In this document: positions 1 through 42,058 of the stretch, in pieces
How the letters are laid out: the number at the start of each line of letters is the position of its first letter
Numbering within the stretch: the first letter of the stretch is position 1
Assembly (NCBI GenBank): GCA_002290555.1
Contig: NEUK01000069.1
Location: forward strand, 1 to 42,058
Source: Spartobacteria bacterium AMD-G4
GTDB lineage: Bacteria; Verrucomicrobiota; Verrucomicrobiia; Chthoniobacterales; Terrimicrobiaceae
Length of the DNA: 42,058 bases
Direction: 5' to 3'
Notes under the pieces: generated by a model
What the model was told of the DNA's origin: nothing
Databases searched by the model: none
Seen by the model: the letters and a program-made list of their open reading frames with translations, nothing else
Translations under genes and position numbers: made by a program

Positions 1-26
1 GGGGTTAGTTTTTGCCCTTGGGCGGG

Positions 27-150
27 TCAATTTTCCAGAAATTCTTGGATTTTTGGGGTGTAGAGGTCGGGGTCTATCAGGAAGGAATCGTGGCCTTTGC
101 CGGGGTAGTAGTGCCTCCCTGTATCTTGGGAGATGGCGTGTGTGAGATAA
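27..150 (-). pseudogene. C-terminal remnant resembling homoserine O-acetyltransferase / alpha-beta hydrolase
   Basis: After the GNAT gene stop at 154, the minus strand is open in another frame to a stop at 27. About 30 residues there look like the end of an alpha/beta-hydrolase of the MetX type: the element PGKGHDSFLIDPDLY followed by PKIQEFLEN resembles the GHDxFL motif carrying the catalytic His and the closing helix of homoserine acetyltransferases. No matching N-terminal part is visible, because the upstream DNA codes for the GNAT protein in a different frame. I read this as a decayed fragment. A chance resemblance cannot be excluded; the boundary at 150 is approximate. Confidence 0.35.
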
Positions 151-153
151 CGA

Positions 154-1308
154 TTAAACAGCCTTCTCAAAGAGCCCCCACTCGCGGTCGGGCAGGCCGC
201 CAACGATCTGGCAGACCTCGATGATTTCCGCGTTGGTGTCCTCGAGCCAGCCGAGTGTGGCGTAGGTGTAGTGTTTTTTGGCCTCGCAGAATTGCTCATA
301 GACGAGCCATGCGTGGAGACCGCGATCGCGGAATTCGGGAACAACACCCAGCACGGTCTGGCGGCAGGCTTTGATCTTCTGGGTTTTCATCAGAAAAAAA
401 ATGTGCGGGAGGCGGAGCCAGTGGGGGGTGTTTTTGACGGCGGCGAGAATCTCGTTGAAGTTCGGCAGGGTGATCGCGACGCCCGCATCGCGGCCTTGGG
501 ACTCGCCAATCAGGAGCAGCCGGGGATCGGCAATGGCGCGGATATCCTCCGCCGAGTCGAGAAGATCCTCCATGGCGATGGGAACGAATCCCCAATTCCT
601 CTCCAGTGTGGCATTGTAAACTTCGCGAACGATTTTGAGCTCCTCATCGAGGCGTTTGAGCTGAAAGGGGCGCGTCGTGAGGTTGGCCCGCTTCTTGAGA
701 CGCTCAACAATCCGCAAAAACCTTTCCGGAGGATTCTGGAGGTGCAGGGGAAGACTCAAAACATAGAGGGTGCGGACTTTTTTAAAACCCAGCCCTTCGA
801 GCAGGGCGGCGTAGTAGGAGGGATTCCATGGCAAGCCGATAACGGGTTGTTTTTCAAAGCCGTTGAGCAAAATTCCACAGTCGTCGTTGATGCTGGGATT
901 GTAGGGTCCTCGAATGGCTTCGAGTCCGGCCTTGCTCAGAACTTCGGCCGCTTTCGCAAGGAGCGCCTCGGCCACCGCGGGATCGTTCACGCAGTCGAAA
1001 AAACCGAAGAAGCCTGTCTTGTCCTTGTGGTAGTCGTTGTGGGAGCGGTTGACGATGGCTGCGATGCGTCCGACCGGGCGGCCTTCGCGCTGGGCAATGA
1101 AGGCCGTGATCGCGCCGTGGCGACGATGAAAGGTGGAGTCCGGCGCGAGAAACTTCGCGACGCTACCGGGAAACGGCGGCACGAAGGCCGGATCCGTTTT
1201 GTGAATGCTCTCCGCCGTTCTCTCGAACTGCCTCATCTGCGCCGGGGACCGGCAGACGGAAATCGAAAATGTTTTTACGGCGTCCTGGGTTGGCATAGGC
1301 AGGGTCAT
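154..1308 (-). CDS. GNAT-fold N-acyltransferase, candidate bacterial ceramide synthase
   Basis: A 384-residue protein of the large GNAT-related family. It opens with a conserved segment (ISVCRSPAQMRQF, then DPAFVPPF), followed by an acetyltransferase core with GRPVGRIAAIVNRSHN and the element GPYNPSINDDCGIL, and a second GNAT-like half near the C-terminus (VVPEFRDRGLHAWLVYEQF). Its gene directly follows a serine-palmitoyltransferase-like gene. In sphingolipid-making bacteria such as Caulobacter the bacterial ceramide synthase is a GNAT-like protein that N-acylates the spt product, so that role is a reasonable inference here. The ATG at 1308 keeps the conserved N-terminus; ATG at 1296 is an alternative. 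The start lies 146 nt inside the upstream reading frame, so translation may be coupled. The substrate is unproven. Confidence 0.8.
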   Translation of the reverse strand: MTLPMPTQDAVKTFSISVCRSPAQMRQFERTAESIHKTDPAFVPPFPGSVAKFLAPDSTFHRRHGAITAFIAQREGRPVGRIAAIVNRSHNDYHKDKTGFFGFFDCVNDPAVAEALLAKAAEVLSKAGLEAIRGPYNPSINDDCGILLNGFEKQPVIGLPWNPSYYAALLEGLGFKKVRTLYVLSLPLHLQNPPERFLRIVERLKKRANLTTRPFQLKRLDEELKIVREVYNATLERNWGFVPIAMEDLLDSAEDIRAIADPRLLLIGESQGRDAGVAITLPNFNEILAAVKNTPHWLRLPHIFFLMKTQKIKACRQTVLGVVPEFRDRGLHAWLVYEQFCEAKKHYTYATLGWLEDTNAEIIEVCQIVGGLPDREWGLFEKAV

Positions 1309-2503
1309 CAAAAGTTCCCAACTCGCGGGCGAGTTTTTCAAAAATCTCCAGCACGCGATCGAGGTCATCGTCGGTATGGGTGGCCATGAAGCTGGTGCGA
1401 ACAATGGCCTCACCGTAGCGCACGGCTGGGTAGATAGCTGGAGTGGCGAAGATGCCCTCCTCGAAGAGTCGCTGGGTAAAAATAAACGCCTTCGCCTCGC
1501 TGCCGATGAGGATCGGAACAATGGGCGTCTTGGTTTCGCCAATATTGAATCCGATACGCCTGAAGCCTTCGTGCATCTTGCGTGTGTTGCGCCAGAGTTG
1601 GTCAATGCGCCACTGCTCCTCTTGCATGAGTTCGAGAGCTTTTTTCACCGCGCCGACGATGGCGGGCGCGAGGGCGGCCGTGAAAATGAGACAACGGGCG
1701 CGGTGCTTGAGATACTCCACCATCTGGGCATTGCCCGCGATGAAGCCACCCATGGATCCCAAGGATTTTGAGAAAGTGCCCATTGTGATGTCCACTTGGT
1801 CTTGCATGCCGAAGTGATCAACCGTGCCACGACCTTGCCGGCCCAGAACACCGAGCGAGTGGGCCTCGTCGACATAAACAAAAGCCCCATGGCGTTTGGC
1901 CGTGGGAATGATTTCGGGGAGATTGGCAATATCGCCGGACATGCTGAAGACGCCGTCGAGGATCACCAGGCGTCCCGCCTCTTCGGGCACGCGCTTGAGG
2001 CGATTATCCAGAGAGGTGGCTGAATTGTGACGGAACGGAACAAGCCTTGCGGGCGCGAATTGGCACCCATCGATAATGCTCGCGTGGTTCTCGCGGTCGC
2101 AGAGGATGGAATCCCCCTCTTCGGTGAGCGCGATGAGGGCGCCTTGGTTGGCAAAAAAACCTGTGGAGAACAAAATGGAGTCTTCACAACCGAGAAATTC
2201 CGCGATGGCCGCCTCCAACTCGACATGGAGCTTGATCGTGCCGTTGAGCAGGCGCGAGCCGGTGCATCCAGCCCCGTAGCGGCGCGTGGCTTCGCAAGCG
2301 GCCTCGACAACACGCGGATCTTGCGCAAGGCCGAGGTAGTTATTCGACCCGATCATGATTTTGCGCTCGCCCTCGCAGATCACATAGTTGCCGTGGGGCT
2401 CCTCGATCGAACGGAAATACGGATAGAATCCTTGGGCGCGCGCATCGGCGCTGTCCCTGTATTCTCTGCATTTTTGGAAGAGGTCTCTTGGTCTGTTGGC
2501 CAT
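1163..2503 (-). CDS. PLP-dependent alpha-oxoamine synthase, serine palmitoyltransferase-like
   Basis: A fold-type I PLP enzyme of the serine palmitoyltransferase / 8-amino-7-oxononanoate synthase / KBL family, which joins an acyl thioester to an amino acid with loss of CO2. Numbering from ATG at 2503: NNYLGLA at 54-60, cofactor-stacking His140, VDEAHSLGVLG with Asp212 and His215, and Schiff-base Lys246 in GTFSKSLGSMGGF. At 446 residues it is about 40 longer than usual; the extra tail is read in a second frame over the start of the downstream acyltransferase. No biotin genes are nearby and the partner is a GNAT acyltransferase, which favours a sphingoid-base role over biotin synthesis. An in-frame GTG at 2527 is an alternative start; neither has a Shine-Dalgarno sequence. 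Confidence 0.85.
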   Translation of the reverse strand: MANRPRDLFQKCREYRDSADARAQGFYPYFRSIEEPHGNYVICEGERKIMIGSNNYLGLAQDPRVVEAACEATRRYGAGCTGSRLLNGTIKLHVELEAAIAEFLGCEDSILFSTGFFANQGALIALTEEGDSILCDRENHASIIDGCQFAPARLVPFRHNSATSLDNRLKRVPEEAGRLVILDGVFSMSGDIANLPEIIPTAKRHGAFVYVDEAHSLGVLGRQGRGTVDHFGMQDQVDITMGTFSKSLGSMGGFIAGNAQMVEYLKHRARCLIFTAALAPAIVGAVKKALELMQEEQWRIDQLWRNTRKMHEGFRRIGFNIGETKTPIVPILIGSEAKAFIFTQRLFEEGIFATPAIYPAVRYGEAIVRTSFMATHTDDDLDRVLEIFEKLARELGTFDDPAYANPGRRKNIFDFRLPVPGADEAVRENGGEHSQNGSGLRAAVSR

Positions 2504-2612
2504 CAGATTAGTCGGAAAGATTTGCACCTGCGCAAGAGAAGTAAATCATTTTTCGAGCTTCTTGGGATAGGTGTTATATTTAGTTCTTACATACGCCCAA
2601 GGCCGATCAAAA

Positions 2613-2633
2613 GGATGCAGAAATCCTGCATCC
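2613..2633 (-). terminator. Hairpin terminator after the beta-CASP gene
   Basis: GGATGCAG pairs with CTGCATCC across a 5-nt loop. On the minus strand it begins 2 nt after the stop codon of the upstream metallo-hydrolase and is followed by TTTT. It probably separates that gene from the downstream spt-like gene, although the U-tract is short. Confidence 0.55.
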
Positions 2634-2634
2634 C

Positions 2635-4008
2635 TCACCCGAGGGAATAGCTGCGACCGGGTTCTGGAATGATCACCTCCGCGTCGGGGAGTTCCCGGAA
2701 GAGCGACAATTGAAACCAATCGAGCGCGGGACGGTCGCCGTGCACGAGCACGATTTTGGAGGGGCGGAGAAGCGTGGCGTAGTTGCGAAGGTTCTCCCGG
2801 TTTGTGTGGGCGCTGAAGCTAAACTCGCGCACATCGCACAGGAGCGGAATGGGCGGGTGATCTTTGTCAAGGACGATCTCGGTTCCCGAAGCAGCCTGAC
2901 GAATGCGGGCAGAAGGGGAGGCCGGGTCGGAATAGCCCACGAAAAACAAGTGCTGGGACGGGTCGCCGAGAATCTTGCGAGCGAAAATATTGGAAAGCGT
3001 GTGCTCGGTCATCATGCCGCTGGAGAGGGCATAGATCGCGCGCTTGCGGGGTTGGACGCTTTGGATTTCCCGTCCTGAGAGGACATAGGGAGCCATCTCC
3101 TGAAGCAATTGCAGCTCGGGGTAATTCCGCACAGAGGTCGCCGCCATGGCGTCATAAACGGTGGTCACTTTCACGCTGAGGCCGCCGATGTAGATCGGGA
3201 TATTGCCGATTTCGCCGCGCAAGCGCATCTGCCAGAGTAGTGCCAGAACCTCTTGGGTCTTGCCGAGCGCGAAGACGGGAAGCGTCACCGTGCCACCTCC
3301 CGCGATGGCCTCGCAGACGGCCTTTGAGAAACGCTCCTCCTCGTTCGCCCGTGAGAAGCCGACGGGTGTGGGAGAGTCGCCCCGAGTGGTTTCCATGAGC
3401 AAATAGTCGACACCCTCCTCGGGAAATTCCGCCCCTTTCATGATCGTCTGGTTCTCGAAATTCACATCGCCCGTGTAGAAAAACGATTTCCCTGCATGAC
3501 GAATGAGAACGCCCACTGAGCCGAGAATGTGGCCTGCGTGGTAGAACTCGAAGGTCACATCGTTGTCGTTGTCGCTCAATTCGCCGGCGAGATTCCGTCG
3601 TTCGCGAAGGCGGCAACGCACCCAGGCCTGCTGGCAGAGATCCACACCACGGTGGGTGTAGAGGGGATACTCCATGAGCTTCAATTCCTCGCGCTGGCGC
3701 GTCATGACATTCACGGAATTGTGGAGCATGATATCGGCGATGGCGGCGGTGCCCTCGGTCATGAAAACCGCGCACTGTGGCTCCCGGCGGGTCAGAACGG
3801 GTAGCGAGCCGACATGGTCCTGATGCGCGTGGGTGACAATGATCGCGTCCACTATTCCCTGTGGGATGGATGCCAGATTCGGAGTGGAGCCGAGGCCGTC
3901 GAGCTTCGGATCGGATCCGGCGTCGAGTATGATATTTTTACCTCCGACCCGCAGCCAATAACAATTCGAGGCGATTCCCAAGTAACGGGTCAGATTAACA
4001 AATTCCAT
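2635..4008 (-). CDS. Metallo-beta-lactamase / beta-CASP hydrolase, putative RNA-processing exonuclease
   Basis: A 457-residue MBL-fold protein with a beta-CASP insertion, the architecture of RNA-processing nucleases (YsgA/CPSF-73 and RNase J relatives). The zinc motif HxHxDH is His60-Ala-His62-Gln-Asp64-His65. Further ligands appear as HAGHILGS and YTGDVNFEN, the beta-CASP block carries GGTVTLPVFALGKTQEVL, and the C-terminal motifs are FSFSAHTNRENL and LVHGD. It is predicted to be cytoplasmic. The gene stands alone between two hairpins. ATG at 4008 gives a standard N-terminus. RNA is the likely substrate by family, but this is not shown by the sequence. Confidence 0.85.
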   Translation of the reverse strand: MEFVNLTRYLGIASNCYWLRVGGKNIILDAGSDPKLDGLGSTPNLASIPQGIVDAIIVTHAHQDHVGSLPVLTRREPQCAVFMTEGTAAIADIMLHNSVNVMTRQREELKLMEYPLYTHRGVDLCQQAWVRCRLRERRNLAGELSDNDNDVTFEFYHAGHILGSVGVLIRHAGKSFFYTGDVNFENQTIMKGAEFPEEGVDYLLMETTRGDSPTPVGFSRANEEERFSKAVCEAIAGGGTVTLPVFALGKTQEVLALLWQMRLRGEIGNIPIYIGGLSVKVTTVYDAMAATSVRNYPELQLLQEMAPYVLSGREIQSVQPRKRAIYALSSGMMTEHTLSNIFARKILGDPSQHLFFVGYSDPASPSARIRQAASGTEIVLDKDHPPIPLLCDVREFSFSAHTNRENLRNYATLLRPSKIVLVHGDRPALDWFQLSLFRELPDAEVIIPEPGRSYSLG

Positions 4009-4114
4009 GAGCGGCCAAGGTGCGGGAGGAAGACCAGTTCCTCAATGTTAAAATCTGGAAAACTGAGAAAGAACCCGCTTGTCGAAATGCGCCGAGGGTT
4101 TTTTCGAGATAGGA

Positions 4115-4156
4115 AAACACCTCGGCGGATTTGTGTGTCCGCCGAGGTGTTTTTTT
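4115..4156 (-). terminator. Strong bidirectional hairpin terminator downstream of ahcY
   Basis: ACACCTCGGCGGA and TCCGCCGAGGTGT form a perfect 13-bp stem with an 8-nt loop between the ahcY stop (4173) and the next minus-strand gene (start 4008). Four T follow the stem on the minus strand and eight T on the plus strand, so it can work in both directions and looks stronger in the direction opposite to the flanking genes. Confidence 0.85.
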
Positions 4157-4172
4157 GATTCCGGACTATTTT

Positions 4173-5687
4173 TTAGTAGCGGTAGTGCTCGGGCTTGTAA
4201 GGGCCTTCGGACGGCACGCCGAGGTATTCGGCCTGGCTCTTGGTGAGCTTGGTGAGGATGACGCCGATTTTATCGAGGTGCACGCGGGCGACTTCCTCAT
4301 CGAGCTTCTTGGGCAGGCGATAGACGGTGTTTTTGTATTTGTCCTTGTTCTGCCAGAGGTCGATTTGGGCGAGCGTCTGGTTGGTGAAGGAAGTGGACAT
4401 CACGAAGCTCGGATGGCCTGTGGCGCAACCGAGGTTCACGAGGCGGCCGTCGGCAAGCATGTAGATGCTCTTCTTGCCGCCGGGCAAGTAGTAGCGGTCG
4501 TATTGCGGCTTGATGGTCTCGCAGCGGATGCCTTTGTGTTTTTTGAGCTGCTCGACTTGGATTTCGTTGTCGAAGTGGCCGATGTTGCAGACGATCGCTT
4601 GGTCTTTCATCGCGAGCATGTGCTGGAGCGTGATGATGTCTTTGTTGCCGGTGGTGGTGACATAGATGTCGCCGACGCCGAGCGTGCTCTCAATGGTGTT
4701 CACTTCGAAGCCTTCCATGGCGGCCTGAAGGGCGTTGATGGGGTCGATTTCGGTGACAACCACGCGGGCGCCGTAAGCGCGGAGCGAGTGGGCGCTGCCT
4801 TTGCCGACATCGCCATAGCCACACACGACGGCAACTTTCCCGGCGATCATGACATCGGTCGCGCGCTTGAGACCGTCGGCGAGGGACTCGCGGCAGCCGT
4901 AGAGGTTGTCGAATTTGGACTTGGTGACCGAGTCATTCACATTGATGGCTGGAACGAGGAGTTTGCCAACCTCGGCGAGTTGATAGAGGCGATGGACGCC
5001 GGTTGTGGTTTCCTCGGAGACACCTTTCCAAGCTTTTGCCACCTTGGTCCAATAGCCGGGGCGCTCCTCGGCGATGCGGCGCAGGAGCGACTTCACTACG
5101 GAGACTTCATGGTTTTCGGCGGGCTGGTAGGCCCACTTATCGCCTTTTTCGAGTTCGGCGCCTTTGTGGATGAGGAGGGTGACATCGCCGCCGTCATCGA
5201 CAACGAGTTGCGGGCCGAGGTTGCCAGGGAAGGTGATAGCCTTGAGGGTGAGTTCCCAATATTCTTCGAGGGTCTCGCCTTTCCAGGCAAAAACGGGCGT
5301 GCCGGTCTCAGCAATGGCCGCGGCGGCGTGGTCCTGAGTCGAAAAAATGTTGCAGCTCGCCCAACGGACATCGGCGCCGAGGTCAACCATCGTCTCGATG
5401 AGAACCGCTGTCTGGATCGTCATGTGGAGCGATCCGGTCACGCGAACGCCTTTGAGGGGCTTTTGCTTGGAGTATTTCTTGCGGATAGCCATGAGGCCGG
5501 GCATCTCATGCTCGGCAACATTGATTTCCTTGCGTCCCCAGTCGGCCAGCGTGATGTCGGAAACGATGTAATCCGCGCCCTTCGGGGTGGCAGCGGCATA
5601 TTTTGCGAGGTTGGCAGTCGCGGCAGTGAGTTCGGCAAGAACGGCAGCGGCGGTGTTTTTTGATTTAGAAGCGGATTTGGTAGCCAT
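4173..5687 (-). CDS. ahcY: Adenosylhomocysteinase (S-adenosylhomocysteine hydrolase)
   Basis: A 504-residue NAD-dependent enzyme that splits S-adenosylhomocysteine into homocysteine and adenosine, removing the product inhibitor of methyltransferases. Visible features: [16 protein letters not shown] at 111-126, the NAD-binding motif GYGDVGKG at 290-297, and the C-terminal PEHYRY, which enters the neighbouring subunit's cofactor site. The roughly 40-residue insertion around 150-200 is typical of the long bacterial form. The first 35 residues are a low-complexity Ala/Thr/Lys stretch. metK lies 154 nt upstream on the same strand, so both are likely controlled with the SAM cycle. A strong terminator follows. 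Confidence 0.97.
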
Positions 5688-5690
5688 GAA

Positions 5691-5829
5691 GTTTTAAGAA
5701 TTAAGTTTTAGGTTGTTGTAGTTTGGGTGTCGCTGGGCTTTGGTGCGGTTTGTGGATGGGAGAGGAGACTTTGGTCTTCCGAATCAAGCGCGGCGCGGGA
5801 GCGCCAACTTAAGCCTTAATTCTTAAAAC
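5691..5829. repeat. Inverted repeat framing the metK-ahcY intergenic region
   Basis: GTTTTAAGAATTAAG at 5691-5705 is perfectly mirrored by CTTAATTCTTAAAAC at 5815-5829, and the match continues imperfectly about 10 nt further inward. The 109 nt between them include a small GGCGC-TCCC-GCGCC hairpin. The pair lies within a few bases of the ahcY start and the metK stop. It could be a long stem-loop in the metK-ahcY leader or the ends of a small MITE-like element; I see no clear target-site duplication. Confidence 0.6.
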
Positions 5830-5841
5830 TCGTCTTTATCC

Positions 5842-7038
5842 TCAGCGCGCTGCTTTTTTCAAAGCCGCCGCCTTGTCGGTCTTCTCCCATGTGATTTCTT
5901 TGTCTTCCTTGCCGAAGTGACCGTAGTTGGTGGTCTTGCTGTAGATCGGGCGGAGGAGGTTGAGTTGGGTGACGATGTCGGCGGGTTTGAAGGAGAAGAC
6001 GGTTTTGACGGCTTTCTCGATGTTTTCCTCGTTCACTGTGTGTGTGCCGAAGGTGTCGATGTGGATGCTCACGGGTTGTGGGTGGCCGATGGCGTAGGCG
6101 AATTGAACTTCACAACGGTCGGCGAGACCGGCAGCGACGACATTTTTCGCCACGTAGCGGCCCATGTAGGCGGCGCTGCGGTCGACTTTGGATGGATCTT
6201 TTCCTGAAAAAGCGCCTCCGCCGTGACGGCCCATGCCGCCGTAAGTGTCCACGATGATTTTACGGCCGGTGAGCCCGGAATCGCCTTGAGGTCCGCCAAT
6301 GACGAAGCGGCCTGTTGGATTGATGAGAAATTCGGTGGATGCGTCGAGGAAGTCCTTCGGAATCACCTTGCGAATGATATTTGCGATGAGAAATTTGCGG
6401 ATCTCTTCGGTTTCAACATCGTCTGTGTGCTGGGTCGAAATCACGACATTGGTCACGCGCACGGGCTTGCCGTCTTGGTAAAGAACGGAGACTTGGCTCT
6501 TCGCGTCGGGGCGGAGCCATTTCACCTTGCCGGCTTTGCGGATGGCGGTGAGCTCCCGACCGAGGCGGTGGGCAAACATGATCGGAGCAGGCATGAGCTC
6601 GGGAGTCTCGTTGCAGGCATATCCAAACATGAGGCCTTGGTCTCCCGCGCCCTGTTCAGCAGTGGCTTTGCCCTTGGCTTTCTTGGAGTCCACGCCTTGC
6701 GCGATGTCTGCGCTCTGGGCGGTAAGGAGGTTGGAAATGAAGACACGGTCGGCGTGGAAGACATCGTCGTTGTTGGTGTAGCCGATACCGCGAATGGCTT
6801 CGCGAACGATCGAGCCGACATTCAAAACGGAGTCAAGGGCAGCGCCTTTGATTTTTGGGATCGTGATCTCACCACCTACGACGACGGTATTGCTTTTCAC
6901 GAAGGTCTCGCAAGCAACACGGCTGGTTTTGTCGATCGTGAGGCAGGCGTCGAGGATGGCGTCGGAAATGGTGTCGCAGACTTTATCGGGATGGCCTTCG
7001 CCAACGGATTCGGATGAAAAGATGTAACGGCGTGACAT
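5842..7038 (-). CDS. metK: S-adenosylmethionine synthetase
   Basis: A 398-residue methionine adenosyltransferase making SAM from methionine and ATP. The N-terminus [21 protein letters not shown] is the family signature with the catalytic His in [17 protein letters not shown] and [16 protein letters not shown] are the two classic MetK signatures. The ATG at 7038 begins this conserved segment; an upstream in-frame ATG at 7086 would add 16 unlike residues and is rejected. It reads toward ahcY and is divergent from the ArsR-methyltransferase regulator, whose palindromic site lies about 57 nt upstream. No SAM riboswitch is visible in the short leader. Confidence 0.97.
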
Positions 7039-7094
7039 GGGATTATTTGGGTTTGGGTTGATGTTGAGCTTTACGTATCTTCGCATCGGAATAT

Positions 7095-7109
7095 ATTGAT
7101 ATGTTCAAT
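7095..7109. promoter_or_regulatory. Palindrome at the divergent metK / regulator start, candidate SahR-type operator
   Basis: ATTGA-TATGT-TCAAT is a 15-bp interrupted palindrome between the divergent genes. It ends inside the regulator's own ATG (7108-7110) and lies 57-71 nt upstream of metK. Dimeric ArsR-family proteins bind such palindromes, so control of metK-ahcY and autoregulation are both plausible. No binding data support it. Confidence 0.5.
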
Positions 7110-8028
7110 GGCGTCAATCCTGAAATATCTCCGTGTTTTGTCGGACCCGATCCGGTTGCGACTGCTGTTGTTGTTGATGGAAGAGGAACTCACGGTGGCA
7201 GAGCTGCAGGAAATCCTTGGTCTGGCGCAGTCGCGTATCTCGACGAGCTTGGCGCAGCTCAAGCGCGAGGAGTTGGCGAAGGATCGCCGTGTTGGAAAAA
7301 ACATTTTCTACTCGGTGGGGGAGGACTTGGGAGAAGCCACCTTGGCCATCCTGGAAGCGGCACGGGCGGAACTCAAGGAGGCGGCGACGGACAAAGCGCA
7401 CCTCGCTTTCACCCTCAAAAAACGCAAGGACCGGGCGGCGGAATATTTCAACAAGCTGGCAGGAAAATTTGGTCGCGCCTATGTGCCAGGTCGCTCGTGG
7501 GAGGCGCTCTCGCACGGACTCCTGCGCCTGCTGCCGCCGATGATCATCGCCGACCTCGGTGCCGGCGAGGGAACACTCTCGCAACTGCTGGCACGGACAT
7601 CGAAGAAGGTCATCGCTATTGATAATTCCGAGAAGATGGTTGAGTTCGGCGCGGCGCTTGGGAAGGAGCATGGTTTTTCCAACCTCGAATATCGGCTTGG
7701 CGACATCGAGGATCCGCCGATCGATACGAACTCGGTGGATGTGGCGCTCTTCAGCCAGGCGTTGCATCATGCCGCCGTTCCCCAGCGCGCCATGGATGCG
7801 GCCCATCGGATTCTCAAACCCGGCGGGCGCGTGTTGATTCTCGATTTACTGAGCCACACCCACGAGCAGGCCCGAGAGCTTTATGGACACGTCTGGCTCG
7901 GATTTTCTGAAATCGAACTTCATCGCCTGATGAAAAAGGCAGGGTTCTCCAAGATCGAATCCTCCGTTGTTTCGCGCGAGACAGACGCACCATTTTTCCA
8001 AACCGTGCTCGCAGCAGGCACCAAATGA
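7108..8028 (+). CDS. ArsR-family regulator fused to SAM-dependent methyltransferase domain (SahR-like)
   Basis: A 306-residue two-domain protein. Residues 1-85 are an ArsR/SmtB winged helix (LRVLSDPIRLRLL, then LTVAELQEILGLAQSRISTSLAQLKREEL). No metal-binding cysteine cluster is seen. The rest is a class I methyltransferase fold with SAM motif I IADLGAGEG, then VIAIDNSEKM, the late strand VDVALFSQALHH and LKPGGRVLILDL. SahR in Proteobacteria is an ArsR-type repressor that senses S-adenosylhomocysteine and controls SAM-cycle genes; the position opposite metK-ahcY makes this function likely here by inference. ATG at 7108 is preferred over an upstream TTG at 7096. No Shine-Dalgarno is present and the candidate operator overlaps the start codon. 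Confidence 0.85.
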   Translation: MASILKYLRVLSDPIRLRLLLLLMEEELTVAELQEILGLAQSRISTSLAQLKREELAKDRRVGKNIFYSVGEDLGEATLAILEAARAELKEAATDKAHLAFTLKKRKDRAAEYFNKLAGKFGRAYVPGRSWEALSHGLLRLLPPMIIADLGAGEGTLSQLLARTSKKVIAIDNSEKMVEFGAALGKEHGFSNLEYRLGDIEDPPIDTNSVDVALFSQALHHAAVPQRAMDAAHRILKPGGRVLILDLLSHTHEQARELYGHVWLGFSEIELHRLMKKAGFSKIESSVVSRETDAPFFQTVLAAGTK

Positions 8029-8112
8029 GCCAATGCGATGGTTCGAGGCCCTTTTTATCCTCGCCAACCCTTCAGGCAGACGCGTAGAAAGGACGAGCTT
8101 TTCTCTAAAATT

Positions 8113-9888
8113 ATGAAGACAAAAAAATCCGCCACCGTAAAAACCACGTCTACGCCTGAACGGGGTAGAGTCATGAACGGCGCAGAGATTCTTGTGGAGT
8201 GCCTCGAGCGCGAGGGCGTGGAGGTTATTTTTGCTTACCCCGGCGGTTGTTCCATGCCGATTCACCAGGCTCTGACTAAAACCAAAAAAATCCGCACTAT
8301 CCTCCCTCGCCATGAACAGGGTGGTGTTTTTGCCGCTGAGGGCTATGCCCGCGTCACCGGCAAGGTGGGAGTGTGCATGGCCACATCAGGACCAGGAGCG
8401 ACGAACCTCGTTACTGGCATCGCGGACGCCTTCATGGACTCGGTTCCGCTTGTCGCGATCACCGGCCAGGTGCCTCAAGAGATGATTGGACGGGGAGCGT
8501 TTCAAGAAACAGATGTTTTTGGAATGACCCTTCCGATGGTGAAGCACAGTTATCTGGTGTGGGATGTGAACGAGCTTCCGCGCATCGTGAAAGAAGCCTT
8601 CCATATCGCCTCCACAGGCCGTCCAGGTCCTGTTCTCATCGACATTCCGAAGAACATCCAAAATCTCACCACGCAGCCTATTTTTCCAAAAACCATCAAC
8701 CTGCGCGGCTACAAGCCAGAGCGCAAAGCGGATGATGTCGCGCTGAACGAACTCATTGGAATGCTCGGAGAGGCAAAAGCTCCGATGATCTACTGCGGCG
8801 GCGGAGTGATCTCTGGCGAGGCTTCGGCCGAGCTGCTTGAGTTTGCCGAGCGCAGCCAGATTCCCGTGGCCACCACGCTCATGGGCATCGGTGGATTTCC
8901 CGAAACCCACAAGCTCTCCCTCAAATGGCTCGGCATGCACGGCACCGTCTATGCGAATAATGCCGTCAATGAAGCCGACCTTCTCCTCGCGATCGGCGTG
9001 CGTTTTGACGACCGAGTCACAGGCAAAGTCGAAAAATTCTGCGAGCACGGCAAGATCGTCCACATCGACATCGACAATTCGGAGATCAACAAAAACAAGA
9101 CCGTCTGCCTGCCGATTCTGAGCGACCTCAAATACGCCCTCACCCGCCTTAACAAACTTCTCGACCAAGCCGGTTACAAGCGCACGGCGAAGAATTTCTC
9201 ACGCTACCCAGCTTGGTATAAGCAGATTGAGGAGTGGAAAGCGAAATATCCCCTGTCATTCAAGGATACCGAGGATGTCATCCAACCACAGCACGTCATT
9301 AAGCTTCTCTGCGAAATGACGAAAGGCGAGGCCATCATCACGACCGGCGTCGGCCAGCACCAGATGTGGGCCGCACAATTTTACGACTTTGATTCCCCAC
9401 GCCGCCTCGTAACCTCCGCAGGTCTCGGATCCATGGGCTTCGGTTACCCATCAGCCATGGGAGCCAAGGTCGGGATGCCGGATAGGCAAGTCATCGACAT
9501 CGACGGGGACGGCTCCTTTCTCATGAATGTCCAAGAGCTCGCCACAGCGCACATCGAGGGTATCGCCGCAAAAGCCATCATCCTGAACAACCAGCATCTC
9601 GGCATGGTCATGCAATGGGAAGACCGCTTCCATGGCGGCAATCGTGGACACACCTTCCTTGGTGACCCACGCGATCTTGAGCGTATTTATCCAGACTATG
9701 TCAATATTGCTCAGGGCTTTGGTGTTACATGCGAGAGAGTGATCCACAAGAAAGACCTCCCTGCCGCCATGAAGCGTATGCTTGATTCGAAGGAAGTCTA
9801 CATGCTCGATGTCATGACTCCTTACACCGAGCATGTCTTGCCGATGATCCCATCCGGGAAGACATATAAAGACATCATCACGGAGTAA
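8113..9888 (+). CDS. ilvB: Acetolactate synthase large (catalytic) subunit
   Basis: A 591-residue ThDP-dependent enzyme condensing pyruvate with pyruvate or 2-oxobutyrate, the first common step of valine/leucine/isoleucine synthesis. The ThDP-activating Glu68 lies in RHEQGGVFAAEGYA. SGPGATNLVTGIADA, the FAD-domain segment GGGVISGEA and the ThDP-Mg motif GDGSFLMNVQELATA follow, with NNQHLGMVMQWEDRF near the C-terminus. The ATG at 8113 starts a short Lys/Thr-rich leader; the in-frame ATG at 8038 is unlikely. The expected regulatory subunit gene ilvN is not downstream. The next gene is dnaK, 400 nt away. Confidence 0.95.
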   Translation: MKTKKSATVKTTSTPERGRVMNGAEILVECLEREGVEVIFAYPGGCSMPIHQALTKTKKIRTILPRHEQGGVFAAEGYARVTGKVGVCMATSGPGATNLVTGIADAFMDSVPLVAITGQVPQEMIGRGAFQETDVFGMTLPMVKHSYLVWDVNELPRIVKEAFHIASTGRPGPVLIDIPKNIQNLTTQPIFPKTINLRGYKPERKADDVALNELIGMLGEAKAPMIYCGGGVISGEASAELLEFAERSQIPVATTLMGIGGFPETHKLSLKWLGMHGTVYANNAVNEADLLLAIGVRFDDRVTGKVEKFCEHGKIVHIDIDNSEINKNKTVCLPILSDLKYALTRLNKLLDQAGYKRTAKNFSRYPAWYKQIEEWKAKYPLSFKDTEDVIQPQHVIKLLCEMTKGEAIITTGVGQHQMWAAQFYDFDSPRRLVTSAGLGSMGFGYPSAMGAKVGMPDRQVIDIDGDGSFLMNVQELATAHIEGIAAKAIILNNQHLGMVMQWEDRFHGGNRGHTFLGDPRDLERIYPDYVNIAQGFGVTCERVIHKKDLPAAMKRMLDSKEVYMLDVMTPYTEHVLPMIPSGKTYKDIITE

Positions 9889-10154
9889 GAGAAACCATCC
9901 CATCCCAAAGAGAAGAGATTTCAGGCGGGAACGCAGTTTCGTGTTGTCTCTCGTTAATTGAGGTCATCCACCAAGAAGCAACCCACGCCTTGCTCTCTCA
10001 ACAGGTAGAGGGCATTTGGACTGTGGTGTTTTTTTGATTTAAAGACACGATTTTCACCGCGCTCGGGCAAGCAGACCCAGCTACAGGAAAAAGCTTGCCT
10101 GAACGCACGCCGAGCTCTAGGTGGGTCAGTCTGGTGGCGCTTAATTGACGCATT

Positions 10155-10173
10155 ATGAGCCATTCCGTCTCAT
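10155..10173. promoter_or_regulatory. Interrupted palindrome ATGAG-N9-CTCAT upstream of dnaK
   Basis: The arms are separated by 9 nt, the same spacing as the heat-shock CIRCE element, but the arm sequence differs from CIRCE. It lies about 115 nt before the dnaK ATG. The function is a guess. Confidence 0.25.
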
Positions 10174-10193
10174 GCAGAATGTCAAAGGCGATT

Positions 10194-10212
10194 GGCTATT
10201 TCTCTTATAGCC
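10194..10212. promoter_or_regulatory. Inverted repeat GGCTAT-N7-ATAGCC upstream of dnaK
   Basis: A perfect 6-bp inverted repeat with a 7-nt spacer, followed by the A/T-rich run leading to dnaK. It could be an operator or a small hairpin in the leader; nothing identifies a binding protein. Confidence 0.25.
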
Positions 10213-10288
10213 TTGATTGTTAAGTTTATATTATTTTCATTTCATCAGGCCCACAAAATGCTAAGGACAGGCCAAACTAATTACATTT

Positions 10289-12232
10289 ATGGGAAAGATT
10301 TTAGGAATTGATTTAGGAACCACGAATTCTTGCATGTCCGTAATGGACGCAGGTGAACCCACCGTATTGGAGAACTCCGAGGGAGCACGCACCACACCAT
10401 CTGTCGTCGCCTTCACAAAGTCTGGCGAGCGCCTCGTTGGCCAGGCTGCCAAGCGCCAAGCCATTACGAATCCAGCGAACACGATCTTCTCCGTGAAGCG
10501 TTTCATGGGCCGCAAATATGACGAAGTCCGCAGCGAGGAGCACCGCGTTCCCTACAAACTTGTCAAGGCCGCCAACGGCGATGCCCACATTCAAGTAGAG
10601 ATCGACGGTAAGCCCAAGAGCTTTTCGCCACAGGAAATCTCCGCGATGATCCTTGCAAAGCTGAAGGCCGACGCCGAAGCCAAACTGGGTGAGAAAATCA
10701 CTGAGGCCGTCATTACCGTTCCTGCTTACTTCAACGACTCGCAGCGTAACGCTACGAAGGACGCGGGTAAGATCGCGGGTCTCGATGTGAAGCGCATCAT
10801 CAACGAGCCCACAGCGGCCTCACTGGCCTATGGACTGGACAAGATGAAGGACGAGAAAATCGCCGTTTATGACCTCGGCGGCGGCACATTCGACATTTCG
10901 GCTCTCGAAATCGGTGATGGCGTTTTTGAAGTCCGCGCGACCAATGGTGACACCCATCTTGGTGGTGATGACTGGGACAACCGCATCATGGATTGGATGA
11001 TTGCCGAGTTCAAAAATGACTCTGGCATTGACCTCTCCAAGCAGCCCGATGCTGTTCAGCGCATCAAGGAAGAGGGCGAGAAAGCCAAGATCGCTCTCTC
11101 TTCCACGCAGGAATACGAGATCAACTTGCCATTCATCACTGCGGACGCCAGTGGGCCAAAGCACATTCAGAAAAAGCTCACCCGCGCGAAGCTCGAGCAA
11201 CTCACCGATGACCTCTTCGAGCGCACACTCAAGCCTGTAAAGGACTGTCTCGCGGACACGAAGTGGAATAAGAATGATGTGAATGAACTGGTGCTCGTAG
11301 GTGGCATGACTCGTATGCCAAAGGTTATTGAGACAGCTCGGGAACTCATCGGCAAAGAGCCCCACAAGGGTGTAAATCCTGACGAAGTTGTGGCTATTGG
11401 CGCAGCTATTCAAGGCGGAGTGCTCAAAGGCGACGTGAAGGATGTGCTCCTGCTGGATGTGACTCCCCTCACCCTCGCGATCGAAACCGCTGGCGGCATC
11501 GCCACTCCCATGATCCCGCGCAATACGACGATCCCTACCAAGAAGTCCAATGTGTTTTCGACCTACGCCGACAGCCAGCCAGGCGTGGAAATCAAGGTCC
11601 TCCAAGGCGAGCGCCCGCTGAGCCGTGACAACAAGAACCTCGGCACTTTCCACTTGGATGGCATCCCGCCCGCCCCGCGCGGAGTTCCACAGATCGAAGT
11701 CACTTTCGACATCGATGCAAACGGCATACTCAATGTTTCTGCAAAAGACCTTGGCAGTGGCAAGGAGCAAAAAATCTCTATCACCGGTTCCAGCGGACTA
11801 TCGAAAGAAGAAGTCGAGAAAATGCAGAAGGAAGCCGAAGCCCATGCTGAAGATGACCGCAAGGCTAAAGAAACCATCGAGATTCGCAACAACGCCGACA
11901 ACCTCGCTTATCAGTGCGAGAAACAGCTCAAAGAACTTGGCGACAAAGTAGACGGCACTTCAAAGAAAAGTGTCGAAGATGCCATCGAGAAAGTTCGCGA
12001 AGCTCTCAAAGGCAGCGACTCCGACGCCATCAAATCCACCTACGACGATCTGCAAACGAAGTTTCAGGAAGTCACTACTGCAGCCTATAAAGCGGCCGCC
12101 GCATCAGCAGCATCAGCAGCATCAGCCGCTCCAAACCCCGACCACGAGGGCGAGCCGTCTGAACCCCAAGGCAAGAAAGACGACGTCGTGGACGCCGAAT
12201 TTGAAGTCCTCGACGAGGACAAGAAGAAGTAG
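10289..12232 (+). CDS. dnaK: Hsp70 chaperone DnaK
   Basis: A 647-residue Hsp70. The N-terminal ATPase domain starts [14 protein letters not shown], with [30 protein letters not shown] and [11 protein letters not shown], and later [11 protein letters not shown]. The substrate-binding domain includes [17 protein letters not shown] and [16 protein letters not shown] helical lid and an acidic tail ending [13 protein letters not shown] follow, with an Ala/Ser-rich linker encoded by a 9-bp repeat. It acts in the cytoplasm with DnaJ and GrpE, neither of which is in this window. groES and groEL follow on the same strand. The start has no Shine-Dalgarno sequence. Confidence 0.98.
12101..12127 (+). repeat. 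dnaK: Three 9-bp tandem repeats inside dnaK
   Basis: GCATCAGCA occurs twice and then as GCATCAGCC, coding Ala-Ser-Ala units in the flexible C-terminal part of DnaK. The reading frame is unaffected by unit gain or loss. Confidence 0.7.
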
Positions 12233-12340
12233 TCTGAAAACAAATACTCAGGCGAATCCCAACCACTTTAACAAACCGCTCCAGTTCGCACAGGACTGAA
12301 GCCTGTTAAAAACAAAACCAACAAAACGACACATAACCAC

Positions 12341-12637
12341 ATGGCAAACCCAAACATCAGACCTCTCGGAGACCGCGTGCTCGTAAAGCCGCTCGAAGAG
12401 AAGGAAATCAGCAAAGGCGGGATCATTATTCCCGACTCCGCAAAAGAGAAACCACAGGAAGCCCAAGTCGTAGCCCTCGGCACCGGCAAGCGCGATGATG
12501 ACGGTAAACTCATCGAATTCACTGTAAAAGTCGGCGACAAAGTCCTCGTATCCAAATACGGCGGCACTGAAGTGAAAGTCGAAGGCGATTCCTACACGAT
12601 CATGCGTGAGGACGACATCCTGGGCATCATTGGCTAA
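12341..12637 (+). CDS. groES: Hsp10 co-chaperonin GroES
   Basis: A 98-residue lid protein of the GroEL folding chamber. The N-terminus [13 protein letters not shown] is the family signature. The mobile loop is [20 protein letters not shown], and the end [26 protein letters not shown] is typical. It lies 108 nt after dnaK and 42 nt before groEL, consistent with a dnaK-groES-groEL stress cluster or a groESL operon. The region before the ATG is rich in A and C without a GGAG-type ribosome binding site. Confidence 0.97.
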
Positions 12638-12679
12638 TCACAACTGAAACAAAATATTTACATTTAAAGAATTAATCAC

Positions 12680-14320
<1,641 letters not shown>

Positions 14321-14359
14321 GTCCAGCCACTCGGCCAAAAAGCCAAAACTCAACAACTC

Positions 14360-14395
14360 AGCCGGGTTCGCAAGAACCCGGCTGTTTTGTTTTTG
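14360..14395 (+). terminator. Rho-independent terminator after groEL
   Basis: AGCCGGGTTC and GAACCCGGCT form a perfect 10-bp stem with a GCAA tetraloop, followed by GTTTTGTTTTT. This closes the chaperone unit 40 nt after the groEL stop. Confidence 0.93.
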
Positions 14396-14437
14396 CCATC
14401 CCGAGATGCCACTCCGGAGGCGTGATGACATGCCGAC

Positions 14438-15109
14438 TTGAATAAGAACTCGGAGCACGGCAAGATCAGACCTCCCGTGAATTATCCATCGCCCCTTACA
14501 TCCGCAGCCTCTTCAACTCTCCGCGGCCTGCTTGCTGCGGCCGTTGCGGAGGGATACCACAAAATCGGGCAGGCCGTTTTCAAGCCGGATGCCGAGGGAT
14601 TTTTTCTGTGCCATGCCGAGGATGTGGGACGCGAGGATTTGGAAATTTTCCACAACCCTCACGACGCGGCGGCCCTCGCCATCAACGACGATGCCGGGAA
14701 CTACCGCCCGCTCAAAACCGGGCCAAATCTGAAACATGGCTGGCTTCTGCGGGTCGCGTCGCTGGCGGATTTACATTTGGCGCTCGATTTACTTTACCCG
14801 GCGGCACTCGCGAATTGGCGCTCCTTTTTACGCAACGAAAAGATCGCCAGTCCGCTGCGAGACACGGTGAACCGCCAGACCGGCATGTATCGCGTCACGG
14901 GCCTGATCACAGATGAAGAGGCCCAAGGAATCGTAGACTCACTCTGCAGCCCCGGCTGTCTGCGCCGGATTCAGTGGCCAATCCCCTCGGATGCGGAGCC
15001 ACCTCTCATTCCTACAAAGGAAAAAGAAATTCCGCTTCTATGCGTTGATGCCTGCAGCTTGCTGATCGCTGAAGCTCGACGGGTGGTCAAAGCCCGCCTC
15101 GGCAAGTGA
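14438..15109 (+). CDS. Putative 4Fe-4S protein of the DR2241 type
   Basis: A 223-residue protein. The C-terminal half resembles the DR2241 Fe-S domain found behind CbiX-like chelatase domains: NWRSFLRNEKIASPLRDTVNRQTGMYR, then two CX3C pairs, Cys170/Cys174 (CSPGCLRRIQW) and Cys202/Cys206 (CVDAC), which could hold a cluster. The usual CbiX domain is missing; the N-terminal half instead contains FFLCHAEDVGREDL and a region repeating AALAINDD. Its stop overlaps the start of a histidine kinase gene (GTGA), so the two are probably translated together, suggesting a link to signalling. TTG at 14438 or GTG at 14477 could be the start. The family assignment is from memory of motifs. Confidence 0.65.
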   Translation: MNKNSEHGKIRPPVNYPSPLTSAASSTLRGLLAAAVAEGYHKIGQAVFKPDAEGFFLCHAEDVGREDLEIFHNPHDAAALAINDDAGNYRPLKTGPNLKHGWLLRVASLADLHLALDLLYPAALANWRSFLRNEKIASPLRDTVNRQTGMYRVTGLITDEEAQGIVDSLCSPGCLRRIQWPIPSDAEPPLIPTKEKEIPLLCVDACSLLIAEARRVVKARLGK

Positions 15110-16932
15110 ACTGGGTCACGATCATTTGGTCGATGACAGCAGCAGCCTCGCTGACGCTGGCTGGCGTTCACGGATCTCTCTGGCTGCGCCAACGGAGCCA
15201 GATGTCGAGCCTCATGTTCTGCATCATGGCAACAGCCACCGCCGGCATGGCCGGATGCGAACTTTGGGCAATGAACCTCACGGACATGGAGTCCTACGCC
15301 TACGCCCTCCAATGGTATAACCTCATGCGCTGGCTCGTCACGCTGGCGCTGGTCGGTTTCATACACTACTACTTAGGCTCGGGCCGTTCGTGGCTCGAGT
15401 GGACCGTCTGCGGCTTACGAACGCTGAGCCTATTGGTGAATTTTGTTTTCTCTCCGTTCGTGTATTACACCAGCATCGAGGAGCTTGTGAGGATTCGTTT
15501 TATTGGGGCGGAGGTGACTGTGGTCGAAGGCATTCCCAATCCCCTCTCCATTATAGGCCAGGTGAGCTTGCTGGTTCTTGCAGCCTACCTGGTGGATGCG
15601 ACCTGGCGCAGTTCCCACCGGGAACATCGGCCTGGGGCTATTCGCGTGGGTTTGAGCGCGGTTTTTTTTGTGATTGCTCTTTCTTTGCAAATGATGTTCG
15701 CCCTTTGGGGGTTTATCGATATGCCGATCGTAGCGAGCTTGTTTTTTGCGGGAATCATCGTGGTCATGGGGTTCGAGTTAAGTCAGGACATGCTGCGGGC
15801 GGCCAAGCTCGCCGAGGACCTCAAAACTCGCGAAATTGAACTCCGCATGGAACGGGGGCTCATGGATGCCATGTTTGAAAGCGCTCCGGGCATGCTGTAT
15901 CTCCAAACCCGCCAAGGACAGATGGTGAGGTGGAACTCACAGCATGAGCGCGTCACAGGCTATTCAAACTCTGAAACTGCGAAAATGAATGCCCTGGATT
16001 TTTGCACGGAGGCTGAGCGAGACATTTTGAATCAAGCAAGAGAGCACGCCTTCACCAATGGGGGAAACGAAGTCGAATTCGATATGGCCCGAAGGGATGG
16101 ATCGACCGCGAGACACTTTTTCCGCATGGTTCCTGTGAAAGTCGCCGAGGAGCCCCATCTCGTCGGCATCGGCATCGATGTGAGTTCGCAACGCGCACTG
16201 GCCACCGAGACCGAGCGGGAGCGAGAGCGCATGGCCCACATCGCACGAGTGGCTTCCGTGAGTGAACTCTCAAGCTCCCTTGCGCATGAGATCAACCAAC
16301 CGCTGGCAATCATTCTCAGCAACGCACAGGCCGCGCAACGCCTCATGGCACATGAAAAACCCGATTTTGTGGAACTTCGCGAAATCCTTGAAGACATCGT
16401 AACCGCCGATATCCGTGCGGCGGATGTCATCAAGCGCCTGCGCTCGATCCTTAGACAAGGCAAGCCCGTCTTAGAGTCAGTATCGCCCCACTCGCTTTTC
16501 GATCAAGCGCTCCGGATGGCCCAGCCCGACCTCAGATCCGCCTCCATAGAGGTGCTGCGGAAACACTCGAAGAAACTTCCCATCATACAGGCAGACAAAA
16601 TCCCCATCGAACAAGTGCTTTTGAACCTCATCAAAAACGCCTGCGAGGCCATGGAGGGCAATGGTTCCAGAGCAAAGAGCCTTTCCCTTATGTGCATCAA
16701 CGAGGGAATCTGGCTCAGGTTTTCCATCAAGGACAATGGGCATGGGCTTCGGGGTGGTGAACAAAAAATATTCGAGGCTTTTCACACAACGAAGCCGAAC
16801 GGCCTTGGCCTTGGGCTGACAATCTGCCAGACCATCATCAACGCGCATGGTGGTAAATTATGGGCCGAGGCTAATAAGAGCCACGGCGCGACATTTCACT
16901 TTCAACTCCCCATCGTGCCTGAAAATTTATGA
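15106..16932 (+). CDS. 7TM-PAS sensor histidine kinase
   Basis: A 608-residue membrane kinase. Seven hydrophobic segments fill about residues 4-225, matching the HisKA_7TM sensor type. A PAS domain follows at about 250-365 (FESAPGMLYLQTRQGQMVRWN). HisKA has the phospho-acceptor His394 in SLAHEINQPL, and the HATPase part has the N box NLIKNACEAM, G1 DNGHGL and FHTTKPNGLGLGL. The H box resembles FixL-type kinases. The start GTG overlaps the upstream Fe-S gene's stop (GTGA) and its own stop overlaps the response regulator's ATG (ATGA). The signal is unknown; the Fe-S neighbour suggests redox or oxygen, which is inference. Confidence 0.92.
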   Translation: MNWVTIIWSMTAAASLTLAGVHGSLWLRQRSQMSSLMFCIMATATAGMAGCELWAMNLTDMESYAYALQWYNLMRWLVTLALVGFIHYYLGSGRSWLEWTVCGLRTLSLLVNFVFSPFVYYTSIEELVRIRFIGAEVTVVEGIPNPLSIIGQVSLLVLAAYLVDATWRSSHREHRPGAIRVGLSAVFFVIALSLQMMFALWGFIDMPIVASLFFAGIIVVMGFELSQDMLRAAKLAEDLKTREIELRMERGLMDAMFESAPGMLYLQTRQGQMVRWNSQHERVTGYSNSETAKMNALDFCTEAERDILNQAREHAFTNGGNEVEFDMARRDGSTARHFFRMVPVKVAEEPHLVGIGIDVSSQRALATETERERERMAHIARVASVSELSSSLAHEINQPLAIILSNAQAAQRLMAHEKPDFVELREILEDIVTADIRAADVIKRLRSILRQGKPVLESVSPHSLFDQALRMAQPDLRSASIEVLRKHSKKLPIIQADKIPIEQVLLNLIKNACEAMEGNGSRAKSLSLMCINEGIWLRFSIKDNGHGLRGGEQKIFEAFHTTKPNGLGLGLTICQTIINAHGGKLWAEANKSHGATFHFQLPIVPENL

Positions 16933-17540
16933 AGAAACCCGAAATGGTTTTTCTCGTCGATGACGAGCCCGCTCTCCTGAAAGCCCTCACGAGACTCCTC
17001 AAAGCAGAGGGATTCGCAGTGCAGGCCTTCGACAGTGCGAAGAAATTCCTTGCCGCTCCGCGCTATGAGGGCTCCGGATGCATCGTTCTCGATCAATGCA
17101 TGCCGGAAATGTCGGGCATCGAATTGCAGCAAGAACTCGCTCAAGAGAATTCCGCACTGGCACTCATTTTTATTACGGGCAATGGAGATATTCCGATGAG
17201 CGTAAGAGCCATCAAAGCCGGGGCGGTGGATTTTTTAATTAAGCCGGTCAATGATAAGGAACTGCTTCAGGTCATCCGAACGGCCCTCGAAAAATCCCGC
17301 TCCATGCTTGAAGCAAAAGCGGAATTGGCCGAACTCCAGCAACGACACTCCGCACTCAGCACACGAGAGAAGGAGGTTTTATTTCTTGTTGCAAAAGGAC
17401 TTCCAAACAAACAAATCGCCGCACTTCTTGGAGTCGTTGAGCAGACGATTAAAGTCCATCGAGGTCGTGTCATGTCAAAAATGGAGGTGGACTCTCTCGC
17501 TCAACTCGTCCTCGTGGCGGAACGCCTCAAACTTAAGTAA
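16929..17540 (+). CDS. FixJ/NarL-family response regulator
   Basis: A 203-residue two-domain regulator. The receiver has the acidic pair Asp11/Asp12, phospho-acceptor Asp55 in CIVLDQCMPEMSG, Thr in FITGNGD and Lys in FLIKPV. A short coiled linker leads to a LuxR-type helix-turn-helix (LSTREKEVLFLVAKGLPNKQIAALLGV, then KVHRGRVMSKM). The ATGA overlap with the kinase gene makes it the cognate partner. Targets are unknown; the outer-membrane protein gene 229 nt downstream is the nearest candidate. Confidence 0.94.
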   Translation: MKKPEMVFLVDDEPALLKALTRLLKAEGFAVQAFDSAKKFLAAPRYEGSGCIVLDQCMPEMSGIELQQELAQENSALALIFITGNGDIPMSVRAIKAGAVDFLIKPVNDKELLQVIRTALEKSRSMLEAKAELAELQQRHSALSTREKEVLFLVAKGLPNKQIAALLGVVEQTIKVHRGRVMSKMEVDSLAQLVLVAERLKLK

Positions 17541-17692
17541 CTCCATGGAGAATTCCTGCAAACAGATGAGACGGGATTTTTTTAGCACAATCCATCAATA
17601 CCTTTCACTTTAACCAAAGTATAATGGACTTAAGACTTAAAAAAATGCACTCTCGACGCGAAATCAGGAAAGCATAGAAGCAAAAACTTCAA

Positions 17693-17700
17693 CCCCCCCC
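17693..17700 (+). repeat. Poly-C tract (8 C) upstream of the outer-membrane protein gene
   Basis: A run of eight cytosines about 70 nt before the beta-barrel gene start, within the 229-nt gap after the response regulator. Such runs can slip. The rest of this gap is A/T-rich with a TATAAT at 17620-17625 but no matching -35 box. Confidence 0.6.
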
Positions 17701-17753
17701 ATAAATGGCTTACCTCACTTTAAGATCAGATATCGATACGTCGTCGGATTGTT

Positions 17754-17766
17754 ACGAATAATTCGT
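17754..17766. promoter_or_regulatory. Palindrome ACGAAT-A-ATTCGT just before the outer-membrane protein start
   Basis: A perfect 13-bp palindrome ending 3 nt before the ATG at 17770. It may be an operator or affect translation initiation. No protein is assigned. Confidence 0.3.
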
Positions 17767-17769
17767 TGA

Positions 17770-19320
17770 ATGATTAGTCACAAAAGCATCCGGAGCCTCC
17801 CCTACGCTCAATTGATCAAAGCGCGAATCACCAGTTTGCTGCTTGTGGTGCTTTTTATTGTCACGAGCGAAGGCGTCGCACAGACGGTGCTTACCGTTCG
17901 AGAAGCGGAGTTTCGCAATCGTTGGGCAGGCCCGCAGGAGGATCGCGCCGTGCCAGCGCAATACTTTGAAAACAATGGAGGGCTTGAGGAGGATGGCGCA
18001 CAGCAAGTCGGAGAACCTTCGAGCGAGGATCAAGAGCCACAGGGCCTCTCCGAATCGATGGACAGCATGGCCGAAAACATCCGGCGCAGGCTCCGTTTTG
18101 GGCCGCTCGATTTTCAACTGGGGCTCTCCACGGGCTGGGAGTATTCCTCGCAAAACTCCGTGGGTGGAACCACCGACTTCAACAACAGCAACAGCTTTTT
18201 CGCGGCACCCACGGTAGCGGCAACTTACGAACGGGAAGTAGGCGTGTGGAGTGTCTCCGCAAGATACGGAGCGGGCTATAGGTATTATTTCAACCAAGAC
18301 TACACCTCCGCTGGCACTGGGGTGCAGCGCAACCCGCTCTCCATGACGGGTGGGATCGATGTCGGATACAACACGAGCCGCCTGGCAGTGAATCTGAATG
18401 TGAGTGCATCCTCGGGAACAGGCTATGATGTGATCGCAGGTGCCAATAATTGGCAGACCAGCGCCTCCACGGGAATCTCTGTCCGCTACATCATCAGCGA
18501 AGAATTCAGTGTGGGCGGCGCGGCATCCGCCACCTACTCAAATACAGCCGATGCCCAAGTGGCCGAAGGGGAAATCGGACAACCGGAAAGCAATAGTCTC
18601 ACAAGCGCAGTGAGCCTCTTCGCAGACTATCTCGTGACGCCAAAAACAAACGTCCGATTCATTCTCAGCGCTGGTCAAGACTTGCAGGATTTCGATGGCG
18701 GGGTTTCAGAGGGCAGACGCTACTTCGACTCCATGCTCATGATCACCTACCAACTTGCCCCCAAACTCTCTGTGGATGCCGGGGGAGGCGTGGGTTATGT
18801 GCTCGACCAAAATATCCCAGACCCCGAATACACAGGTGTGCGACCTGTCTACACCGTGGGGGTCAATTACACACCAACGGAGAAAACTTATTTGAAAGCA
18901 AAATTCGGAATGCAGGGGGCGGATATCAGACCAAACTTCAGTTTGGTTGGAGGCTGGGATGTGAGGGAAAAAACAAGGCTCTCGCTATCGGTTTACCAGA
19001 ACCAAGGTTTCTCGAGCCTCTCGCCGGATCAGTATAATATCACCCGCGGCATTCTTGGCACAGTGGCCCAACAACTATTCAAGGGCATCAATGTAGCGGT
19101 TTCGGCGGGTTACGAGCAGTCCGAGTATGTCTCGCTAACCAGCGAAAAACTTCCGAATCCCGTCGAAGGCCCAGCCGACTACTGGCTTGCCAATGCGTCC
19201 CTCTACTGGCGCATTCGCGAGTGGCTTTCTTGGCAAAACACATTCACCATTTCGACCGGGCAGGCCAACAATGAAGAGCTGCAGACGCGCTTCGACACGA
19301 GCTTCAATTTCAATTTTTAA
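17770..19320 (+). CDS. Exported outer-membrane beta-barrel protein
   Basis: A 516-residue protein with an N-terminal signal peptide (hydrophobic core SLLLVVLFIVTSEGV, cleavage after VAQ). A proline/acid-rich linker follows, then from about residue 105 alternating amphipathic strands rich in Gly, Ser, Tyr and aromatic girdle residues. It ends NFNF, a terminal Phe typical of outer-membrane barrels recognised by BAM. About 16-18 strands are plausible. I do not recognise a specific function; porin-like or structural roles fit. It follows a two-component system, which may regulate it. Its stop overlaps the convergent tlyA stop at a shared TTAA. Confidence 0.8.
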   Translation: MISHKSIRSLPYAQLIKARITSLLLVVLFIVTSEGVAQTVLTVREAEFRNRWAGPQEDRAVPAQYFENNGGLEEDGAQQVGEPSSEDQEPQGLSESMDSMAENIRRRLRFGPLDFQLGLSTGWEYSSQNSVGGTTDFNNSNSFFAAPTVAATYEREVGVWSVSARYGAGYRYYFNQDYTSAGTGVQRNPLSMTGGIDVGYNTSRLAVNLNVSASSGTGYDVIAGANNWQTSASTGISVRYIISEEFSVGGAASATYSNTADAQVAEGEIGQPESNSLTSAVSLFADYLVTPKTNVRFILSAGQDLQDFDGGVSEGRRYFDSMLMITYQLAPKLSVDAGGGVGYVLDQNIPDPEYTGVRPVYTVGVNYTPTEKTYLKAKFGMQGADIRPNFSLVGGWDVREKTRLSLSVYQNQGFSSLSPDQYNITRGILGTVAQQLFKGINVAVSAGYEQSEYVSLTSEKLPNPVEGPADYWLANASLYWRIREWLSWQNTFTISTGQANNEELQTRFDTSFNFNF

Positions 19321-20072
19321 GCTGCGGGATGCGGAGCCAAACTGGCTCGCCTGAGATGAGCCAGATACTCGACATTGCCATCATGTCCGGTTAGAGGCGA
19401 CTCCATGTATCCGATCCATTGATGACCGGAATTTCCCACAAAGTTTCGGATTTTTTCCACGCACGCGAAACGCAAGGCCTCGTCTCGCAGGACGCCGCCC
19501 GGCGGCAAAGACCCCCTTGGAGCCTCAAATTGGGGCTTGATGAGGAAAACAGCATCCGCGCTTGGTGGCAGAACTTTAAAAACTGCTGGTAGGATGGCTG
19601 TGAGCGAAATGAAGCTGACATCTCCTACAGCCAGCATGGGCGGTGGTGAGAGATCGCCAGGCTCGAGAAAGCGGGCGTTGAAGCCCTCCCGGCATAGAAC
19701 ACGCGCATCGGCCCGCAACCGCCAGTGGAGCTGCGAGTGCCCTACATCTACGGCGTGGACAAGAACAGCTCCGCGCTGAAGCAGGCAATCGGTAAAACCT
19801 CCGGTGGATGCTCCGATATCAACGCATACGGAACCCGACGGATCGATATGAAATTGATCGAGTGCCGCTTCGAGCTTGAATCCCCCACGACCCACATACT
19901 TTTCTTGGGTGGCAAGGGTGATGTCTGCATCCAGCGAAACGGGGGTGCCAGCCTTGGAGACCCGTTGGCCTTTTATGAATACCCTCCCAGCCATGATGGC
20001 TCGAGCGGCGAGATCCACACTCTGGAAAAAGCCTCGCTCAACAAGAACAGCATCGAGCCTCTTTTTTGCCAT
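19317..20072 (-). CDS. tlyA: TlyA-family rRNA 2'-O-methyltransferase
   Basis: A 251-residue protein with an N-terminal S4 RNA-binding domain (KKRLDAVLVERGFFQSVDLAARAIMAGRVFIKG) followed by an FtsJ-like methyltransferase domain: EKYVGRGGFKL, SAM motif VDIGASTGGFTDCLLQRGA, and VGDVSFISLTAILPAV with LIKPQFEAPR. Members 2'-O-methylate cytidines in 16S and/or 23S rRNA; older annotations say hemolysin A. ATG at 20072 begins the conserved S4 domain. It is the last gene of a minus-strand run that starts at nrdB. Confidence 0.94.
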   Translation of the reverse strand: MAKKRLDAVLVERGFFQSVDLAARAIMAGRVFIKGQRVSKAGTPVSLDADITLATQEKYVGRGGFKLEAALDQFHIDPSGSVCVDIGASTGGFTDCLLQRGAVLVHAVDVGHSQLHWRLRADARVLCREGFNARFLEPGDLSPPPMLAVGDVSFISLTAILPAVFKVLPPSADAVFLIKPQFEAPRGSLPPGGVLRDEALRFACVEKIRNFVGNSGHQWIGYMESPLTGHDGNVEYLAHLRRASLAPHPAA

Positions 20073-20100
20073 ATGCCTTTACCGGCGCGAGCATGCGCCC

Positions 20101-20652
20101 TTAGGGTTTCTTGGGAAATGCGTCGTTCAAGATGACGGTGCCATCGCTGGCAAGAAACTTCATCTCACCGAAGTAAGTGCCATTTGGCCCGTAGCACCAC
20201 ACGGACCAAATGGGAACAGCGAAACTGCCTTGCTGGTTCAATACAAAGCTCACCGTGGAGATCTGTTTTCTGTTCGCTCCAGCATAGTTTTGCGCAATAT
20301 CAAAAATTTCACGCGAGTCGACTTGGACTTTCGAGAGATTCAGCGGCTTGGCGGAGGAAAGTATCTCGCGCAAGCCCAGAGTTTGCTTGTCGGAGATGAT
20401 CTGACCGGAAGCTACTTCTATGCTGCGCATCCCATTGTCGTCTCGACCGGCTCGTGCGGAGACATACCAGGTGTCGGGATCGGGATTGGCACTGTCGGCG
20501 GAAAGTTTGAGAACTCCGCTGCGATACTTTTCAGGAAGGGCAGCCAAGCAAGCAAGCGCCCCCTTGGAGTCCATTGCCTGAAGGCAGCAGGACGAAAGAA
20601 GAAGTGCCAGTGAGAATGCTTTCAAAATCAATGCGCGTAGCAGACAGCTCAA
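20101..20652 (-). CDS. Exported protein of unknown function, possible lipoprotein
   Basis: A 183-residue protein with a hydrophobic N-terminus (LILKAFSLALLLSSCC). The LSSC stretch could be a lipobox, or signal peptidase I could cut after LQA. The mature part carries CYGPNGTYFGEMKFLASDGTVI and no domain that I recognise. The TTG start at 20652 overlaps the stop of the upstream cNMP-binding gene (TTGA), indicating coupling. tlyA begins 28 nt downstream. Confidence 0.65.
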   Translation of the reverse strand: MSCLLRALILKAFSLALLLSSCCLQAMDSKGALACLAALPEKYRSGVLKLSADSANPDPDTWYVSARAGRDDNGMRSIEVASGQIISDKQTLGLREILSSAKPLNLSKVQVDSREIFDIAQNYAGANRKQISTVSFVLNQQGSFAVPIWSVWCYGPNGTYFGEMKFLASDGTVILNDAFPKKP

Positions 20653-21128
20653 CCCATCAGGGATTCACGAAGCTTGGTCAGCTCGGTCTGCTCGGCGAGT
20701 TTCCGCGTCACCTCGCGAATGCGACGACTCAGCGTGGTGGCAAGTCCAATGAGCAGGAGAATACCCGCCGAAGGATAGTTGTTTATGAATTCTTCGAGTT
20801 CGTTGCGCGTTATCTCCCAGTATTGGCACTCGTCGACAGTGACCACAGAACAAACGGCCTCCAGTGGATCGAAGAGATCTACTTCACCGAGCCATTCGCC
20901 AGCCTCAACCTGCCCGAGGAGAACGTCTGTATCTTGGTCGACACGGCGGGCATGAAGAAGGCCACTAATGACCAGAAACAGCTTGCCGTGGGAGACGCCT
21001 TGCTCGATCAGGACGGTGCCTGGCTTTGCAGAGTTAAACCTGCCATAGCTTTCGAGGACTGTAACATCCTCGGGATTCAGATTGGCAACGATACCGATGA
21101 GTGGAAGTTGTTGTGTGAAAGTTGACAT
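20649..21128 (-). CDS. Cyclic-nucleotide-binding domain protein (CRP-like effector domain, no HTH)
   Basis: A 159-residue single-domain protein. The cNMP-binding beta-roll runs from about residue 10 to 130: PGTVLIEQGVSHGKLFLVISGLLHARR, then GQVEAGEWLGEVDLFDP, which is the phosphate-binding cassette region (canonical GExxL...RxA; here the Arg-Ala pair is replaced, so real cAMP binding is uncertain). A C-terminal helix with LAEQTELTKLRE could dimerise. No DNA-binding domain is present. It lies 30 nt after nrdA and overlaps the next exported-protein gene. Confidence 0.8.
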   Translation of the reverse strand: MSTFTQQLPLIGIVANLNPEDVTVLESYGRFNSAKPGTVLIEQGVSHGKLFLVISGLLHARRVDQDTDVLLGQVEAGEWLGEVDLFDPLEAVCSVVTVDECQYWEITRNELEEFINNYPSAGILLLIGLATTLSRRIREVTRKLAEQTELTKLRESLMG

Positions 21129-21158
21129 ATTTTCCTGACTAAAAGTTCGTGATACGAA

Positions 21159-24100
21159 TCACTGACAAGCCTCACACTCTCCGCCGTTGAGCATGGCTTC
21201 GATCGAACAGGCCGTTTTTTCCTCCGCAGTAAATTCAGGCTTGGGGCCTGCGACGACTCCGCGGAGTTCCTTTTTCACATTTGTGGTCGGGCCTTCGATA
21301 CTGGAGGCACCGAGGGTGCGCAGGTAGTAGGTGGTTTTCAGCCCTGTGTGCCAAGCGCGGCGATACATGTGGCTCGCAATCTTCATATCGGGCTCGCCGA
21401 TGAAAAGGTTCACAGATTGGGACTGGTCGATCCACTTCTGGCGACGCGCGGCGGCCTCGATAATGAAGTCGAATGGTATCGAAAAAACCGTGCGGTGCTT
21501 TTCCCGTATCGCGAGCGGTATGTCCTCTATGCTCCCGAGTTCACCTTCGAAATACTTGATCTGTTCAAGCATGCGGGTATCCCATTTGCCGATCTTCTTA
21601 AGGTCACGAACCAACTCGGTGTTGAGCATGGTAAACTTGCCACCGAGATTTTCCTTGGCGTAGAGGTTCTTGTAGTTCGGCTCAATGCAAGGAGTGGTGC
21701 CCATGATATTCGAGATCGTGGCCGTGGGAGCGATAGCAAGGACATTAGAATTGCGCATGCCTTGCTTCTTGATTTTTTCGCGAACTGGTGACCAATCCAT
21801 ACGCCCGCCACGGGGCACATCGATTTTGACACCGCGCTCACGCTCAAGTAGGTCGATTGTATCTTGCGGAAGTAAATTCCGGTCCCACTTCGATCCCCGA
21901 AAGCTGCTGTAAGGTCCGCGCTCGGCAGCAAGATCGCTGGACGCCGCATAGGCGTGGTAAGCGATGGCTTCCATGAACTCATCATTGAAATCCACAGCCT
22001 CAGCACTCGCAAAACTCACATTGCGTTTGAAAAGGGCGTCTTGCAGCCCCATCACGCCAAGGCCGATGGGACGATGACGCACATTCGAACGCTTGGCGGC
22101 TTCCGTAGGGTAGAAATTGATGTCGATAACATTGTCGAGAGCGCGAATGGCCACATGGATCGTTTCGCGCAGCATTTCATGGTCGAGAGACCCGTCGGCT
22201 TTGATGTGCGCGTTGAGAACGATCGACCCAAGATTGCAAACCGCAGTCTCATCCTCACTGGTATTGAGAGTAATCTCGGTGCACAGGTTCGAAGAGTGGA
22301 TGACCCCGATGTGGTCTTGTGGACTACGAAGATTGCAGGGGTCTTTGAATGTGATCCATGGATGCCCTGTCTCGAGGAGCATCCTGAGCATCTGCTTCCA
22401 AAGATCGATGGCCGGCACTTCCTTGGCAGTAATTTTGCCTTGGCGAGCAAGATCCTCGTAGTGGAGATAGCGCTCCTCAAACTTGCGTCCGTAGGCATCG
22501 TGCAGGTCGGGAACTTCGTTGCTGCGGAAGAGCGTCCAGTTCTCACGGGACTCCATGCGCTTCATAAAAAGATCGGGAACCCAGTTGGCCGTATTGAGAT
22601 CATGCGTGCGGCGGCGGTCGTCGCCAGTGTTGCGGCGGAGTTGCAAGAAATCCTCCACATCATTGTGCCAGGTCTCAAGGTAGGCACAGCCAGAGCCGCG
22701 TCGCTTGCCACCTTGATTCACTGCCACAAGCTGGTCGTTGTGGAGCTTGAGAAAGGGGATGACGCCCTGACTCTCGCCGTTTGTGCCCTTGATGTAACTG
22801 CCAGTCCCCCGCACCGCTGTCCAAGAGCCACCGAGACCTCCAGCCCACTTCGAGAGGTAGGCATTTTCAGCGATGCCGCGCTGCATGATCGACTCGATCG
22901 AGTCGTCTACTTTGTAGAGGTAACAACTGGAAAGCTGGCTGTGGAGCGTGCCGGAGTTAAAGAGCGTAGGCGTGCTCGAACAAAAACGGCGGCTTTTGTA
23001 AAGGTTGTAGAGGCGCACAACCCAGTCTTCGCGCTTTGCAGGCTCTTCGATGAAGAGTCCCATAGCGACACGCATCCAGAAAAATTGCGGCGTCTCAAGG
23101 CGACGCGATGTTTTTTTCGTTTTATCGATGATCAGGTAGCGGTCGTAGAGCGTTTGGATTCCCAGAAAATCGAAATCCATATCAGCGGTTGGATCGATGG
23201 CTTCCGAGAGAACATCCAAATCATATCCGAGCAGCTTTGGCGTCAGACGCTCGATACCCACAGCATTGCGTAGATAGCTCTTAAAGGCCTTGCGATGGGC
23301 ATCGCGAAGCATCTCGATGCCGTCGCGCTGTATTTTCCAATCCAGAACTTCTTCGTAAATATAAGACAGCATGATGCGGGCCGCAAACTTGGCAAAATCG
23401 GCATCACGCTCGATGAGAGACCGAGAATTCAGAATGATCGTATTTTTCAGGATGTCTTCAGTCACCTCGGTGGCGAGGGATCGGCGCAACTCGCGCTCGA
23501 TCTGAAGGGCGTCGAGATTGAGATCGAGACCGATGGTCGCAAACTGAATCCGTTTTCGCAGCTCGGAGCCATCCCAGAGAACACTCTGGCCATCACGCTG
23601 GGTGACCATGATGAGGGATTCTTGGATGTCGCTGGCCTCGGCTTCGGCCTCGGTTTTAACAGCAACTTCGCGGTGACTGGCACGCTGGGCACGATAGAGA
23701 ATGTAGCTCTCGGCGACCTTGTAATAACCCTGCCGCATGATTTCTTCCTGCACGAGATCCTGCACGTCTTCAATATGAACAAACGCAGAGTCGCGGGTGC
23801 GCACGCTGTCGCTCACCCCACGAGCGATGGATGCGGCGGCTTCACCATTTTCCTTCATGGAAAGGAAGGCGCGGCGGCAAGCGGCCTCGATCTTGGATTC
23901 CATCCACGGAACGACAGATCCATTGCGGCGAATCAGGCGAACATTCAGAGGCTCTGCCTCCTGCGCCAGCGTGTATGCACCTCCGGAGCGGATCGAGCGT
24001 TTAAAAACGAGGCTTTTGGCGACATCGTGCGCATCATTTTCGATGAGGGCTTTTTCGATAAGGAGCGAGAGATCATGCTCAGAGAGGCGAAGCGAGCCGC

Positions 24101-24419
24101 CCTTCTGCGACTGCTCGGCCAGACTCAAAGCCACGGAGTGGGCGACATTCGCTACGAAGCCGCGATTTTGCTCATTGAAGATGTTTTTCTCTTCGCGTGA
24201 TAAAAGAAGATCCGTGAGCGCCTCACCGATCTCGTCAGCAACATCGGAGAGGTTAAACGATTGTTCATCGCCGTTGGTGCGAGTGACAGTGATTCCAGTG
24301 AGCGGATGGGCTGATGCGGCAAGTCCTTCGCGCCAGGAGAAGTCGGGCTTCTGGTCGCGTGGCATGGTGACGAGGCGCTTCAGAGCGATATCTTCGTCAA
24401 GTGAGAGATGTCGAGGCAT
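21159..24419 (-). CDS. nrdA: Class I ribonucleotide reductase alpha subunit with three ATP-cone-like repeats
   Basis: A 1086-residue catalytic subunit reducing ribonucleotides to deoxyribonucleotides. Three ATP-cone-like regulatory repeats precede the barrel: about residues 41-145 (degenerate), 157-247 (LNVRLIRRNGSVVPW...) and 268-360 (LIMVTQRDGQSVLW...). Active-site residues are visible: Cys499 in SSCYLY, Asn711/Cys713/Glu715 in NLCTE, and Cys728 in AVCNLGS. The C-terminal CEAC pair (1082/1085) is the thioredoxin/glutaredoxin-reducible pair. The extra cones make it longer than the roughly 760-residue E. coli form; three cones are also known from chlamydial NrdA. It lies 26 nt after nrdB. Confidence 0.97.
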   Translation of the reverse strand: MPRHLSLDEDIALKRLVTMPRDQKPDFSWREGLAASAHPLTGITVTRTNGDEQSFNLSDVADEIGEALTDLLLSREEKNIFNEQNRGFVANVAHSVALSLAEQSQKGGSLRLSEHDLSLLIEKALIENDAHDVAKSLVFKRSIRSGGAYTLAQEAEPLNVRLIRRNGSVVPWMESKIEAACRRAFLSMKENGEAAASIARGVSDSVRTRDSAFVHIEDVQDLVQEEIMRQGYYKVAESYILYRAQRASHREVAVKTEAEAEASDIQESLIMVTQRDGQSVLWDGSELRKRIQFATIGLDLNLDALQIERELRRSLATEVTEDILKNTIILNSRSLIERDADFAKFAARIMLSYIYEEVLDWKIQRDGIEMLRDAHRKAFKSYLRNAVGIERLTPKLLGYDLDVLSEAIDPTADMDFDFLGIQTLYDRYLIIDKTKKTSRRLETPQFFWMRVAMGLFIEEPAKREDWVVRLYNLYKSRRFCSSTPTLFNSGTLHSQLSSCYLYKVDDSIESIMQRGIAENAYLSKWAGGLGGSWTAVRGTGSYIKGTNGESQGVIPFLKLHNDQLVAVNQGGKRRGSGCAYLETWHNDVEDFLQLRRNTGDDRRRTHDLNTANWVPDLFMKRMESRENWTLFRSNEVPDLHDAYGRKFEERYLHYEDLARQGKITAKEVPAIDLWKQMLRMLLETGHPWITFKDPCNLRSPQDHIGVIHSSNLCTEITLNTSEDETAVCNLGSIVLNAHIKADGSLDHEMLRETIHVAIRALDNVIDINFYPTEAAKRSNVRHRPIGLGVMGLQDALFKRNVSFASAEAVDFNDEFMEAIAYHAYAASSDLAAERGPYSSFRGSKWDRNLLPQDTIDLLERERGVKIDVPRGGRMDWSPVREKIKKQGMRNSNVLAIAPTATISNIMGTTPCIEPNYKNLYAKENLGGKFTMLNTELVRDLKKIGKWDTRMLEQIKYFEGELGSIEDIPLAIREKHRTVFSIPFDFIIEAAARRQKWIDQSQSVNLFIGEPDMKIASHMYRRAWHTGLKTTYYLRTLGASSIEGPTTNVKKELRGVVAGPKPEFTAEEKTACSIEAMLNGGECEACQ

Positions 24420-24445
24420 GTTTTGTTTTTTGAGGTAGAGGAATT

Positions 24446-25537
24446 TTAGAGATCGTCATCGCTCACGCCGGCGAGATCAATGCCTCGACGGTATTCGGTG
24501 ACGCGACCTTCAAAGAAATTGGTCTCTTTTTTGATTTCCATCATTTCCGAGAGCCATGGGAGCGGATTCTCAAGATTTCTGTGGAGGGGCTCGAGGCCCA
24601 CACCGACAAGACGCCGGTCTCCGATGTAATCGATGTAACGACCGAACTCATCGGCTGTGAGACCCACGGCAGCCACAGGCAGGCAATCACGGATAAATTC
24701 TTTTTCGAGCGCAATGGCCTCCGCCATCGTGGAGCGAAGCTCTTCGCGGAATTCCTCGGTCCAAATCTCAGGGTTCTCGTCGACGAGGTCTTGGAAGAGC
24801 TGGCGCAGAAGCTCGATGTGGTTCGACTCGTCTCGCAGCGTGTAGCTAAACATCTGTCCAATACCGGGAAATTTGTTCTGGCGGTAAAGGGCAAGAACCA
24901 TGCCGAAGAGCCCATAAAACTGCGTCCCCTCCATGCACTGGCCGAAGAGAAAGATATTTTTGGCGAAAGCAAATTTGTTCTCAAGGCTCGTCAGATCCAT
25001 ATCGCGACGGAGCGCACGGCTGTTGCTAACGACAAAGTCCGTCTTGTTTTTGATCGTCTTCACATCCTCAAACATGGCCTCGCACTCATGCGGATTTATC
25101 CCGAGCGAACTGATCATATAGACCAGCGAGTCGGCGTGGATATTTTCCTCTTGTGCATGGCGCCCCAGCACGAGCTTCAGCTCCGGCGCGGTAACCGCCT
25201 CGCGAATGACATGGAGGATGTTGTCGCCCACGATACCTTCGGCGGCTGAAAAATATCCGATTCCCATCTTGATGATCCAACGGTCGACATCCGAAATCGC
25301 TCCGCTGGTGTCGCGCCAATGCTCACAATCTTTTTGCATCGGCACATCTTCAGGCTCCCAGTGGTTCGCCTTCATTTTTTTGTAGAGGTCGTAGGCCCAA
25401 GTGTATTTTAAGGGCAGGATGTTGAAAAACATCGTTTGGCGTCCGTTGATGACGCGTTTTGCAGCAAATGCGGCTTCGGCTTTGTCGCTATCCAGTATGA
25501 ATTGGCGGTCTCCGAGTGTGATGGTGGTTGTGGTCAT
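24446..25537 (-). CDS. nrdB: Class I ribonucleotide reductase beta subunit, class Ic-like (no radical Tyr)
   Basis: A 363-residue ferritin-like radical subunit. All six metal ligands are present: Glu100 (SAAEG), Glu131 and His134 (EENIH), Glu203 (CMEG), Glu237 and His240 (RDESNH). The first ligand is Glu, as in Chlamydia trachomatis NrdB, not Asp as in E. coli. Four residues after His134, where the radical Tyr (E. coli Tyr122) or chlamydial Phe127 would be, is Leu138, coded CTG at 25124-25126. This suggests a tyrosyl-free class Ic enzyme, probably with an Mn/Fe cofactor. The C-terminal tail has conserved Tyr349. Two NrdR-like boxes lie upstream. Confidence 0.96.
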   Translation of the reverse strand: MTTTTITLGDRQFILDSDKAEAAFAAKRVINGRQTMFFNILPLKYTWAYDLYKKMKANHWEPEDVPMQKDCEHWRDTSGAISDVDRWIIKMGIGYFSAAEGIVGDNILHVIREAVTAPELKLVLGRHAQEENIHADSLVYMISSLGINPHECEAMFEDVKTIKNKTDFVVSNSRALRRDMDLTSLENKFAFAKNIFLFGQCMEGTQFYGLFGMVLALYRQNKFPGIGQMFSYTLRDESNHIELLRQLFQDLVDENPEIWTEEFREELRSTMAEAIALEKEFIRDCLPVAAVGLTADEFGRYIDYIGDRRLVGVGLEPLHRNLENPLPWLSEMMEIKKETNFFEGRVTEYRRGIDLAGVSDDDL

Positions 25538-25620
25538 ATTAAAGGATTGTTTGCGTGTTTGGCAGGGCTTGCGGACGATTCCGCCTGTAAGTTACGCCAT
25601 GGACGAAAGAACGAGTGCCG

Positions 25621-25649
25621 TCTTTATTTTAAGCCCCTCACAAAGTCAA
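25621..25649 (-). promoter_or_regulatory. Possible sigma-70-type promoter for nrdBA
   Basis: On the minus strand TTGACT (25649-25644) is followed after 17 nt by TAAAGA (25626-25621), about 85 nt upstream of the nrdB ATG. The -35 is good and the -10 weak. NrdR-like boxes sit directly upstream. Confidence 0.35.
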
Positions 25650-25653
25650 AAAA

Positions 25654-25700
25654 AATCTCTATATTGTGGAAAATTTTTAGACTACCACAACAGGTAGTGG
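25654..25700. promoter_or_regulatory. Tandem NrdR-box-like operators upstream of nrdBA
   Basis: Compared with the NrdR consensus ACACWATATATWGTGT, the 16-mer at 25654-25669 matches 12 positions and the 16-mer at 25685-25700 (CCACAACAGGTAGTGG) matches 11. They begin exactly 31 bp apart, the spacing of paired NrdR boxes in other bacteria, and lie just upstream of the putative -35. NrdR is the nucleotide-sensing repressor of RNR genes; its gene is not in this window. Confidence 0.55.
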
Positions 25701-25842
25701 TTTCGATGCAGCATAAAACGGGCCAACTTTTTAAAATATTTGGTGAAACAAGGCCTCAAAACGACAGAAATCCTTCAAAAAAGCATGCGGGGAAGAAATT
25801 GTGAGAGCACCCGATCTGAACGCGGTGAACGACCGTCCTTAC

Positions 25843-27870
25843 TCAGGCGGGCAACCTGAGATCAAAAGAAAAATGCGTCTCGCTGGGGCGGCGGCAGGGC
25901 CCTGTGATTTGAGGGTGTGTTGTTCCCAGAAGAAGTTTTTTGAAGCGCACAGCCTCCTGCTCGAGGGTATAGGCGCGTTTGCCGTCGGGGCCCTCGATCT
26001 CGAGTAGGAGAGGGAATTGCACGGGCATTCCCGGATGGAGCGAGGGATTCAACGCCGACCGGCGGCAACGCAAGCCGGAAAGGCGGATTCCATTTTCCCA
26101 TTCGCAAAGAGGCAACTCACGGCCATTGACACGAAGCGTGTGTGAGTTGGCGAAGCTCTCTGGAGCTGCAAATTCCAGTCGCTCCATGGATGTATCCACA
26201 AAGCGGCTTGTATTCCCTCCATCGATGGGCGTTTCACAAAGCAGCGGCCAACTCTCCAGGCCCCGCCTCACACAGAGCCCGTCAGCGGTTCTCAGCAAAT
26301 ACGGAAATCTCCACTCATGGATGGCACGGAATATTTTCGTGTTGAAGACAAATCCCCCGTCGCGCAACGAATCCAAAACCGACTCAAAATCGGCCCACAG
26401 AACCGCAGGGAGAAGAAATCGATCGTGGAGGGAATCTGAAAAATCACGCAATGGTGAGGTAAAAGGATTTTTGAGCAGATGCGCGGCGAGCGTTCTCCAG
26501 AGCAGCGCGACGGATGACGACCAATCCGCGCTGGGCAGCGATTCCAAGGCGCGGAATTCGACCAGCCCGCGCGTGCCTCCTGGAAAGTGAACATTCCAAA
26601 ATTTATCGAAGCTGATTTCCGAACGATGGGTATTGCCCGAAGTGTCGCTGTGCAGGTGGATGAGCGCTCCGGCCATGGCGAGGCGGTGATCCTCCCCGGT
26701 CGGCAAGCCTTCAAGCCAGGCGTAGGCCATTTCCAAATCCCAGAGGCTTTTTGCAGATTCATCCGGCCTGGGCGCCTGCGAGGATGCCCCCACATAGCGA
26801 CCGGTGAAAAGATAAGCGAGACTGGGGTGGTGTTGCCAGAAGCGCAGGATAGAAACCAGCCAACCCGGGCGGGTGAAAAAGGGATGATCCTTATCTGTGG
26901 AAGCGCCCCCCAAAAGGACATGGTGACCGCCTCCAGTGCCTTCGGGATAACCCGAGGCGGCAATCTTCCAAGTGCGCAATCCGACCGACTCCTGTGCAAT
27001 CTCAATGCGCTGGAGCCACAGATCGTATTCCTGCCATGTTCTGCAGGCCGGAAGGTTGATTTCAAGGACTCCTGGATCCGCAGCGAGTGTCAAGACGGTC
27101 CAAAGATTAAGCGTGTCCTCTGGAACATAACCGGCAAAACGAACAGCCCGCCCGCGAGCCAAGGCGGAATCAACCTCGGTGAGAAGCGCCATCCAAGCCT
27201 CTTGGAGGAGTGGCGGTAAAAAGATTTCGATCATTCCATCGCATACTTGTGCCGTGATCGCGCGCCGTGCGGCATCAGTATCCAGCAAGTGCATGGGCAA
27301 CCGCAGGCCGGCAGGCCCCTCCGCACCCGTGAGCTCGGCACCACGCGGAAATTTCCACTTCGGAGAAGTCCATTTCCGCCCATCGCCATCGATCGGCAGA
27401 ACGAATGCAGGAGAGCTCGGGCTAAGCGGGTCATGAAGCTTGACTGGCTTGCGACGGATTCGAAGGCCCTCGCCGAGTCTTGACAGGAAGGCCTCGGCAT
27501 CCCTCGGCATAGCTTTCTTGGAGGATTCATGAGGCTGCGTGAGAGGCATGCCATCCTTGGAGGAAACAAGGTGCACCGCCCACCTTGGATTGACCTCACC
27601 AGGATAGGTCTTGCCGGGAGCAAAAAGGGTCAAGGTGCCGGGCAAACATTGTTTAACCAGCGCGGCGGCCAATTTTCTCGCGTATGCGAGCTTTTCCGCT
27701 CCCGCTGCTGCGAAATTCCATTCCGCACCAACAGGATTCAGAGGCAGACAAGTGGGCTCGGCCCCCATCGTGAGAACGACTCCGTTCTCGCTGAGGACTT
27801 CTTCCACTCGTTTGGAGAGCTGTCTTTCAGATATATTTTTCTGCACCCCAGTTTGTCGTGCTGTAGCCAT
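25843..27870 (-). CDS. DUF2126 family protein (putative amidoligase-like)
   Basis: A 675-residue protein. Family hallmarks: FAPGKTYPGEVNPRWAVHL near residue 85, LDTDAARRAITAQ, GYPEGTGGGHHVLLGG, and then RPGWLVSILRFWQHHPSLAYLF with GRYVGASSQAPRPDE. This is the DUF2126 (COG4196) region, normally the C-terminal part of a protein of about 1100 residues with an N-terminal transglutaminase domain. Here it stands alone, and the usual partners (transglutaminase, circularly permuted ATP-grasp and alpha-E proteins) are not in the window. An amide-bond role is suggested by the family context only. ATG at 27870; no ribosome binding site is seen. Confidence 0.8.
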   Translation of the reverse strand: MATARQTGVQKNISERQLSKRVEEVLSENGVVLTMGAEPTCLPLNPVGAEWNFAAAGAEKLAYARKLAAALVKQCLPGTLTLFAPGKTYPGEVNPRWAVHLVSSKDGMPLTQPHESSKKAMPRDAEAFLSRLGEGLRIRRKPVKLHDPLSPSSPAFVLPIDGDGRKWTSPKWKFPRGAELTGAEGPAGLRLPMHLLDTDAARRAITAQVCDGMIEIFLPPLLQEAWMALLTEVDSALARGRAVRFAGYVPEDTLNLWTVLTLAADPGVLEINLPACRTWQEYDLWLQRIEIAQESVGLRTWKIAASGYPEGTGGGHHVLLGGASTDKDHPFFTRPGWLVSILRFWQHHPSLAYLFTGRYVGASSQAPRPDESAKSLWDLEMAYAWLEGLPTGEDHRLAMAGALIHLHSDTSGNTHRSEISFDKFWNVHFPGGTRGLVEFRALESLPSADWSSSVALLWRTLAAHLLKNPFTSPLRDFSDSLHDRFLLPAVLWADFESVLDSLRDGGFVFNTKIFRAIHEWRFPYLLRTADGLCVRRGLESWPLLCETPIDGGNTSRFVDTSMERLEFAAPESFANSHTLRVNGRELPLCEWENGIRLSGLRCRRSALNPSLHPGMPVQFPLLLEIEGPDGKRAYTLEQEAVRFKKLLLGTTHPQITGPCRRPSETHFSFDLRLPA

Positions 27871-27933
27871 CGTTCCCTAATGCGTGGTTATAGAGAAAAG
27901 ACCTTGTTGGAAAAGAGGATTTTTCCAATTGTG

Positions 27934-27974
27934 CAAAAACAAGAGTGCCCATGGAGTTTCCTCCACGGGCACCT
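27934..27974 (-). terminator. Terminator downstream of rplC
   Basis: On the minus strand GGTGCCCGTGGAG pairs with CTCCATGGGCAC (one mismatch) across a short AAA-containing loop, followed by TCTTGTTTTTG. It lies about 40 nt after the rplC stop and ends the rpsJ-rplC transcript. Confidence 0.8.
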
Positions 27975-28011
27975 TGCTATGAAACCCCCGAACCAACTCC
28001 GGGAAATGGAA

Positions 28012-28653
28012 TTACTTTTTGACAGACTTTTTCTTGGAAGGACGAACGACCACAAACGATCCGATGGCTCCAGGAATCGCCCCGGCTACCACGAGGACGC
28101 CTTCTTCTCCGCGCACTTGGAGAATGCGGAGGTTCTGAACGGTGACGCGTTCGTCGCCCATGTGACCTGGCATGCCCATGTTTTTCCACACGCGACCAGG
28201 TGTCGAGCGGTTACCGATGGCACCGTTACGACGATGCATTGTGGAACCGTGGCTGGCCGGTTGACCGGCAAAGTTGTGCCTTTTGATGGTTCCTTGGAAA
28301 CCCTTGCCCTTGGACTGTCCAATGATGTCCACGAATTGCCCAACTTCAAAATTGGTCACTGGAAGCGGGGCCGCCTCCGGTGCAGCTTCGCCATCCGCGA
28401 GACGAAACTCACGAATGAAGCGCTTGGGAGTGGATGAGGACTTGGCGAAGTGGCCGATCATAGCCTTGCCAACGCGCTGGGGCTTTTGCTCCCCGTATCC
28501 GACTTGAACGGCGGTGTAGCCGTCGTTTTCAGTATTCTTGACCTGAAGAATGTGATTGCCGCCCGCTTCGATGACGGTGGCTGGTGAGATACGACCCTTT
28601 TCATCATAGATGCGGGTCATACCGAGTTTTTTACCGAGAAGTCCGATGCTCAT
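28012..28653 (-). CDS. rplC: 50S ribosomal protein L3
   Basis: A 213-residue L3 protein, one of the first to bind 23S rRNA near the peptidyl transferase centre. It begins IGLLGKKLGMTRIYDEKG. The central signature GKGFQGTIKRHNFAGQPASHGST and the loop RRNGAIGNRSTPGRVWKNMGMPGHMG are clear. A Lys-rich end (SKKKSVKK) follows. It lies 9 nt after rpsJ. Downstream a terminator replaces the expected rplD-rplW-rplB genes. Confidence 0.98.
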   Translation of the reverse strand: MSIGLLGKKLGMTRIYDEKGRISPATVIEAGGNHILQVKNTENDGYTAVQVGYGEQKPQRVGKAMIGHFAKSSSTPKRFIREFRLADGEAAPEAAPLPVTNFEVGQFVDIIGQSKGKGFQGTIKRHNFAGQPASHGSTMHRRNGAIGNRSTPGRVWKNMGMPGHMGDERVTVQNLRILQVRGEEGVLVVAGAIPGAIGSFVVVRPSKKKSVKK

Positions 28654-28662
28654 GGCTTTGAA

Positions 28663-28980
28663 TTAGATTTTGATTGTGATGTCTACGCCGGCTGGAAGGT
28701 TGAGCTTGCGAAGCTCGTCCACAGTCTTCGAGGTGGGCTCGACAATATCGAGAAGGCGTTTGTGGGTGCGGATCTCAAATTGTTCCATTGATTTTTTGTC
28801 AACGTGTGGGGAGCGGTTGACTGTGAAGCGCTCGATGCGTGTGGGAAGCGGTATCGGGCCGGTAACTTTGGAGCCGGTGCGCTTGGCCGTTTCGACGATT
28901 TCCGATGCTGAGGCATCAAGGATACGATAGTCGAACGCCTTGAGGCGAATCCGGATTTTCTGACTGTTTTGTGCTGCCAT
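28663..28980 (-). CDS. rpsJ: 30S ribosomal protein S10 / NusE
   Basis: A 105-residue S10, a part of the 30S head that also serves as NusE in antitermination. [54 protein letters not shown] and [16 protein letters not shown] are diagnostic. The ATG at 28980 begins the family N-terminus; a longer in-frame extension is discarded. rplC follows after 9 nt. No tuf or fusA lies upstream; a glycosyltransferase gene on the same strand ends 129 nt before it. Confidence 0.98.
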
Positions 28981-29109
28981 GGTAATAAAGAGCGATTGAG
29001 GATTTTTCTTAAGCCCCCAGATCAGCGGGAGGGACACCTTAAGGATTGGTGATATTATGGCAAGTAGTTTTTCAGTGAATAATACGTGCAATCCAGCGAT
29101 GTTGGGTAC

Positions 29110-30321
29110 TCATCCAGAGACATCAAGGTTTGCGGCCTTCGCAAGCGCGATACCAAAACCCGGCAGTCTGGATTCGATATCCCACCAAGAGGGCGCACCG
29201 GCGAGTTTGCAAGGGTCTGCAAGGTGGATTTGAACAGCCCTCGACACGCTACCTGCAAAAAGATCGATGGTGTGCTTCTCAAGTTCCTCATTGAAATAGA
29301 GAGTGTTGATACGGGCATCGGCTGCGTAGAAAGGCAACAGGCCCCGCGCGGAGCGGCGGTATTCTTCGACGAGCGCAGAAAATGGGTTCTCGCCAGGGGT
29401 GGCAATTGCCGCAGCGGCTGTGCGCAAGAGACAGAGAGCGACATCGCATGCCATTTTATTCAGGCCAGTCTCCGGATTGCCCTCGGAAAGACTCTGGTGC
29501 TTGTGGTCGTAACTCTCAGCAATATCGACCTGACAGATTTTATGCACGGGAGCGACGCGGAAAATATCAGCCATCATACCGGTCTCGACGCCCCAGTCAG
29601 AGGGAAACCGGACCGATTCCGCGACGCTCCGATGAAGACAAACCTCGCCGCTGATCGGGTAACGGAAAAACTGGAGCGGCCCGAGCGTTTGGGCAAAGCC
29701 CTTGATATGCTGCATCGCCTGAAGAAGTGGCGTGATGAGGAGCCTCATGACACGGCCATTCAGTTGCATGGAGAAACGGGCGCTGAACCCCTTGCTGACA
29801 TGGAATGCCATTGCGGGATGGAGCACGGGAAAGCAGAGGCGAACGAGTAATTCGCGCCGGTAATTCAGTATGTCGCAGTCGTGAATAGCCACGGCGCAAG
29901 CAGGTGTGTTGGCGAGTATGTGGCCGATGCACAAACGCATATTCCGCCCCTTGCCCATCGGCCCTGGCTCGAGGCCCGCCTTTTCGAGATCGGCGCGAAG
30001 GGCCGTGATGCGCGGACCTTCATTCCATAAAATTGTGAGGTGCTGGGGGAGGATGGAAAAAATGCGGCGTGCCAAGTCGAAGTCCGATGGATCGGCTCCA
30101 TCTAGGCCGACAGTGACATAGCCAAGGAAGCGGGCGTCCCGAAGTTCCTCGATGATGGCGCCCAAGGCGGGGGATTTCAAATCCCTGGCATGGCATGGAA
30201 GCACGAGCGCGAGCGGAGAGGCTGGCGCAAGCGTGTTCAGCTCTTCCTCAAGGCGCAGGTAATCCGGATTCCCGAGGCGATGGAGCGTCGCAATAGTGCC
30301 GTGCTGGTAGAAATCGGCCAT
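29110..30321 (-). CDS. GT-A glycosyltransferase, glucosyl-3-phosphoglycerate synthase-like
   Basis: A 403-residue protein resembling the GT81-type family that includes glucosyl-3-phosphoglycerate synthases. It begins MADFYQHGTIATLHRLG. Then come a nucleotide-binding GT-A half with GKGRNMRLCIGH, the metal motif HDCDILNY, FPVLHPAMAFHVSKGF, the conserved FPSDWGVETG segment, and CQVDIAESYDHKHQSLS. If correct it would make glucosylglycerate, a compatible solute, from an NDP-sugar and 3-phosphoglycerate. No phosphatase partner is seen. The ATG at 30321 leaves a 68-nt divergent promoter region to the neighbouring glycosyltransferase; a longer N-terminus would overlap that gene. Confidence 0.7.
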   Translation of the reverse strand: MADFYQHGTIATLHRLGNPDYLRLEEELNTLAPASPLALVLPCHARDLKSPALGAIIEELRDARFLGYVTVGLDGADPSDFDLARRIFSILPQHLTILWNEGPRITALRADLEKAGLEPGPMGKGRNMRLCIGHILANTPACAVAIHDCDILNYRRELLVRLCFPVLHPAMAFHVSKGFSARFSMQLNGRVMRLLITPLLQAMQHIKGFAQTLGPLQFFRYPISGEVCLHRSVAESVRFPSDWGVETGMMADIFRVAPVHKICQVDIAESYDHKHQSLSEGNPETGLNKMACDVALCLLRTAAAAIATPGENPFSALVEEYRRSARGLLPFYAADARINTLYFNEELEKHTIDLFAGSVSRAVQIHLADPCKLAGAPSWWDIESRLPGFGIALAKAANLDVSG

Positions 30322-30389
30322 AAAAACAACCACCACTTTTGCGGGCGGAGAGGCATTGAGCAAGCCCGGGGAACTGCTACCCTGCGCCG

Positions 30390-31925
30390 ATGGACGCGGC
30401 AGGCCATTCATTCGATCACTTGGTGGTGGTTCACTACCACTGGCGTCCCGGCGGCGTCCGGAGGGTTGTGGAGTTGACCTTGCCCGCCATTGTGGCCGCA
30501 ACGCCCTCGCTCAAACGAGTCACACTGCTCAGCGGCAGCTCACCTCATGAGCGCCCAGAGATTGGCCCGCTGGGATTGCCCACGGCTTTCATCCACGAGC
30601 CCGCCTGCGATTACTTTTCAGGCCAACAAGACGATCCACAGGCCATCTCCCGAAAAATCCGGAAGGCCCTCTCGCTGGCCATACCGGAGAGCGACTCCTC
30701 TCGCACTCTGATTTGGTTTCAAAATCCAGCCCTGGCCCGAAATCCGATTCTTTGCCGCGAGATCGCCGATTTTTCGCGAATGACAGGCGCGGCGCTGATC
30801 TTGCACCACCACGATTTTTGGTGCGCCGGTCGCTGGGCGCGCTGGAACGAACTCCAGCGATGTGGCTGTCCAGATCTCTCCAGCGCCGCCGATGTCCTCT
30901 TCGCCTCGGGCACGCGCTCCGTGCATGCGGGGATCAATTTGCAGGATTTCCGCATCCTCGAACGGTTTTTTCCGGAGAGAGCGTTTCATCTGGCCAATCC
31001 GGTCGATCACACCCCTCCAGCGCGGCAAGCGGATATCGACACCGCCCGCGCATGGGCCGCCAAGGAACTCAAAAGCGATGCTCCACTTTGGATTTTTCCA
31101 TCGAGATTTCTGCGTCGAAAAAACTTTTTAGAAGCCGCCCTCATAACCCGCTGGCTGAGACCAGAGGCCATTTTAGCCACCACCTCGGGCCAATTTTCGC
31201 CAGACGAAGCCAACTACGCAAGCGACATCAAGGACGCCGCTAAAAGGGGTGGCTGGCGTGTTCATTTTGGATTGCTCGACAAGCCCGGCGCGCCACGCGT
31301 GGGTAATGTCTTTTGCATAGCCGAGGCTGTTGTGCACACCTCGGTGCAGGAGGGATTCGGCATGGGTTTCGTGGAGGCCGCAGCTGTCGGCACTCCACTC
31401 ATCGCCAAGAGCATTCCATCCGTCATGCCCGACCTTTCCGCCCTGGGATTTGATTTTCCTCAACTCTACGACGACCTCCACATTGCACCGGGACTTTTTG
31501 ATGCGGTCGCCGAAAGCGGCAGGCAGGCAGAACTTGCGAATTCGGCAAGAAATTCGCTTCCCGGACCATTTCAAAACCTCTTCCAACCGCTCCGGTTTGA
31601 TGCCTCCATCCCGATTCCCTTCAGCCGACTGACCCGGCGAGGGCAACTCGAAGTGCTTTCCCACGAAGTCGCGAAAAGTTGGGACATGTGCAAAGCCCTT
31701 AATCCTTGTTTCGAGAAATGGCTCCATGCCCGTCTCAGCCCCACTCCATGGCCCGATCAACCGGTTCGATCTCCACAACGATATGCCGAGGATTTTTTGA
31801 AAATCGCCTCGTCCATACCACGAAGCCCGATCGACCACTCCCTCAACGCGAAGCATGCACAAATGGAATTTGCAAAGCGTGCGCTTGCGCCAGATTCCAT
31901 ATTCCCAATCCAGCTTGAAGTGTAG
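30390..31925 (+). CDS. GT4-like glycosyltransferase (GT-B fold)
   Basis: A 511-residue protein. The N-terminal Rossmann half begins LVVVHYHWRPGGVRRVVELTLPAIVA, the GG loop of GT4 enzymes. The second half has WIFPSRFLRRKNFLEA and the donor-binding element TSVQEGFGMGFVEAAAVGTPLIAKSIPS with the conserved EGFG...E. A C-terminal extension of about 130 residues has no match that I recognise. The acceptor is unknown. It is divergent from the GpgS-like gene, which may point to a joint product, perhaps a glycosylated glycerate. It converges with the DCC gene 3 nt away. Confidence 0.75.
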   Translation: MDAAGHSFDHLVVVHYHWRPGGVRRVVELTLPAIVAATPSLKRVTLLSGSSPHERPEIGPLGLPTAFIHEPACDYFSGQQDDPQAISRKIRKALSLAIPESDSSRTLIWFQNPALARNPILCREIADFSRMTGAALILHHHDFWCAGRWARWNELQRCGCPDLSSAADVLFASGTRSVHAGINLQDFRILERFFPERAFHLANPVDHTPPARQADIDTARAWAAKELKSDAPLWIFPSRFLRRKNFLEAALITRWLRPEAILATTSGQFSPDEANYASDIKDAAKRGGWRVHFGLLDKPGAPRVGNVFCIAEAVVHTSVQEGFGMGFVEAAAVGTPLIAKSIPSVMPDLSALGFDFPQLYDDLHIAPGLFDAVAESGRQAELANSARNSLPGPFQNLFQPLRFDASIPIPFSRLTRRGQLEVLSHEVAKSWDMCKALNPCFEKWLHARLSPTPWPDQPVRSPQRYAEDFLKIASSIPRSPIDHSLNAKHAQMEFAKRALAPDSIFPIQLEV

Positions 31926-31928
31926 GCC

Positions 31929-32318
31929 TCAGAGTTTTTTGGTCAGGAAGGAAAAAAACGCCCGATGCTCGGCAACAAGGCGATAGGAGGCCTCGAAAAA
32001 CGCACGTGTGATTGCGCTTCGTCGGTAAGCGAGGCTGATCAGTCGAACAAATCTGCTATGTGGTGCAGTAACTTCCAACACAGCCTCGGCGCCCGAGCAT
32101 CGCGAACCATCGGAGCGGATCAACTGAACAGCACGCTCAAACTCACTTGGGGGTATTTCAGGGAAAAAGCGCGCCGCTTCCGCCGAAGGAAGATATTCCA
32201 CCAAGTCACCGGTCATTCCACGCCAGCGACCGATCCATTTGCCACAGAAACCACAGTCGCCATCGTATACCATCACAGGTTTATCAAATCGAAGGGGGGA
32301 TTGGTCTTCTTGCTTCAT
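31929..32318 (-). CDS. DCC family thiol-disulfide oxidoreductase (DUF393)
   Basis: A 129-residue protein. It carries the family motif VMVYDGDCGFCGKW with the CxxC pair Cys22/Cys25, then a middle part with YLPSAEA and a C-terminal helical part (LISLAYRRSAITRAFFEASYRLVAEHR). Members are predicted thioredoxin-like; the physiological substrate is unknown. The ATG at 32318 is chosen because upstream codons cross the divergent peptidoglycan-binding gene. Confidence 0.85.
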   Translation of the reverse strand: MKQEDQSPLRFDKPVMVYDGDCGFCGKWIGRWRGMTGDLVEYLPSAEAARFFPEIPPSEFERAVQLIRSDGSRCSGAEAVLEVTAPHSRFVRLISLAYRRSAITRAFFEASYRLVAEHRAFFSFLTKKL

Positions 32319-32339
32319 CTTTGGGTTGCTTTCCGTGAA

Positions 32340-32864
32340 ATGATACGCGCAATGTCGATGGACTCGGTGAAATTTATTCTTTTGCTCCTCATTCTTTGCG
32401 CTGCCCCGTTGCAAGCGGAGGAAGTGGTGCGCGCAGCCCAGACGAAACTTGCCACCCTCGGATACTACAAAGCCCGTGTGGACGGTTCCTCTGGCAGCAT
32501 GACCAGTGCAGCAATCCGGAGATTTCAACTTGCCGAGAAACTCAAGGTGACAGGATCTCTCAACCAGCAGACGCTCGACGCGCTCGGAGTCAAGACACCT
32601 CCACCCGCTCCGGAATACTCGAAAATCAGCGCGCTTTTCGAGGGCGGTCCCCTCTCGGGCAAGGACTCCGCCGCGCAAGTTGAAGCAATTCGCCATGTGC
32701 AGCGTTTACTTGCCGAGTCAGGCTTCTACGCCGGACCGCACAATGGCCTTCCAAGCGCCACGCTCACCAGTTCAATCAGGGAATGGCAGATCGCCAACGG
32801 CCTGCGTCAAACCGGAAAACTCGATACCCGAACCCTCGAGGGGCTTGGGGTGGCCGGAAATTGA
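32340..32864 (+). CDS. Exported peptidoglycan-binding protein with two PG_binding_1 repeats
   Basis: A 174-residue protein. A signal peptide (SVKFILLLLILCAAPLQA) is followed by two peptidoglycan-binding repeats: VRAAQTKLATLGYYKARVDGSSGSMTSAAIRRFQ and IRHVQRLLAESGFYAGPHNGLPSATLTSSIREWQ, each ending in an LxxLGV-type turn. It is likely periplasmic and wall-associated. ATG at 32340, 32352 or 32358 could start it; it is 21 nt from the divergent DCC gene. DUF309 and L,D-transpeptidase genes follow closely on the same strand, suggesting a cell-wall cluster. Confidence 0.85.
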   Translation: MIRAMSMDSVKFILLLLILCAAPLQAEEVVRAAQTKLATLGYYKARVDGSSGSMTSAAIRRFQLAEKLKVTGSLNQQTLDALGVKTPPPAPEYSKISALFEGGPLSGKDSAAQVEAIRHVQRLLAESGFYAGPHNGLPSATLTSSIREWQIANGLRQTGKLDTRTLEGLGVAGN

Positions 32865-32868
32865 GTCC

Positions 32869-33339
32869 ATGTCCAAGCACAGCCGCATCTCAGCCTTTGT
32901 TCAATCTCTTGAAGCCTCCAGCGGCAGTGATTTACATCCCTGCTATGCTGGATATTTCGAGTGTTTCAACCGAGGTGACTACTACGAGGCGCACGACGTT
33001 CTGGAACACCTCTGGCTGGAATGCCGAGACGAAAACCACCTCTACTTCAAGGGTCTGATTCAGGTTGCAGGAGCGTTTGTGCATTTGAAAAAACACTACG
33101 CCAGACCAGAGCATCCGACCGATGGCAGAAGGCTGCATCCCGCATCAAGGCTCCTTGCGCTGGGGGTCAAAAATATTTCTCCTTTTGGTCCTCTTCACAT
33201 GGGTCTCAATGTCAGAGCCGTGTGCGAACTTTGCATGGACTGGAAGGAAAGAATCGCGACATTCGAGTATCTCATCAATCCTTGGGACCCCGCCGGAGCG
33301 CCACGCTTGCAGCTTGAAAAAACGCAGCCGCAAGCTTGA
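32869..33339 (+). CDS. DUF309 domain protein
   Basis: A 156-residue protein with the DUF309 core: PCYAGYFECFNRGDYYEAHDVLEHLWLEC followed by YFKGLIQVAGAFVHLKKH. The acidic/His residues in E-A-H-D...E-H suggest an all-helical fold that might bind metal. The function is unknown. It starts 4 nt after the peptidoglycan-binding gene (TGA-N4-ATG), so the two are probably co-transcribed. Confidence 0.88.
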   Translation: MSKHSRISAFVQSLEASSGSDLHPCYAGYFECFNRGDYYEAHDVLEHLWLECRDENHLYFKGLIQVAGAFVHLKKHYARPEHPTDGRRLHPASRLLALGVKNISPFGPLHMGLNVRAVCELCMDWKERIATFEYLINPWDPAGAPRLQLEKTQPQA

Positions 33340-33375
33340 CGACCGCGCGCTTTGTCGCTTGAAAGCGTGAAGTTC

Positions 33376-33999
33376 ATGAAGAAATCCACTCTCCACAGTT
33401 TGGTGGCTGCTATCGCGGCCACGGCAATGCTCGGCCTCACGGGATGCGAAACGGCAAGAATAGCGTTCCATTCCCACTCGTTCAAATTCGACCCGCCGGA
33501 TAGAACCCCAAAAAATCCCTCCGCAGTGAAAGTAAAAATCAGCACCGGCGCTCAGAGGTTGTATGTAGTCGAGGGAAACGAAGTTCTGATCGCCACGCCC
33601 GTGACTGTGGGCAAAGCCGCCAGCCCGACCCCGCAGGGTGACTTTACCATTTACTCGAAGCAGGCCCACCGACGCAGGGTCAGCCAACCCGACGCCGGCT
33701 ATCCGATGACTTATTGGATGGAATTTAAGCCAGCCTACGGCATCCACTGGGGTTTCATGAAGCCATCGCCCTCCACACTTGGCTGCGTGCGCATGCCGCT
33801 GATTGCCGCCAAGGAAGTTTTCGCCATTGTTCCAAAAGGCGCCCCGCTGAACATCGCGAAGAGCCAGCCTTGGGATGACACCATCGGCAAAAATCTTCCG
33901 ACGCTCGATGATGGCCCGCTTCCCAATCCTCCGAAATCCTACCTCCACAGCCCGCAGGTCTTCAGCGACGCTGCTAAGGGCAAGATGTGGCATTTCTAA
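33376..33999 (+). CDS. L,D-transpeptidase (YkuD), lipoprotein
   Basis: A 207-residue protein. A signal peptide with lipobox LTGC (cleaved before Cys near residue 24) predicts a membrane-anchored periplasmic protein. The YkuD domain runs from about residue 50: VKVKISTGAQRLYVVEG, TPQGDFTIYSK and YGIHWGFM, then the active site STLGCVRM, with catalytic Cys and Arg. The usual S-H-G-C is S-T-L-G-C here, so the His normally before Gly is replaced by Leu. It would cross-link peptidoglycan or attach proteins. The stop overlaps the convergent M20 gene by 4 nt. Confidence 0.88.
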   Translation: MKKSTLHSLVAAIAATAMLGLTGCETARIAFHSHSFKFDPPDRTPKNPSAVKVKISTGAQRLYVVEGNEVLIATPVTVGKAASPTPQGDFTIYSKQAHRRRVSQPDAGYPMTYWMEFKPAYGIHWGFMKPSPSTLGCVRMPLIAAKEVFAIVPKGAPLNIAKSQPWDDTIGKNLPTLDDGPLPNPPKSYLHSPQVFSDAAKGKMWHF

Positions 34000-35324
34000 A
34001 GCGCGAGTTCTTTTAACAGTGCCTTGTTGAGCCGAATCCCGGTGAGAAAATTCTCCACCGGGAAACTCTCATCCGGCGAGTGGGCGCGGCAGTCGGGCGA
34101 CGCCAGCGCCAGCAACAGCGCGGGGTGGCCGAGAATTTTTTGAAAGTCTGCGAGAATCGGGATCGATCCGCCCTCGCGCGTGAGTGCCGGTTTTTTGCCG
34201 AAGACAGCCTCCAAAGCCCGGCAAGCCGCCATTCCCTGCGCGCCCTTGGGGTCCAGAAAAAAGGGTTCGCCGCCATGCCCATCTACCATGTCGAGCTGCA
34301 CACCAGGAGGCTTGTGTTTCTCAAAATGACACCGCGCCATTTTCAAGATGGCGTCGGGATTTTGATTCGCTACCAGACGGAATGTGACCTTGAAAAATGC
34401 CTCGGCAGGAAGAACGGTTTTGGTCCCCTCGCCTTGGTAACCACCTCCGATGCCGTTGATCTCCGCCGTGGGACGCGCTCCGATGCGCTCGACCGAGGAG
34501 TAACCAGCCTCGCCCCATAGTTCGGTAACGCCAGCCTGCGCCGCGATGGCCTCATCACTCAGCGGAGATTCCGCCGCAGCCTCACGCTCCCAATGCTGCA
34601 TGGGCTGCACATCATCATAGAAACCCTCAATTGCCACACGCCCCTGCGCGTCGTGGAGGCTGGCGATGAGACGCGCCGCGGCTGTCGCGGGATTCGCCAC
34701 CGCGCCACCATAGATACCAGAGTGCAAATCATGCGATGGACCGAAAACTCTTACCTCCATGGCGGCGATACCCCTCAGAGCATAACTAAGAGTGGGGTGG
34801 CCATCGGCAGCCATGCCGGTATCCGAGATGGCAATGGCGTCACAGGCCAAATCGGCGCGGTGCTTTTCCAAAAATTCCGCCAAGTGCCCGCTGCCAACCT
34901 CCTCCTCACCCTCGATCAAAAAAATCACATTCACGGGCAAGGGCCCTTCCGCCAACGCCTCGCCGACTCCGAGAATGTGCGCGAGGATCTGTCCCTTGTT
35001 ATCGGAGGCCCCGCGGCCATAGATTCTGCCGTCGCGAATTTGCGGATCAAAGGGCGGCGTTGTCCAGAGCTCGAGCGGTTCGGGTGGCTGGACATCGTAA
35101 TGCCCATAAATCAAGACGGTTTTCTTGGAAGCATTCCGCTGCGTTTTCCCAATGACGATAGAATTTCCCGAAGTCGATTCCTTGTGGGCATTCAAACCGA
35201 TTTGCTTGAGCTTCGAAACAAGCCAATCTGCACAACGCTCCATGTCTACGGCATGAACGGATTGGGCAGAAACACTGGGAATTCGGACAAATTCGAGCAA
35301 GTCAGCAACTCGGGGATCATTCAT
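33996..35324 (-). CDS. M20-family metallo-dipeptidase
   Basis: A 442-residue peptidase. Zinc ligands and catalytic residues are visible: GHYDVQPP, YGRGASDNKGQ, catalytic Glu in IEGEEEVGSGH, Asp in ISDTGM, and the C-terminal His in CRAHSPDESFPVENF. The dimerisation domain contains FGPSHDLHSGIYGG. It resembles CNDP-type cytosolic dipeptidases; the substrate is not fixed by sequence. ATG at 35324. It is divergent from smc. Confidence 0.93.
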   Translation of the reverse strand: MNDPRVADLLEFVRIPSVSAQSVHAVDMERCADWLVSKLKQIGLNAHKESTSGNSIVIGKTQRNASKKTVLIYGHYDVQPPEPLELWTTPPFDPQIRDGRIYGRGASDNKGQILAHILGVGEALAEGPLPVNVIFLIEGEEEVGSGHLAEFLEKHRADLACDAIAISDTGMAADGHPTLSYALRGIAAMEVRVFGPSHDLHSGIYGGAVANPATAAARLIASLHDAQGRVAIEGFYDDVQPMQHWEREAAAESPLSDEAIAAQAGVTELWGEAGYSSVERIGARPTAEINGIGGGYQGEGTKTVLPAEAFFKVTFRLVANQNPDAILKMARCHFEKHKPPGVQLDMVDGHGGEPFFLDPKGAQGMAACRALEAVFGKKPALTREGGSIPILADFQKILGHPALLLALASPDCRAHSPDESFPVENFLTGIRLNKALLKELAL

Positions 35325-35435
35325 GGAAAAGCTATATGTTGTGGTTTATCAAGCTTGAATGCACAGGATGTGGGATTTTTTCCTTGCGCACGCATGCGGC
35401 ATTTTTAGGCTCTCAATACTCCTAAACGGAATCCC

Positions 35436-38400
35436 ATGTATCTGCAATCTCTGGAAATCATCGGTTTCAAATCCTTCGCCACAAAAACCGTCCTCAACTT
35501 CCACCGGGGCGTCACGGCCGTCGTCGGCCCGAATGGATGTGGCAAATCCAATGTCCTCGACGCCATCCGCTGGGTGCTCGGCGAGCAGTCGGCCAAAGCC
35601 CTGCGGGGCGGAGAGATGTCGGATGTCATTTTCAGCGGCACGGACAGTCGCCCGGCGCTTGGTATGGCCGAGGTCTCCATGACCTTCGCCGAGTGCGAAA
35701 AGGAGCTCGGCACCGAGTGGAACGAAGTCCGCATTACTCGCCGTGTGTATCGAGATGGTAAGAGCGAGTATTTTATTAACAAAACCGCCTGCCGCCTGCG
35801 CGACATCCACCAGCTCTTCATGGACACCGGTGTGGGCCGCAGCGCCTACTCGATCATGGAGCAGGGCAAGATCGATCAAATTCTGAGCAACCGCCCAGAA
35901 GACCGCCGCGCGATCTTCGAGGAGGCTGCCGGCATCACAAAATTCAAGGCGCAAAAAAAGGAGGCCCTCCGCAAGCTCGAATACGCCGAGTCGAACCTCG
36001 TGCGCGTTCAGGACATCATCAAGGAAGTGAAGCGCCAGATCGGATCCCTGCAGCGCCAGGCGGCCAAAGCACGCCGCTACCAATCCATTCTCTCCGATCT
36101 CCGGATTTTCGATACCCATCTCTCACACAAAAACTACCGGCACCTGTCAGACGAGTTGGAGACTCTTCGAAACCAACTCAACAATGGCGAAGAGTCCCGC
36201 CAAATCCACGAGGTGGAAATCGCCCAGCAGGAATCCGAACTCTCGGACTTCCGCCAGCGCCTGCAGGAACTCGAGGCCGAGGCCGGAACGATCCGCGATG
36301 GCATGCAGACCCTGCGCAATCGGATCTTTTCAGCTGAGAACCGCATCGGCACGAACCACGAACGCAGTTCCGAAGCCACTGCACTCATCGATCGCCATCG
36401 CCTCGATATCAGCCAGGCCGAGGAAAAAATCCGCACCCAGCAGGAACAGATCGAGCAGACCGACAGCCTCCTGGAGCAAATGATCGAGACGCTCCGCACG
36501 CACCAAGAAACGCTTGATGAGCATACTGCCCGCTTGAGCGCAGTTCGCGAGGAACGCATCGGCGCGGAGCGCGAACTCACCAGCCAAGGAGCGGAACTTT
36601 CAAACGCCGAGGCACGCTTGAACTCGATTCGCGGCGAGATTTCGGCGGCCACAGGACGCCGCGAATCCGGCGAAACCCGTCTTCACCTCCTCCAAAACGA
36701 AATTGAAACGGCATCACGCTCTGCTGCCGAGATTTCAGCCAACCTCGAAGATCTGAAACGCCGCTCGGACGCCGCACATCTTGCGCTCGAGCACTCCCAG
36801 ATGGAAACCGCCACGGCGATGGCCGACCATGAAAACGCGCAAAACGAGCGCCAGAGCACCGAGGCCATCCTCAACACAGCCGGCAGGGAGGCAGCCGGAC
36901 TCGAGTCGCGACTCGAGGTTTTGCGCCAACTTCAAGAGCAGGGCGAGGGTTTGGGTGAAGGCACCCAGGCTATCCTCAAAGGCCTCGACAATCCCGATTT
37001 TTTCCAGAGCGCAATCAAGGGAACCCTCGCCCAACAAATCCAAGTGGAGGAGCGCCTCATACCTGCTATCGAGGCCGCGCTGGGCTCCGCTCTGCAGGCC
37101 GTTATTTTCAAGGACCCCGGCGTGGCCGAAGCCGCTTTGGCCACTCTCAGCGGCAAGAAACTCGGCCGAGCGGCTGTGATTCCAGCCTCCTGGATTTCCG
37201 GAAGGGTTGAACAGACTTCCGAAACCTCACCAGCTCCACCTCCTCCCATTCCCTTCGGCGTATTCGGCCGGGCGAGTGATTGCGTGAAGGGGGAAGACGA
37301 AAGCTCCAACCTCGCCCGCCAACTCCTCTGCGATGTGCTCATCGTGGAGAACCTCGAAGCAGCCTTCCGCCTGCGCTCGGAAAATACCAACTTCGCGTTT
37401 GCCACGCTGGATGGAGGCTTCATCAGCCACCAAGGCATTATTCACGGCGGACAGTCCGGCGAGAATACTGGCCAGTCGATCCTCCAGCGCAAAATCCGTA
37501 TCGCAGAGCTCGAAACCTCACTGACCGACGCGACCGCGCGCATCGAGGCTCTCGCTATAGCCCGCGCCGCAGCCGCATCGGCGATGGATCAGGCCACCGA
37601 CCGGCTCAAACAAGCCCGTGAAGCCATGCAAGTGGCCCAGATCGAGACGGCCTCCACAGACAACGAACGCCGCCACGCCGAGCGCCAGTTTGCCGATGTC
37701 GAGGCCAAGCGGGCTTCGTTCCAACGCGAAACCGCCAGCATCGAGGATGGTCTCCGTGGTAGCCTTGCCCAGCTGAGTGAACTTGAAAGCCGCATCGCCG
37801 AGGCCACCTGCGCCATCGACTCCCAGCGCACCGCGCGCAGCGAGTCCGAAACCCGCATTCAGGTCGTGCGCGAGAAGGAAAGCTCCGCCTCGGATGCCCT
37901 CAATGAAGTCCGCGTTCGCGTTGCCACCGAGCGCCAGCAGCAGGAAGGTCTCCATCGCCAGCGCGGACCCATGGCAGCCCGCATCATCGAACTCAATGAA
38001 CTCCTCGATGCCCGCCGGATCGATATTACGAACTACGAGAGCCGCATCGATTCCCTCACCGCTGAAAATGCATCCCTCGAAATCTCCATTGGCGAGTGGC
38101 GCGGCGAGCTGGAATCCGAGGAATCGCGCTTGAGCGCTGTAATGGCCCAGCGCTCCGAAGTCCACGAAAGCGCCGAAGCCATCGAATCCGCCCTCCGTGC
38201 GGCACGCCAACAACTCACCCAACTCCAAGATCAGCGCAGCCGCATCGAAGTCAAAGCCGCCCAGACTGAAATGCGGAAGGAGAACATCCGCACCCATGTC
38301 TCCCAACGCTACCAACTCGAGCTCGAAGCCTTCGAGCCGGACACCTACTCCCTCATCGTCGCTCTCCGAGAGCGCAGCCAGCGCAAACCCGAGGCTACAG

Positions 38401-39278
38401 AAGGCGAACAGCCCACCGCCGAAGTCCCCGAAGAGACAGGCCGCCCCACAATAGCGATCGCATCCGAAGGCGAAGGTATCCCTTGGGACCGCATCGAAGA
38501 ATTTGTTGCAGAGCTCACCGAACGCATCGACTCCATGGGCCCAGTCAACATGGATGCCATCCAGGAATATGACGAACTCGAGGAGCGCTATATTTTCCTC
38601 GAAAAACAAAATGCCGACTTGGTCACCTCCAAAGCCGAGCTGCTTGAAGTCATCTCCAAGATCAACCAAACCACAAAGGCACTCTTTGCCGAGACCTTCG
38701 AAAAGATCCGCGAGAATTTCCAATTCATGTTTACCGAGTTGTTCGGCGGCGGCCGCGCAAACCTCCTACTCACCGATGATTCCGACCCCCTCGAGAGCGG
38801 GATCGAAATCATCGCCAAGCCCCCCGGCAAGCAGCTCCAGAGCGTCACGCTCCTCTCGGGCGGTGAACGCACCATGACAGCCGTCTCGCTCCTCTTCGCC
38901 ATCTACATGGTCAAGCCAAGCCCCTTCTGCGTGCTCGATGAAATGGACGCCCCACTCGACGAATCGAACATCACCCGTTTTATCAAAATCCTCGACCGCT
39001 TCGTAGGCCAAAGCCAGTTCGTCACCATCACTCACAACAAACGCACGATCTCCCGCGCCGATCTCCTCTACGGCGTCACCATGGAGGAACACGGCGTCAG
39101 CAAACTCGTGAGCGTCAGATTCAGCGGCAAGACCGAAGACAACTCAAAATCCTCAGAGAGCGTCGCCAAAGCCCTCGGCAAATCCGAAAATCTCGCCAGC
39201 GAAGATGCCGCCGCCATCGCCCAAGCCACGGAAAACCTCGACATTGAGACTCTCGAGCCGGAGCCAGCCATGCTCTGA
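35436..39278 (+). CDS. smc: Chromosome segregation ATPase SMC
   Basis: A 1280-residue condensin subunit. The N-terminal ATPase lobe has Walker A GPNGCGKSN at 31-39 and a Q-loop region with RITRRVYRDGKSEYFIN. Long coiled coils flank a hinge at about 500-690 (GTLAQQIQVEERLIPAIEAALG, then FATLDGGFISHQGIIHGG). The C-terminal lobe has the signature LLSGGERTMTAVSL and Walker B FCVLDEMDAPLDESN. It is slightly longer than the roughly 1190-residue average, with a Pro/Ser-rich insertion in the hinge and a Glu/Ser-rich tail. scpA and scpB are not nearby. It acts on the chromosome as a dimer. Confidence 0.97.
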   Translation: MYLQSLEIIGFKSFATKTVLNFHRGVTAVVGPNGCGKSNVLDAIRWVLGEQSAKALRGGEMSDVIFSGTDSRPALGMAEVSMTFAECEKELGTEWNEVRITRRVYRDGKSEYFINKTACRLRDIHQLFMDTGVGRSAYSIMEQGKIDQILSNRPEDRRAIFEEAAGITKFKAQKKEALRKLEYAESNLVRVQDIIKEVKRQIGSLQRQAAKARRYQSILSDLRIFDTHLSHKNYRHLSDELETLRNQLNNGEESRQIHEVEIAQQESELSDFRQRLQELEAEAGTIRDGMQTLRNRIFSAENRIGTNHERSSEATALIDRHRLDISQAEEKIRTQQEQIEQTDSLLEQMIETLRTHQETLDEHTARLSAVREERIGAERELTSQGAELSNAEARLNSIRGEISAATGRRESGETRLHLLQNEIETASRSAAEISANLEDLKRRSDAAHLALEHSQMETATAMADHENAQNERQSTEAILNTAGREAAGLESRLEVLRQLQEQGEGLGEGTQAILKGLDNPDFFQSAIKGTLAQQIQVEERLIPAIEAALGSALQAVIFKDPGVAEAALATLSGKKLGRAAVIPASWISGRVEQTSETSPAPPPPIPFGVFGRASDCVKGEDESSNLARQLLCDVLIVENLEAAFRLRSENTNFAFATLDGGFISHQGIIHGGQSGENTGQSILQRKIRIAELETSLTDATARIEALAIARAAAASAMDQATDRLKQAREAMQVAQIETASTDNERRHAERQFADVEAKRASFQRETASIEDGLRGSLAQLSELESRIAEATCAIDSQRTARSESETRIQVVREKESSASDALNEVRVRVATERQQQEGLHRQRGPMAARIIELNELLDARRIDITNYESRIDSLTAENASLEISIGEWRGELESEESRLSAVMAQRSEVHESAEAIESALRAARQQLTQLQDQRSRIEVKAAQTEMRKENIRTHVSQRYQLELEAFEPDTYSLIVALRERSQRKPEATEGEQPTAEVPEETGRPTIAIASEGEGIPWDRIEEFVAELTERIDSMGPVNMDAIQEYDELEERYIFLEKQNADLVTSKAELLEVISKINQTTKALFAETFEKIRENFQFMFTELFGGGRANLLLTDDSDPLESGIEIIAKPPGKQLQSVTLLSGGERTMTAVSLLFAIYMVKPSPFCVLDEMDAPLDESNITRFIKILDRFVGQSQFVTITHNKRTISRADLLYGVTMEEHGVSKLVSVRFSGKTEDNSKSSESVAKALGKSENLASEDAAAIAQATENLDIETLEPEPAML

Positions 39279-39345
39279 ACCCGGATTTTTTGCGGTTCTC
39301 GGGACTGTTCGATCGCAACCGCAGCAGGGCACCAAGAGAGTTTTA

Positions 39346-40134
39346 CTACCCCCTCGGAAGGGCGCCCTTTTTTTCGATGAGCGCATAGGCACTGTGGTTG
39401 TGGATGGACTCAAAATTCTCCACTTCCACGCGATACCGGATGATGTTTTCATCCGCCTCACAGCGAACAGCGACATTTCTCACGAGATCTTCGACGAAAA
39501 CCGGGTTGGCGTAAGCCTGCTCGGTGACATGTTTTTCATCCGGACGCTTGAGCAGGCTGTAAAGCTCCGCGCTGGCTGACTCCTCGGCGAGGCGCACCAT
39601 GTCTTCGATCCACATCGGCCGTTTGCAGCAGACGGACAGAGTCACATGCCCCCGCTGGTTGTGGGCTCCAGCGGCACTGATCGCTTTCGAGCAAGGACAG
39701 AGCGTGGTCACTGGAACGACGGTCGTGACGACAAAGTCCATTTCGCCATTTTCAAGAGTGGCATTGAAGCGAACGGTGTAATCCATCAACCCCACGGCAC
39801 CACTCACAGGCGCTTTTTTTCCAAGAAAAAACGGGAATTCAATCTCGAGGTGGGCGCAGCGGCTTTCAAGGCGCCGGCACATTTCCTGCAAGATATCGCG
39901 GATATTTTCCACATGGATCACAGGCCCGTGTGCGACCAGAACCTCGATGAAGCGGCTCATGTGCGTCCCCTTAAAATGATGCGGCAGGTCGACTGTGAGC
40001 TGAATGCTGGCAACCGTGCTTTGCACAGAGTGCTCCTTGTCGCGAACCTGTAGCGGGTAGCGCAGCGACTTCACTCCCACTCGATCGATCGGCAGCTGTC
40101 GGTCGTCGCGCTCGTTTTGGGTATCCTTCAACAT
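39346..40134 (-). CDS. folE2: GTP cyclohydrolase I type 2 (FolE2)
   Basis: A 262-residue enzyme converting GTP to dihydroneopterin triphosphate for folate and/or queuosine synthesis. The family features are visible: IDRVGVKSLRYPLQV, GTHMSRFIEVL, TLCPCSKAIS with the catalytic Cys, SAAGAHNQRGHVTLSV, and FVEDLVRNVA near the end. ATG at 40134 opens the conserved N-terminus; the longer frame upstream overlaps the divergent SDR gene. FolE2 enzymes often replace zinc-dependent FolE under zinc shortage; no Zur box is seen. Confidence 0.95.
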   Translation of the reverse strand: MLKDTQNERDDRQLPIDRVGVKSLRYPLQVRDKEHSVQSTVASIQLTVDLPHHFKGTHMSRFIEVLVAHGPVIHVENIRDILQEMCRRLESRCAHLEIEFPFFLGKKAPVSGAVGLMDYTVRFNATLENGEMDFVVTTVVPVTTLCPCSKAISAAGAHNQRGHVTLSVCCKRPMWIEDMVRLAEESASAELYSLLKRPDEKHVTEQAYANPVFVEDLVRNVAVRCEADENIIRYRVEVENFESIHNHSAYALIEKKGALPRG

Positions 40135-40222
40135 GTGAAAGGTATTTTTACCGCTGTATCCACGACTCCAAGTCAAAAAAAATCGTGCGAGCTTGGTCCA
40201 GTTTGTTTTTAGTGGCTCCCAT

Positions 40223-41035
40223 ATGGCAACAAGCATTTTTGATCTCTCCGAAGAAGTGGCGATAGTCATAGGAGCCACTGGCATCCTCGGGGGAAGCATG
40301 GCTGATGCCCTCGCTTCAGCCGGAGCGACCGTGGTGGTTGCGGGACGCAACACAGAGCGTGGGGTTCAACGCTCCGCTCAAATCAAAAAAAACGGCGGGC
40401 GGGCGGCATTCATCGAGTGTGATGCCACCGAGCGTGAGAGCTTGGAGGAGCTTCTCAAATCGACCACGGAGAGGTTCGGCGTCCCTTCAGTCCTCGTCAA
40501 TGCCGCTGGAGGAAATGACCCGCGCGTCACTGTGACCCCTGAAAATCCATTTTCCCGGATTACCGCAGAAGATTGGACCTCGAGCTTTGATCTCAACCTT
40601 GTGGGCGGCGCCTTGCTGCCATGCCAAGTCATCGGCCAAGCCATGGTGGATGCCGGCCGTGGCAGTATCATCAATGTGGCCAGCGCATCAGCGCACATTC
40701 CCCTGTCGCGCGTGGTGGCCTACTCGGCAGCCAAGGCAGCTGTTCTGAACCTCACCAATTTCCTCGCCCGCGAATGGGCAACGGCAGGCGTGCGGGTGAA
40801 TTCCATAACCCCCGGTTTCTTTCCTGCAGAACAAAATCTCCGCCTCCTCTTCAACCCCGACGGTTCGACCACTCCCCGCGCTGCAGCGATTCTCGGGCAT
40901 ACACCCATGGCCCGCTTCGGGGAGGCAGAAGAACTTTCGGGCGCGGTTATTTTTCTGGCCAGCCCAAATGCCAGTTCGTTCATCACAGGAACAGATATCC
41001 GCATCGACGGAGGATTCCTCTCACAAACAATCTGA
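40223..41035 (+). CDS. Short-chain dehydrogenase/reductase
   Basis: A 270-residue Rossmann enzyme. The cofactor motif is GATGILGG (17-24), with AGRN at 40-43 and NAAGGNDPR at 93-101. The active site is Ser154/156 with Tyr167 and Lys171 (YSAAK). The AGGNDP segment and length resemble SDRs annotated as D-mannonate or gluconate oxidoreductases, but the substrate cannot be assigned. ATG at 40223 gives a normal N-terminus. It is divergent from folE2 and followed by a small imperfect hairpin with TTTTT. Confidence 0.88.
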   Translation: MATSIFDLSEEVAIVIGATGILGGSMADALASAGATVVVAGRNTERGVQRSAQIKKNGGRAAFIECDATERESLEELLKSTTERFGVPSVLVNAAGGNDPRVTVTPENPFSRITAEDWTSSFDLNLVGGALLPCQVIGQAMVDAGRGSIINVASASAHIPLSRVVAYSAAKAAVLNLTNFLAREWATAGVRVNSITPGFFPAEQNLRLLFNPDGSTTPRAAAILGHTPMARFGEAEELSGAVIFLASPNASSFITGTDIRIDGGFLSQTI

Positions 41036-41059
41036 GGTGTCGGTCGACTCACTCTTTTT
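41034..41059 (+). terminator. Imperfect hairpin with U-tract after the SDR gene
   Basis: GAGGTGTCG and CGACTCACTC form a bulged stem around GT, followed by TTTTT. It overlaps the SDR stop and precedes hisG by about 37 nt. Confidence 0.35.
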
Positions 41060-41095
41060 AAATCTCCGTCTGAAACTTTAAATTACGCAGTTCAC

Positions 41096-41974
41096 ATGGC
41101 ACAAAATACTCTCACGATCGGTCTCCCCTCAGGCAGCCTTATGGAGCCGACGATCGCCCTTTTTGCAAAAGCAGGCTACGCGATTTCGGGCTCCAGCCGC
41201 TCCTACCGTCCCTCGGTGGATGACCCGGAACTTCGCATCCGTCTCCTTCGCGCCCAAGAAATAAGCCGCTACATCGAGCATGGCTATCTGGACTGCGGCA
41301 TCACCGGACACGACTGGGTGGAGGAAAACGGCTCGGACATCGAAGAGGTTGTTAAACTTCCCTACAGCAAGGCCACGGCGAATCCGACGCGCTGGGTGCT
41401 GGTTGTGCCCGAAGATTCACCGATCAAAAGCACGCAAGATCTGGATGGCAAGCGCGTCGCCACAGAGGCGGTTGGTATCACCAAGCGGTTCTTCGAGCGC
41501 GCTGGAGTGAACGCCGAAGTGGAATTTTCTTGGGGCGCCACAGAGGTCAAAGTGCCCGATCTTGTGGATGCCATTGTGGACATCACAGAGACAGGATCCT
41601 CGCTGCGCGCGAACAAGCTTCGCATCGTCGATACGCTCATGGAGTCATACCCAGCGCTGTTCGCCAACCATTCCGCATGGTCAGATGAGTGGAAGCGGCA
41701 GAAGATCGGCCACCTCGCACTCCTACTCAAAGGAGCGCTCGCCGCGCGAGATCTCGTGGGCTTGAAAATGAACCTCCCCGAGTCGGGTTTGAAAAAATTG
41801 CTTGAGGCATTGCCCGCATTACGGAATCCTACCGTTTCGCCTCTGGCCCAACCCGGATGGGTCGCCATCGAAACGGTGATCGAAGAGAAAATCGTCCGCG
41901 AGATCATTCCCAGCCTGAAAAACCTCGGCGCTGAAGGGATCATCGAGTATCCACTCAACAAAGTCGTATATTAG
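41096..41974 (+). CDS. hisG: ATP phosphoribosyltransferase, long form
   Basis: A 292-residue enzyme that starts histidine synthesis by joining ATP and PRPP. It has the HisG core LTIGLPSGSLMEPTIALFAKAGY, YIEHGYLDCGITGHDWVEE, and the PRPP site DLVDAIVDITETGSSLRAN, plus the C-terminal ACT-like regulatory domain of the long form (NPTVSPLAQPGWVAIETVIEE), so it needs no HisZ partner and is likely inhibited by histidine. No other his genes are nearby. ATG at 41096, no Shine-Dalgarno. Confidence 0.96.
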   Translation: MAQNTLTIGLPSGSLMEPTIALFAKAGYAISGSSRSYRPSVDDPELRIRLLRAQEISRYIEHGYLDCGITGHDWVEENGSDIEEVVKLPYSKATANPTRWVLVVPEDSPIKSTQDLDGKRVATEAVGITKRFFERAGVNAEVEFSWGATEVKVPDLVDAIVDITETGSSLRANKLRIVDTLMESYPALFANHSAWSDEWKRQKIGHLALLLKGALAARDLVGLKMNLPESGLKKLLEALPALRNPTVSPLAQPGWVAIETVIEEKIVREIIPSLKNLGAEGIIEYPLNKVVY

Positions 41975-41998
41975 TTTACAACGCAGTCCCGAAATCCC

Positions 41999-42058
41999 AT
42001 GGGTTCCATTAAAAAGAAGAGAAAGTCAAAAATCGCAAAACACAAACGCCGCAAGCGG
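41999..42058 (+). CDS. Small basic AURKAIP1/COX24-domain protein, cut by the window end
   Basis: Twenty codons from ATG at 41999 to the edge read MGSIKKKRKS then KIAKHKRRKR. This is the start of the tiny Lys/Arg-rich COX24-like protein (PF08213) common in Bacteroidota and PVC bacteria and thought to be ribosome-associated. The full protein is usually 30-70 residues. It lies 24 nt after hisG. Confidence 0.7.
   Translation, partial: MGSIKKKRKSKIAKHKRRKR

Follow-up and report, generated by a model that had tools for sequence, protein, structure and literature searches.

The window, that is the whole stretch of DNA analysed here, comprises positions 1 to 42,058 of contig NEUK01000069.1 of Spartobacteria bacterium AMD-G4, and carries on its minus strand an nrdB-nrdA gene pair for a class I ribonucleotide reductase (RNR). 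The nrdB product was recognized by Pfam (PF00268, 226 bits) and exceeded two NCBIfam cut-offs (PRK07209, 316 versus 309 bits; PRK09614.1-5, 244 versus 237 bits). The gene and the residues considered below, including those common to the clade of close relatives defined further on, are as follows:

24446..25537, minus strand: nrdB, class I RNR beta subunit of 363 aa with Leu at the radical-tyrosine position
25238..25240, minus strand: Glu100, metal ligand 1, Asp in Tyr-type rows (alignment)
25136..25147, minus strand: E131-N-I-H134, ligands 2 and 3 (sequence)
25124..25126, minus strand: Leu138, codon CTG, at the position of Escherichia coli Tyr122 and Chlamydia trachomatis Phe127 (alignment)
25118..25120, minus strand: Tyr140, aligned with C. 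trachomatis Tyr129; Tyr in 166 of 166 clade rows
24929..24931, minus strand: Glu203, ligand 4, followed by the clade-fixed T205-Q206 (sequence, alignment)
24818..24832, minus strand: D236-E237-S-N-H240, ligands 5 and 6 plus the second-sphere Asp (sequence, alignment)

All six metal ligands are present (E100, E131, H134, E203, E237 and H240), together with the second-sphere residues Glu130 and Asp236, the relay residues W60, Y232 and D236, and the C-terminal Y349. The ligands align with E89, E120, H123, E193, E227 and H230 of C. trachomatis, numbered as in Table 3 of PMC6370689 (papers are cited here for the excerpts that bear on the point). Leu138 lies four residues C-terminal to ligand H134, at the position where class Ic proteins lack a Tyr. 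The pairwise alignment with C. trachomatis R2 is gapless around this site (EENIHADSLVY versus EEAVHTHTFLY) and places Leu138 on Phe127. In a 233-row alignment the radical-site column holds Leu in 170 rows, Tyr in 38, Phe in 18 and a gap in 7, so that the Leu138 column, shared with the Tyr and Phe rows, is correctly placed. The original prediction of Leu instead of Tyr at the radical site, next to an intact, class Ic-like ligand set with Glu first, is therefore borne out; the check it proposed, an alignment in search of a conserved Tyr at the radical site, returned Leu138 in that column of the window. Thus, nrdB is a real, conserved class I RNR beta subunit without the radical Tyr.

The partner gene, the ATP-cone matches within its product and two sites upstream of nrdB are listed here:

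21159..24419, minus strand: nrdA, class I RNR alpha subunit of 1086 aa, starting 26 bases past nrdB
23988..24290, minus strand: NrdA ATP-cone match 1, weak, 19.8 bits (Pfam)
23679..23933, minus strand: NrdA ATP-cone match 2, strong, 70.6 bits (Pfam)
23355..23612, minus strand: NrdA ATP-cone match 3, weak, 23.6 bits (Pfam)
25685..25700, minus strand: NrdR-box-like site 1, ahead of nrdB, agreeing with an NrdR consensus at 11 of 16 bases
25654..25669, minus strand: NrdR-box-like site 2, ahead of nrdB, agreeing with an NrdR consensus at 12 of 16 bases

NrdA matches NCBIfam PRK07207 at 1214 bits (cut-off 965), with an equally plain Pfam call, and has two adjacent tyrosines (YY, 1031-1032) as well as a CEAC motif at the C terminus, both as expected for a class I alpha subunit. 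The predicted three-cone architecture was recovered as three ATP-cone matches, two of them weak and only the middle one above the Pfam cut-off; with these, NrdA shows the trait of multiple cones, up to three, of the NrdAz group, to which PMC9669993 assigns many alphas that are putatively class Ic and many with multiple cones. The remaining ATP-cone matches in the genome fall on two neighboring open frames (186-187 aa, contig C34), among which nrdR could be found, and, weakly, on contig C53. Gene order is conserved: nrdA directly follows nrdB at 77 of the 80 named loci compared (the best 80 of 584); two of the other three are too short to judge, and one (L045) has room and no nrdA there.

A plain scan for the NrdR consensus, allowing up to three mismatches, gave no match upstream of nrdB. 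The two listed sites, of 16 bases each with starts 31 apart, form a pair ending 116 bases upstream of the gene. None of 50 single-base shuffles gave an equally good pair, and in the paired search at most 1 of 50 did so for 56 of 74 upstream stretches, window included. Since the shuffles preserve single-base composition only, the pair is a hint of NrdR boxes. Elsewhere in the window, a cyclic-nucleotide-binding domain protein is encoded immediately past nrdA (20649-21128, minus strand), an Hsp70 gene (10289-12232) adjoins a gene for a Cpn60 family protein with a modest score (12680-14320, plus strand, 263 bits) in a stretch with strong AT skew (0.33), and a folE2-type GTP cyclohydrolase is encoded at 39346-40353 on the minus strand (GCHY-1, 317 bits). 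The latter is a metal-flexible enzyme, and its gene is a possible sign of metal-sparing habits.

A survey of 387 Verrucomicrobiota genomes gave any match to NrdB in 125 and none in 262, with a protein 68-100% identical to that of the window in 84 (row count). The Leu clade was defined by more than 60% identity to the window and scored over 166 rows, consisting of 85 proteins from the 84 genomes, 80 named loci (the best 80 of 584) and the window, which occurs twice (as WIN and L002); these are 162 distinct sequences, falling into 107 clusters at 95%, 64 at 90% and 17 at 80% identity. Leu138 and Glu100 are found in 166 of 166 rows, and Leu138 is therefore not a chance occurrence. W60 is likewise present in all 166, Y232 and D236 in 164 of 164 and Y349 in 163 of 163 rows with letters at these positions, as are all four in every Phe-type row (18 in total) having letters there. 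Across the 233 aligned rows, positions 100 and 138 pair as E/L (169), D/Y (38), E/F (18) and Q/L (1), with a gap in 7, so that rows with Glu as ligand 1 carry Leu or Phe at the radical site (187 rows) and those with Asp carry Tyr (38 rows); the lone Q/L row is a tandem copy without its ligands, and the Tyr/Glu pair is absent from the 233 rows.

Spartobacteria, Chthoniobacterales, Akkermansiaceae, Verrucomicrobiaceae and Opitutae are among the titles of the best 80 of 584 loci, and 8 of the 84 clade genomes belong outside the class of the window (row count); the clade thus covers several families of this class and extends beyond it. Loci of the cultured genera Haloferula and Luteolibacter (L058, L096, L110) are also Leu-type. 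The clade does not occur throughout the class, of which many genomes gave no match. In a scan of genome contigs every title among the best 80 of 584 confirmed relatives was Verrucomicrobiota. Seven of these named loci, 93-98% identical, carry the titles Spartobacteria, Terrimicrobiaceae, Chthoniobacter or Verrucomicrobia, in line with the verrucomicrobial origin proposed for the window. Matches among plasmid (405) and phage (1830) records were all below 60% identity, and none of the 12 plasmid and phage proteins retrieved was of the Leu type.

Some members depart from the common pattern. An outlying member of the clade (L122 in genome G047, 50% identity) has the Leu/Glu pair with His at 140, and an nrdA of 939 aa directly downstream. 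One genome (G215; L022 and L184) holds two Leu-type nrdB copies on separate contigs, 75-76% identical to that of the window. In L039 an in-frame stop stands where ligand Glu237 should be, and in L124 (G330) nrdB is split over two frames; assembly error or decay would account for these two.

A search for a second nrdB in the genome of the window, suggested as a check, found none in the 82% complete draft, and neither a second RNR barrel nor any other RNR turned up there. To place this in context, 25 of the 84 clade genomes, hand-picked for completeness and spread, were searched for the RNR barrel and NRDD families, a census that sees the families covered by the models used. One RNR barrel and no NRDD were found in 18 of the 25, and G125 would be the 19th single-barrel genome if its two barrel fragments, which lie on two contigs, belong to a single gene. 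NrdD was present in five (G313, G128, G163, G228, G172) and a second barrel in four (G128, G228, G172, G186). Fourteen of the 25 are single-contig genomes, of which 13 have exactly one PF02867 barrel, no NRDD and one PF00268 beta each, all 13 betas being Leu-type; the fourteenth, G186, with its second barrel, counts against the explanation favored below. Because the Leu-type protein is the sole class I beta beside the sole RNR barrel in 13 of 14 single-contig genomes, this beta must function without a radical Tyr. Judged from sequence, the Leu-type beta is very probably functional, and Leu at the radical site is compatible with the supply of all deoxyribonucleotides.

Two of the 13 are 0.9-Mb genomes, from the same taxonomic order as the window (G036 and G057, with loci L014 and L018), and have the Leu-type pair as the only RNR found; their NrdA open frames are 860 and 865 aa long, versus 1098 in the window, perhaps with fewer ATP cones. 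Neither the main text of a V. spinosum essential-genome paper nor that of a Xiphinematobacter genome paper mentions nrd genes or ribonucleotide reductase.

The excerpts of PMC6370689 on classification assign NrdBz proteins to class Ia if Tyr, and to class Ic if Phe, Leu or Val, occupies the radical site, and Table 4 gives the metal row of NrdBzc as E E H E E H with second-sphere E and D. The window has exactly this signature (E100, E131, H134, E203, E237 and H240, plus E130 and D236), and the classification expressly admits Leu. PMC3824934, crediting Hogbom 2010, also records Leu, Ile and Val at the radical site of R2c proteins. Since the NrdBzc signature fits and admits Leu, the protein is of a kind already known (PMC6370689, PMC3824934), and by published sequence rules the Leu-type beta is class Ic-like. 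Furthermore, the relay residues and C-terminal Tyr required of class Ic are present, and a review of Mn/Fe proteins gives Glu as the first ligand of R2c and R2lox (PMC4118035). NrdBzc is a bioinformatic class, for which the excerpts of PMC6370689 describe no cofactor of a Leu member. According to PMC8463856, classes Ia and Ib pair a site Tyr with Asp as ligand 1, while class Ic has Phe/Glu and class Id has Tyr/Glu; the window, with Leu/Glu, differs from the Phe/Glu pair of characterized class Ic. The NrdI and radical Tyr of class Ib (NrdF) were not found, position 138 being Leu and PF07972 giving 0 matches in 14 genomes, that is the 13 single-contig genomes and the 82% complete draft of the window. 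No biochemistry of a Leu-type beta or study of the verrucomicrobial clade was found in the literature covered, most subscription journals lying outside it.

The AlphaFold model of NrdB has a mean pLDDT of 79, with low values at 29-42 and 336-363. The closest solved protein, both by sequence (257 bits) and by fold (top 13 Foldseek rows), is C. trachomatis NrdB, which is 38% identical to the window and shares with it the six Glu-first ligands, the lack of Tyr at ligand His+4, and the second-sphere Glu and Asp. W51, Y222 and Y338 of the C. trachomatis protein have counterparts in the window, and the gene order, nrdB-nrdA in the window, is nrdA-nrdB in Chlamydia. In contrast to the C. trachomatis protein, the window has Leu for Phe, belongs to a separate clade, and carries N132, T205, Q206, T233 and N239 for A, I, F, I and I. 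The C. trachomatis alpha, like NrdA of the window, has three ATP cones (PMC9669993), and a class Ic RNR has been inferred for the chlamydial ancestor (PMC9816063).

A Chlamydia-like, Phe-type NrdB gave near-full-length matches in 13 of the 387 Verrucomicrobiota genomes, and all 13 have Phe. A first tree of 77 rows, including 12 of these 13 proteins, placed the Leu clade (99/96) next to long-branched, Tyr-type phage-like rows (94/86). This grouping was judged a long-branch effect, and the tree was therefore rebuilt without 18 rows (tandem copies, a split-gene row, long-branched Tyr-type and phage rows, and one near-copy). In the reduced 59-row tree the Leu clade forms one side of a branch (100/100), and a Phe clade with C. 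trachomatis and other Verrucomicrobiota was supported in both trees (99/98 with 77 rows, 99/97 with 59). Constraining the Leu rows to join the C. trachomatis-like Phe rows cost 8.95 log units and was weakly rejected (AU p 0.032), joining all Tyr-less rows cost 4.86 log units and was not rejected (p 0.29), and a single clade of all Phe rows was rejected (p 0.008), so that the Phe types alone do not form one clade; these p values are not strict, since the choice of groups was made in part with the first tree in view. The term chlamydia-like, used of this system in the original prediction, is thus overstated, and the failure of the Leu clade to group with the C. trachomatis-like Phe proteins counts against the explanation favored below. 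Seven plasmid Tyr-type NrdBs (from Burkholderia, Acaryochloris, Massilia, A. caldus, Flagellatimonas, Teredinibacter and Pseudomonas silesiensis), 34-39% identical to the window, sit among the Phe-type groups in the trees; unlike the window, all seven combine a radical-site Tyr with Asp as first ligand.

Taken together, we consider it likely that NrdB is a Tyr-less class I beta with a metal-held oxidant, probably Mn(IV)/Fe(III). This proposal is supported by C. trachomatis NrdB as the closest protein in sequence and fold, the identical NrdBzc signature, the pairing of Glu with Leu or Phe and of Asp with Tyr, the conserved relay, and the status of sole RNR in the 13 single-contig genomes. The nrdB product would be the radical-generating beta and the product of the adjacent nrdA its alpha. 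Most likely the dinuclear metal cluster itself would store the one-electron oxidant, probably as Mn(IV)/Fe(III) assembled with O2 in the manner of Chlamydia class Ic. From there the oxidant would pass via W60/D236 and Y349 to the active-site cysteine of NrdA, and Y232 may carry the electron used in activation; these relay and activation roles are those of the Chlamydia equivalents. A metal-centered oxidant is what we infer for the Leu-type beta; by analogy with Chlamydia, Mn/Fe would be our best guess for its cofactor, the choice of Mn plus Fe instead of two Mn being guessed.

Caution on Mn/Fe is called for mainly because of 24 positions, Leu138 included, that lie at most nine residues from a ligand and at each of which 97% or more of the Leu clade has one residue that none of the 18 Phe-type rows has. 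Besides the five residues named above, these clade-fixed differences from C. trachomatis include Y95 (F), G101 (S), D105 (N), H127 (Q), A135 (T) and Q200 (I). Because near-ligand residues differ, metal preference could differ from that of C. trachomatis. Of 14 genomes searched for Nramp, 10 gave a match, but a strong, full-length one came from just 4, including the two 0.9-Mb genomes G036 and G057; the draft genome of the window gave none. With this mixed pattern, Mn import was left out of the support.

A more novel reading, which seems unlikely, would make the verrucomicrobial Leu clade a separate metal-oxidant lineage that lost Tyr independently of Chlamydia, with polar metal surroundings of its own (N132, T205, Q206, T233 and N239) and a cofactor or activation unlike the Mn/Fe of Chlamydia. 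Also unlikely is a Tyr-less dimanganese enzyme, in which Mn2(IV,III) would be made with superoxide as in class Id (NrdBi), from a different lineage. Glu as ligand 1 is common to class Id (PMC6370689), the near-ligand residues are more polar than in Chlamydia, and NrdI, which class Id does not need (PMC8463856), is missing from 14 of 14 genomes. However, class Id retains Tyr at the site (PMC8463856), where the window has Leu, and has Cys or Ser before ligand 2, where the window has Glu; the Lys found at ligand 1 + 4 in the studied enzymes (E67/K71 in the Fj protein, PMC8463856) is Gly104 here, and the L. blandensis class Id protein (5olk) is distant in sequence (31 bits).

The radical could instead reside on another aromatic near the cluster, such as Y95 or Y140, which are fixed in the clade, and the cluster could then be diiron or of another kind, a reading that we consider improbable. 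Both residues are Tyr in 166 of 166 clade rows, and position 95 is Phe in 18 of 18 Phe-type rows. Against this, Glu as ligand 1 is associated in print with classes Ic and Id, in which the metal is the oxidant (PMC8463856). Moreover, Tyr at 95 is also found in 15 of the 38 Tyr-type rows. Position 140 is Tyr in the 18 Phe-type rows as well, among them the metal-using Chlamydia protein, and is His in the outlying Leu row L122.

R2-like ligand-binding oxidases (R2lox) are not known to be encoded with an NrdA. That the protein is no RNR subunit at all, being an R2lox or a non-functional or accessory beta-prime, is highly improbable: R2lox also does without a tyrosyl radical (PMC3824934) and has Glu as ligand 1 (PMC4118035), and a tandem copy without ligands exists within the clade, but Y349 is present where R2lox has no C-terminal Tyr (PMC3824934), nrdA adjoins in the window and in nearly all of the named loci counted above, the top-scoring R2lox model of NCBIfam reaches 48.7 where its cut-off is 194, and the protein is the sole beta in 13 of 13 closed genomes.

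A wide environmental lineage seems to build its DNA precursors using an RNR whose radical site lacks Tyr and every other aromatic residue, and many of its members show no other RNR. In the literature consulted, class Ic chemistry rests mostly on a single protein, that of an obligate pathogen. The Leu clade, which includes free-living members and has an aliphatic site residue and altered surroundings, is a probe of the choice between Mn/Fe, Mn/Mn and Fe/Fe, and bears on whether Tyr went once or several times; poorly studied, it is well suited to testing. Should the cofactor simply be Mn/Fe, the protein would be a useful comparative enzyme and no surprise.

Finally, a second, diverged nrdB adjoins the Leu-type gene at three loci (L119 in G116, L120 in G207 and L121 in G378). 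The copies in L119 and L120 keep the ligands and have Asn for Y232 and His for Y140. The copy in L121 lacks Glu100, His134, Glu237, His240 and the C-terminal Tyr, keeps an acidic tail, and is like a bacterial beta-prime, for which yeast Rnr4 is the comparison case.
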